Positions 1 to 64,000 of a stretch of DNA of 64,000 nucleotides are shown piece by piece. A program made the position numbers and the translations under genes. The stretch is taken from NCBI GenBank assembly GCA_018343915.1, contig JABRWF010000003.1, positions 186,001 through 250,000 on the forward strand, in the 5' to 3' direction. Each line of letters opens with the position of its first letter. Position 1 is the first letter of the stretch. A model generated the notes under the pieces. The model was given only the letters and a program-made list of their open reading frames with translations. It was not told where the DNA came from and searched no databases. The DNA comes from Agroathelia rolfsii (taxonomy: Eukaryota > Basidiomycota > Agaricomycetes > Amylocorticiales > Amylocorticiaceae).

Positions 1-1147
1 CCCATTCAGGCCAGTGGATAATCATGCATCTGATGGCCCAGAGATGGCTGGGCCGTCTTGCTTGGCAGAAGATCATGAAATCGAGTTGATACCCACCCCA
101 CCCAAGAATGATGTCGCTGCAACGAAAAATCTTGGAGATGAACTGCTCCCGACCATGTCGCAGATCGACCTCTCCGTTTTCAAGGCCTTGCCAGCGGACG
201 TACAGCAAGAGCTCCATGCAGAGATCAAGCGGCGATCTGAATCACCCGCCGTCCATGCTGTGGGTCAGATCAGTCGCGCAAGCTCTCGACAGAGGTCTAT
301 TGAGCCCATTGCTGCTGCTGTGGTTGCAATCGCGCCCGTCTGGCCACAGAAGAAGATTAGCATCAAGGGTACTAATGTTAAGCGAATAGCGCAGCAACTC
401 GCACCGCGAACTCGGGGTACTACCTCGCCCAAGAAGAAGGGTATTTCCAGCAGCAGTAGTATGGGCGGCAATGATAAACGACCACTTGGCCAGGTAAATG
501 TCACGAAAGAAGAACTGCGGAAGCTCGACATCGACCCAGAAGTGTTCTCGGCGCTGCCAGTAGATATGCAGCGCGAACAGCTCTCTATGGTGCGCGCTCT
601 CAAAGCACCCGGAGGACCGAATGTGTTTGTGCCGACGCAACGTATGGTGCTCAAGCCGTATGTCCTGTCCAAGGCACCAGGGGCACCTGTCTATCGCATG
701 CCACCTGCACCGCAGGCCAAGTATCTCAGCCCAGCCGTCCTGAGGCAACAAGGAAAGGAGAAAGGCACCAAGCTTTACTTTACGGAAACGGATGACGTGC
801 AGGGTGTAATCGAGGCGTGGGTAGAGGCATTCCGCAAACGCCCACCAAACGCAAAGGACATCGATTTCTTTGCGAGGTGGTTGACCAAGTGTGTTGATAG
901 TGGCCAGTCGGCTGATTCGGGCGTGGAGAGGGCTGTCGCCGTCGTCAAGTGGTGGCTTGTGCTCCTAAGACGACACTGGGGGTCATATGAAATCGGTGCC
1001 CAAGACGACTTTGCCGAGTATCCACTGGACGAAGAGGACCCGGACGATGTCGTAGCCAGGGCCTGGTGGACGGCGTTTACAGAGGTCAAGAAGAAGATGA
1101 ATGAGGTTGCTCGCAAGAAGTTTGGTGGTTCTCTTGCGATACGTTAA
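1..1147 (+). CDS. REV1: DNA repair protein REV1, C-terminal part (5' truncated by window edge)
   Basis: Y-family translesion polymerase/scaffold; only the C-terminal portion lies in the window. The frame is open from the first bases (reading from position 2), so the start is outside and this is not a small gene. Two ubiquitin-binding motifs of the UBM type are visible: one around nt 158-225 with the core FKALPADVQQEL, and one around nt 527-595 with VFSALPVDMQREQL. The invariant Leu-Pro pair that contacts ubiquitin is present in both. The last ~100 residues (nt ~780-1090, with GVIEAWVEAF and WLVLLRRHW) fit the REV1 C-terminal helical domain that binds other translesion polymerases and REV7. 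The linker is Ser/Lys rich. No intron is seen in this part. The catalytic domain and BRCT domain would lie upstream. UBM pair plus C-terminal domain makes REV1 the best call. Confidence 0.87.
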   Translation, partial: PFRPVDNHASDGPEMAGPSCLAEDHEIELIPTPPKNDVAATKNLGDELLPTMSQIDLSVFKALPADVQQELHAEIKRRSESPAVHAVGQISRASSRQRSIEPIAAAVVAIAPVWPQKKISIKGTNVKRIAQQLAPRTRGTTSPKKKGISSSSSMGGNDKRPLGQVNVTKEELRKLDIDPEVFSALPVDMQREQLSMVRALKAPGGPNVFVPTQRMVLKPYVLSKAPGAPVYRMPPAPQAKYLSPAVLRQQGKEKGTKLYFTETDDVQGVIEAWVEAFRKRPPNAKDIDFFARWLTKCVDSGQSADSGVERAVAVVKWWLVLLRRHWGSYEIGAQDDFAEYPLDEEDPDDVVARAWWTAFTEVKKKMNEVARKKFGGSLAIR

Positions 1148-1657
1148 GCCCGAAGATGTGATTACATTCAGGCTGGTATCTTTCTCACACTTTTCATCTA
1201 TCAATCTGTTCACAAAACTAATTGTCATCATTTGGTTTATTTTTTATTTATTGCTCATTATATATATATATATATCAAACACATGATATCCAGACACGTG
1301 AGTAGCATTTTAAGCAAGGGCCGCAAGAGCCAAATGGAGGAAGTAGGCGCATGGTCATACAGGAACGTACATATACAGTAAAACGGATAAATGCAGGCTA
1401 TGATACAAATAGGCGGACATCAAATACTGTATAAAAAAAAGACTTGAGGCGTAGAAGCTCGTGGCAGGCATAACTAGAGTAAACATAACTCCATCCATCT
1501 AAATAAACCCTAGAAAAAGCAAGAATGACAAGGGATGGGGCTGTATGACACGTCATAAAAACATATACGACAGATCCCAGGGATGTCGTGGCTCGTGAAA
1601 TAAACATAGATAGCACTATGCGTGAGACCTAATCAACGAGCAAGAGGGGACAACGAA
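1148..1657. other. intergenic, convergent 3' ends
   Basis: This 510-bp stretch lies between the REV1 stop and the HMG-gene stop. It is AT-rich with an ATATAT run near 1260-1273. I see no gene; it presumably holds both 3' UTRs. Confidence 0.6.
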
Positions 1658-3363
1658 TCAATACAAGTCCGACCACGATGGGTGATAGGGATTAACGCAC
1701 CACGCAGTAGGTGTCGGCGTCGGCATCGGGCATGATGATGACGGCGAAAGATGTGGATGGTGCCACGGCGAGACGTAGGAGTACGCGGGCGCTTGATTTG
1801 GTACTACAGGCTGAGAATAGCAAGTTGGCATCTGTGCACCGTCCTGGTGTTGCACCCATGGCACTTGGCTGGAAGGATGGCCAACGAGAACAGGAGAAGG
1901 CGTTTGTGGACCGTAGATTGACGATGAGATCGAAGAGTCATCATTCTCCATATAGCTTTCCACACCGTAATAGGATGGTGAGCTGGAAATTCCAGAGAAA
2001 ATGGTGTTGGTGGTAGGAAGCTGCTGCTGAGCATGCATGGGGAGAGAGGTCATGGGAGCCGCTAAATTTCTCAGCTGAAAAGGTGACCCCTGTTCTTGCC
2101 TCGAGGGCCGCGGTCTTGATAAAGAGCCGTCCCAGTCGGCAAGAGAGGATGAAGACGGTACCGCTCCTAGGTGAGTCTGCGTCGTGACCACTTGCGGATA
2201 CTCTAGCACACGCTGAACAGTAGTAGCGTCTTCGGGTACTGGTGGACGAGCATCTTGCTCTGCGAGGAAACGAGTAAGCATTGAAGAGTACTCAGGTTGG
2301 CCATCTGCGGGCATGTGATCGGAAGAAATCGGTGAGATTTGTGGTAGCTGGCGGTGGGGTACCAACGGTACCTATAGACAGTATTTGTCAGTGACTGTTT
2401 TCGTCGGAGAGGGAAAATCGGACAGCATACCGTAATAATACTTGAGGAACCGGCATCGCTACAGTCGTCATCGCTGCCTTCTGATGAGCCAACGTCTGTC
2501 GACGGCTTTGTGCCCCGAGAAAGCATAAACAATTGAGCAGTGCTAGGTGCACTATCATCCCATGTGCTGTCCTCGTCTACGGCAGAGGAGGACGCCTGTG
2601 TCATGGGGGAAGGCGCCTCAGATGGGGGCTGGACACGTTGATACGCGGGCAATACCCCTAGAGCAGAGTTATAAACAGCGGGCGACATGGTTGATGCTCG
2701 CGATGTCGATGCCATATCGTCATAGAATAAATGTTCATGGGCCATGTCAGGCGCAACAACAGAGCTGCGCCTGGTGTCACATGGCGATGGCGAGGAGGAG
2801 GAAGAGGAGGAGGAGGAGGACTCCCGAGTCGAAGTCCTGCGACGGCGTGTGGGCCTGTAGCGATAGCTCGGGTTGAGCGCAGCATGAGCCGTCTTTTCTT
2901 CTTGAGCCTTTTGCTTCCAATACTCTTTTTCCTTGGCTGGCAGGTCCTTCCAAGCCTGGGCGGACTTGAGAGAGAGGCTCTTTTCGCACGGGCCACGGCT
3001 GCCGCCACTCTCGAGGCGCTGATTGATGAGGGACTCTACGAACCAGCAACGGAAGATAATGTATGCATTACGAGGGCGGGCGACCCAGTTGGGATCGCGC
3101 TGTTTGCTTTTGAGAGCGCGCCTTTTGGAAGTGTTACTCTTGGCAGTATATGGCTGGACGCCGGATGGGTCAGAGGACGCCACCGGATCGGATGGCAGAA
3201 TGTGGTGGAGCTGTGTATATGGAGTCAGCGTCAAGATGGATTGATATAGTATGGAAAGTGTGGGGGAGCTTACCTGTGTGTCGTGCCAAGACGGCAGCTG
3301 TGTGCTAGAGGAGGAGGGAACCGGGAAATTAGGCTGATGGGACTGTGAGACCGAGTCGGACAT
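1658..3363 (-). CDS. HMG-box (MATA_HMG-type) transcription factor, 527 aa
   Basis: Nuclear DNA-binding regulator. Model: complement(join(1658..2371,2431..3210,3274..3363)); two in-phase introns of 63 and 59 nt with GTAAG/GTATG donors. The start at 3363 opens MSDSVSQSHQ. The HMG box covers about residues 72-150: RPRNAYIIF at its start, the conserved WKDLPAKEKEYW helix in the middle and a basic tail (YRYRPTRRRR). Downstream is a Ser-rich, acidic and then Pro/Gln/Ser-rich region of ~370 residues with no recognised fold, typical of an activation domain. In basidiomycetes, HMG proteins of this kind include Prf1/Pcc1-type regulators of mating and dikaryon development. That homology is only inferred here, because no pheromone, receptor or homeodomain gene is next to it. 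The very long empty upstream region (3364-8908) fits a heavily regulated gene. Confidence 0.85.
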
Positions 3364-6300
3364 GATGGGATGGGTGACTTGAATGCTGGGAGGGGGGAGG
3401 GCAGCTCGAGTCCGCCGTACTTATAATAGAGCGAAGAAGTGGAAACCCCTCTCTTTCTCACTTCTCCTGAGACGATCACATCACGATAGCCCGATGGGCC
3501 CCTAATCAGGATGTTTATTGACCTGGATAACAACATCCATTCGACGTCGCGCCGACGAAGAGAGGGGTTCGCTCGGGGCCTCGGTAAATTTATACAGTCA
3601 ATTGGACCAAGATCTCACTGTTTCTGGTGCAAGACGAAGACGATGATCCGGAGCCTGACCGGTGTTCATGAGGTGATTCATTTCATCCTAAGACTGCGGT
3701 TGTCAGATTGACGGCATGACCCAAGGATCATTTTGCCAGCAACTTCGCCCACTGGCACCCCTTGGCAACTCATTTCATCTCTCGGGCCGCCGCACAGGGG
3801 CGTTCTGGCCCGCTCAAAATGAATGGACATAGCACCCTCTCCTATTTGCATGCTAAATCCGCTTACTCACTGGTAGAGAAGGGGGGGGGGGGGAGGGGAG
3901 GGGAAGAGGGGCTGAAAAGGAGCAACCTGGCCAGAAGAACTGTTAGCCAGTCAGTCAACCATCAACATTACAAATGACCAATTGGGTATTATTCTAGACT
4001 ATTCGGCGGCGAGTCGCTAGCAGTAGTAGCGCTACTTGCCATGTGCTACTACTCTACATGCGTATACCCGTAGAAAAAAAAAGGAGCAAAAGTACCTGGC
4101 ACTAAATGACGCCGGTGAATCCAAATCAACCTTAATCCATTTGATGCCATCGACGGCTGGGCTTTGTGCCCTCTGCCCGTTCCCGTCGCAGCTCACGTGA
4201 TGCTACGCAGCCACACCCTGCAATATCTCTCCTTGGCCCCTTGGTAGCATCCTTGTATCGGGAATGCCCAGATATCCTGTACGCCACTGCCCATACTAAC
4301 TCAAAATAAAAACAAGAGCAAAGAGTGCAGCAGAGTGCAGAAAGATGCATGCAAGACATGTCACTACCACCCGAGGCGCCGAGGGATATTTGCACTGTGG
4401 CGTAGGAATCTAACCCGGGCCCGAAGCAGAAGCGCTGATGGATATGATGTCTGCCCGAATCTTTCCAGACCAAGGTTTGTCTATTGAGCGTCTGTTTATC
4501 ATCAGAACGTTTATCGTCATCGAATTAGGCATGTCTTCTCCGCGATTATGGCCGTACTAGGCCATTATTCTGGCATCCCTTCGCCACTCTTGCTGCCTGG
4601 CTGTTTTCGCATGATGATATTGATGTACATAAGCATTTGGGATCAATCAGGGCATCTTGAGTAGCACGTTACGTGCTTGGAAATATTGAGAGAGACAGAC
4701 GTGCATAAAGTGCCGTGATACGAACGGGCGGACGGGAAGCGCATTACCTCACCATTCTTCAAAATGACAGAAGTTGTTTCTTTCTAGCCGGCCCGGCATC
4801 TCCCTCTTAGTGTCTTCTGACCCTGTCCCCGCTCGAGTCGCATTGGACCGGTGACGAGGAGGATCACGCTCCATCCATCCGTCGTCTGAACCATTTCAAT
4901 CTCTAATTCATAATAACGCACTTCAATTACTCCTCTTCTCGCCCATTGCCGTACGCATACAGTTGGTCATGACAGCGGCATTGAATCCTCATCATGATCA
5001 TGGCTCAGTCCCTGCAAGGTTTTGCCTTGCACGCATGCGTAATCGATCCCCCCCTCCCTTGCTCCCGTTCTAATCCATCAATCGATAATCCTCCGTCCAT
5101 CACGGGATCCTCTCTGCCTGACTTTTGATTTGATTTTCACCACTGTTTCACGAGGGAGCATAGTAAAATAAAATATAGGTTAACTGTTTCCTAATCACGT
5201 AACTGAATTTGCACAAATATAGTATAATATATGCAGTCGACAGTGAGGTAGTGCTTTGACGCATGTACGCAAAAGCTTGAATTCTAATCTACGCCACATT
5301 GCAGATGATTCATCCCGCATAAGCGTTATCAGACACCAACACTTTGCCCATGATGCGTTGTTGCTGGATATTATGGGAACTGGAAAAAAAAAAAAAAAAA
5401 AAAGCAGGTTGTTATTGGAACTGACCTTACTTTTTGATGTCTGAATCCCACGTCTCCATCACAAACACCGGTGATCCTGATCCTGATCTTAGCGCGCTCC
5501 GAGGAAACAACCGTTTCCGCGGGCTCTAAGGCATTGCCGGTGTGGTTGTGCTTCTATGATCCATCCTCAATCCATCAATTCATTCTATTCTGAGCCCACC
5601 ATTTGCGTCATGTTTTATCTAGACCCTCCTCCTCTTTCTTTTATCTTATCACTTTTTGGATCGACATCGAGAATGCTCATATTATAAAGTCGAGAGAGAT
5701 TACAGATAAAATCACACCATCAGTACCATTTGTAAGTCTGAGTACCGGCAGTTCTTTGGATAGAAAAGTGCATGCACACCCCAGATCCGCCGGACGTTTA
5801 GGAGAATGCATCGATGATGTCGAATCCCGCCGGCCCGTATGGGCCGCTTTGACCGGGATTAAAAATAAAATAAATAAATCAAGAGATTATGTTGTGTTAA
5901 TCCCCAGTTGGAAGGCGACGTCTAAATTAGCCTATGACAATAGGCCATCAAACGGTGCTTTGCTCTCACATGTCACGGTGTCCATACTGGGACAGAATGC
6001 GTGTGCAAGAATGAATGGGGTATAATTTATATCTTTTGATTGCCAGAATAGAATACCGCTGCACGTGTCCGAGCTGTCGCTTTACTCAAAAGTGTAAAAG
6101 ACAAGCGGATGCAATGTTTGTTACTAACACTTGGGGGCACCTACGGAACCTTACTCAGGTGTTCCATTCTTGGTTAACCGCCAGTGTTACTTCAATGAGC
6201 TCCTCCTAAATCGGAATACATAACATCCCCGTAAGTTTCCGGGAAGGATCGTGAAGAGTTTCGCCGACGGCGCGCACACACACACTTCTGGCTGATTTAC

Positions 6301-8908
6301 GTTTCGGAGTAATTACTGCCCACCACACGGGGTCCGAGTCGAGATTCTTTTTCTCCTAAACACTTCCCAGCGCGCTATTTTGGTATGCCTCTCAGCAGTG
6401 CTGTGCTGCGGAGTCCGTCCGAGCCCAGGTTGTATCATATGGGGCATGTAGGCTGCAAAATACAGGATGTGAGAAGAAAGAAAAGAAAAACAGGACCATG
6501 GCCTCCGAGTCTCGCGCATTGTCATCATTTGCATTTCCCCACGAACACGACTTGACTTTTGATGGCGTAAAGGGTCGACTAGTGTCACCTATTTGCTGGG
6601 TGCGACTTTCTCGCCACTGATATGTACACGTCCTCTGGTAGATACTCAAAGTTCGTGTCGTCAAAGCTGCAAAAAAAAAAAAAGAATGTCGATGATGATG
6701 ATGATGATCGCTGCCATCATGTAGAAACAGACAATCTTGACAGCTTTCTGTTGCTATACCGCCGCCCCCACCCTGTCATGTTCATCTCTGTCTGTCTGTC
6801 TGTTTCTCTGTTGCGACCGAAAAGTGATTGTTGATCTATTTCATGCGTTCGTAGAACTGCTGCCGTGCATAGCAGCGGAATTCTGCATTGTATCGTTTAT
6901 AATATGTGAACCGAAACGGACTTGCGGGCATGCGGTGCTTCAATAGAGCACAGCGGCCGCAAAGAAGTCCAAATAATGAGCACATGTATCATACCAGCCC
7001 TACATGAACGAGAGTGCTATATACACAGCTTTAGTTTAGCTTAAGCGACGGACCTGAGAAATTCGGTATACATGTAGTGCCCAAGTATAGCTCGAGAGGA
7101 GCGTGCAGCACCAACAGCCGAGAAGAAGCCATCAACTGAATCTGTCATCAACTCGGCAGCAAGGCCAAGGGAGAGAGTTCAAGGAACGAGGGGCTAAACA
7201 AGCAAGCAAGTAGGCAGGCAGGCTCGTTCTGTGAACTATTTGCGGAACGGGGACATGGTGATGACGGCTATGTGAATTCAATTCGGATAAAACAGGTACA
7301 AGGGTGCGGCTTTCAGGTTGATATGCTCAAACGTAATTCGTAGAGATAGAGGATGGAATGCTGGAAGAGATCGTCCTCGTCGTAGAGATACGGTTGGAAT
7401 GCTCAAAATACTGACTTGACTGGGGCGGTCGGTGCCGGGATCCTCCTTCGAGCGTCTCGTTGTTGTGTACATTACTTGACAGATGCTCGGACCATATATT
7501 GGCAACAAGACCATATTCAATCTACTAGCAAAGAGAAACGGGTGCTTGTGCTTTCCTGCAGCCACCGAAATGCAAAGAGTCTGATGCTGAGAGTCTGAGA
7601 GACCACTGAATATGCTTGTAGCAGTAAGCCCAGGGCATCAGCAAAGCAGGCGGTATACGTAAGTATAATCTCTCAATTCCGTCAATGCGGCTCTAAAACT
7701 GTTCGATGGATGGCTCTAGGTAGGACACCGCGGACGAAAACAGAACCTGTCGAAATGTGTGGAAGGTCTCATCCATATGGGTTCAGTTGCCGCCCGCCGG
7801 ACACGAGCGAAGGGATTGATGGAGCATTGTAACTATCTGCCTGATATCTCCACCATCAATGATCGCTGTCATATTAAGTTTTTCGACACCAGGCCGTGAG
7901 TAAGGGACTTGAGAAAGAAAAGAAAAAAAAAAAAGAGGAGACGCGTGACTGTAACTGGGAAACCTGTGTGTGTCAGGCAACTGAAGTTCGACATTACTTT
8001 CATCTCCATCTCGCATGTCCGAATGACTTTGTCAAGGGAGCTAAACATTGCTATATCAACCGGTGGTATGAACCCCGGAAAGAGCTTTTTCGTAATCGAC
8101 ATCTCTAGCTGATGGATTGCAGGGATCATTTCGGCGCATTCAGTTCAGCCACTAGCACACCTGAGGGGAGAAAAGCAGGAGGATATCCATTCATTACAAG
8201 TATGTGATGGTTGCTAATGCTGAAAGCACTTCCTAAGGCTTCGTGAAGCATTATACACCGGGTGTTGTGTACACTGCCAGTAACCCATGAATGCATGAAG
8301 GATACAGGCATGGTTACATATTACATATTCTTCTCAGATATTTGACATTGTTCACGTGCCCAAATGATGCGGTGTGGCAGCGGTGATGCAGTTGGCTGGA
8401 TGATGTCAGGCGTATACAATTGCCCTCTGCCGTTATCAACGACCATCTCTACTTGTGTTGTCTGCTGGCCCAGCTTGGAATTGGATAGATTCTGATCGTT
8501 TCAGGTGATGCATCTACCCCGGACAGACATCATAACTAGAGGTAAGGGAGACTGGCATCGTTTTTCTGTAAATTCACCGGATAGTACAAATAATTTGGCG
8601 CTTATTCCTAGCCCTGCGACTGCCGGTGCCAGACCAGTACGCATGTTCAGATAGCAGCTCGAGTTCGTCCGCGTCCGACTTTTGCTCGGACTTGATCCAC
8701 GACGATATCTCCCTCGTCGACCAGCGTGCGCGTCCGTCGGACTCGCGGCCTGTGGCACTCCAAGGACGGGACATCATCATCACCATCGCACACCGAGATA
8801 TTCCGTCTCTTGGCGGTTCGACAAACGGTGAGCCACAATCACTGAAGCCCGCCGTCCATCGCTTCTGGGCGACGGGTGATCCATGTTTTACGACATCGTT
8901 GTGATTAC
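3364..8908. other. 5.5 kb gene-poor region upstream of the HMG gene
   Basis: No frame here shows a recognisable domain or a convincing spliced model. Contents: T/C-rich tracts, a G13 run (3881-3893), an A20 run (5384-5403), an A13 run (6671-6683), a (GAT)6 microsatellite (6691-6708), a CTGT repeat near 6788-6805 and a CA repeat near 6278-6287. The stretch 8610-8880 is GC-richer with an open frame on + and could be a 5' exon of the next gene or part of an unrecognised gene; it lacks an ATG in that frame. Part of the region probably serves as 5' UTR/promoter of the divergent HMG and membrane-protein genes. Confidence 0.5.
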
Positions 8909-9685
8909 ATGCATACTCAAAAAATCACGCCATCTATTCAAAAAGCTTTCATTGCACTAGTAACCATCCTTGGCTCAATCACTCTCCTAGCGGGAGCAGC
9001 CGCTCTCTACCTCTGGCTCCGACAAGAGGACTCTCCGGACGGCCCGCGCGAGAGGAGTCGCCGCAAGGCCCGCCATGCGGATGATCTCGCCTCATCTTCG
9101 CCGTACAACTATACCGCCTCTAGCGGAGGTAGAGGCCATGTCTCACTTGTAGCAAAACTAAGGGCCTTCTTTGCTCGATCCCGCCGTGTTGCACGGCCAA
9201 AAAAAAAACACTCTACCCCAAAACGGGCTGGCTGGACTCAAGCTAGCGAAGATGATGAGTGGGAAATCCGGTCGGAGGACGAGCTGGAAGAGGTCGCTGA
9301 TCAGCCTTTTGATCCGGTCAAGATCGCTACCTCCCCTCAGCGATTTTCAACTGTTTCAGGATATAATATGCCTGAGATTGACTCATATTCGACCATGCAG
9401 CTGGGCGCGTACGCGCCTCCCAAGTTGCCTTATTATCACCATCATCACAGCCCATCGGGTGCTAGTGAGGATGGCGTTGAAGACGCTTACCAAATAGTAG
9501 CGATGCCATTCCCTGAGCCGTACCACGGTACGGTCGGTGAAATCCCCCGTGCTGAATCCCCAGATCAGTTGGGGAACACCGACGATAGCCCTGATGGCCA
9601 TCAACGCGCTACAAGGTCAACTCATATGCGGAACCTCTCTGAGCGCACGATAGACAGCGGTACAAAGTTTATCGAAAGTCTTTGA
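8909..9685 (+). CDS. single-pass membrane protein with long cytoplasmic tail, 258 aa
   Basis: I do not recognise a family. From the ATG at 8909 the protein has a short N-terminus, one strong hydrophobic segment at about residues 12-34 (AFIALVTILGSITLLAGAAA, then YLWLR) and a ~220-residue hydrophilic tail. The tail has a basic patch (RSRRVARPKKK), an acidic stretch (EDDEWEIRSEDELEE) and a His-rich run (YYHHHH). This resembles the C-terminal half of basidiomycete Ser-rich type I membrane proteins, so a signal peptide and ectodomain may be encoded in unseen upstream exons (for example within 8610-8830, where a GTGAGC donor sits at 8828). The start is therefore uncertain. Confidence 0.55.
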   Translation: MHTQKITPSIQKAFIALVTILGSITLLAGAAALYLWLRQEDSPDGPRERSRRKARHADDLASSSPYNYTASSGGRGHVSLVAKLRAFFARSRRVARPKKKHSTPKRAGWTQASEDDEWEIRSEDELEEVADQPFDPVKIATSPQRFSTVSGYNMPEIDSYSTMQLGAYAPPKLPYYHHHHSPSGASEDGVEDAYQIVAMPFPEPYHGTVGEIPRAESPDQLGNTDDSPDGHQRATRSTHMRNLSERTIDSGTKFIESL

Positions 9686-10310
9686 TGGTAATAAGACGAG
9701 GTACAACTGGCCGCAAGCGATACAGGTCGTTCGGCTTTATTTCTTACGGCATTTACGATGTTATGACTCCACGCCTACTGACGATACCTTCTTGGCTGTA
9801 ATGGTAACTGCTATCCGTTGATTTCCTGGTTCTATTCCCCAAAGATTGTTTTATTTATTTATGTGTATATGTAAAGTTGATCTGTTGTTATTGATATTGC
9901 TGATGATTGTGTATGTATCTTGTCATCTAAGCCTTGAATTTCACCATGCCGAGTCGTAGATTTAATGCCGAACGTCATAATCCTCATGGATGTGTATTGA
10001 TCGTGTGAGAATGCCGTTGAAGCGTAGAGATGTCAAAAACACACATGAATTCCAGTGCAAATGTCAGTAACGGGTGGGACTTGTACAAGGGATAGTGAAA
10101 CAGGTTGTCAATAAAAGTAGCGAGTGCAAAACACTAATAATGGAATACAGTGTCAGTAACCAAGGTACCAGAGAAAGATCTACTTTCCAACATGGTCAGC
10201 TTTATCCTGAAGCTTTTTTCCACCGGAGACCGAGCCGTATGTATGTCATGGAATGGAGTCCGAGTATTCGCACTCTCAGAGCGCTTCATATATTTTTCTC
10301 TGTTTTGCTT
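9686..10310. other. intergenic, convergent 3' ends
   Basis: A 625-bp AT-rich spacer between two convergent genes. An open frame on + (10074-10406) runs antisense through the end of the next gene and has no protein-like features. Confidence 0.55.
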
Positions 10311-11656
10311 TTAGAAGAATTCCGTGATTGCAACGGAGACGTCAGTAAAATATATGTATTGATTTATTGGCGATGCCCAGGACGCTTCGTTGCCTACAAT
10401 AAATAAATGAACAATATGAGCATCGGAGTCAGCCAAAGAATGAAAGTACGCTGACCTCCAAAGAACGTCTGGAACTGTATCCCGCGTATCCTGCCCGCAT
10501 CACTATCACGTATAATCAACCCTGTCACATTGATTACACTCTCGCCGTTCGCCCAGAGTTGCAGCTCCCCATTGGCCTGGCCCGCATCATTCAGCCTCAC
10601 ACGCTCTGCCACCGTCGTCCACGCGCCAGTGGTGAAGTTGTACGAGCCACGGCCGACGCTGGCCCCGTACACTGGATTGCATATGCTCAATGGGGGAACA
10701 TAGCATACAGCTTCGTTTGCCTCAAAACCGGAGATGTTATACGGTGGTAGGTAGGTGTACATCTCCCCCATCCCGTTTGTGCGCCACATCAGCCGTGCAG
10801 AGAAGCAGCCGGTGTCGCGGCGGCCGCCGGAGCAGGAATAGGCCTCGTCCTCCGAGTCGCCGCCGTCTGTCATGGGAGAAATGTTCAGTAGGGGTCCTCC
10901 TAATCATTATTAGCTGGAAAAAGAAGGGGACAGAAAGGGACGTACAGAAGCCTGGAAGTTTTCCGCCGAGGTTGTATTCGAAGCCCTCTGGAAAGTATAC
11001 GGAGTAACCGAGCGTGGCTTCCTTGGCCTGCGTCAGGTCGACGCTGCCTGGTCCGGCGGCATAAAAGGATAGGCCGCCCAGCGGCTCGCTAGAGAGGCTG
11101 ACCGAGCCTTCGGGATAGTATGCCTATATGTCAAATCATAAATTTATCACACTTAGGCAAGGTACGAAAATGTTGACACAAATTAATTAACCCCCAGTGA
11201 ATATGTACCATCCGGTGCATCGGTGTAATTGTGAATGAGAGCAGACATGTCGTGCGTCTCATTGAAAGTTGCGTCCGATAGCGGGAAGGGGTTTATGGCC
11301 TGCGAGTACGTAGACCAGGACGCATTGGCGTCCTGTGAAACGGGGAAGAGCATGTCAATCTTGCTTATGTTTACTGCGGGCGCCGTTGAAGACGGCTCGG
11401 ATGCGATTGCAGTGGCAGCGGCACCACTAACGACGCTGGCAGATACAGATGTGTCATTTGATTTGGATACATACGAGCATGTCGTACGACGAACTGACGT
11501 CCTCAGCTTAGGCTGGAACACACTCGAGATTTTGTTGTCGTGGTGAAAGGCCCTGTGCGCATGGGCATCTTGGTGATCTGCTCCGTTTGTCGGTCCGGCG
11601 GTCACGATCGAAATGAATGAAAGGAAATTCAAAAGCCATGGCGCAGATGAAAACAT
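10311..11656 (-). CDS. secreted polysaccharide lyase family 14-like protein, 378 aa
   Basis: Model: complement(join(10311..10393,10456..10866,10946..11123,11192..11656)); introns of 62, 79 and 68 nt, all GT-AG, total 1137 nt. The start at 11656 opens a signal peptide (MFSSAPWLLNFLSFISIVTA), so the product is exported. A Ser/Thr/Ala-rich linker follows. The second half matches the fungal PL14/alginate-lyase-like fold by its conserved stretches: YFPEGFEYNLGGKLPG, YGGD at an exon junction, RLMWRTNG, GRGSYNF, a WTTVAERVRLND strand, ELQLWANGE, and TFFGG followed by a Ser-Trp-Ala-Ser-Pro segment encoded by the last exon. Family members act on uronic-acid-containing glycans or related polymers; the substrate here is unknown. 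The fourth exon (83 nt) is needed to complete the fold and supplies the TAA stop. Confidence 0.82.
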
Positions 11657-12341
11657 GGTGGATATAGCAAGCAAGGAGCGGCAACAGGGAAGGCAACGCC
11701 AGTGCACTAAAGGCAAAGGGAAGAGAGTGCGAGAAAAATAGAAGCAGCCTCGAGAGGAGCTGCGCAGGGCATGTGGGGTGGTAGCCAGCAAACGACTAGA
11801 GTGTTCGTCCGAGTGTTCATCCGAGAAAGTGCCAGTGGTCTAGACACTGGCATGTGTCGGTAATAATATACGCCTAGTGCCTAGGATGCAGATGGCTTTT
11901 TTTTTTTCTGTCTAATTCTTCCATTGCATATATCGCAGGCCATGGTGGACGAGAGAAATTGCAATTATAGCCATCGTACTAACTAGTGGATAGCAGGTAA
12001 AAGTCAAAGTTGTCACTACACTAAATTACAAACTTGAAACTCAGGTCGGTGACGTCAGTAGCTACTATGCTTGCTATCTAATACGAACTCCCATGAATGT
12101 TTCTCAATAAGCAGTGTATATTCGTCACAAGCCGAGATATGCAAGATAAAGCCATCTTGATTTCAAGGGAGAAATCACCTCCAAGCTACGACGATCATCT
12201 ACCCCCAAAAGTTTGCCACTGCCAGTAATGTCAATCAGCCATCGACACATACATAAATAGAAAGAACCCCTGCTCGTGCCAGCCTTTGGGCGTTAACTTG
12301 AACTTGAACCACTGGCAACACTTAGATCAAACGTTTTCAAG
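11657..12341. promoter_or_regulatory. divergent promoter region (PL14-like / RidA)
   Basis: 685 bp between the starts of two divergent genes, so both promoters should lie here (inference). It contains a T-run near 11899-11908. No specific operator was recognised. Confidence 0.45.
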
Positions 12342-12923
12342 ATGCAGCTCGTTGTGGCACCACACGCAACCCCACCCCTGCCTGCCTTCTGTGAGGGATA
12401 TCTTCAAGTGTTCTAAGTATGTACGCTTATGCATTGATATCGATCACTTAGCTCAGGCCACAATCTCTGGAGATCGTGTCTATGTATCTGGAAACATTGG
12501 CTGCACCCCTGATTGGGTGGTAGTTGAGGGCGGCGTCCAGGCTCAAACGGTTTGTCATACTAGTATTCGTAACATATCACACGAGAATGAGAATGGAATC
12601 AAACACATCTGTTGATCTATCCAGCGAGCTATCCTCGAAAACATACGCAAGGTCCTTCAAGCAGCTGGATCAGACCTCGACCTAATCGTCAAGGCGAACG
12701 TATTCCTGATCAACATGCAGAGGGATTTCGGCCCTATGAATGAGGTGTACATTCAGGTCAACCTTTGTGTCATCGTATCACGTATGATTCCATAACTCAT
12801 GTATCAAAATCATAGTTCTTTGACAAGAGCAGGATGCCGGCTAGGACTTGCGTCGGTGTGACTAGTCTCCCATTGCCTGATGCATTAGTCGAGATAGAAT
12901 GCATAGCAGAATTAAGAAAGTGA
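12342..12923 (+). CDS. RidA/YjgF/UK114 family protein, 128 aa
   Basis: Enamine/imine deaminase family that removes reactive 2-aminoacrylate-type intermediates; fungal members act in cytosol or mitochondria. Model: join(12342..12390,12452..12549,12625..12756,12816..12923); introns of 61, 75 and 59 nt, all GT-AG; 387 nt in total. The spliced N-terminus gives LPAFSQATISGDRVYVSG, where the Ser-Gln-Ala is created across the first junction and is the family hallmark. It is followed by NIGC, VQAQTRAILENI and VKANVFLINM. Near the C-terminus RMPARTCVGV carries the conserved Arg that binds the substrate carboxylate, then LPLPDALVEIE. The length is normal for the family (about 125-130 aa). The gene is hidden from simple ORF calling because no exon exceeds 132 nt. 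Confidence 0.88.
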
Positions 12924-13296
12924 TTGTATATTAGTAATTATACCAAAGTATCAATGTATGATATATCGATGGAGCTGCCCTTGGACTGAAATTGAGATTG
13001 TTTCTCGTAGCTTACACACCGATGAAGTAGTTAAACTTGAAAGTAACTGTATCGTTCAGACATTAAAGTGATGACTTGGGTAGCGTGGCGGATAGTTGGA
13101 AGGGCGAAAGAAGAGAAGCCGGACCATAGCTATATACAATCCCGGGTGCAGCTTGAGCACATAGCTCGATTCATTATATTTGTAAAGTGAGCGGTGTGAT
13201 GGCCAAAGAGGTACAGCAGCCAATGTCTAAATATATTAAAATGCCTACCAGTGATAGTTCAGTGGGGCGTGAGTATAATTCTAATAGATAGTAATC
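12924..13296. other. intergenic, convergent 3' ends
   Basis: A 373-bp AT-rich spacer between the RidA and COX17 stops. Nothing recognised. Confidence 0.55.
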
Positions 13297-13710
13297 TCAG
13301 ATGGTGAATCCTAGGTTACGCATGCATTGAACGTGGCTCTGTACAAGAGCCTTGCACTTTTCATCTGCTTCAGTAGCATCAAAGCTCATGAAACAATCAT
13401 CCCGGGCACGCTTCGTCTCTGGGCATGCACAACATCTGGATGACAAATAAATTGATATTATGATATGCAAATGGAGATTGTTAGAACGCACGGCTTGAGA
13501 CCCTTGGGGTTAAGAGGGTTCTGTGCAGGATCTGAAGGATTGTATGCTTTGTCATTCGAGGGCATATGACATGCTGGTGCAGCGGCGGGTGCAGGTGCGG
13601 GCGCAGGGGCAGGCGACCACCAGGAAGTCAACTAGTAATTTGCAGAGACCAGTCTAGCTCTAGCATAGTCCACAAGTGTGCATTTAATGTGTGCTTGCCT
13701 TGTCCAACAT
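13297..13710 (-). CDS. COX17: cytochrome c oxidase copper chaperone COX17, 96 aa
   Basis: Mitochondrial intermembrane-space copper chaperone that passes Cu(I) to SCO1/COX11 for cytochrome oxidase assembly. Model: complement(join(13297..13435,13492..13631,13699..13710)). The second junction creates the diagnostic KPCCACPETK. In this model Cys52/53/55/65/78/88 form the copper-binding Cys-Cys pair and two C-x9-C motifs (55-65, 78-88), the full twin-CX9C set. The C-terminus MRNLGFTI is also typical. The first intron would use a GC donor (AAG|GCAAGC) after a 12-nt first exon, giving an Ala/Pro-rich N-terminal extension. If that splice is wrong, translation could begin at the downstream ATG at about residue 27, giving a ~70-aa protein of yeast-like length. 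The core is certain, the N-terminus less so. Confidence 0.87.
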
Positions 13711-14177
13711 GACCAGAGAGACGAAGGGATAGTGGAGGTTTGGGAGAGAGTTTGTAATGCCGACAAAGTTATTGCGTGAGCAGGCAGGCTTCGGCACTCG
13801 ACTCGGTCTCGGATTTGAAAGCGGAACTAATAAAATCTCCGGGTTTATGCAGCTAGCTTACATCTGTTCATTACAGTGATTGGTTACACCTTGCACAACT
13901 ACCAAACCATGTATGCATCCTCAGGTTGAAGGCCTTGGTGTAGCCAGTCTCCGAGACTGTCTCGCCATGAATGCAGCAGAGAACCGACGCGATCCAGGAT
14001 CAATATCCTTATAAGGCTAACTTCCGGGGCTACTATGCCTGATATGTCAAATTTACGGCAATTGCATTGACTTGAAACTAAACTAGCTAAATTACAATTA
14101 TTAGCGTCTGTCTGCTGACCATATGATTTCAGCTCCTGTTGTTCTGGCTGTAGCCTGAGTCCTCGTTCGATGTCTGC
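13711..14177. promoter_or_regulatory. divergent promoter region (COX17 / ABC transporter)
   Basis: 467 bp separate the two divergent starts. No motif was recognised beyond the inference that both promoters lie here. Confidence 0.45.
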
Positions 14178-17100
14178 ATGTTTCTCCAGCACCTCCTCCT
14201 CGCTGCCCTCCTCTCATCGTCCGTGCATGCACAATGCCAAAACTACGGCTCTGTGAATGACTCCTCTTGTGCATGTCCCCCCGGCTTTGGAGGTGATAAC
14301 TGTTCTCAGCCTGCTTGTGGTGGAGATATCTTTCAAGGTTCAAAGCGCCAGACTGCATCCAGCCTCAATCTCACTTCGTCCGGCTGCTCCTGTGAATCTG
14401 GCTGGACGGGCACTGGCTGTAACGTGTGCCAGACAGCCAATGCGTGCCAAACTGCCTTTTCGCATTCCTCCTATGCATCTTCCAGCTCCAGTGGTCTCGG
14501 GACTGGTGGCCAGAACGATACTTTGGTATGCAATACAGGGGCTCAGGTTTATGCATCCAGTCAAATGAGCTGTCAAGTCATGGTCAGCATTAATATTCGA
14601 AATATCTACTATCAGCGTATTAATATCCACAATGGCATAATAGAATCCGACACTGCAAGCGATCTACCCTCTATCATCCACCCTCAACATCCTACGCACA
14701 CTTCAGCCAAATCTTACGCCCGTACCCAACATCACCGGTTTCGGCACCTCAGGATCTGTGTTTGCGCAACTCTTTTATGACGGCGTCGAGCAATTCTACT
14801 GCCATGCGGATTCATGTTCACAAGACATCCACGACAGTAGTTCGGATTGGAGTTGCCAAAATCTGCAATGTACATGTATCACGAATACCACTTTCTGCGG
14901 AGCTGTTGTCGCTACCAATCTCACGGCTACCATCGACGGATTGAGCGGTGCCCTTGGCGTCAACTGCGGCGCCGTCGACTCGTCCACGGGCACGGCCAGC
15001 TGCAACTTTACGCAGAGCGTCCTGAACAGCTTATTCGGCTCCTCCGGGCTGACGCTCAGTGGATGTACGTTTGGAGAATGCTTGCACCAGAGTGTTATCG
15101 ACTCCACTGGCAATTCCACATCCTCCACCTCGTCTTCTGGCACCGGTACCTCTCTCAGCCCGGGCGTCATCGCGGGCCTAGCCGTCGTTGGTGGATTGAT
15201 CGGCCTTGGTTTTTTGCTCCTGCTCTGGGGCTGCTTCAACCAGCGCAGGGCAAGAAAAGTAAACACTGCCACGCTCACAGGCCACAGGGGCGGCGTTGGC
15301 GTTGAATGGTCAGACATCAGCTACACCATTCCCACATCATCCCCCTTAGTATCCCGTGCCTCTCACAAAACAAACGCCAGGCTTGTCCTCGACAACGTCA
15401 GCGGACGCGTGGCACCAGGGCGGATGATGGCCATTCTCGGCCCTAGTGGGGCCGGTAAAACGACCCTCGTCGAGATCATCGCCGGCAAGAGCAAATCGGG
15501 CTCCGTCACTGGCACGACAACGACTTTCCTAGGCGGCGGCGGCGGTGATGGCGGCAGCGATCACCGACCGGCGCCCCGCGTGGGATTCGTGCCTCAGCAG
15601 GACGTGCTGCCGCCGATGCTGACCGTGCGCGAGGCACTGCTCTTCGCCGCGCGCCTGCGCCTGCCCGAGAGCGTCCCGGGCTCGGCCAAGCTCGCACTCG
15701 TGGAGGACGTGATGGAGCAGCTCGGCCTGGCTTCGTTGGCGGACACGCGCATTGGCAGTGCAACTCACCGCGGTCTGAGCGGTGGCGAGATGCGTCGTGT
15801 GAGTATCGGGCTCGAGCTCGTCGCGCGCCCAGACGTGCTCATCCTCGATGAGCCCACGTCCGGCCTCGACTCAGTTTCGGCTGCGAACGTGGCGAACGTG
15901 CTCCGTGCGCTCGCGCATGACCCTGAGAACCCGCGCGTCGTCATTGCGTCGATTCATCAGCCGAGCTCTCATCTCTACCAGTCCTTTGATGAGATTCTGT
16001 TGCTTGCGGGTGGGCAGGCGCTGTACTCTGGTCCGGGTGGGTTCGCGCCCACGCGCCATTTCGCGGGGACGGGCGCGGTGGAGTATAAGGAAGGCTGGAA
16101 TATTGCCGAGTGGTTACTCGAGATTGCGAGTGCACCGCCCGAGGGGCTTGCCTTGTCTGGTGGCAGTAGCGGTGAACTGCGTCCCAAGGAGGATGCCGAT
16201 GTCGAGCGCGATACTGCAACGCAACAAGTAGTGTCTTCTCCAAGAGCACATGAGTCTTCATATTCTACCACGTTCCTGACGCAGCTGGAGGTGCTCGCCG
16301 GAAGGGAATGGAAGATACTTCGTAGGTGAGCTTAGTGATCGTATTTTCTCATATTGTCTGGCGTTTAATACTTTTAAAAGGGACAAGTTACTGTTCTTGA
16401 CGCATGTCGCAGTCGCTTCTGTACTGGGCGTCTTTTGCGGTTAGTTCTTTGCAAATTTTTTTTTTTCCAAAGTCGTTTCTGACACTATTCACACCAGGCG
16501 GTCTTTATTATCAGACCAACGATACTATCGCAGGTTTCCAATCGCGCGTTGGCTGTCTCTTCTTCCTTGTGAGTTAATTTGGCATTTATTGGAGAGATGG
16601 CATATCTTAGTTCATGCATAGGGCGCTTTGATCGCATTCTCGACGCTGAGTGCATTGTACAATGTTGTTGAGGTCCGACCCCTTTTCTTGCGTGAGCGCG
16701 CCAGTGGTTACTATAGGTGTGCCCCAAAAACCATGACATCCCGCTTAAGGGGTGAATCTCATTTTTCTTTTCTATAGCCCGACAGCCTGGCTGTTATCCC
16801 GCGTTTTATTTGACATGTTGCCTTTGCGCATTATACCTACCATCATTGTCTCTACAATGCAAGTCATCCTACCCTTGTGTGCTTGTCTTTTGATGAATCT
16901 CACCTTTTGAATAGAACCTATTGGATGGCAGGCCTCTCACACGACGCAGCACGTTTCTTCAAGTTTCTATTCATCTTGGTTCTGTACACAATTGCTATGA
17001 CGCTTTTTGTATGTATTATTTTCTAGCCCCTTTAGGAGATATGTTACTGACAGATTTCTTGCAGAACTTCCTACTTGCCACCATCACGCGCAACGGCGGA

Positions 17101-17523
17101 GTTGCCATCCTTGTCTCGGCTCTCTTTGCGCTCTACCAAATGACGTATGCCGGTTTCTTCGTCCATCTCAATTCAATTCCGCCCGTGTTGCGGTGGCTAC
17201 AGTGGCTTTGCCCTCTCAAATACACCCTCGAGGCGCTCTCGGTGAACGAGGTTGGATCCGGGTTGATGATCCGGGATACACTCCAGGGTGTACCTGTAGA
17301 CGTATCTGCTACGTTGATCATGAACCTTGTAAGTTTGTTTTCCCTTATGGTTTTTGCTTTTTACGTTGTTAATATACCTTATGCTTCCCCCCCTCCCCTT
17401 CAGCTGTTCGGATTCGGCGATAATAATTACTATAGGGATGTCCTTGTTCTATTCGCTTTCATTGCAGGATTTGGGGTTGGTGTGATTGCTGTTGTATGGT
17501 GGAAGGTCCGTGAGCGGCGCTGA
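14178..17523 (+). CDS. ABCG-family (ADP1-like) ABC transporter with EGF-like ectodomain, 956 aa
   Basis: Model: join(14178..14582,14644..16325,16381..16439,16498..16568,16622..16716,16778..16858,16915..17008,17065..17328,17404..17523); eight introns, the sixth with a GC donor (AAT|GCAAGT at 16859). The protein starts with a signal peptide (MFLQHLLLAALLSSSVHAQ), then a Cys-rich EGF-like region (CACPPGFGGDNC, CSCESGWTGTGC) and a membrane segment near residue 310. A single nucleotide-binding domain follows: Walker A GPSGAGKT near residue 400, signature LSGGEMRR near 512, Walker B VLILDEPTSGLDS near 533, and an H-loop (IASIHQPSS). A six-helix ABCG membrane domain ends it. This ectodomain-NBD-TMD order matches yeast Adp1, a half-size ABCG transporter of unknown substrate. 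Introns cluster in the membrane domain while the NBD lies in one 1.7-kb exon. Confidence 0.9.
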
Positions 17524-18217
17524 TTAGGATCAAAATCGAGAACTGTCTTTTCTTCTTTCTTTCTTTCTATTGTGATACCTTTTTTGTATTTTCTTGGATA
17601 CACCATTTTGTCTGTATGGGGCTTAATTGAAGAAGGCCTTTTCTTTCCTCCTTTAATCCGTTGGTTGTTGTTCCGATTACGAAGTGATATGTACTCAAAA
17701 ATGTCATGCATTGATAAAGTGCTCGAGACAGAATTGTAACGTGGATACATGCGTATATGATCATCAACCTATATGACATTAGACCACCTTACAGCGCTTT
17801 CCGACCTCACCAACCTCACTCCCGTCTCCTGGGTTAGAATCATCATATCGTTCCTCATTCATGCCATGCCGTACACTGTGCCGTTGTTGCTAATACTATT
17901 AACCACCAATGTCTTCTAGGCGCTAGTCAGGTGCTCTCCCACTGGTTCGAAACGGTCCGACGCAGGTCGGAGCAGAGAGGAGAACGTGACTCGTGGTTCT
18001 GAATGATGCTGTGCTGGAAAAAGGACAGATGTTCTATGATTATCTCTTGTTGTTACTGCTCTCTATCTCTCTTTTGTGGGGGGGGGGGGTTCGAAGACAG
18101 TACATCTGGTTGTTCTCAAACCACCACCACCATCTATCTAGCTTGGTGCCTACCTACCTCACTTCTCGCGCGCTATCACTAGAATCTTTGTTGTTTGCCT
18201 GTGAATAATACACCGAG
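17524..18217. other. intergenic: 3' flank of ABC gene and promoter of aldolase gene
   Basis: A 694-bp T-rich spacer with a G12 run at 18078-18089. A GGTTCGAAA sequence near 17944 resembles a tRNA B-box but no cloverleaf can be drawn around it. Confidence 0.5.
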
Positions 18218-19639
18218 ATGCCTCTTGATATCCCCCTGCGCAAGGCTCTAGCTTCTGGTGTCAAGGCTGCCGGCGCTTGGTTAACTCTTCCGAGGTATGT
18301 GTATAGGTGTTTACACATCTGCGATGACACAATCGCAAGTCACTATTATCGTGTTGCTGTCTCTGTCTGGACAATCAAAGGATGTGTGCTCATGTTGAGC
18401 TTTATTTTATTTTATTTTAATCCAGCACGGCGGTAGCACGGACTTTGGCTAGCACACCAGGCATATCCTGGGTACTGATCGACGCTGGTAAGAGAATGAA
18501 ACGCGTTGATATGATTATGCATGAATATAATTTACTGACAAATTATCACATAACATAAAATTAACACTGGGCTACTGTTTACTTGTTGCCATTTTGACCC
18601 ATTCTCAGAGCATGGTCTCATTAACGGTAGGTCGATGTTTGTTATTTGGACACAACGAAGATATTCTAATTTGCAATGATAGATGGCCATTACTACGACC
18701 TGGCAAACACAATCGCGTCTGCTGGTGCATCGCCGATTATCCGTGTGCCTGCGGAGGAACCGTGGATGATCAAGGTTCGAAATACTTGTCATATCTGCCG
18801 CGTATTATAAATAACAAGAGAGATGGAACTGAAACAAATATCGATGGGTGGATGATGGATATAACAGAGAGCACTTGATGCGGGCGTACATGGCGTCATG
18901 GTCCCTATGGCGAACTCACTCGTAAGTCCGCGCTTACTCCCGATCATATGTCTACTAATCCAGGCCTCTATTTTATTTTATTTCTTTCGATCTTTCTGGC
19001 TTTTCTACTAGGAAATCGTGCGCACAGTCGTCAAGGCATGCAAGTACCCGCCGCAGGGCTTCCGTGGCTTCGGGCCCATGTTCACGCACGCCGCCGGTGC
19101 ACTCGGGGCGACGTACAAGGCGGCGGCGAATGACGATGTGTTGGTGATTGTGCAGGTTGAGCATCCGGACTCGTTGGCGAATATCGATGCCATTATGGCC
19201 GAAGGAATTGATATTGCCCTGGTGAGTTGATGTGGCAGTTTTGAGATGTTGCATGCTGAGATCATGACTATTTTTGGGTACTGTAGATTGGGCCGTATGA
19301 TCTGGCTATCGCTATGGGTGTCGAGCATGGCTCGCAAGAGCACGAAGCGGCGATGCAGAGTGTTTTGGATGCGGCTAACAAGGCAGGCAAGACGGCGGCC
19401 ATGTTCAGTAAGTCTGATTATTATTTTCTGATTCAGGATCTGAACTATTGGAATGTCCGACAGCCTTGACGGGAGAGCAGGCTCAGAAACGCTTCGAGCA
19501 GGGCTTCCCCATGGTGAGCATCACGACGGACATTGACACGCTCACGGCCGCATTTGCAAGCACGGTCAAGACGGCGCTTGCCAGCGGCGGTTCACAGCTA
19601 CCATCAAATACTGCTCCACAGAGCGGTTACTCGACGTGA
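18218..19639 (+). CDS. HpcH/HpaI aldolase family (class II pyruvate aldolase-like), 269 aa
   Basis: Predicted to cleave or form 2-oxo-3-deoxy/4-hydroxy-2-oxo acids to pyruvate plus an aldehyde, with a divalent metal. Model: join(18218..18294,18426..18487,18609..18626,18683..18774,18868..18921,19012..19221,19287..19407,19464..19639); seven introns, including an 18-nt third exon that completes the active-site motif. Spliced landmarks: GAWLTLPS, SWVLIDAEHGLINDGHY (His base and metal-site acid region), PIIRVP with the conserved Arg, ALDAGVHGVMVPMANS, RGFGPM, VIVQVEHPD, and IGPYDLAIAMG. The length fits the family (250-270 aa). Bacterial relatives work in aromatic or sugar-acid catabolism; the fungal substrate is not evident from context. 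Confidence 0.88.
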
Positions 19640-20792
19640 TCTGGATCAGAACCAGCAGGTCTTTTTTTTCTCCTTCTTGATACAATAGGCCGCGGGCAGA
19701 AGGGGTTATCCTACTGGACAAGAAGGGAAAAAAAAAAAAAAAAAGAACAAATGAATGACAGGGTTTATGACGTCAGGGCCTATCTTTCTCCCACCATTAT
19801 CCGTCGATGGTACGAAAGGGATGTAACAGTACGACGAATATCAATGGAACTGTATCGATTACTATAGTATACGAAACATGTGGTTGAGGTTGAATGCGGT
19901 GTGTCTGCGCAGATGACCCAGCTGGGTTGGGCGGGTGAAAGTAGTCCGCTTATCTCGCATGTATTGCAGTGATTGCCAAGTTAGAGTTCTGGGATCAGGA
20001 TTGTAATCCAGATATGATGCGGGAGTAAAGGAAAAAGGCACCTGGGGTTGTCGCCTGATAAAGTGTAATAACAGCGTGTTGCATTTGGTATCGAGTGCCG
20101 TTGTATCTCGAGCTCGGATTACCTCGAGTTCACGCTCTGTTGCTCAGAGTGCAAGTGGATGCGGGCCGAGACACGAGGCGTGTCCGAGTCGAAGCACAAC
20201 AGGCGAAATGATGCGCTAATGATGATGATCAAAGCAACAAGGAAATTATGACAGCGAATGCGTCGTTTCTGACGTCACCGTGTCCTCGTCTCCGTTCCTG
20301 TGAGTCTCTGTTTTGTTTCTCGGTATTTTGCCTGTTTTTACGAGATATTTAGAGTGGTATTCTTGATGATAGAAAGACTGCTCAAGGGTGGGAGATTGCT
20401 CGAGGCCACAGACCGGGGCCCCACTCCCGCACTGGGTTGGGGTTGAAGGATCGCGGGATGAAAGAGAATGAGGAAAAAGGTCTGGACCCCGGCGTGTATG
20501 GAGAAGCGGCTTACGTAAGAGTAGCATAACCCCGATGCATATCTCAGCACATTCCTTCATCTTTCCTCCATTTCCCTTGTGTCTCCTGTAAAATAATAAT
20601 AATAATAATATATATATATATATTATAATCATTTATCCACTTGCTGTCTTGGGATGCGTTCTCAGCTCTAATCTCCTCTTTCTCTCTCTCCTTCTCCCCC
20701 TCGCCAGCTTTAAAAGGCGTCTCTTTCTTGCTTGACTCAACTGTCTTACACATCTACGCATACTACGAGCACCGGGAGCTCGAGCACTCACC
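19640..20792. other. intergenic, promoter of the CBM21 gene
   Basis: 1.15 kb with an A-run (about 19730-19744), an AAT/AT microsatellite near 20590-20625 and a CT-rich leader before the next start. A TTTAAAAGG near 20710 could be a TATA-like element about 80 bp upstream of the ATG (inference). Confidence 0.45.
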
Positions 20793-23752
20793 ATGCATTC
20801 TCGCGACTCCAACTTTGCTGGGGCTCCTCTCCCTCTGATACCTAGGCGTTCAAACTCCTCCTCTTCCTCCCCTGGCGCTTCCCTTCGTACCAACTTTACT
20901 CGCCATCATCAGCGTGGCCTCTCAGATGGTTATTTACCATCCAGTACATCCTCAATACCTATCATGGTCTTACAACCGCCAACTCCACCTGAAGCCAACA
21001 ATTTTACTTCATCTCGGAATGCTTGGCTGGATTCCGACTCGGATTCCACCAGTGAGTCGGAATCTGCCACACCCACCCTGGTGCCTCGAACACACCGCAA
21101 GCCTTCCAAGAACGGCAAATCTTCTCAAGAATCTATCTTCCCTGCTAGCAAAAATGCGATGCTCAGCCCTTCTCGCCCCCCTCTCCTTCGTAGTAATCAA
21201 ACAATGGAGGTTCGCCTCAGGACACAATCAGACACCATCATCGCCGCTGCTACCACCGCATCTGTCTCAGATACCATGCTCGCTGCCTCCAATTCAGGCT
21301 CCATCATGCTTCCCGCAGATGTGACCAAGCGCCTGATCCTCAAGAAATCCGGCGAACCTCTAAAATCTTCACTCAAGTCTCGCAGCATCCCCTCGCGCCC
21401 GGCTTTATCAGTGCTCACTCCACCTGGCTTCCCAGTACCAACGGCCATGACGAGTTCCAAGAGTGAGCCAGCCACACCTTACCAGCCCAAGGCCGTCCAC
21501 TTTGACGCCAAGCTTGAACATGTCAAACTCTTCTTGGCAGAGCAGCGGCCCATCGCCGTCTCGCGCGACGGCAGCCCAACCGATACGAGCGGCACGGACG
21601 GCAACAACAGTGACTTCCCTCCCTGGATCTACGGCGGAGCTCCTAGCAGCATTACCATGCCGGCCCTGCCTACATCCAAGCCCCAGATAGCGAACGAAGA
21701 GCTCTTGCGGCGCGAGTTGTGCATGGTTATCACCGATTTACCGCCCGCCAACCTCCCCGGACGGCGCCACGCCGACGTGGCGCTCACCGAGCTCGAACTC
21801 TCGCCCGATAAGGAGTTTGTGCACGGTCGTGTGCGTGTGCGTAACATTGCCTTCGAAAAGTGGCTCGCTGTGCGCTTCACACTCGATGCGTGGCAGACGA
21901 CGAGTGAGGTCGCCGGGAGACATGTCGCTTCTGTCGATGGCGGCATGTTTGATTTGTTTGGGTTCAGCATCCGTCTCACTGATATGCTGGCCCGTATCGA
22001 GGATCGCACGCTGGAGTTGGCCGTCAAATTTAAGTGTGGAGGTAGAGAGATGTGGGACAACAATGATGGGAGGAATTTCCAGGTTAGGTTTATGAGGAAG
22101 AAGGCACCCCAAGTTCCAGATCAGCAGCAGCAACAGCAGAAACAACATCAGAAGCAGACCCACCAACAAAGGCGCAGGGGGCTACCCGTACAACCGCGGG
22201 GCTCGCTGTCGTCTGACGATGACTCTGCTGACGAGCAGACTCTTGCCGAGTTGAAGAGTCGACTGGAAAAGGTGGCTGCTACTGGCAAGGATCGTCCAGC
22301 TCCTCATGCTGCCCATCATGCGTCCCACGACAAGAACAGTAGGAAAGATAAGACTGCGACACCTCCTTCTTCCCCACTACCGTCACCGCTGCCAGCCACT
22401 TCCGGACACCACGATTCATCCTCCCTCGCGTCGCGATACAATTTCACCGCGGCACTGAAGGATAAGCAATGGAAGTCTGAGCGTGCGGCCCAACCTCCTC
22501 ACTTACGCTCGCATTCACTGCCCTCTCGCGGAAGCATCCCGTGGCCCATGACCGACGACAGTAAGCCTTCGAAGCATTTCGGCGTGCCCACCGCCTTCCA
22601 GCGCGTTATGCCTCTTGGTTCTCCTCGCGACCGTCCGGACGAGGAGTCGATGTATACCACACGTGTGTCGCCTTCGTCGCCACTGGAAGATGACCATCAT
22701 AAGCGAATACAGGAAACGCCAAACAAAAAGACGACAACGACACCGGTGCGAAACCACACCCGCGGTTACTTTGACCTGGCAGTGACCCCCGAGCGCAGCA
22801 TGCAGAGTCTGCGGCGCACGCCTCCGGGTACACCAGGCGGTAGCGGGAGTACGATGCGCTTCAATTCCTTCCCACCCACGTCTCCTTCTAGCAACGGCAC
22901 TGCAACGCCCTCGCCTGGCGGTAGACCGCAGTGTTTGACGCTCGATCCATCGACAACGGCGGAGGGAGATGTCAGTGAAGTTTCGACACCCGCGTTAACC
23001 TCGGCTAGCTCATGTTCGGAGTCTGCGGAGTCGACGGATTCATCTGCTCTGAATTCGCCCGACTGCATGTATTCGGCATCGGGGCTTGCTACGATGATGA
23101 CGACGCCCAACGCTAGCGCTGGTAGAAATGCGGGAGGGAACAATGATTACAGTGCATTTGTCAGTCGGTGAGTGTTTTATGCTTGTTGGACTTTTATTCG
23201 TCTATTTCAGAGGAGGAGAAGAAGGAGGGCGAAAGTGATCATTGTGATTTTCCACGTCCCTCTTCGTTTTTCCTCTTTTTTTCTACTGTTTTCTTTCTTT
23301 CTCATCTCTTGTCGTACGTCAATAGACCCACGATACTGACGTCAACCGTCCCTCTTTCTTCTTGCCTTGGCCTTGGTCTCTGGCGATGCCCGTTTGATTA
23401 TCACAGGTTCTGCTTCTTCACGGGTCCGGAGTCACCCGCATCGTCGAATTTATCCGAAGATAACTCTCCTATGGCTTCGGCGCCGACGACGACCAGACCT
23501 GGTGCATCACAGCATGTGCATTCGATCTCGAGCCTGGAAGATATCCTGGCTACGACGCAGGTGGCAGCCGCTGCGGCCGCGGCCGTCACGTCGAGAAATG
23601 CGATGACGGCCAAGTTGACAAGATCTTCGACTGGGTCCTCATTGGGCACGGCGAGCCCATATGCGAGTAGCGTGGATCTTACCAGTGGTATCACCACGCC
23701 AACTTTGATGGGCTTCAGGTCGCGCTCGTCGACACCCGTGGTCGGGGCCTAG
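20793..23752 (+). CDS. protein phosphatase 1 regulatory subunit with CBM21 domain (GAC1-like), 906 aa
   Basis: Targets type-1 phosphatase to glycogen. Model: join(20793..23167,23407..23752), donor GTGAGT, one 239-nt intron (long for this locus). A PP1-docking RVxF-type motif (KAVHF) lies at about residue 233. The CBM21 domain spans about residues 308-434, with VALTELELSPDKEFVHGRV, VRNIAFEKWLAVRFTLDAW, FDLFGFSI, LELAVKF and the final NNDGRNFQVRF. The rest is Ser/Pro-rich and disordered. The second exon is accepted because it begins with FCFFTGPE, which I recall as a conserved C-terminal tag in fungal homologues, and its frame stays open to TAG at 23752. Yeast Gac1/Pig1/Gip2 are the functional models. 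The ATG sits in a good context (CACCATGC). Confidence 0.88.
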
Positions 23753-24841
23753 GCGAATCGTTTTTTTCTTTCATTCATCAAGCTTCATTGCCTTTTTGTG
23801 TTCGTTGGCATCGCTTGGCTGGCGATCAATCAGCTCATCAGGAAGTTATGACCTTGTGAGCAATGAGTGCCATTCAATCTTCTCCACTACTATGCATTTT
23901 TGGTCTTTCATCTCTTCTTTTTTGTCTCCTTGTCTGCGTTTGTGCGCATGCCATTCTTATTCTCTTGATTATTATCTGCGTCAGTATTGGTTCCCATCCC
24001 CACCCACACTCTCCCATCTACATTCCACGCCGGGCTTGCTTTCCCTATCGCCCATCGCCCATCGCCCCTCTTTTTCTCTTGCGAATCATACCATATCACC
24101 TTGTGCTTTAAAACGACCTTTTCTTTTCTTTACTCCCTCCCCCCTCATTCCCGACATCCATCCCTCGAGCATCATTTATCACGTATTCACATCTTTTCTT
24201 TCACCTCTCCCCATCCACGTTTATAATTATCTTTATCTTGTCATCATTATCGGGTTCTCTGCCTTCTCTTTCTGTACCTGCATCCTTTGTGTCTTGTCAT
24301 TACCAACCCCCTCCCCTCCCATTTCCCAAAATCGCCATCTACTATTTTTCTTTTCTTTCTCCAGTTGCTTATACACGCGCGTGACTACTAGCATCTCTGT
24401 ACACACATCTCCACATTTCTATGTACCATATAACACAATTATACCAACTATATGATAGACATCATCATTTAATTTATGGCCGAATATCTTTTTTGTGTGA
24501 TGTTTGTCGATTTGGTTGCATCTAGCTGTCCGAACTCTCGGAGTTTGAACACTGGTGTATGTAGGTGCTGCCAGTCTCTTTGTTCGTTTCCTCGCATGCA
24601 TCCATGTCCGTTTCTTCACATGCATGATGTATATCTCAGCTAAATGCATACAAACATTCGTCAGGGGCTCTTCGGTATTGTATTTACGATAAAACAGTGA
24701 ATATATGCGCTTTGATTGGAGTGTACTATGACCATAAAAGAATCTACACAAAAAAATTACTGCAGTTCATATTCCCCATTTATCTCGAAGATGTAAATCA
24801 ACGAGAGGTTGCATGATTGGACGACGCCCATATTCTTTAGC
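23753..24841. other. intergenic, pyrimidine-rich 3' flank
   Basis: About 1.1 kb between convergent stops. 23760-24420 is strongly T/C-rich on +, giving a long but low-complexity open frame that I do not call. The segment near 24630-24740 resembles 26870-26960, so the 3' flank is part of the tandem NmrA duplication. Confidence 0.5.
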
Positions 24842-26111
24842 TCAGGCCAAAAGAGGAGACCAATCCTCCTTGGCAAAATATTCCTCTAGAGTAGTCACTT
24901 GTCCTTCTAGTCCGAACTATGAACAACGATCGCCGTCAGTCAGTAATTAGTTCTTCAACTTGTCCACTCACGTCTTTGGGGCGAAGTACATTCGGCACTC
25001 CTCCATCAAAGCCAAATTCTGCTGCGAAACGTAACACATCGGCAGCATTGCGCCCCCTCCTAGGGGGAAGGCTAGCGACGAATTCTTCGACGGTAATCTC
25101 CTTGAAGCGGGCAGGCTTGCCCACGATCTTCTCCCACAGCTCGGCATACACTCTCCATGTTACCTCGGATCCTACGCCGAGAAGGACAGTACCTCCTGGG
25201 GCCTTGAATAACGCGCGCACGAACTTGCCGGTGTCGCTGACGACATCGACATGATAGGAGATGGTATCCGCTCCGACACAGAGACGGAACTCGAAAGTAC
25301 CATCTTCTGCCTGTAAAAAAAGAAAAGAAAAGAAAAAATGACGGTAAGGCGTGGTAACTAAAAAGAATGTGAGATGTCTTCAAAGGCTTTGTTTGCTCAC
25401 CTTTACAGGCCCAGACCCTGGAATTACCCTCCAGTTGTTCATGAACAGCGGAAGCTGCAAGTATCCCGTCTTCTTGGCCAGCTCCGGGTGTACGGAGCGG
25501 ATGTATGCACTCACGGCCGCCTTGGCGTCGAAGTGGAATGCATGGCTGTACTTGCCTCCACTGATCTCTTTCACAGCAGCCAGCTCGGACCACACAAAGC
25601 GCTCCAGGGATGTATTGGCAATGGCAGCCACGGCATCCACAAGCGTCTTTCCGCTTGAGGTTTCCATCGCTTGAATGCGCTCATGGAAGTCTTCACCGAG
25701 TTTGGTGAAATCACCGCCTACGCGGGCCACCTCGCGCTTGACGATGCCTGGGTAATCGGTCATACCAAACACGACATTTGCGCCCTATACGGAAGAAATA
25801 TGTCAGGCTTTCATTGTTGATCTAAGTTGTGTAATGTCAATCACACCTTGAATGCACGGTGTAGAGACTCGATGTCATCGATATCTCCTTTGACTATTTC
25901 GACTCCTTTTGCCTGTAAGGCTTTTGCTGCATCTTTGCTGGGGTCACGAGTAATAGCCCGAACGTTCCACTTCAAATCCGGATCGTTCAAAAATGCATCG
26001 ACAACTGAGCCGCCCTGTGATTTCTTGTTAGTAGTAAGTAAGAGACGAGGTATTTTTCTTCTCATTAACCTGTGAGCCTGTTGCACCCAAAACGACAATA
26101 GTTTTTGACAT
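24842..26111 (-). CDS. NmrA-like family NAD(P)-binding protein, copy A, 335 aa
   Basis: Atypical short-chain dehydrogenase of the NmrA/HSCARG type; members act as redox-sensing regulators or as oxidoreductases. Model: complement(join(24842..24916,24972..25310,25401..25784,25847..26014,26070..26111)); introns of 55, 90, 62 and 55 nt. The N-terminus carries the Rossmann motif VVLGATGSQGGSV, interrupted by intron 1 inside the glycine-rich loop, then AITRDPSKDAAKAL (dinucleotide specificity region) and VKGDIDDIESL. FVWSELAAVKEISGGKYSH lies where the catalytic region of related enzymes would be. It is the first of three tandem copies with identical exon architecture; copies A and B are both 1008 nt in coding length. 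Confidence 0.86.
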
Positions 26112-27147
26112 GTTTTACACTAAAGTTAGAGTGCTGAAATCAAGGAAAGATTCATATGGCTACTGATGGGGATTCTCCGTGAATTACTTACGAGGATCCG
26201 TTTGTTTTTATAAGTTCGGTTGGATGGTGGCATTTATATTCACAACTGCCAGTGAAATTGATAAGTCGCGGGTTCTACGACTGGCGCTGACACATCTCCT
26301 GAACCGGTAAACTCAAATATACTCGCAGCATTAGAATCGCACACCATGAGCTGGAAACTAAGGCCTATACTTGGGTGCCCATCGCTACACCGCGGCCACA
26401 CATATACTTGGACATAAAGCCGGTCGCTTTGGTTTGCGAATCAACCGATGCTGCATCGCACTCTTACAAACCCAGATGACACTTGATGAAAGCACCAGTG
26501 TGAGAATCAGCGCAACTCCTCCAGGTGGGAATTAGTAATATCGTGGAATGCTTCCGAAGAAGCTTTCAGACTCAGATAGCCCAAGTCTAAGTACTGATGA
26601 AATGCTGCATGTCATACTAGTAGTCTATGTTTAATGAGATCAAAACTGAACGCCTGGTTAAGCGTTCTATATGGAAACCAAATTCTTATCATGCATATTT
26701 CAGATTTTGCACGAATAATAGGAGATATGGATGACTCGGACTTGCTCAAACTTGCCGCTTCAAACTCTTTAGCCGTGAATGATTCAGCATTTGCATCGAG
26801 CTCTGGTTCTTTGTTTGTTTTATCATCTCTATCAAGGACTACTTCTCCATATACATAACATTAATCTCAGCTAAATGTGTATTTGCATCACTCATGGGGT
26901 TCTAAGACTTGTATTTAGAGGAAAATGGTGAATATATGCGTTTTTGTTGCAATGTGTTGCAAGGTTATATGAACATCGATATAACATGTTGTATATGTGA
27001 AGGAAAAGCAGTGGAGAAATGGAAAAATGTACAGAATGAGAAACTGTAGTAGACGTAATTATTGAACCCAGATATTTCTAACTAGTAGATCAATCACCGC
27101 TCCACATTCCCCTTTCTCAAAGGCACATAATAGCAAGACTGCAAAAC
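26112..27147. other. spacer between NmrA copies A and B with duplicated upstream block
   Basis: It holds the promoter of copy A. The block 26246-26600 is recognisably repeated upstream of copy B (28576-28880), and 26870-26960 repeats the 3' flank of copy A (24630-24740). No gene is seen. Confidence 0.6.
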
Positions 27148-28401
27148 TCAATCCAAGAGAGGGGACCAGTCCTCCTTTGCGATGTATTCCTCCAGGGTAG
27201 TTACTTGACCCTCTAACCCAACCTACAAACATCATTGTTATAATCCAATAATTGACCTAATTTTTCTCTAGTCCACTCACATCTTTGGGACGAAGTACAT
27301 CTGGCAGTCCTCCATCATAGCCAAACTCGGATGCAAAAAGTAACACATCGGCAGCATTACGCCCGATCCCTTGAGGAAGCCTAGCGGCAAACTCTTCGAC
27401 AGTAATCTCTTTGAAGCGTGCAGGCTTGCCCACAATCTTCCCCCATAGCTTGGCATACTCCCTCCATGTTACTTCGGATCCTGCGCCTAGCAAGACAGTA
27501 CCTGCCGGTGCCTTGAGTAATGCGCGGACAAACTTGCCGGTGTCGCTGACGACATCGACATGGGGGCAAATAGTGTCTGCTCCAGCACAGAGGCGGAACT
27601 CGAAAGTACCATCATCTGTCTGGGAGAAAGATAGTGATAAGCCATAGCATTGAAAAAAATGCGATTTCAGACGCTTTGCCGACTTACCTTTACAGGTCCA
27701 AATGCAGGAATCCACTTCCAATTGTTCATGTACGGTGGAAGCTGCAAGTATCCCGTCTTCTTGGCCAGCTCCGGGTGTGCAGAGCGGATGTATGCGCTCA
27801 CGGCCGCCTTGGAGTCGAAGTGGAATCCATGACTGTACTTGCCTCCGCTAATCTCTTTTACAGCAGCCAGCTCGGACCACACGAAGCGCTCCAAGGATGT
27901 GTTAGCAATATCAGCGACGGCATCGACAAGCGTCTTTCCACTCGAAATTTCCATTGCTTGGAGGCGCTCGTTGTAGTCTGCCCCGAGCTTGGAGAAATCA
28001 CCGCCTACACGGGTCAACTCACGCTTGATGATACCTGCGTAATCGGTCATGCCAAATACGACATTTGCGCCCTACACGGAAAGTAATATGTTAGGCTTAC
28101 TATTGCCAATCCAGATTGTGAAATGTCAATCACACCTTGAATGCACGGTGTAGAGACTCAATGTCGTCGATGTCTCCCTTGACTACTTCGACCCCTTTTG
28201 CTTGCAAGGCCTTTGCAGCGTCTTTGCTGGGATCGCGAGTGATAGCCCGAACATTCCATTTGACTTCTGGATCGTTCAAGAATCCATCGACAACCGAGCT
28301 GCCCTACAATTTCTTATCAGTATAGAACACAATAATAGGATTTTTAGTTTCTCATTAACCTGTGCACCTGTTGCACCCAGGACAACAATGGTCTTCGACA
28401 T
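27148..28401 (-). CDS. NmrA-like family NAD(P)-binding protein, copy B, 335 aa
   Basis: Model: complement(join(27148..27222,27281..27619,27688..28071,28136..28303,28360..28401)); 1008 nt, exon sizes equal to copy A exon for exon. Rossmann motif VVLGATGAQGSSV again split by intron 1; ITRDPSKDAAKAL and KGDIDDIESLHRAFK are almost unchanged from copy A. Differences include PHVDVVSDTG where copy A has YHVDVVSDTG. No disabling change is visible, so it should be functional. By its closeness to copy A in coding, intronic and flanking sequence it is the most recent duplicate pair. Substrate or partner is unknown. Confidence 0.86.
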
Positions 28402-29339
28402 TTTCAATGCTGGGATTTAGGTGTGAAGTTCAAGAAAGCTGTGCCACAGGTATTGCTAGTTTGAGGATGATAGCGATACGATGAAATTTGTGTAGTTATG
28501 GCACTGATGGGAGGCTCTTATGGGGATCCGTCTGATGGGCTTGGTTATATCAAGGTATTGATTTTATACCAGTAGCTGCCAGTGCAACTAGTAGTCGCAT
28601 GCTCTGCGGCTAGCGCTGACATATCTCCTGAACCGGTAAACTCGAGTTAAACATCATGAACTGGAAATTAAGATCCATACTTGGGGATTGATTACTATGC
28701 CACACCTCCACGTATACTCGCATATAGAATTGATTGCTCATCAACTGATGTAGTATCGCACTCTTACGGACTAGAGTGACAATGCCAGTAGCGCGAGAAC
28801 CAGCGCAGCTCCGTTACCGGTATTTGGGAATTAGTAATGCGATGGAATGCTTCCGAAGGGGATTTCAGGCTCAGACAGGTGTTACACACACAGTGTATTT
28901 GCCCTTCGCTGATCGGCAAATGGGCCTCAGCCAATTAGATGGCTGTTTTTTTATCTGTTAATGCAAAGATCATTTGAAACCCCCTGCCGTGACAGATTAC
29001 ATTCCGCACCGGCGTTCAGTTACATCTGCTGATAGTCATTTTAGGGGCAGTCTAAATGTTTTATACCCCTTTTCTCTCTGTGTATTGGAAGATCCCACCA
29101 GCGAAGAAAACATTGAAGATCGAACCTGGGTGTCAATTAAACAATTGCCAGCGGCGTCATCAGTGTGTTTTACACATTGATTCAAATTTGACAAGCACTA
29201 CAAGTTGTCTACAACTACATGTAGTATCAACAAGATATTCCATGCCTTCACGCAATTCATGATTAATCCAACCCAAGATTAACAAGACACTGAGATGAAG
29301 GAAACTATAGGAAATATTCTCTAACTCAATCCTTTGCAG
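28402..29339. other. spacer between NmrA copies B and C with duplicated upstream block
   Basis: Promoter side of copy B. The block 28576-28880 is homologous to 26246-26600, including a shared core at 28612-28650. Further right (28960-29330) nothing is recognised. Confidence 0.6.
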
Positions 29340-30623
29340 TTATATCAAGACAGATGACCAATCTTCGGTTGCAAAGTATTGTTCCAGCGTGGTTACTTGT
29401 CCTTCCAACCCAACCTGTGAAATTCGAACCGTCAGTTACAAGTCAAAACTAGTATTTCTAACTGGATGGCAGTTCCTATCTTTGAGATGACTTACATCCT
29501 TGGGCCGAAGCACATTTGATTTCCCGCCGTCCCAACCGAGTTCATCTGTATACAACATCATCTCAACCGCGTTTCGACCAATTCCGAGTGGGAATTTGGC
29601 TAGTATCTCCTCCTCGTTGGCCACTTTGTAGCGCGCAGGCACACCGACAACCTTCTGCCAAAGCGCGGCGTATTCTCTCCACGACACTTCTGACCCAGCA
29701 CCGACAAGTATGGTACCTGCAGGAGCTTTTACCAGCGCACGCACAAATTTTCCGGTATCTCTATGAGCGTCAACATGCGGAAAAAGCGTATCCGGTGAAG
29801 CGGTGAGTCGGAATTCATAAATACCATCGTCCGCCTATAGAGATGCGTCAATAAGATACACTGCCAGATTTCGCCAGATGTAATAGTCATATCAAGTTCT
29901 CACTTTGATAGGTACGAACGCTTTGACCCATTTCCAATTTGACATGTAAACTGGTAATTGTAGGAACCCTGTTTTATTGGCCAGTTCTGGATGGGCAGAG
30001 CGAATATATGCGCTCACAGCGGCCTTGGAGTCAAAATGGAGCACATTGCTATACTTGCCCTGGCTATTTTCTTTGACTGCAGGAAGTTCAGACCAGACAA
30101 AACGTTCCAGAGTAGTGTCTGCAATTGCGGCTACGGCATCTACGAGCGTCTTGCCGCTTGAAGTTTCTAGGGCTTCGACATGCTTATGGAAGTCGTCACT
30201 AGTGAGAATAGCAGGATCATTGCCTTGGCGGACTAGCTCTCGTTGAATTATGCCAGGGTAGTCGGTAACGCCGAAAACGACATTCGCGCCCTTGAAAAAA
30301 AAAATCACAGGTGGGTATCACAAGATGTTGATGTACACAAACGCTCCTACCTTAAATGCACTATGCAATGACTCGATATCGTCGATATCTCCTTTTACAA
30401 CTTCAACTCCCTTTTCTTGTAGAGCCTTTGCGGCATCTTTAGTAGGATCGCGAGTAATGCCACGAACCCTCCACTTTGTTTCCTGATCATGCAAGAATGC
30501 ATCCACAACCGAACCGCCCTGTAAAAAAATCATTTTGGTATGTGCACATGAATGCCCATAGGGCAATGATGATAAACCAACCTGGGCTCCCGTAGCGCCA
30601 AGAACAACGACGGTCTTAGACAT
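29340..30623 (-). CDS. NmrA-like family NAD(P)-binding protein, copy C, 336 aa
   Basis: Model: complement(join(29340..29414,29496..29834,29904..30290,30351..30518,30582..30623)); introns of 81, 69, 60 and 63 nt, 1011 nt coding. Same five-exon layout as copies A and B, with one extra codon in exon 3. The start at 30623 (MSKTVVVLGATGAQ) is chosen because it aligns with the other copies. Conserved segments include ITRDPTKDAAKAL, VKGDIDDIESLHSAFK, VVFGVTDYPGIIQREL and FVWSELPAVKENSQGKYS. It is clearly more diverged than A is from B, so it is the older member of the array. Intact throughout. Confidence 0.85.
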
Positions 30624-31082
30624 GATGGAGTGTGTGTTGGGTAGTTTTACACAAGTGAACAAATATTATATATAAGTTTGAGTGCTGAGCGCAGAGGATC
30701 TTTGCACTACCTTTTCATGGAATGTATGTCTTTAATATAGCTTCAATACCAAAGAGTTCTTGTCATGAGTGCTGACATTTGCTCCTGGACCGGCAGATGA
30801 CCACCCGCAGTAGTCATATGCCGTGAACGGGATACGAAGCCATCCGCTTATGTAACCTTGGATTTGGAATCATTCATGATTGTAGACACTGCTGCTGGTA
30901 TCTCGTGTATAATTCGGCTACCGTATGTGGATTAACATCGATCGGTGCTAATCAACACTAAATATGGCCTAAATTGTATTTATTGCCACAGATACATCGC
31001 GATCCAGTCATTTCCGCGTCTGTTTCATTACTTATTTTTATACATCTGATACAAGGTTTTGTTTATCGATTTCATCCATGTT
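30624..31082. other. intergenic, promoter of NmrA copy C
   Basis: 459 bp. It contains a diverged form of the shared upstream element at about 30767-30800. No gene seen. Confidence 0.5.
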
Positions 31083-32131
31083 TCAGCTCTGTGAGAAGAC
31101 AATCCTCGCATAGGGCGTCTTTACAATGCCCGGCTTCCCATACTGCCCAACTTTAAAAGCGACTTCATAAACACCTGGGCCCTTCTCGGAAAGAAATTCA
31201 TGCTCTTCGTTTGTCTCGGCCGTGGTGAGAATAAGTCGCGAGGTGGCCGCCCTCAAGGATATTTCTGTATCATGATTAGGTTGTATGTTCCACACGTATT
31301 CCATATCTGATTGGGATGGGGAATATCCAAGCACGGCAGAAATCTTTTCACTTGTGCTTATCAAGTTCTCCTCATATGCAACGATTTTGAGGTGAGATAT
31401 TCCTTGTGTACCGGATGGATGATCCCCTTGTAATGGAGGAACCTAAGGCGTTTTGGAAATAAGTAAACATCAATAATAATAAAAACAGTACTGACCCTCC
31501 ATTCTCTGGGTGTAACATCACCACAGAAGAAGGGTAATAATCCTCGTGCTTCGTTCGCCCCAACAGGGGCCGTGATTACCCACTCTAGTATCTTGCCATC
31601 AGGTCTCTTCCTACCACCTGGCACCTCACTCGCATACAACCTCCCATTTCCACTACCATATCGAGCGTTAATCACTTCTGATATGGGCGGTTGGGCCTCT
31701 GGGGCACCGAGGAATGCATAGTCAATCCATCCAAGAGCTTTGTGTGCCCAAGGATGGTTATCGCGCTTTTGACGCCCAGGAGAGCCAGGTGGATATGCAG
31801 ATGGAGGTGCATTAAAAGATATAAGCTCGAGGTAAACACCATCAGGAAGGATCTAATTGTCACAAGGGGAAGGCGATCATGAACTGCCAAATCGATTCCA
31901 CTTTTTGTCACTTACTATGAGCGCATTTTCAGTGAGGCCGTCTGCGTGAGTGCCACCTGGAGTTACACTTGAGAAAGGGTCATGAGGTCAAATCCTTGAA
32001 TGTCCTATCTGGCAAGTAGGTTCTTACATAAATCCAAGATCCCTGAATTGCTGGGCTGTTACTTTAACAGAACCAGGCGATGTAAGGTGGACAATGTGAT
32101 CCAAAACATTTGTAGACAGGTAAACGGACAT
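31083..32131 (-). CDS. glyoxalase-like (VOC superfamily) domain protein, 290 aa
   Basis: Model: complement(join(31083..31442,31496..31852,31916..31967,32028..32131)); introns of 53, 63 and 60 nt, 873 nt coding. The N-terminus VLDHIVHLT and GGTHADGLTENALIILPDG, then VYLELISF, follow the first beta-alpha-beta-beta-beta repeat of Glyoxalase_3-type proteins, where the His and Glu would be metal ligands. A central PWAHKALGWIDYAFLG and RPDGKILEWVITAP complete the first module; the C-terminal ~110 residues form a weaker second module. Family members are usually of unknown function. It is co-directional with the NmrA array, which may suggest a small detoxification or secondary-metabolism neighbourhood, but that is only proximity. 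Confidence 0.78.
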
Positions 32132-33047
32132 GATTTGTTGCTGTCAGTTTTTAACGTAACGCATCGCACTTAAATATAACGACTCGGAGGATTAGGCAAG
32201 TGAAGTGCAAGATGGCGTGGTCTTCCGGCTTAGTCAAATCGATGTGAAGGTCCGGATTGGAACACGACGAATTAGCAGCTTAGCATTGGTATAACATTAA
32301 CACATAAGTAATAAATATTGCGGAATTGGAAATAAAGATATGATGCATGGTAATAAATCACGAACGTGTTGTTTATAACGTTTACCGACCGATTGCGCCA
32401 GTCCACTGAGTAGTTGGAAATCGGAGTTGGAAATCGGAGTTAGTCGATGGCGAGCACGTGAGATTATGTCATCACTTTCAGCGGTTTCGGAATAAAAATC
32501 CAACCTTCTTGAAGACATCCATGTTATATCTACTTGATTATCGGCTTCAACGCTACCAAAGCTTTTTCTTCTGAGAAAAATTACGTTCCCTTGCCGAGTT
32601 CTTGGAACCGATCAGGCGCACTTCAGCCGTTTTGGCCTATAGCTGACTGCTGGCCCATAATTTGCTGCCTTAACCTTAACAACAATAACGCCGGTCTCGG
32701 CTTAGGATATTGGCACTATAGACGCTCGTCCCACACACCTTACACATTTACATAACTCCTATGGCTCAAGAAGTTAGTAAGAATATCAGCAACAACAAGT
32801 TTAATCTCGCCGATAAATACAAGGACCATTCTGCACCAGCCGCCAAAAGCCCATTATTTAATTAAAAAAATCGCTTCTGAACCTGGTTTGTGGCTGTGCA
32901 CAATGAATAAGGCCGGGATTCCGAAAGTCCGACATGACTTGCCGACTGCTATTGTTCTCAAGAATCAGCAAAATACAAAGCACCGAAGCAGTTAGAAATG
33001 GCCGCCACCTTTGCGTCGCCCTTCGTCTTTCTTCACTTTCAACCATC
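32132..33047. promoter_or_regulatory. divergent promoter region (glyoxalase-like / cysteine-rich membrane protein)
   Basis: 916 bp between divergent starts. An 11-bp direct repeat (GTTGGAAATCG) occurs twice back to back near 32413-32437. No gene recognised. Confidence 0.45.
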
Positions 33048-36003
33048 ATGTTTTCCTCTTTATTATTTGCGCTCGGCGCGTTGGTCGCCGTGCGCGCTCA
33101 ATCTTCATCTAATGCTGCTGTCGTCTGCGTTGCGGGTCAATGCCTCCAAGGCTACACTAACATAACTAGTCAGTCCCCTGATTTCATTCTCTACCGGATG
33201 GTGGCATTAATAATTCATCGTCTATAGTTGGAGCGACATTGTCAGCGCCAGGCGCTGAAACCAGTCTTATACTTTTGCCTGATCAATACACATCCACGAC
33301 GAATCCCGAGCTTTTGCATCAACTGCTCACATCTTCATCTGCATCACTATCGGCCTCTGCTGGCTTCCAAAACTCATCATCGGTATCACTTCCCTTGAAT
33401 GTGGCTCTCGGGTCCGGCCTCGCCGTATATTCTCAGTCCCTGTACTCTGGCGAGGCCTCCTTTGTACAACTACCAAACACGACAAACCATACGACACCGC
33501 TTACTGCTGGTTCAGTCGTGCTCTCGAACAACGTCTACGCCGCATTTGATGCTGGTTTAAACAATAGAATTATTGTCTGGGATTCCATTCCTGACGTGTC
33601 GCAGCTTGAATCCTTTAGCTCAGGCAACCTTTCACTTGTCTCTTTGCAATCTACGTCATGCTCTCCGACGTGCTCCGGATCTGGGGTGTGCAATGCGAAC
33701 GGCACCTGCACCTGTCCTGCGGGCTTCACCGGCTCTTCATGCGAGTCATGCGCTTCTGGGTTTTTTGGGCCCCAGTGTCAACCGTGTCCATCCAACTGCA
33801 CAACCTGTGATGACGGTATCAATGGCTCCGGCCTGTGTCTCTCCCAGGAAACGGTGAACCCACTTACAACGTGCAATTGCATCAATGGCGAATGTCAGAG
33901 TAATGGTCAATGTGCCTGCAACGCTGGCTGGGCGACCGCGTCCAACGGTACTGCATGCGCTACATGTGAACCCGGCTTCTTCTTGACCACCGATGGAAGT
34001 TGCCGTAGTACGTCCTGTTTTCCGTCGTCTAATTCTAGCTTCATTTTTACTGAGAGTTGTCGTCATTGCTTTCTTGCAGAGTGTTCTATCGGATGCACAT
34101 CATGTGCGGATGGCACTGGTGACTGCACCACATGTGCTAGTGGCTTCACGCAGGACACGAATGACCGAACCAAGTGCGATGCCGCTCAATCCGTGACGTC
34201 TAGTGGCACGGTCTGCCCCTCAGGCAGCTTTAGCAACGGGACGGCATGCCAGCCATGCGCTTCTTCGTGCCAGACATGCAACGGCCCCACATCCAACGAT
34301 TGTATTCTGTGTGCTTCGGGAACATACTCGTTCAACGGGTCATGTGTTACCACGGATTCGAATGGGGTCTGTGAAGGCACAGGCGGATTGATTGCTAACA
34401 ATAACAATAAAGAATGTGACAGTACGTAAATCAATTGTTGTTAGGCATGTCAGACCAAGAACTAATTATAACGACACTTGCAGCTTGTGGGGGAAAGTGC
34501 ACCGCTTGCGCGATCCCTAGCTTCAATGTTGCTTCGACATTGAGCCAGGTGCAGTGCACAGACTGCCTGGAGGGTTATGTCCTGTCGAATGGCCAGTGCC
34601 TGTCCAGCTGCCCTGCCGGCACGTTCCTTTCGCCCAAGGACAATTTGACCTGTACCGGTATGTTGATATATCTTCAGTTTATCCCGGCTTCTCATGTTTT
34701 CTATTCTTCGGCAGCTTGTGATTCTTCCTGTGGTACCTGCTCGGGATCTGCGACCTTCTGCTTAACATGCGCCAACAATAAACTTGCGTCATCTGGATCA
34801 TGTGTCAGCTCATGCCCTTCCAACACCTTCTCATCCTCGGGCTCTTGTCTACCCTGCCATCCTGATTGTGCCACATGTTCAGGGGGTTCATTCAATCAAT
34901 GTACCTCCTGCAACAGCAATCTTCCAGTGTTGACCAGCGGGCGCTGCCTCGCGACATGCAGCTCCACGGAGTTTTTCGATAAGACGAGCTCCTCATGCCA
35001 AGCATGTGACTCCAGTTGCTCGAGCTGCTCCGGCGCGGGACCCAGCAACTGCCTCTCGTGCTCGTCATCGAGCCAAGTGGTACGCAACGGTGCTTGTGTC
35101 TCTGCCAACTGCAACGGGACGTCGGCCGTCGTGACCGGTCTCGGCGTCTGCCTCTCCGAGCTGGTAGAGGTACCCCAAAGCTCAGGCACGTCGACGGCAG
35201 CACCGCTCCCCTCAATCACGGGTATTAACTCGCCCACAACAATCACTGTGCGCCGTACGCTGACGTGGTGGGAGATTCTGCTCATGACGCTTGGCTGTGC
35301 GTTCATCTTCCTCCTCTTTGTCATGTGCTGGCGTCGGCGTATGCGCCGCGTGCGTGCCAAGCAGACCAGGGCTTTTGCGCAGTCCAAGGGCATGGACAAT
35401 ACACGTAGTTGGCGAAGGCGTATTGCTGACTTCTTTGGTTATGGAAATCACGGCAAGGGACGAAGCGGTGGTGCCAACGGTAGTTACCCCGTGGGGGAGG
35501 ATATTAAGCTCCTCCGTCTTAGGGACGCTGAGGAGGCTCGGCACCAGGCGGAGATGGACAAGATCATTGGCGCGTATGCATATCCCCACTCCATGTTCTC
35601 GCCCTCGTTTCGTACTTCGTTTTATCCACCCCAATCGACATCACATGCTGCTGCCCATCATCCGCCGTCACTACACTCGTCTCAGGGCTCGCTGTACTCG
35701 CACATCACGGGTATGCCCCGGCGGACAGCTGATGCGCGCCAGCCCGTGAGGCAAGACGTAACCGGCGGTGGCGAGCTTCGGTCACGATTCTCCATGACAA
35801 CTCTAGACTCCCTCGAAGCGAAGAAGCCGTCTTCGACACCGCAGACGGATGCGGAGCAGTATGCGAAGGAGATACGCACTGTGTCAGCACAGTCATCACC
35901 CCGGCAGTCACAGTTGCTGAATCACCAGCCTCAGCCTGGCTCATACTGGCTCGTGCCTGTCCCTACTGGCAACTCGTCCAACAATCCGTTCCGGAAAGGA
36001 TGA
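33048..36003 (+). CDS. cysteine-rich (furin/EGF-like repeat) type I membrane protein, 901 aa
   Basis: Model: join(33048..33168,33228..34007,34080..34421,34484..34657,34715..36003); introns of 59, 72, 62 and 57 nt. Starts with a signal peptide (MFSSLLFALGALVAVRAQ). Residues ~150-610 hold many CxxC-rich modules of the growth-factor-receptor/furin-repeat type (CSPTCSGSGVCNANGTCTC is EGF-like; CPSNCTTC, CSIGCTSC, CASSCQTC, CHPDCATC and CDSSCSSC are furin-like). One transmembrane helix lies near residues 657-678 (LLMTLGCAFIFLLFVMCW), followed by a basic stop-transfer region and a ~220-residue cytoplasmic tail rich in Ser/Pro/His. The architecture resembles a surface receptor or adhesion protein without a kinase domain. 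Each later exon begins near a repeat boundary, fitting growth by exon or repeat duplication. The function is unknown. Confidence 0.85.
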
Positions 36004-36714
36004 AGTGCTAGGTTTCCTTTTTTGGCTGTTTTTTTTTTCTCTTATACATTCTTTTTACGAGGATTACAACACGCATGCGTGTTGACGTAGAACTTTTCTT
36101 TACTATCACGATGACATTCTCTCCTTTTGTTCTGACTCTCGCTTCGACTCGGACGTTCTGATATACATTACCTTATTAATCAGCTGCCATCGAGGCTACT
36201 ACTGTCACATTTGTACCTAACCAACCACCACGAACGCCCCACTTACCTGCTGTAGCTATATTGTTTTTGGTCTACTACCCCACCAAATGAAAATGGATGA
36301 ACTATAGTATGCACATGACCAAAGCTGTGACCGGACGGAGCATAGGTATGGATGACCATCTGATGATGATGATTGCTAGGCTCGCCGACCCGCTAGCTGC
36401 TCTCGTTGCTGCTGCCCATGGTGTCCAGCAGGATTACAGCAGCGGCCAGCCAGCCGAGTCCTCGTGCAAGGACACGCGTTCCCGATCTTGCTATTCTCCG
36501 TCTGCCATGGATCTTAATATATAATAATAATAATATATAACGATAATAATAATAAATCCACCATATATACACCCCCCCTGCATCATCTGGGGAGACGAGC
36601 ACTAGCTGCGTTTGCCAGTGTCTTTGGTCATCGCGCAAAGTGTTGTCGTTGCCGTTATCCCCCGCGTCCACCACGAGTGTACTAACCCCCAGAAAAACCC
36701 CCGCGCATGAGACG
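36004..36714. other. intergenic, promoter of PP2C gene
   Basis: 711 bp with an ATA/AAT microsatellite at about 36518-36556. A 272-codon frame on - covering 36393-37211 is antisense to the PP2C first exon and is not called. Confidence 0.5.
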
Positions 36715-38806
36715 ATGGCTGCCACTTCAACCAAGCCCGCCAACAGCACACCAGTCACATCAACACCCTCCGTACAGTCGCTGTGGAAGACGACGGCGAC
36801 AGCGATCAGCATGATTGCCCAGCAAGCCTTCCCGCTCGTCGTCACTCGTTCGACGTCGTCGTCCGGGATGAGCTCGCCCAAGAGCACGGCACAAGCCCTC
36901 TCCCGGGCTGCCTCGCTCGAACTGCTCGTCGCATCCCACACGTCCTCGCCAGCTATGCCTGCCGTCGTGCTTTCCCCAAATGAGCAGCAGCAGCCTAGCA
37001 GAGCACTTGCATATGCAGAGGACATCCCTGGTACACGTTGTGGCCCTGAAGACGGGCCCTGGCCCAAACCGTACACCGTCCTGCGCGGCAAACTCCTCTG
37101 GGATGAGCTCTCTTCTCTCGCACGACCACAGAGCAGGCCCCTTGACGCAGCCAGTGGGCCCAGCAGACGTGTGGACAGCCTCAACTTCCAGCCCTCGCGC
37201 TCGACACGCACGCAGGACCGCTACGTCGTGCGCGAGCTCGACATCTATGGCCGTATCTGGGTCCTCACGGGTGTGTTTGATGGTGAGTAGTATACTCCAC
37301 AGGCCCTTCCTCTCCCCCCGCCATCCATATCCATTGGCCATAGACGTTATCACGAGCACGAGTCTAAAGAGACGAACACAGGTCATCTGGGCGACGCCAC
37401 TGTCGAGTAAGTGTCGCATATATCATGATGCACAGGCATCCTCCCCATTTATCTTGGCGCTTGCCTTTCTCCTCGCTGTCAATGCCTAGAGGGATAGTAT
37501 CCTCCTTTCATCCCCTCCTTTCATTCCCCAGTGTGGGGTTGAGAGATTAGGCATCTCATCTGTTGTTGCCATCACCTTCTCCACCCACCCAAAGGGGGCT
37601 TCCTTGCCCCTTTTAGCCTCTATCTCCCTTAATACCCTTAATGTCTATAAAATCTTGTTCTTACTGATGGACCGCTGCAAACTCCACATAGGCACACAGC
37701 ATACAACATCCCCATCATCATCCGCGACTTGCTCCTCGACGCGTTCAAGGATGACCCGCACCGGCGATTAAGTCCACAGGCGATTTCCGACATCCTCTCG
37801 CACTCCATCACCTCCTTTGATGATGCGATTGCGGGCGATGTGCTAAAGCTCTTTCCTGGCGGCATGGCCGCTCTGCGTGAGATATCTAACGCGCAAATCG
37901 CGGCCATCATTAATGACCAGTACGATGATGGTCGTGGGGCGGGGTGTAACTATAATAAGGCGCGCCTATGTATGTATGGTACCACCGCGCTCGTGTCGCT
38001 CGTTGACCCGGAGCGTGAAAATTTGTGGGTGGCTAATCTTGGAGATTGCCAGGCGGGTATGGCGCCGTTCTTTTGTTCCTGTCTTTCGTGGGCTCACGTC
38101 CGTATGTTAGCTCTCATCACGCACAAGTACGATGCACCTCCCCAGGTCGACATCCTGACCGTCGACCAGAACGGTGACAATGAAGCAGAAGTCATTCGTG
38201 TCCGTGCCGAACATCCCGGAGAGTCCGACTGTGTCATGGACGGGCGAGTGTTGGGCGCTATTGCACCCTTCCGCTGTAAGCATATATCGATATATTCCAT
38301 TTCAATAATCTCTCATCATCGCACACGAAATAGGTATTGGAGATACCCCGTTCAAACAACCCCCCGAATTCACCCGACGGATTCTGTACAACCTATACCC
38401 AGGCTTCCACAACATCTCACCTTGGGAAGAGTTCCTCCGCCGTAACCTCACCCCGCCATACATATCCTCCGTGCCGGATATTACGCATCGCACACTCGAT
38501 CCTGGCGCGCTGAATGGCGGCGCCAGTGGGGCACAGTCTTATCTCGCCATCTATTCGGATGGATTCACGGACTTGTGCCATCACCATTCTGAAGGCACGC
38601 GGGGCATGATTGCGAATTGGGCGCGTCAAGTGCTGCCCCGTGCTGAATTGAAGACAGATACAGGGGCGGCGAGGGAGGAGAACCTTGCGCTGACACTATT
38701 GAGACACGCTCTAGGCGGGGAAGACCTCAAAGTTTCGCCAGTTCTCACGCTCGAGATGGATACAGCCTGGATTGACGACACAGCGCTGGTGGTCTCTATT
38801 TTATAA
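36715..38806 (+). CDS. PP2C (PPM-type) serine/threonine phosphatase, 531 aa
   Basis: Metal-dependent phosphatase. Model: join(36715..37282,37382..37406,37692..38056,38111..38275,38334..38806); introns of 99, 285, 54 and 58 nt; exon 2 is only 25 nt but encodes the catalytic DGHxG core (FDGHLGDATVE, spliced across three exons). Other motif blocks: ERENLWVANLGDCQA, ILTVDQNGDNEAEV, a Gly-Asp pair (IGDTPFKQPPEF), IYSDGFTDL and WIDDTALVVS, which supply the metal-binding aspartates. The ~170-residue N-terminus is Ser/Thr/Pro-rich and might be a mitochondrial leader; the insertions around the PPEFTRR segment recall pyruvate-dehydrogenase-phosphatase-like PP2Cs (tentative). The ATG at 36715 is the first in frame with the domain. 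The 285-nt intron is unusual; a further small exon inside it cannot be excluded. Confidence 0.86.
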
Positions 38807-39627
38807 AGGGCTTACAGAAAATTGTTTTCTTGGATGACGTTTGTTTTTCATTCGCTTTTGCCACTCACGCATATTTTTTTTTCGCTATGGTAGCCATGAA
38901 TGGGATGGTATAGGATGGTACACTATTGTGTTTTCGCCCTTCCTCTTCGGGATCGTTACGCGTCCATTTTTCCTCTCGCTTTCAAAGATAGGGTCTTTCT
39001 TATTTTCATTTTATTTTTCATTTTTCTTGCTTTTATTCCTATCCTTTTCATGAATTGGTTTATCAGATCAGATGGTGGTGTTACCAGTATGTAAGATCAT
39101 GCATACCTACGTGTACTTCATAATAATGGTGTAATTTTCCTTGATTATGTTTTCTCCCTCTCTTTTCTTGGCTTTTACTCTTATAATTGTATGAATAATT
39201 GGTCGAAACTTCAACCCAATTAAAGCAATTCAGCGGCAGAGAGATGAGTTATGATGCGAAGAATTGATGATTTGTGCACGTGACTTGCCCTTATCTTGCA
39301 TGCACTCTCACATTTTTGTCTTTTGGACGGTTAACAGTTTGTTTGTGATGTGAACCCATGACTATTAGAGTGCTTGGAGTACACATGCAGGGTCAGCATT
39401 CAATGATGAATCACCCTACGGTCCGCCTTAATCATCTTATGACTACGAAACCCGGTAGCAGGAGTAGCAGTATTATTGATAAGTGAATGACAACAAGAGT
39501 AATATCATGATAGGTGAATATAAAGCAGAACATAGATAAGAGTAATATACGAATAAAAAGAACCCCTGGAGATTTCCTTATTGCATACCGGTAGCCGCAT
39601 CTTTAGAAATTTGAAAGGAAAAAGATA
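38807..39627. other. intergenic; left edge of the duplicated MDR block
   Basis: The left part is T-rich (3' flank of PP2C). From about 39389 onward it is homologous to 43448-43675, marking the start of duplication unit 1 and the MDR copy 1 promoter. Confidence 0.65.
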
Positions 39628-41016
39628 ATGGTACTGCCGCCGACGCAAAGAGCACTCTTCCTTCGCGAGCCCAAGGGTGATTTTGTCCTGGGCTCGAGAG
39701 AAATCAATAGGCCGGGGCCGGGAGAACTGCTTGTGAGAGTCGTTGCGGCGGCGCTGAACCCGGTCGATTGGAAGATACGCAAATATGGAGTATATATTCA
39801 GGTGGGATTCAAATCGCTAGCTATCCGTACGAGAGAAGGAATTTGAGCATCTAAACATGATTGTATGCGTTTTTTCTTCATAGAAATATCCCACTGTTCT
39901 TGGAGCAGATTCAGCGGGAATCGTAGAAGAGGTCGGCGAAGGCGTGACCGAATTCAAAAAGGGAGACCGTGTGTAAGTCGTCGGTTTCTAAAACAAGAAA
40001 AAGAAATCAGCTTTCAATGGCCTGAGAGGACTATACAGGCTGCATCCCGGTAGATACGATAGCAACAAGAATGGGGTATTCCAACAGTATGTTATTGTGC
40101 CAAGCGAAATCGTGGCCAAGGTGAGCACTATTCCTAATATTCAAGTCAGAAATAGTAGGCTGAGCCAGGCATCTATTAAGGTCCCGAGTAATATATCAAT
40201 GGAACAAGCTGCATCGATCAGCTCTGGCGTAGCTACCGCAGTTGTGGGGCTCTACAACAACGTCCTGGGCGAGGGTCTGGGTTTGAAGGCACCCTGGGAC
40301 AAGGGTGGTAGAGGATATTATACCGGTCAACCTTTCGTCGTCAGCGGTGGGTCCACGTCTGTGGGACAATTCAGTGGGTGTATTTGTTATTATCAATGAC
40401 TGTTGGAATTAATAAGCTGTCCAACATCAGTTATTCAGTTTGCGAAGCTATCGGGTTTTTCGCCTATCATTGCAACTTCGTCAGCAGTCAACTTCAATCT
40501 GCTCAGGAACCTAGGGGCGGATTATGTCGTGGATAGGCGAAATATGTCCTCACTGTCGTCAGAGATTGCCAAGGTAACAGACAAACCGATCTTGTATGCA
40601 TATGATGCCTGGGCGTCAGCAGAAACGCAACAGGCGCTATACAATGTTATGGAACCGGGCGGTCATCTTGTTCTAGCGCTACCCAGCGAAATTAAGAACA
40701 AGGAGGACAAAGATGTAGAAGTGCTTATGATATACATCAGTCTGTACAAGGACGAGCAGAGGCAGATTGGCGCATCGGTGTATCTTCATTTGGGAGAGTT
40801 GTTGAGAACAGGAGGCATCAAGGTAGGAGCCATATTGCTCTCTGTAAGCATGTCCCTAACTTAGTCTTTTTGGCGCTGGTACTGGATCAGCCCACCGCAG
40901 TTGAATTCATCCCTAATGGTCTGTTGGGTATCTCTGAGGGACTGGCAAGGCTAGAGGCTGGTACTGTTAGCGGGAAAAAGCTCATAATCAGGCAAGATGA
41001 TACGCCAGAGGCCTAA
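39628..41016 (+). CDS. medium-chain dehydrogenase/reductase (enoyl-reductase-like), MDR copy 1, 351 aa
   Basis: Model: join(39628..39801,39884..39972,40039..40120,40181..40373,40431..40822,40891..41016); five introns, 1056 nt. GroES-like N-terminal half: [47 protein letters not shown] and the QQYVIVPSE strand. The nucleotide-binding half has VVSGGSTSVGQ (glycine-rich loop), [28 protein letters not shown] and a C-terminal GLARLEAGTVSGKKLIIR. There is no Cys cluster for structural zinc, so it is a zinc-free NADPH-type MDR like the fungal ToxD/enoyl-reductase-like proteins. The substrate is unknown. It is intact, whereas its duplicate in unit 2 (43676-45804) is a pseudogene. Confidence 0.84.
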
Positions 41017-41544
41017 TAGTGTTATACGCATGAAATGTAACTTGTGTGAGCATGATTATGCAAATTTCTCGAGTAAAGTGGTTAAATGCGAAGTGTCGGT
41101 GCCAACTGCAGGATGTTATTAAGCTTACTGTGGTTTGTTGACGACAGCCAGCAGGATAGCGCCGACGTCGGAAGACGAACTAGCGGCAGCTTGCAGATTG
41201 AAGCTCATCATCGCGGGTGTAATTTGTTTTATCAACGTTATTACGTAGGCATGGTTGTCTTAATCCTCCTTTAATGCTAATTCAGCTGACTTGCCGAGAG
41301 GGTGCTCAATGTTGGGCGAAGCGGACCAGAGTACGTGTACTCTGCGGCATGCGATTATGCATTCATGTATACTCGCTCGTCCCCGGAATTTTAGATCTTG
41401 AGGCAAACTGCTTCTATACCCGACTTACCGGTATTATGAGGTGCTTTGGGATATAAGAATGCTGCCATCGAGTTCCAAAATGTCCCAGCATCGAGCACCC
41501 TCTCCTCAGCACAATCCAACCAAGCAGCCTCCTAACTTACAAGA
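41017..41544. other. spacer between MDR copies 1 and 2
   Basis: 528 bp, collinear with 45805-46354 of unit 2. The last ~100 bp before the ATG at 41545 is nearly identical to the equivalent part of unit 2. No gene seen. Confidence 0.6.
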
Positions 41545-42889
41545 ATGTCTCAGCAAAAGGCTTTGATCATCCCTACTCCCCGCGCCGATTTTGAGGTTAC
41601 GACCAGGGAGATTGAAAAGCCCGGTCCAGACGAACTCCTCGTCAAGATTGAGGCAACCGCCCTCAACCCTGTTGATTGGAAGATCCAGAAGTGGGCCATC
41701 CTTGTCGAAGTATGTACATGCAGAACTACCAAAACGGTGATTTTATCTCATGTTATGTTATTAAAAAGAATTATCCAGGTGTCATTGGAATCGATGTCTC
41801 TGGTATCGTTCATGAAATCGGTGAAGGCGTCACCACCTTTAGCAAGGGTGATAAAGTGTAAGATTGGTCAAACCCATTACTTTGATCTTACCCTTGCATA
41901 TTCATTTGTATCCCAGATTCTTTTCCGGAGACTTCTTCTGCACTAGATACGCTGGATATCAGCAATATACCATCGTACCCGCCGAAATCTCGGCCAAGGT
42001 GCGTGAAGACCTATCCACAACTGTACTATTGACATGGCTAATTTATATGTCTACCACAGATTCCCAGAAATATCTCTTTCGAGGAGGCAGCCGCCCTCAA
42101 TGTAGCTGCTTGCACCGCCGCGGTGTCCCTCTACCAAACCGCACCAAACGGTCTTGGTCTGAGTGAGCCCTGGCTTGAGGGCAACATGGGCATTTACGCC
42201 GGCAGGCCCATCTTCATTCATGCAGGATCGTCAACCGTTGGTCAAATCGGTAAGTTCCTCCTCGCTCCCAAAGCCTTTTGAAACTTGAGGTTAGCTACAT
42301 ACTCATACAGCCTCTTCAGCCATTCAATTCGCCAAACTCTCCGGCTTTTCACCCATCATCGCCACCTCCTCCCCTGCCAACTTTGACCTCCTGAAGGGCT
42401 TAGGCGCGACGCACGTCATAGACCGCAACGCACTATCCACTCTCCCTGCTGAGCTCGCTGCTATCACAAGCACACCCATCCTGTACGCCATCGACGCCTG
42501 GTCCTCGCCCGAGACACAGCAGGCCGTATACAACACCATCGCGCCCGGCTCCAACTTCGCCATCCTGATGCCCAAGACGATCAAGGAGGACGCGGCCAAG
42601 AATGTGAGTGTGTTCGAGATCACCTCGAGCGTACATGCGCCAGAGAACAGGAAGATTGGTGTGAGTCTGTACTCGCACTTGGAGAAGCTCATCGGTGAGG
42701 GGATCGTCAAGGTATTGTGCTTTCTTTTCATCTCTTGTTTTATTGGGTAATTAACGGAGAAAATGATAGCCTTTGCCTGTGGATGTCCTCCCTGGTGGAC
42801 TGGCCGGTGTTTCAGAAGGATTGGCCCTATTGCAAGCTGGTAAAGTCAGTGCAAAGAAACTTGTCGTGAGGCCACAGGAAACTGTATGA
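41545..42889 (+). CDS. medium-chain dehydrogenase/reductase, MDR copy 2, 345 aa
   Basis: Model: join(41545..41709,41769..41857,41917..41998,42060..42249,42320..42711,42770..42889); introns of 59, 59, 61, 70 and 58 nt, 1038 nt coding. Landmarks: [88 protein letters not shown], the nucleotide loop [47 protein letters not shown] and KLVVRPQE. No zinc ligands are seen. It belongs to the same family as copy 1 but a different subgroup, so each duplication unit carries one of each type. Intact. Confidence 0.86.
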
Positions 42890-43675
42890 AGGATAAAAGT
42901 GGATCCACGTGATTCATTGAGACACCTCTTACAAGGAATTGCATACCCATTAGTACATAATTAACTATAGCGTAATAAGAATAACATCATTTCAATTTCA
43001 CAAAGGCCTACTATCTTTACGGCAAAGTGTTGAGGAATGATCAGAGTAGATCTCGAGTAGAAGCACATATGCACATTGTTTGAGTCCCAAGTGGTCAGGA
43101 TGTGCCCCTTTGGCGGCGAGAAAAGCACACATGTATACTGAGACCTACATCCAAGAGTAATGTTACAAGATAACGACATTATGAATCACGTAGTGAAGCA
43201 TCCAAGTGGTAAAAGAAAAATTCAGCTATGCACAACAGTAACGGCAGACCAGAGCATCCCAAAACTGTGTGAAATCCATGTGGAAGCCCTTGCACTCTAT
43301 CCATTCGAGTCGTTTCCGTGCATGGAATTTAGATTATCAGAGGGGCCAAAGTTCCAAGCTTATGCTCCCGTCCTCACAACGGTCGGCAGTCAACAGTTAC
43401 ATAAACCCATGATATCAATGGTTGAGTACTTGAAATATCCTGTAGGATCAATTTTCAGTGATAAATCAGCCTACGGTCCACCTTAATCGTCCTATAATTG
43501 CGAAATTCATTAGCAGGAGTGATAGTGTTATTAATAAATAAATAACACCAGTAACATCATGATTGCTGAATATAAGACAGAACATAGACACAAGTAGTGC
43601 ATGCATTAAAAAAACCCCTGAGAATTACCTTATTGCATACCAGTAGCCGTATCCTTTGAGACTTGAAAGACGACG
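42890..43675. other. junction between the two duplication units
   Basis: 42960-43250 is homologous to the 3' flank of MDR copy 4 (47760-48110). 43259-43447 is an F-box-gene tail relic. From about 43448 the sequence restarts with the unit promoter, so the tandem joint lies near 43440-43450. Confidence 0.7.
43259..43447 (-). pseudogene. relic of the last exon of the F-box/LRR gene
   Basis: On the minus strand this aligns with the final exon of the F-box gene at 48126-48383: the gene segment ending FHMDFTQF is mirrored by a segment reading FHMDFTQF at 43260-43285. Upstream, the relic keeps the EDGSI-equivalent stretch but has in-frame TGA and TAA where the gene reads through. It also lost the stop codon (TGA to TGG) and is cut off at the tandem joint. 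It therefore marks how far unit 1 reaches into the neighbouring gene. Confidence 0.8.
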
Positions 43676-44118
43676 ATGGGACAGCCGCCGATGCAAAGAA
43701 CACTCCTCTTTCCCGAGCCCGGGGGGGACTTCATCCTCGAGTTAAGAAAGATTAATAGGCCCACTGGCGGTCCGGGAGAGCTTCTTGTTAGCGGTTGCGG
43801 CGGCGCTGAACTCTGTCGGCTCAAAGATACGCAAGTATGGGATATATATCCAGGTATAATTTATATTTCTGGCTGTCAGTACGAGAGAAGGAAAATGAAC
43901 GTAAAAACATGATTACGCGCGAAGGAGAGGGTCTTCAAGTTCCTTTTGTAGAATTATCCCACTGTTCTTGCAGCAGATTAAATGAAAATCGTAGAATAGC
44001 CTGAGGTTGGCGAAGGCATGATGGAATTCAAAAAGGGAGACTCTGAGTAGGTAGTCGTTTTCTAAAACAAGAGAAATGAACCGGGTCTCAATAGCCGGAG
44101 ATAGGTATACAGACTATA

Positions 44119-44580
44119 TCAATAATGAAACGACACCTACACAAATGTCAAAATAAATGAGATCATCATTAAATTTTGATCCCGTCATAAAGTTGCGCAT
44201 CTGCTACATAAAAATCTCACCATTTCCGTTTGTATCCATTGGGTAAAATAATTTGAATATTTGGACCCGGGTGTTTGAGCCGCCTTGGCAAGCGTTGTTA
44301 TTCCGTTCATGTCTTAGTACTGCACTCCATCCTGATTTCTCTTTATGTAATTTTATTGTTGGCTTGGTATATAGACAAGTAGATTTTAATTGATATATGC
44401 TATGCATTTATCACCCTTATATGTAGTCAATCAAGCGTTTTTTCCCAAGTTAGGCTGCGTGCTGCATTGAATTTTATCACCCACAGTTGGCAGTATGCCG
44501 CCTACGGTAAGTTTATTCGGCAACAAAGTGCTATGATTGTTTTTTTAACTTTTTCCGTGCGAAGCACGGGTAAATGCTTG
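44119..44580 (+). mobile_element. non-autonomous Helitron-like element, 462 bp
   Basis: Borders were set by comparing the pseudogene with its intact paralogue at 40031-40060. The host reads ...CTATA, then the insert starts with TC (44119-44120) and ends ...GTAAATGCTTG (44580), and the host resumes with T. So it inserted between host A and T without a target duplication, as Helitrons do. A perfect 6-bp stem hairpin (CCGTGC-GAA-GCACGG, 44555-44569) stands exactly 11 nt before the 3' end. The end is CTTG, one base from the canonical CTRR. There is no coding capacity, so mobilisation would need an autonomous partner elsewhere. Confidence 0.8.
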
Positions 44581-45353
44581 TTCTACTAGATATGATGACA
44601 ACACGAATGAGGTATTCCAGCAATATGCTATCATACCAAGCAAGATCGTAGCAAAGATAAGTATCACACTCAACATTTAATGCTAGAAAATGATCAGTTG
44701 GACAGGAGATCTATTCAGGCTTCAAATAATATATCAATAGAGCAAGCTATATTGGTCAGCCTGAGCTCTGGCGTAGCTATTGCAGTTATGGGGCTCCACA
44801 ACGACGTGTGGGGCAAGGAACTGTGTTTGAAGGCACTCTGGGACAAGGGTGGTAAGGGATATTCTACTGATCAACTTTTGACTTTCAGCGGTAAATTTAT
44901 CTCTGTGGGTCAACTTGGTGAGTATCTTTGTTGTCGGATGAATAGTTGGAATTACTAAGCTGTCGGACGTTAGTCATCCAGTTTGCGAAGCTATCGGGTT
45001 TTTTTGCCTATCATCGCAACTTCGTCAGCAGCCAACTTCAATCCACTCAGGAACTTAGGGGAAGATTATGCCGTGGATAGGCGTAATCTATCCTCAATGT
45101 CGTCAGAGATCGCTAAGGTAGCAGACAAACCGGTCTTGTATGCATACGATGCCTGGGCGTCAGCAGAAACGCAACAAGTGGTCATATTATTCTAGTGCTA
45201 TCCAGTGAAATCAAAGAGAAGGAGAATAATTATATATAGGTAATTATAATTTACGTCGGACTGTATAAGGACAACCAGAGGAAGATTGGTGCATTGGTAT
45301 ATCTTCATTTGGGAGAGTTGCTGATAATGGGAGACATCAAGGTACTAGGAGCT

Positions 45354-45623
45354 TGTGACGGCTAGTCACGAGATCGAAACAAAGAAAATAGTAGGCACAA
45401 GGGTTGGATTCGAAACTACTGTATCGCACACAAAGTAGGCAGGTATTTATACTAAAATACCGTCTCCTCCCAAGCCCATCGACCACATGCAACAGATAAG
45501 AAATACGACCGAGTATCACTGGGCAGAACAGAATATGAGATATTGACGAATGCCCGCTACCCTGCAGCGCGGCAAGACCGATCCGACGTGGCGGGCTGTG
45601 ACGAGTAGCGCTGCACCGTTACA
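45354..45623. mobile_element. solo LTR (Ty3/gypsy-type ends), 270 bp
   Basis: The element begins TGTGACGG (45354) and ends CCGTTACA (45623), an 8-bp terminal inverted repeat with one mismatch and the TG...CA ends of LTRs. It is flanked on both sides by GAGCT (45349-45353 and 45624-45628), a perfect 5-bp target-site duplication. The paralogous intron 5 of MDR copy 1 (from 40823) lacks it. No internal retrotransposon sequence is present, so it is a solo LTR left by recombination. The superfamily is inferred from the end sequence and TSD length. Confidence 0.82.
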
Positions 45624-45804
45624 GAGCTATATCGCTCTCTATAGGCATGTCTTTGACCTTGTCCTCTTACTGCTGGTACTGGATCAATCAAACTCGTCCC
45701 TGATGATCTGTTAGGTGTTTTTGAAGGACTGGCTAGGCTAGAAGCTAGAACTGTCGGTGAAAAAAGCTCATAATAAAAAAGATGATACACTAGAGGCCCA
45801 ATAG

Positions 45805-46354
45805 CGTTACAAGCATCATATGGAATGTGTATGTGAGCATGATTATGCCAATTTCTGGAGTAAAGTGGTTAGCTGCGAAGAGTCGGGGTTTACCATAAGA
45901 TGTTACTAAGCTTGCCTTGGTTTGTCGGCAGCTTCAGTTGCAGCTTGAAGCTCATCAGTGTCGTAACTATACACAGTCATTGTCTCATTGATATCATTAC
46001 GTAGGTATGATTGTCTCTATGGGCTTTATTGGTAATCCGATTGACTAGTCATCCTGTCCGCTCTGGTGCGGGATCTGAATCATCCAGCGGACGCTAGTCG
46101 CTAAACATTGGGAAAAGTATACTAGAGTACGTGTACTCAGCACAGCACGCAATCATGCAAACATGCTGATGATACATGTGTATCCCCTTGCCTTCCCCAT
46201 TTGGACTCTGAGGTAGGCTACCCTGATGCCTGACTTACCAGTATTGTGAAGTACTTTGGGATATAAGAATGCTGCCATCGAGTTCCAAAATGTCCCAGCA
46301 TTGAGCACCTTCTCCTCAACACAATCCAACCAAGCAGCCTCCTAACTTACAAGA
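45805..46354. other. spacer between MDR pseudogene and MDR copy 4
   Basis: 550 bp, collinear with 41017-41544. Contains the MDR copy 4 promoter; the last ~100 bp is nearly identical to unit 1. Confidence 0.6.
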
Positions 46355-47697
46355 ATGTCTCAGCAAAAGGCTTTGATCATCCCTACTCCCCGCGCCGATT
46401 TTGAGGTTACGACCAGAGAGATTGAAAAGCCCGGTCCAGGCGAACTCCTCGTCAAGATTGAGGCAACCGCCCTCAACCCTGTTGATTGGAAGATCCAGAA
46501 ATGGGGCATCATTATTGAGGTATATACATGCAGAACTATCGAAATAATAGATCTATCTTATTTCTTTATCTGAATAGCAATATCCAGCTGTCCTTGGAAG
46601 TGATATATCTGGTATTGTTCATGAAGTCGGCGAAGGCGTCACTACCTTTGCCAAGGGTGACAAAGTGTAAGTCCAGTCAAACCCATTGCTTTGATCTTGC
46701 ATATTCATTGTATTATTGGGATCTCAGATTCCTTCCCGGAGCATTTCACAATAGAGGCGCCGGATACCAACAATACACCATTGTACCTGCCGAGATCTCA
46801 GCTAAGGTGCGTGAAGTCATATCCGTGATTACAATATCGACATAATCAATTCACATACCCATTACAGATCCCCAACAACATTTCATTCGAGGAGGCAGCC
46901 GCCGTCAATGCAGCCGCTTCCACTGCTGCTGTGGCCCTCTACCAAACCACTCCCAACGGTCTTGGTCTAGGCGAGCCATGGCTTGAGGGTAACAAGGGTA
47001 TTCATGCTGGCAAGCCTATCCTCATCCATGCCGGATCGTCGACCGTTGGTCAACTCGGCAAGTTCTCCTCACTCCTCAAGCCCCTTGAAATTGGCTACTT
47101 AATCATACTACCTCTTCAGTCATTCAATTCGCCAAGCTGTCTGGCTTCTCGCCCATTATCGCCACCTCCTCCCCCGCTAACTTTGACCTCCTCAAGAGCC
47201 TGGGCGCGACGCACGTGATAGATCGTAATGCACTGTCCACCCTCCCCACTGAGCTTGGTGCCATCACAAGCACACCCATCTTGTACGCCATCGACGCCTG
47301 GTCCTCGCCCGAGACGCAGCAGGCCGTATATGATGCCGTCGCGCCCGGCGCCAACCTCGTCCTCATGCTGCCCAAGGCGATTGAGAAGGAGGACGTGGCC
47401 AAGAACGTAAATGTGTTCCAGATTGGCTCGAACGTACATGCGCCGGCGAACAGGAAGCTTGGCGTGAGCCTGTACTCGCACTTCGAGAAGCTCATCGGCG
47501 AGGGGACTATCAAGGTAATTTGCTTTCTTTCAATCTTTTATTATTATTGCGTTACTGACAATAAGAGAAAATGATAGCCTTTGCCTGTGGAGGTCCTCCC
47601 TGGTGGACTGGCTGGTGTTTCAGAAGGGCTGGCCTTATTGCAAGCTGGTAAAGTCAGTGCCAAGAAGCTTGTCGTGAGGCCACAGGAAACTGCATAA
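46355..47697 (+). CDS. medium-chain dehydrogenase/reductase, MDR copy 4, 345 aa
   Basis: Duplicate of MDR copy 2. Model: join(46355..46519,46578..46666,46728..46806,46868..47057,47120..47514,47578..47697); 1038 nt. Exon 1 differs from copy 2 only at a handful of bases, most of them in the last codons. Exon 3 is 3 nt shorter and exon 5 is 3 nt longer than in copy 2, keeping the same total length. Intron 4 starts with GC (CTCG|GCAAGT at 47058) where copy 2 has GT (ATCG|GTAAGT at 42250), so a GT-to-GC donor change occurred after duplication. Nucleotide loop [12 protein letters not shown] and KLVVRPQE are conserved. Intact if the GC donor is used. Confidence 0.85.
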
Positions 47698-48125
47698 ATA
47701 ATAGAAATGGAGTACGTGATATATTCGGACACCTCGTACAAGGAATCACATACCCATTAATTTATAATTGAGCATAAGGTAATAAGAATACCGTCTATCC
47801 CGAAATTCTTGTCTTCGATTCTTACAAAGATAGCCTGTCTTTACGGCAGAGTGCTCAGAATCAGTTGGCGCAGATCCCGAGTAGAAGCACACGTGTACAT
47901 CGCTTGAGTCTCAAATGATCGAGATAGGTCCCATCGGCAGCGAGAAAAATACATATGTATACTAAGATCTACACAAAGTAATGTTACAAGATAACGACAT
48001 CATGGGTCATGAAGTGAAGCATCCAAATGAAAAAAAAGAATAAGACAACGAAACCGATGAGAAAAATGGGAAGCTACAGAAAAAGCCAACCATGCACGGC
48101 AGTGACGACGGTAGACCAGACCCTC
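47698..48125. other. convergent 3' flanks (MDR copy 4 / F-box gene)
   Basis: 428 bp, homologous to 42890-43258 of unit 1. No gene seen. Confidence 0.6.
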
Positions 48126-50262
48126 TCAAAACTGTGTAAAGTCCATGTGGAAGCCCTCGCACCCCATCCATTCGAGCCACTCTTGCGCGTGGAACTCGGA
48201 TCGCCAGAGAGGCCAGGGTTCCAAACCTATGCTCCCATCCTCCCGCCGGCTGACAGTCATATATTGTGTCCCGATCAGAACAGCCTTGACCATGGGGAAC
48301 CCGTGCTTGACAACGTCGTGCGCAGAGAATGAATTGCGCATACTAATGAGGCGTAAATCTGGAGGGACCCCTGTTTTCAATTGCTAAAGAAAGAACGTTA
48401 GACACGGTCGAAGAGTGACGAAGCGATATGGTATATACCTCAAAGAAGGTATCATAAGGCTTGCTTATGCGCATTGAGTCTAAGCTTAGCGAACGCAGAG
48501 TACGGGGCAACAGCCATGACGCCAGGTTAGCTTTGAGCGTCTTGGGGTACGTGATGCACAGGTTTTTCAATCCTTTGATGTGTGGTAGCAGGCCCCAGAC
48601 GGCCTCGTCAAAACCAACGGCCTTCTGTACAGTTTCGGAGTCGCAGACGGTAAGCCGCAGTGTCCTAAGCTCACGACCACGCAAAAAGTCGCATATAGCT
48701 GGAAACAGCTCTGGGTCGGTCACATTGCGGTGGATACTGAGCACAGCAAATGAGAAGTGCTTCAAGAACGGCAATGCTTGGAGATTATCTTTGAATTGAG
48801 GTGAAGCATAGCATTTAAGCACACAGCGCATGCGAAGATATTCGAGCTGCCGGCCGTGTTGGAGAACAAGAGCAAATGCCTGGCTGTCAGCAGGCACTTG
48901 GGCATGGATATCGAGATGGGTCAGGTGGCGGAGGGCGAGTTCGGTATTGAAAGACCACATCTTGTTGTCAATGCAGATTCGTTGCAAGGATGCTTGATTC
49001 TGCTCGAGCAATTCTCGAATAAATGCAGGGTTGGTGTTAGTCCCGTAATAGGAAAGGTGCTTCAGACTGCGGAACGCAGGTAAAGAAAGTTCTGCAGAGT
49101 GGTCATCACAACGATATACACTATTGTGTGTTGATGAGGATTAGACATCTAGAGAAAGAAAAAAACAATGAATGGCGTACTTGACTGATAGACCGACAAG
49201 GCGCGGGACGGCTGCTTGGAATATATCCAGGATAGGAATAAGGTCATTAAAGTTAGCAGCGACATGCAGATTCTTGAGGTTTAAGAGCTGTGGAACGGCA
49301 TTCGCAAGCATCCCTGAAACATTATGAGTCTCCACTTCAAAACAAAGTATATTTTGAGCATACCTGTTTGGAAGGCAATAGAGGCATTGTCCTTGGTCAC
49401 CGCGTGTATGCGCAGTGTCTTAACCAAGCTAGCAAACTTGGCATCCGTAATGAAGCGTGTGAGGATATCTGCCGTCCTGGATGCATGGGGCCCGTCAGGG
49501 TCTCTACCCGAAGGCTCCATGTCCTCATCGTTATCCGCATCATCTTCACTTGGTATCCAGTCGCTGAGATGCAAGTCAACTGTACGGAACAGAAGCTGGC
49601 TCGCAATCGCCGACAGAGCATTAGGCACCCAGAGCAACGATAGAAGGTCTCGACGAGGCAAGAAGAGTGCAATCTCTCGCCAGACTTCTGTTGAGAAATT
49701 AGGGGTGGAAACATTGATGGTTTGCTGGTAGATGTTGCAGATGCCGCGATAAGCATGATAAAACATGAGGCCTAAACAAACAATTTCACCTCGGCCCTTT
49801 GAACGTGTGATTGTTGCAAAGACTTGGCTTCAAGATTGTCAGGATCTAGTGCGAGTGCAGCTTCAATGTCTAGAGGAGCATTTAGATATAAATTTCGTGA
49901 ATCCAAACTCTCTAATAAAATACCTTGGTCAGCCGCAGGTCGATGTCCGGCAGCGACGCGGACCTTGGCACGAATAATGTGCGCCTTAACAATCATATCG
50001 GTAGGGAGGGGAACTTGTAGGCATGACTGGACGGCATTTTCAACCACGACACGGTAGTTCCTATGAATATAATCAAAATGAAGTGCAGTCAACAGCCAAG
50101 GATGCATGCCGATGGCGCATGGTGGCAACTTGAGTGTACTTACGCATCGAACTGTAATTGCTGTAATGCAGAGAGTAGCAAATTGACTTTGCTTTCGTTT
50201 GATAAGCACGAAGTAACATCACGAATGCTAGCATCCAAGATCTTCGGATTGAAGATGTCCAT
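48126..50262 (-). CDS. F-box protein with N-terminal TPR-like region and LRRs (Dia2/Pof3-like layout), 589 aa
   Basis: Predicted substrate receptor of an SCF ubiquitin ligase. Model: complement(join(48126..48383,48439..49120,49181..49313,49364..49724,49790..49869,49924..50060,50144..50262)); six introns of 50-83 nt, 1770 nt. Residues ~35-110 form a TPR-like helical repeat (NYRVVVENAVQ, AHIIRAKVRVAAGH, AALALDPDNLEAKS). The F-box is at about 118-160 (FSTEVWREIALFLPRRDLLSL, VPNALSAIASQLLFRTV). Leucine-rich repeats follow (LLNLKNLHVAANF, ALRHLTHLDIHAQV, LKNLCITYPK, LRSLSLDSMRIS). TPR plus F-box plus LRR is the layout of yeast Dia2 and fission yeast Pof3, which act at replication forks; orthology is not proven. 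Its last exon lies inside the right end of duplication unit 2, and a dead copy of that exon is at 43259-43447. Confidence 0.8.
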
Positions 50263-50885
50263 GGTGGGTGAGGAAGGTGAAGAGAGAGCTGAAGGCACAA
50301 CTGAGCACGACCAAAACTGCCAGTTCTGCTGCCGCCAGCCTCCATGTTGCGCCAGCCACCGCCACTTTAGCCACCACTAGGTACGCCTATAGAGACATCC
50401 GTCTTTCTTCCTGATCCTCTCTCCTTCCGTCGGACAAGCATTCCGGCCTCGTCCGTATGTATGTGATGCTTACAACTTGCAGTGTTTCTTTACATGGCGA
50501 TTAATAAATAAAAGCTGTGACTATGTGTAGTTACAGGGGAAAGAGTGGACTTGTTCCTGCACTTCCGAGCCGCGAGGGTCTTTGCAACCCGGTTCATATC
50601 GATCATGATTCCGGAGGACAAGGGCAACCAATAATCAATTAATAATCGATTGTTCTCCGAGGAGATAACGATACGCTGCTAGGGCTATACAAATACAAAA
50701 AAGAATTAACAAAAGTTCACGTCCATTCAAAGCACCTGAGCTTCACCTCTGCATCTGCATTGAACGAAATGAGTGTGTCACTTCGGGCGGATTGCCCGGG
50801 CTTACCGCGAGGAACTAGCGCTAGTAAAACTGTATTTGACTGGGGTAGCTATTGCATATGGCATTAGAATTTATGATTATGGCTG
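50263..50885. other. intergenic, F-box gene promoter and 3' flank of DUF6534 gene 1
   Basis: 623 bp. No coding signal recognised. Confidence 0.5.
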
Positions 50886-52512
50886 TTATGAGCCATGGAA
50901 ACCAACCGTGTTCTTTGCTACGGCACGTGTACTATTCTGAGCTGCGGAATACCGGGATGAAATCAAAGTCGTTTGGCCACCTGGGGTTGGATGGTTTTGA
51001 ATTCGTTGTCTAGAGTTCAACCTTGGGCAGGTATCGTCAATATATTGCTAATTCAAGTCCAATATACAGATGTTCTTACATAGCCAAAAAGGAGGTGATA
51101 TAGAGCTTTGTAAGAGCAAATTCTAAACCAATGTAAACCAGAGTTTGAGGTAAAAGCTTGTACTGATGTTTGTATTAGCAAAATACATTGCTAATCCCTT
51201 GATGAATGAGCACTTGCGACAACTATCGTTGACAGTGAGCATGCACTAGTCACCAGCCCTGATGCAACTGTGTAGTTTACAATCTTCGATAGCATGTAGT
51301 TGAAGCTGTGTTGAAATAAATTAAATTAGAATTAGTAGACAGATAGCATGACTACTACAAATACTTACTCAGGTGCACTTGTGAGCGTTGGTGTCATATA
51401 ATATAGTACTGCAAGTGAAATGGACATATCGATGACTGTTGACGTCGTAAACGACAGGTAGATATCTGTCTGGGTGATGAAAGGGTGTTGGTCGTAATTG
51501 CTTGTGAAGGTGGACTTATTAACTTACCGATATCCGAGGCACTTGTGCAAATTGAGTTATGGAGTATCTAGCCATGTCGATAAGCGCATTTTTAAGGAAT
51601 AGCAGATTGGGAACATAGACCAACGTTGATACAGCCATATTGATCCCAACCGCATAACCGCCAGCGACAGCTATTACCTAATTTTTCGGTAATCTATGAT
51701 CCAGTCCTCAATTAAAATGGAACCGTTGCACTTACCACAAGAATGGGGATAATCTTGGATCCAACGCTCCTACCCACTTATAGAACTGACATCAGCACAA
51801 GATATTGATGCATAAAGGGAAGAATATTACGTCTCCATATTCGTAACGTATATAGGGATTGAACTAATAGAAGGATAATAATCTGATAAGCGGATATTAG
51901 TCCGTCAATCACGAACTTGCAGGAGTACAGGCTCCCACATTGATTGTCACTTGAATCTAATACGGAGCCTACGTCAGCGACATACCAAACATTATTGATA
52001 GCTGTGATTCATACCTTCAGAGGTCTATCAGTGTTTTAAAGACGAAAACTCACGGTTAGGCAAAGTCTTATACTAGTCATCGGCAGACATACAGAGATAT
52101 AGCATTCAGCTTTTCCGGGACATCATATGACTCCACCAAGTAGTAGTAACCGACTTGAACAATGGTGCCAAGGTGAATAGTATCCAAGACCCTATAGGAT
52201 GTATGAGAATATCTTTGATAACAGATAAGTCAAGCGATTGACCAAAGCACTCCGATCTGTGGGACGTCAAAGTTAGCAAACATCAAAAAAGTCCAGGACT
52301 GCACGGACAGCAACACGATACACGACCCAATCTTGAGGGTAATGCCTGAAGTAAATGAATGCCTGCATTGAAATCACGCCAGATAGCCTGTAGGAGAATA
52401 TATACATGTATCGATAGTCTCCTAAGGAGGTTTCGACGTACAGTACGGCCACAACCACGCCCAAATAAATGGGTCCAAGATTTTGTGGGATACTTTCTAA
52501 CAGCGTCGACAT
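50886..52512 (-). CDS. DUF6534-type seven-helix membrane protein 1, 293 aa, 14 exons
   Basis: Model: complement(join(50886..51021,51080..51162,51221..51305,51369..51469,51528..51567,51625..51677,51736..51776,51831..51882,51939..51956,52015..52024,52093..52191,52243..52256,52309..52387,52442..52512)); 13 introns of 51-68 nt, 882 nt coding. Exons of 10, 14 and 18 nt are required to keep frame and family motifs. The protein has seven hydrophobic segments: LGPIYLGVVVAVLLSGV, VLWVLDTIHLGTIVQVGYYY, INIIILLLVQSLYTLRIW, ILVVIAVAGGYAVGI, STVIDMSISLAVLYYM, IVNYTVASGLVTSACSLS and TLVYIGLEFALTKLYITSF, then LAMLNSR and a polar tail. This is the basidiomycete-expanded DUF6534 pattern; function unknown. The donor at 51220 (GTT|GTCGCA) is the least certain junction. 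Confidence 0.8.
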
Positions 52513-53899
52513 TTTTCAGGTGAAAGCAAATATAAAGTGGCTAGCAGATCACTAGGAGCCGAGAGATAGGAGTAAATTTCAGCATAAAAGATGTGGCCTT
52601 CGAATGAGCGTAATGGCTCTGTGGAAAGGACAGGGGGCAGTCAGTCAGCCAGCTAACCTTTGATCTATCCCGAATTAGAAAGAGACATGATATGATGCAC
52701 ACCCTCTGTTAATCATTAGAAAGCACTGGGAAATGAACAGCTAATGGATACGATCACAGCTCCCCTGATTCACAAAGAGACTCATCCTGATCATCAACTA
52801 TACTGTGATGATATGATGCATTGCAAGAGCTTTGTGTATGAAAATAAATAAAGGAACATAAGAGCTTGTCCACAGTTTATAGCTTGACTGACAATTTATA
52901 GGGGCAGGTAAGAATCGGACGCTAGCCTGTGCAGTATGAATAAATACCATAGAATATTTTCGTAGCCTGCTTCAGTTCTACTAACAAAATTGGCTGACTT
53001 AGCGTACAAACAACTTGAGTGGAGTAACTGAGACCGAGTCAAGAAACCCGACGACGTAGCCTAATCAGTTTGAAAATATTTTTATGGGTGAAGCAAATCA
53101 TTGGTATACCGTATGTTGGACCGAGCATCTTGTAAAGATTGGTCCTGGAGTCCTGGCGGAGTAGGATAGAGATCAGAAGAAGCTCAGGTTGTTTCAATGC
53201 CGCGCAGCTCAAGTGAGATGATGTGGAGATATGTGCCTTAGCTCCATTCGTCATGATCAAAATTGATTGTGTCACGTACCACGGGCCGCTCCCTGCGTGT
53301 TGAAACAAAGTTTGTCCAATAAAAGCCTATGTGGACGCAACTCCAGGTCGTTGACGAGACTGCTTTGAGAGGTCACTCTGGTATAAAAAAAAAACTGGAC
53401 TATTTTGGACTACCAATACTACAGGAACACAAAAGAACTATTAAAAGGCCAGCTTAATACGCACTCAGCACGATACCTGTCGCGGCCAATGGATGTGGTA
53501 AGCACGCCGTGATCTGGAGTTCTCAATACGAAGACGAACCCTATCCTACAATGACAAGGTCATTGTGGGCCTTATCACGATATTTATACTGTATCAAGCG
53601 AGTTCAAGTCGCATATTTGCATCATGTGATTTGGAAGACCAACTTGATGTTGAATTGACACTGGCAATTGGAGCATCAAGTTTGTGAAGTGATTTCAAGC
53701 TGATCATTTTCACTTCCTTAGATTAAATAAAATAAGGGGATATAATAAATCTAAATTCAATAATGGTTGACCTCTATGTCAATGCGACGAACAGCAGGTA
53801 AATTCCGGCCCTGAATGCCATTATTTGTATGGTTACTAGTAAGTAGTCTCAGGCCCGTAACATATTTACCATGAAAATCTCACCGAGAATCCAAGTATA
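52513..53899. other. intergenic between DUF6534 gene 1 and the decayed copy
   Basis: 1.4 kb AT-rich. A minus-strand frame at 53039-53308 has no recognisable features. No transposon ends were spotted. Nothing called. Confidence 0.5.
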
Positions 53900-54717
53900 T
53901 ATGGGCAGATTATGTACATACATTACCTGGTGTGAATTCACATAAAGTCTGGTCAGTGTTATCCCAGCTTGAACCCCGAGAAAAATGAGGGTGTGGAAGC
54001 GTGAAGCTGAAAATTAGTCATTGAATCAAACACAGGAAATAATGATTGATTCCTAAAAGCTCGTCTATATACAATTATGGTGATGATGTCGGTTGATGAA
54101 CATATGATTGTCAGAAGACCGGAGCTTACGGCGTACTGCATAAGCCTGTCCAGTGTGCTTTTTGCCCAGACAAATAACATTGAAGACGTTGGCTAAGCTG
54201 TAAACTTATTGTAGTATTCCAGTACGTGCTGGAGATAGATACTAGTAGTAGTAGAGTATTGCATAACATATAATACTATCGATCAAATTTGAAACCGAGA
54301 AAGATGTATAGTATACTGCCTAGAATAGCCGGGTTGTGTAAGCTTAGGTTAGCGACACAGTTACAGGGACATATACGTTCAAGATCAGCGAATGTTTCGG
54401 ATTTAAACCTAAAAATGTCGTCTCCGTTTTGACGTATTTGACATGAAGGATTGGATATCATTCAAGACCCTCAGAAACGCTACCCCCGTTGGGTTCCCCC
54501 AAAGAACAATAAGCACCTTGATTTGCTTTTTTATTGCACTTGAATAGCAGATTAATCCTGATGATTTCTTCACCGCTATAGCAGAAATGGGCTTCGAGCT
54601 AAATCCGTACCCTATTATAAAATATATGTAGTTGATAATAGACCATAAAAATATATAAGGGATCATATACATTTCCGAATATACATAGCGTACAAGCACA
54701 ATCAGGACGATTGTAAT
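53900..54717 (-). pseudogene. 5'-truncated, decayed DUF6534 copy
   Basis: Homology to the DUF6534 genes starts abruptly at the exon-7 equivalent (acceptor CTAG at 54721-54718) and continues to the exon-13 equivalent. Recognisable pieces: the VVIILIV-like helix near 54700; a VLIVLWG segment near 54510 matching FIVLGG of copy 2; an FADLERI segment matching FTDINHI near 54390; YTSFSVSNLID near 54315, followed by an in-frame TAG; LDRLMQYAVSSGLLTIICS near 54150-54090; and FLGVQAGITLTRLYVNS near 53970-53930. Exons 1-6 are missing. Not expected to encode a protein. Confidence 0.72.
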
Positions 54718-55635
54718 CTAGAAAGGATTCATACGTGAGCAATTAGCTTGTGGAAAACGTACAATCGCTCACGTGCAATCCAACCCGAGTCTAAGACAGA
54801 TGGGAAATATAACGGTAAATAAAATATAGGAAGCAGCAACTCGCAATAGTTACATCTTAAATTTATAATTTTAGAAGTATGAAAGTTAGGATGAATGAGC
54901 TAAGGGCAGTCTGGCACCCATCTGAGCCCTGGTATCTTGCGCCAGACTTCGCTTCTCGCGCCGAGATTGTACTCGTCATTTAATGCTTAGCACCAAGATC
55001 ATGCGTGTCAAAGAATACTAGTCTGTGTAAAGCAGCTGACTTGAGAGTTTACGAAACATTTATCAAATGAGGACCTAAGCGGCTATGTACGACTCAGTAC
55101 GAGGAGAGTTCTTAATCTAAACGGCCATAGTAGATCGACAAAATGCTGAGACGACTGGCGTTAATCAGAGTTCCTGGCGGTTACCGGAATGCCGGCCCGT
55201 GATACAGTTGATCGTGATGACCTTGCACTGCGCCTTTTTGTCATTCCTATTTTCACCAACATGCGCTGACTAGAGAAGCAGGAAATTCTAGCATATAGCT
55301 GCTTAAGAGCATATTCTAACACTTTAATAGCGTGAGTTACAACGTGGATTGTGTGAAGCTCCATGATACACGTAAAAGTACAAAGTTGCCATCAAAATAT
55401 TGACTGATTTTTAGCTGGATTTTTAGGTCTCGGAGCCATCATATACTTTGTCTGAGTATGCGCGCTATAAAAACCAATTTCACTTTCGCTGGCACGGGCA
55501 TCACTTGGAGAAGGAACTAACCTCGATCCCATTAAATGATCTGGAAATCGGAGCATCCATATCGTAATGCTGTTTCAGGACAACCATGCTTGTCCCGTGC
55601 TACCGAACCGAGTAAGAAAGAGGACTGAGTAACCA
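54718..55635. other. intergenic between decayed copy and DUF6534 gene 2
   Basis: 918 bp with no recognised gene. A weak resemblance of 55085-55110 to a large-subunit rRNA motif is too short to mean anything. Confidence 0.5.
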
Positions 55636-57274
55636 TCAGAATGGACACGTGTATTTGCTGACCTCAATTCCGCCATCGGCGTGTGCACTGCGGATCGCGG
55701 CGTGATGTAGGGAGGATATTAGACTTATGCTGTCTGTATGACCTTGATCACGTATTCCTCGTCGAGCATTCAACCTTGGACAGATATTAAGAAACTTTTT
55801 ACATTAAGATCAGTATATAAAAAAAAGACTTACATAGCCAGGAAAGAATTCACATAAAGTTTAGTCAGAATGATTTCAATACCGAGAAAAACGAGGGTAT
55901 CGGATAAAACGCGATACTAGTGATGAGCGATAAGTTGTCAATCAGTTAAGAGAATGGTTCATCAAGGTATAGTTAGATAACATTTACGGTTATGAGAGCA
56001 GACAAAGAGCATGTGCTAGTAAGAAGACCAGAACCAACAGCATAGTTTAGGAGCTTAGACAACATGCTTTTGGTCCTATCGTGATAAATTATCAGGAACT
56101 TCAGGTTGCAGCAAGCATATTTATGTTGTAAAACGCACTTTGGCATCTCAGAGTGGGTAGGAGATAGATAGTAAAACATTGCAAGCACGATGACGACATC
56201 GATGAACGTCGAGGCCGAGAAAGATGCATAAACTTCACCCTAGACAGATGGCACATGATCAGTACTATCCAGAAACCAGGAGTCAACGATAAGTTACCGA
56301 TATATGATTGATATCAGTAAATTTTGCAGCTCGGAATCTGAAATACAAGGTTTGATTTTGATGTCATATTTAATAGCTCAAATCACACTCACGTCCCCAC
56401 TACAAGAATAATCCCCACTGCGAATCCTCCGAGAACAATAAATCCCTAGGTCTCTTAATTAACTAGGATCGAACAAGGATCGAAGTTCTTACCACGATGA
56501 CAGGAATAAGTCTTGATCGAAAGCCATTCCCTACTTCAGATGATAGTCACTAGGAAGCTCAAAGAGACGGAGGTGGCTGAAGATGGGAAACCTACGTTTC
56601 CAGATGCGTAGAGCATATAAGCACTGGACAATAAGGATGATGACGACCTAAGATAGTATTTCCACATTGGTTATAAATGATAACCTTAGCTACATAGTTT
56701 CTTACATTTAACGCAACCTGGACCTGAAAGAAAATAAGATGCTGTCTTGAAATCAAATTTATCACTTGGACATACTTTTAGAGGCCTGTATAAGGGTCAG
56801 TTTACGGGATGCAAAGTCTATAAAAAAAACTCACGTAGATATTTCAAGGAGTACGGGAAGGTCTCCGTATGACTCCACAAGATAATAATAGCCCACTTGA
56901 ATGGTAACACCAAGATGAGCAGCATCCAGTAACCTATAAGTACATTCAGGTTTAAATATCAAATCCTGAGAATCGTCGACTACTGACCAAAGTAATCCAA
57001 CCTTTCGAAACAAACATCAATAAATAAGCAAATGAGATGATACTTGCACATGAATACAAACAGAAACGCGATAGATGATCCAATCTTCAGGGTAACGCTC
57101 GTAATAGGTAAAGGCTTGAACAGAAGTCATGCCCGATAATCTTTGGGAATGCGTGTATTGTCAATGTATATTATTACAAATATGTTAGAATAGATTGTAC
57201 ATTCCAGCCACCACGACGCCCAAGTAAACAGGTCCTAAGCTCATGTTGAGCTCATGGGTTATCACTGCCGACAT
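55636..57274 (-). CDS. DUF6534-type seven-helix membrane protein 2, 295 aa, 14 exons
   Basis: Model: complement(join(55636..55774,55834..55916,55988..56075,56139..56239,56298..56337,56393..56445,56493..56530,56596..56647,56706..56723,56776..56785,56835..56933,56988..57001,57062..57140,57201..57274)); 13 introns of 47-71 nt, 888 nt. Ten of 14 exon lengths equal those of gene 1, including the 14-, 10- and 18-nt microexons; the others differ by 3 nt. Sequence: LGPVYLGVVVAGILSGM, YYERYPEDWIIYRV, WLLDAAHLGVTIQVGYYYLV, VVIILIVQCLYALRIWK, GFIVLGGFAVGIILVVG, STFIDVVIVLAMFYYLSP, LNYAVGSGLLTSTCSLSALI, TLVFLGIEIILTKLYVNSF and LAMLNARRG. It should be functional. Together with gene 1 and the relic it shows local family expansion. 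Confidence 0.82.
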
Positions 57275-58500
57275 GATCTACGGCTACGCTCGGAAATGCG
57301 TATAGAAGTAAAGAGAACGTAAACAATCACAAAGCAGAGAGATCCGTAAACAAAAGAGAGACTGGATGGTGATGAACACCACTTGTCAGATGCATCCAGC
57401 TAGGAGAGGAATTTAGAGATGACGCTGTGGGGGGCAATATAGTGTTCAACTAACACATCGGCGCATTTAAGTAGGGTTCAGTGTTGGCCGAACTCCCTGC
57501 CAGCAGGGCGTCAAGCAAAAGGTCGCACATGTTCGTTGACAGTGGCGTTTTTCGGTACCGCCAAGACCGAGGTGCGGAAAACGAAGATGGGACACTCTGG
57601 CTGCCCTCCATATCCAAGATGAACGGCTTGTGATAATGATGCACACGAGGGAGAGAGGTCGAATCCAATCACATTAGCCGGTGCATGTGGCCTTCAGGCA
57701 ACTATTAAATGGATTACGTAAACTTTGAGTGGCTAAACCCGCTCAAGCACCTCAACGAGACAACAGACACTTTTTTTTTTGTCTTGACGACCCCTGGCAA
57801 AAAAAAAACCACCGGATAGCAAGATCGGGCCCGGCAGTGTAGTGCCTGTCAGGATGCAATTTTTAGAGTTAACAGAAAACGCAGCGAATAAGCACCGGCC
57901 GACGATCAAGAAACTATTCACCGTTATATAGTGTGAAGTATGATCAGAACCAAAGCACCCGAAAGGACCCGCTGAACAACGATAAGCAAATAGATGTACG
58001 AGAACCCAGGAATACCGCAGCAGACCTTTTTTGCGGGATTGATCCGCCTCTTGTCCGAATTGGTAGACAAAAAACTAGCAATTTAGGACAGACTTGGCCA
58101 TACATGGAAAAATGACATGAAATTTTTAATTTTTGTCTACCAATTCCGACACGTGGCGGACCAATCTTGTGAAAAAAAGATTGAGAGTCCTAATATACAA
58201 CATACAGGTATATGGTTCGAATCTACTATGGAGTGCTTTTGATTACAACCCTTGGCAGCTTATGTAGTCTATTTAAAATGCGAAGTATGGCCTCGGGAAT
58301 AATGATGCGATTTGTCCGTGCAGAATTCCAGAAACGAGAAAAGTGACAGGAGAGATGGGATAAAAAGTTGCGAGATTTGATGAATGCAAGAAAATGAGTG
58401 CCTGCCAAGGAGTAGGTCTCTGCCAAGAAACAGCCAGCTACAAGGCATCGTCGAAAAAGCGAAGCTTGATGAGGGTAATAGATGGTTGCGTCATCAGTGC
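57275..58500. other. intergenic with a foldback element
   Basis: 1.2 kb. A T-run at 57772-57780 and an A-run at 57799-57808 lie close together. The foldback element at 58024-58170 is described separately. A GGTTCGAATC near 58214 was tested as a tRNA B-box and rejected. No gene called. Confidence 0.5.
58024..58170. repeat. short foldback / MITE-like element with ~45-50-bp inverted arms
   Basis: Left arm 58025-58074 and right arm 58130-58170 are imperfect reverse complements. The inner 17 bp, GAATTGGTAGACAAAAA, is perfect; the outer part (ATTG-TCCGCC block and T-rich end) has several mismatches. The central loop is about 55 bp. The structure could be a MITE or form a strong hairpin in RNA. No target duplication could be assigned with confidence. 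Confidence 0.65.
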
Positions 58501-60392
58501 TTATTGTAAACCGGTGGGTCCTACTGTTGTGCCGCCCAAACTCAGTGGTGCGAGCTTGCTAGCTAGGTCTGTTCCTGGAGGGGGAAAGGACGTGGAGGGA
58601 GTAGTTGTGCCAGAAATCTGTCCCAAAGCTCGCCACTGTCCCGATTCTTCGCATCGTCGAGCGGCATCGAGCAACACACGGTATAACGTTTCATTGAACC
58701 CTATACACTGCAGCGCAATGCATGCTACTTTGAGAGCGCCTGCTGCATAAAGCTGTCCGATCTCATAAATATTTTGCGGCGAGATGTTCTTCCGTCCTGT
58801 CAGGGTGTCTTTAATAATCGCCTGAGTTGTCTAGAAGGGGACAAAAATGAGGCGGACACAAATATCGAGCCGCCGTGAAGGGACGTACATCACTTGAAAG
58901 TGTTTCCCACTCTTTAGGCGTTAGGTCTGCTAGACGCTGTGCCTGATAAACCCCAGCATAATACCATTTGCCATCGCGGTGATAGAAACAATCTTTACGA
59001 AGATAGTGTTAGTGGAAATCGTGAACCACAGCCATGGGGCCAACCTATAGGCTGATTTAATTTGCCAAACACATCGACAGGCGCCCAGCGATGAGCCGTG
59101 CTGACACGCGGATTTGTTGTACACTTGAAAACCGGAGCGAGTAAAAATCCATGTTCTTCACGATCCGGACACCAGCGCGTTGTTGACTGTTGAAATGCGA
59201 TATGATTGCTGAGACTACATTGGGATAAGATGATGATATAAGCAAACGAAAATATGAAAAAATAACAGACATGGAGAGAAATGGCTGAACGGGAAAAAAA
59301 TAAATTAAGTCGTTGAAAATGTCAAAGCGAAGCCATAACTTACTGGAGGGATTGTTCCTAAGAAATCGTTCAAGGCGAAAGAATTTGGGATCACAATTGG
59401 TGTAAGAGCATCTTCCGGTATACCAGGAGGTAAAGGCAGTAGAGAGAGTCTAGCATAGCGGGCATGTGTTACAGTTTCACCATCTTCCCGGAAGAGTGGA
59501 GTCTCCTGTAATTAATGAGAATTGTATAAATGCATAGTATTGGCGACTGTACATGATAACACATTTCCGTGAGTTCTTCGGATGTTGACGCCTGAAAAAC
59601 TCTTTGAGTGTTTGAATTATCAAAAGTAGGATAGATCAGAGCAGGATAAGGAGATGCAAGAGAACTAGGCATAGGAGGACTCGTAGTAGGGCGAGAAGGA
59701 ACAGAGAGTGGGTTAGCTAGTTGAGAGTTCAAGAGACGTGGTCCATTTATGTCCACGGGTCGACCAAACTCCTGCTTAAATTTAGCTGGGCTCGTATAAG
59801 TATACAATCAACGAACCGAGTGAGGTCTTGCAATCTGTTCCGCTTCATAACTTGGAGGAGGTTCGATGCGCACAAAAGATCTATGATTTTGATTTTCCTT
59901 ATCATGTTGCTTGATAGAACTGAGTTCCTTTGATAGAGACGAGACAGTGGTGCGAAGAAGGAGCATTTCAGCGGTGTTGGCCGAGAATTCATTAGATGCA
60001 GTGTCTCTCTGAGAAAGTCTTAGATCCTGAAGCTCTCGTTTAAGGTTATCTCTTTCCAGAGCCAATGAGTCCAGCGTCCGAGTCTTTTGATTAAGAGAGG
60101 AGTAAGCTTCATGAAGACGCTGTGCTAAGGTATCCCGAGCGCTTATAGCTTCAGTAAGGTGCATGCGTTCGATCTGTAGTTCTATGGACAACTCTGCTGT
60201 CCTATATGCATCCTAACAAAAGAATTGAACACACCAGGGGACTTCAGATAAGACAAAGAAATTTACTTTAAGTTCGAAAAAGCCGTTTGTTCTTTGTGTA
60301 TCTTCGGAGGATTTCATAGTAGAAAGCGGTGGTCGAATGCTCTGGATTTTCGTGTCTCCGTAGATATCTTGAAAAAACGGAGATACTGACAT
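58501..60392 (-). CDS. coiled-coil protein with DUF6697-like C-terminal domain, 506 aa
   Basis: Model: complement(join(58501..58830,58889..58992,59045..59214,59271..59284,59344..59505,59553..59771,59817..60212,60267..60392)); seven introns of 45-59 nt, 1521 nt. Residues ~40-150 form a coiled coil (ELSIELQIERMHLTEAI, LAQRLHEAYSSLNQKT, LALERDNLKRELQDLRL). After a Pro/Ser-rich linker comes the conserved part: LPLPPGIPEDALTPIVIP, STTRWCPDREEHGFLLAPVF, CTTNPRVSTAHRWAPVDVFG, CFYHRDGKWYYAGVYQA and GQLYAAGALKVACIALQCIGF, which I associate with the basidiomycete DUF6697 family (function unknown). A 14-nt microexon (59271-59284) is needed to join these in frame. The start is uncertain: an upstream ATG at 60561 (MADVADRYY, donor at 60534) could splice directly to 60212. 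Confidence 0.68.
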
Positions 60393-60826
60393 CCTGAATG
60401 GATGAGCGAGAAAAAATTTACCGCCTAAGGCCCAAGAAATTACGGGTAGCGGATCCAGCCCTTCAATATGAAGGCCAGAAATCAAGAGATAATAATTCAC
60501 CAGCCTGAGAAGAAAAGTTGAACGAGTCACTTACGTAATATCGATCAGCCACATCAGCCATACCATCCGTACACTTCTCACGTACTCAAGTAGATAGAAT
60601 TTCAAGTGAAAACCCCGAGTTCATACGTATATATGCCATCAAGATATGCTTTTCAAAAACATGCAAAAAGGTTATTAAAAGTATCTTTACAGTCGTTTAA
60701 TTATTGAGATTGATCAAATACAAGAAATAATATACACTGATGACTATCACAAACATTTGAGCCGAAGGATCATCATGATCTCATAGCTCACAGTCAAAAC
60801 CCGATTTACTCAGCCATTAACAATGT
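60393..60826. other. intergenic; possible extra 5' exon of the coiled-coil gene
   Basis: 434 bp between the two minus-strand genes. 60535-60561 may be an alternative first exon. The remainder is AT-rich without features. Confidence 0.45.
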
Positions 60827-63800
60827 CTACTCGTCGTATTGCGTAAGCTGGGTACACACAGAAATCAGTTTGCTTCTTGTGATATGATATACAAGAAAAT
60901 CTTACATCAAGGGTCAGAGTACGAGAGCTGTTGACGTCCTGGTCGCGATAAATGCCGACAAGGGACTCTCCGCGTTCGTACAGCGAGTTCTTCAGACTGA
61001 TAACGACAAATTGGAATGATTCGGATGCATGATCACGAATGTATTGTGCAATCTTGGCCACGTTAGTGTTATCGAGAGCGGCATCCACCTCATCCAAAAC
61101 GAAGAAAGGAGCAGGTCGGTAGCTAGCCAATGATAATGACGGTCAGGTAACGTCGCAGAAGTGAGGAGAGATGAGAAGGATACCTGTGAATGGCGAAAAG
61201 AAGAGCTAGGGCAGCAACTGTTTTCTCGCCTCCGGAGAGTTGATCCATGTCGCGGAATTGCTTCATGGGTGGCATGGCATGATATTGGATGCCACCATTG
61301 TACGGTTCCTGGAATAACATGAGATTCGCACCCTGTCATGCTTATGTAGACATACCTCGCTGTCCTCTAAACTAAGATAGGCAACACCTCCTTGTCGAGA
61401 AATCTTTCCTTTAGTCAAATCTTTATAAATTTGATCGATCCTCCGGGATATGTGATTGTAGGCTTTATTGAATAACTCGCATCTAAGAACCAGAATCAAG
61501 CTCGTATCCTTATTGCTTAGCAAAGCAACTCACCTCCTGGCTTTGACATCGTTGAAATCATCACGGGCTTTCTTGGACTCTTTTCGTGCTTGATCGGCTT
61601 CTTTTTCGGTATCAATGAGTTTGGCTTCGACATCTTCCAGCCTATCGCACAGTCAGAAACAGTTTATTGAGCGCAATTTCCGTAATACCTTTCAATAGCT
61701 TTCATATTCGGAGCCATCTTCTCGATTTCAGCATTCAGCTTGGTTATCAAATTGTCATATTCGGCCAAGGCCTCAGTTGGGGGCGCCTAAATATTGTATG
61801 AGAACAAGATTTGCTTCGTATAGCCCTGAATACGCACCTCTCGCTCATCTTCATCCAAAATGTCAAAATCAACTTCAATGCCATAGTCTTCAATATTCTC
61901 GATACTTTGTGTGCCGTCTTCTGCTTTGTCGACATCCATTGCAGTTTGTTCCCGAAGATTGGAATCATCCATTGGTACATGTCTTAGATTACCACGATTC
62001 AGAGGTAATTTGATTTCTTCCAACCGACATTTACGATAGAGAGCAGATCTTTCAGCAGCAGATTCTTGGATACTGTCATTCTATGGGACAATAACAAACC
62101 AATTAGATATATCATCAATGGCTTGAAAAGTGAAGTCGATACCATGGTGGAGATTTCTTTGAGTGTTTGATCGAGAGCCTTCGAAGACTTTCCCATAATG
62201 CTCTTTGCTTTATCAACAGCAGAATCTGCTTGGTCTCGAGCAGCCACCACTTCACCAAGACGAATTTGTAACTGTGAAATACCAGCTTCATCTTCTTGAA
62301 TTTGTTTTTGGATACGTTCTCGATCAGCTTCCAGGCCGTGTTGGACTGATTCTTCAGATGCAATAGTGCTGTGGCATCTACTGAGTCGCTCTTCGATGCT
62401 TTGCAGTTGCTCTTCTTCAAACGATATCCTATATTCTATCTAAGAGTCATGCAAATAGTAGAAACAATCCAGAACGTACTGATTTATGATGCGAGCAATT
62501 TGTGTCTCATAACGAAGCCTCGTCTCACTTTCGGACTGGGCTAGCTTCAGCTGCCGATTTTCGTATTCGCGAATATTAGGGACGCCAATCCTATGGCAAA
62601 AGTCTTCGAATACATTGTCTTCTGCTTCATTGACGATGGATGACAGTTCTTGTATCTGTCCTACTAATTTATCATAGGCTTTTTCCAGCTGTGTCCGAGT
62701 CAGTACGATCACTTGTTATTATCTGTGGGAAACGAACTTTGGTAAGCTCAGACTGTGATTTCTTGATTTCTCTTTCAAGATGTTTGAGTTCATCCGCACT
62801 ACCAGATAAGCGGCGCTCGGAAATGGACTGTTGTTTGTGTTATTCACTCCTCTTTGTGAATTCAAGAAACGGCTCGCCTGATCATCTCTTGCGACTACTA
62901 ACGCCTGTTCCAACCTCCCTATCTCAGAAATAAGGCTTTCATCCGCTTTACCTCTTGGCTTATTTTTCTGAAGCTCCCGTAGTTGTCCCATCAGAGCGTC
63001 TCTGAGTCTGTAGAGTCCTTTTATACGAGACTTTAGAACCACTTCAAACTGAATTAGAAATAATGCCCAACCTTGAATTTCTTTTTCTTCCCACTTCTTG
63101 CCGCTACCGTGCGTACTTTTACCACCAGTCATAAGACCACTTTTATGGATAATCGTACCCTCAAGAGTAACCGCTTCAAGAGCAGTCAGCAAGTTGTACC
63201 ATATATTCCAGATATGTTACCAACCTTTAACTTCCTGGTTTTTCTCCCAGCAAACGTATCGCGCTACATCGATCGTATCGCAGACGAGAGCATTTCCGCA
63301 CGCATGATGCATGGCCCGCTCAACAACATTCTCAAATTGGATGCAATCCACCGCTAACCGAGCGCCCTTGGCAAATGATCGGAATTTGTCATTAATTGGC
63401 TTTACCTGGATTGTGTCAAGAGGAATAAAAGTAGCCTGGCCCGCTCGTTGATTGCGCAGGTACTAAATTCATGTGAGAAAAGGCCATGCTGAAGAGAAGG
63501 AATGAAAAGGCACTTCAATACAATCGATGGCCGTCTTTTCCTCGTCCACAACGATAGCGTCAATGTTGCGACCGAGAATAACTGACACGGCTGTCTCATA
63601 TTTGCGCGCAATCGGCTTGCATAAGTCGACAACACGACCACGAACACCTACAAGGGTAATTAGGATAATTGAGGTCGAAGGAAAAGTTAGGGGTACCTGG
63701 AAATATACGCTGAAGACTGGCCAGATTTTCCTTCTGCTTGACGTCCCTGTCGCTTTCATTTTTGTCCAGGCCGGCCTGCAAGATTTGACCCATGACAGAT

Positions 63801-64000
63801 TCCAGCTTCTCATTTGCCTCAGCCTCTAATTGACTGATAAAATATAAGATATTGGCCATTGAAGCCGCGTGAAAAGAAACTAACGTTATACGGGCTCGCT
63901 CCGATTGATGATTTTGTAGCTCCTGTTTTACATTTGCCAGTGAAGCGGATAATTCTGCGATCTTTTCCGAGAGCTCCGTGTTACGCTCTTTTTCCTTACG
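60827..64000 (-). CDS. SMC1: cohesin subunit SMC1, C-terminal 796 residues (5' end beyond window)
   Basis: ATPase arm of the cohesin ring. Model: complement(join(60827..60847,60906..61122,61184..61308,61356..61482,61534..61641,61689..61786,61838..62080,62143..62428,62480..62688,62738..62827,62878..63017,63072..63173,63225..63462,63514..63647,63697..63833,63885..>64000)); 15 introns of 47-62 nt. The hinge is near 63200-63700 ([49 protein letters not shown]). A long coiled coil follows, then the C-terminal ATPase lobe: [17 protein letters not shown], the ABC signature [18 protein letters not shown], and Walker B with [17 protein letters not shown]. Hinge wording separates it from SMC3. Intron 62828-62877 has a GC donor (CAG|GCGAGC). 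The last exon is 21 nt and ends LTQYDE. Confidence 0.92.

Follow-up and report, generated by a model that had tools for sequence, protein, structure and literature searches.

The window analysed here is the whole stretch of 64,000 nucleotides of Agroathelia rolfsii DNA that opens above. Comparison of the window with itself reveals a tandem duplication of about 4 kb (39368-43392 versus 43424-48259), the pieces of which are 73-79% identical. The gene in the first copy carries a zinc-binding dehydrogenase domain (PF00107) and has an open exon of 153 aa. In the second copy (43424-48259, forward strand), the equivalent exon has stops and a frame change. This broken dehydrogenase-like gene holds the insertion studied here, which bears out the view of the original prediction that the host is a pseudogene. 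The second copy contains a further insertion of about 275 bp, at 45345-45623, with ends TGTGACGG...CCGTTACA; flanked on both sides by GAGCT, it appears by eye, from a gap in the self-comparison, to be another solo-LTR-like element. Elsewhere in the window, between 24841 and 30522, lie other diverged direct repeats (24841-26579, 27147-28878 and 29624-30522; pieces 67-80% identical).

The insertion occupies positions 44119-44580 on the forward strand (462 bp) and reads directly as TCAATAATGAAACG...GGGTAAATGCTTG. The paralogous gene copy is unfilled and reads ACAGGCTGCA↓TCCCGGTAG on the same strand, the arrow marking the insertion point between 40044 and 40045, 6 bp into an exon according to splice signals judged by eye. 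The filled copy reads ACAGACTATA↓(462 bp, TCAATA...GCTTG)↓TTCTACTAG. Its two sides have the same lengths as in the paralogue and a duplication is absent. The flanking host bases are A44118 and T44581, corresponding to A40044 and T40045 in the paralogue, and this empty site fixes both borders to the base. The element starts with TC and terminates with CTTG (44577-44580, forward strand). A terminal hairpin with a stem of 6 bp, CCGTGC-GAA-GCACGG (44555-44569, forward strand), ends 11 nt from the 3' border. Folded as DNA, the last 46 nt reach -6.6 kcal/mol (z -2.7), and 4 of 200 shuffles fold at least as well. The empty site, the termini, the hairpin, the A and T flanks and the lack of a target duplication were all part of the original prediction of a Helitron-like insertion, and all are present in the sequence.

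Relatives of the element were sought in the genome that holds the window, 37.67 Mb in 8 contigs (positions are given below as contig:position; the host A and T beside the window copy are C3:230118 and C3:230581). Its genes mark this genome as fungal, and among the capped candidates the REV1-tail relatives with an organism name all come from Mycena species, at 41-45% identity, which makes Basidiomycota probable. DNA of the element matches at least 49 places, a lower bound as 40 of the 47 candidates were scored, and the possibility that the element stands alone in the genome is thereby contradicted. With up to 3 mismatches, its last 26 nt have eight matches, itself included, versus none in a reversed control. 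Ten copies with both ends placed form family A: the window copy, L009, units A and B of L010, L012, L015, L019, L033, L060 and L062. As a multicopy Helitron family would predict, they have varied interiors and AT insertion sites, and their lengths run from 462 to 691 bp. The CTTG end had been described as either decayed or variant. Decay of this one copy is ruled out, since CTTG also ends four other family-A units and the units at C5:3638017 and C6:3770578; CTTG is also printed for HELPO2 of Pleurotus ostreatus.

A looser pattern for the 3' end, CCGTGCNNAGCACGGGTNNNNGCTNG, has 44 genome matches with up to 2 mismatches and none in a reversed control. It uncovered two more families, B and C, with the same TCAATAATAAAA start and the same type of terminal hairpin. 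Units of family B measure 367 to 473 bp; four of them are 95-96% alike, a 367-bp variant occurs three times at 95-98%, and others are more diverged. Family C, of about 920 bp, has ten near-complete copies including the query, to which the others are 93-98% identical. Other ends among the 44 belong to further groups.

A second empty site is provided by a pair of loci on C1 and C2. L010 contains two head-to-tail family-A units, and L023, in a diverged repeat of the surrounding DNA, is without both. L023 reads GAATGTCTGA↓TTAGGTTG, with the right flank also given as TTAGGTTGAAAACC, and L010 reads GAATGCCTAA↓(unit A)(unit B)↓TCAGGTTG, the right flank being also given as TCAGGTTGAAAACC. The two units thus share one A↓T site with no duplication, and the two outer borders of the pair are fixed independently. 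Among the copies read, none has a target-site duplication or different borders.

The bases next to the ends were then tallied across copies. On the 3' side, 41 of the 44 pattern-found ends were read, and T follows in 40 of them, at a position of which the pattern asks nothing (P about 2e-22 at the T frequency of the window, for ends that are not fully independent, C6:1363992 and C6:1371636, for example, sharing identical flanks). For the listed 3' ends of the three families, T comes next in 35 of 37 (among them C3:1493617, which reads CTAG↓T), the exceptions being C6:3757374, where the next base is C, and C6:3775033, where it is A, at a head-to-tail join. The 3' end with a C behind it is a family-A end and speaks against the A↓T rule. 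The last four bases at the 41 ends are CTAG (28), CTTG (5), CTCG (3), CTAA (2) and three single others, a tally affected by the pattern itself, which favours GCTNG. On the 5' side, 40 ends were picked by hand from 148 loose candidates, mostly chance matches, and a few known units, with C6:3971172 included. Left out were C5:893183, C5:3638567 and the second L011 unit, which have damaged starts, and also the upstream unit of L019 (C6:3770234, preceded by A), the family-C element C6:3719325 and several weaker matches. TC starts the window copy and most of the 39 listed ends. The preceding base is A in 26 cases, G in 13 and C in one. Eight of the 13 G-preceded ends are exact joins to the 3' end of another element. 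The other five and the C-preceded end are neither A-flanked nor exact joins: C1:5082782 resembles a decayed join, C3:1493606 starts 11 nt behind a family-C element, and three G-preceded ends are without a clear partner.

In the terminal hairpin, 93.3% of the cells are paired, a value far above that of slid registers (18-50%) and not above that of column shuffles (93.7%). None of the six pairs has both sides changed among 39 pattern-chosen ends (35 distinct), a set in which covariation could hardly show, and covariation was dropped as support for the hairpin.

The exact joins deserve separate consideration. In 8 of the 40 examined 5' ends, the unit directly abuts the 3' end of another, with zero bases between. 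Two family-A units meet at C2:4501928. At C6:3770579, a unit with B/C-like ends is followed by a family-A unit with three extra bases in its start. A variant of B precedes B at both C5:2735196 and C3:2700547, C precedes a B variant at C6:3718390, and B precedes C at C6:3703897. Finally, two B-like units are joined at C6:3775034, with AA as the first two bases, and a B-like unit precedes a C-like one at C2:3524811, with TT for TC. All eight upstream ends finish in CT(A/T)G, and in each of them 4 to 6 of the 6 stem pairs are present at the expected distance. Four further ends that passed a loose rule for the last four bases (CTAA or CTTA, 3-4 stem pairs) were not included. A short pattern for the join, allowing up to 2 mismatches, was abandoned as a means of counting, as it returned 21+31 matches versus 12+11 in the control, and only joins with both ends read were counted. 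A segment of about 92 kb on contig C6 (3703475-3795752) holds four of the eight joins, along with several Helitron copies.

If forty insertions struck A↓T sites at random in the presence of forty residents, at most about 0.0003 joins would be expected, taking the A↓T frequency from the window. Even when the targets are limited to A↓T sites whose 3' side is AT-rich, about 144,000 remain, by extrapolation from the window. The eight joins are perhaps not all independent: L065 and L079 share their unit order, with upstream units 96.5% and downstream units 90.5% identical. Joins were sought in the same orientation, and the claim that one orientation prevails is based on a single search for head-to-head pairs, in which one pattern with up to 3 mismatches had no genome-wide match; this search lacked a positive control, and decayed ends would have escaped it. 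Bats and maize are already known to contain Helitrons arranged head-to-tail, and it is the frequency of this arrangement here that is unusually high. The maize report describes the G/T join of one pair of different Helitrons, proposes for it an explanation by the host A plus the T of the resident, and cites the bat cases (PMC2267711). Here, the likeness lies in the join itself and the difference in its extent, with joins at a fifth of the examined 5' ends of one fungal genome and in several family combinations.

Two accounts of the joins have to be weighed. The pairs could stem from rolling-circle read-through or be concatemers of one element, as opposed to serial insertion at the 5' border of a resident. 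A Helitron circle does contain an exact CTAG↓TC join (PMC4778049), and the shared order of two B subfamilies in L065 and L079 could reflect one dimer moved whole. However, a concatemer of one element should consist of like units, and the joined units mostly differ, which argues against this origin: over 262 nt, the members of the L065 pair are 70.6% identical and those of the L079 pair 68.3%, while other joins associate C with B, B with C, or two A units that differ from each other (71% and 89% identical to one query). We therefore regard read-through or concatemers as an improbable source of the joins, though one that keeps some weight. The excess of joins, together with the mixing of families, suggests either strong targeting to the 5' ends of residents or the joining of the 3' end of one element to the nicked 5' end of another. 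We tentatively propose, as a possibility less likely than not, that the 5' border of a resident is a preferred landing place, where RepHel, by nicking the resident 5' end, would join the incoming 3' end, of any family, to the resident TC. If this were true, such joining would resemble circle closure, but between two elements, and would yield mixed chains in one orientation and possibly composite units.

As for the nature of the element itself, 44119-44580 is, with a probability of about 95%, an old, non-autonomous member of family A, a canonical (Helitron1-type) family of Helitrons in this fungus. The placement follows from its target, start, hairpin distance and end. Insertion takes place between A and T without duplication, as seen at the two empty sites and in the flanks of the 3' and 5' ends tallied above; the start is TC, and the hairpin lies 11 nt before the 3' end, within the 10-12 nt of Helitron1. 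A strict CTRR terminus is absent from the window copy and present in the wider group, in its CTAG and CTAA ends, and CTTG is accepted for HELPO2. The Helitron identity proposed originally is thus supported by the recurring ends, the A↓T sites and the second empty site.

It is, by the same evidence, very unlikely that the element is instead of the Helitron2/Helentron type, with asymmetric inverted repeats and another target. Most fungal Helitrons identified in PMC5148889 do cluster with Helitron2, and the final 90 nt of one family-B copy (L070) and one family-C copy (L044) contain a stretch that agrees at 10 of 12 positions with the reverse-complemented first 12 nt, in AT-rich sequence where chance may suffice. 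Yet the Helitron1 set described in the same source (A↓T target, TC start, hairpin 11 nt from the end, CTWG terminus) is the one found here; the target is not the T-rich one of Helitron2/Helentron (TTTT↓T/C or TT), and no terminal inverted repeat was found in the window element, the best match being 7 of 12. FoHeli of Fusarium oxysporum is likewise a fungal rolling-circle element, and tandem copies are mentioned for Metarhizium acridum alongside it; it is of Helitron2 type, with another target and other termini (ends ATTTT or CTCCTGT) (PMC5148889).

A close likeness by description is with HELPO1 and HELPO2 of Pleurotus ostreatus, which have an AT target, a T[C/G] start, a subterminal hairpin and a CT[A/T]G end, with CTTG in HELPO2 (PMC4289320). 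An LTR/Gypsy insertion within a Helitron is also mentioned there, to be compared with the LTR-like passenger described below. In contrast, HELPO elements measure 1.5-13.7 kb and include putative autonomous copies, whereas the units found here measure 0.37-0.95 kb and no RepHel was found. Helraiser/Helibat1 of Myotis shares the TC...hairpin...CTAG organization, the AT target in AT-rich surroundings and circles with an exact CTAG↓TC join (PMC4778049; PMC5876387). The likeness is one of features, Helraiser being a reconstructed active mammalian element with RepHel.

A single paralogue pair cannot separate insertion from deletion, but the idea that no transposition occurred and that 462 ancestral bp were cleanly deleted from the paralogue can be dismissed almost outright, given that these borders recur at many other sites and that the empty site of a second locus pair is likewise A↓T.

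The genome matches of the element fall into three parts: a 5' module, a 3' module and, in the middle, a sequence found mostly on its own. The 5' terminal module (TCAATAATGAAACGACACC...; 44119-44252, forward strand) has counterparts elsewhere in the genome that are 74-90% identical. The 3' terminal module (44480-44580, forward strand) is matched over its full length by unit A of L010, and its last 51 bp are also found in L015 and in unit B of L010. The stretch between them, about 225 bp with approximate borders at 44255-44479 (forward strand), was at first a candidate Helitron module and was rejected as such. It corresponds to a repeat, about 226 bp long and bounded by TGTT...AACA, found at 25 places outside family A, three copies of which match the passenger. 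Three of the 25 are unreadable at one end, and in 14 of the 22 used the two flanks agree at 4 or more of 5 bases, as expected of a 5-bp duplication (shuffled pairings give a mean of 0.9 and a maximum of 5 in 2000). Because of these flanks, added to the TG...CA ends, the middle part qualifies, from its sequence, as an independent solo-LTR-like repeat. Within the elements, GGCCCAT precedes the passenger in L012 and CCCAC follows it in the window copy and unit A of L010, which is likely to represent a 5-bp duplication with one change.

This repeat makes up about half of the 462-bp element and is carried by 8 of the 10 family-A units, so one might hold that an LTR retrotransposon spread the copies and that their Helitron-like ends are coincidental; there is next to no likelihood of this, since ends of this type are also found on L019 and L060 of family A and on the three tested family-B units (L070, L068, L073), none of which matches the repeat, and since TG/CA borders and 5-bp duplications of their own mark the outside copies. 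The one tested family-C unit does carry it. In L044, of family C (positions 1880-2809, C5:3586129-3587058), the LTR-like repeat is split by about 300 bp of a further repeat, which also stands alone at other loci.

The passenger site adjoins an internal hairpin, GGGCCGTGC-NNN-GCACGGCCC, with the same core as the terminal hairpin. It occurs at 21 places, mostly within family-A and family-B units (L065 398-425 and 750-777, L062 2016-2043, and 18 further places), and at least 11 have all 9 pairs, a conservation that is partly selected as the places were located by pattern. The internal hairpin could be an older terminator that was bypassed. The window copy is without it, and L009 retains one further on; in both, the sequence linking the 5' module to the LTR is missing. 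Sequence comparison indicates that the window copy, which also contains a solo-LTR-like insert, owes its small size to an internal deletion.

No RepHel-encoding relative sharing the ends of the element was found: profiles PF14214 and PF20209 had no match in the genome, in searches that left introns unmodelled and in which neither profile matched any control genome. Profile PF05970 (PIF1) gave four matches at two loci, rejected as Helitron helicases; their translations and a shared kinase-like neighbour, with names assigned by eye, point to the host pif1 gene and a segmental duplicate of it. The pif1-like gene and its kinase-like neighbour stand on two contigs, in L058 (C4:2080000-2089500) and L059 (C5:2221000-2230500), apparently through segmental duplication.

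The following scenario may be proposed. Work on RepHel and Helitrons describes joined-end circles and insertion between A and T (PMC4778049; PMC5876387). A RepHel acting in trans would have copied the element by rolling-circle transposition, nicking at TC and displacing the strand as far as the hairpin and CT(A/T)G, where it would stop. A joined-end circle would then form, and the copy would be joined between the A and the T of the target. An ancestor would have acquired a retrotransposon solo LTR beside the internal hairpin, which then spread with it, and in the lineage of the window copy the sequence separating the 5' module from the LTR would have been deleted. This copy would have landed in one member of the tandemly duplicated dehydrogenase-like gene, either intact or already broken at that time. 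At the joins, the host A and the first T of the resident would recreate A↓T, so that a second element could land exactly upstream.

Canonical CTTG/CTAG Helitrons, besides Helitron2 types, have thus been active in this fungus, and the paralogue supplies a clean control for their borders. The excess of exact mixed-family joins makes an old question testable, namely whether such pairs are rolling-circle concatemers or arise because insertion is directed to the 5' ends of residents. The one point that specialists might pursue is how often mixed head-to-tail joins occur.
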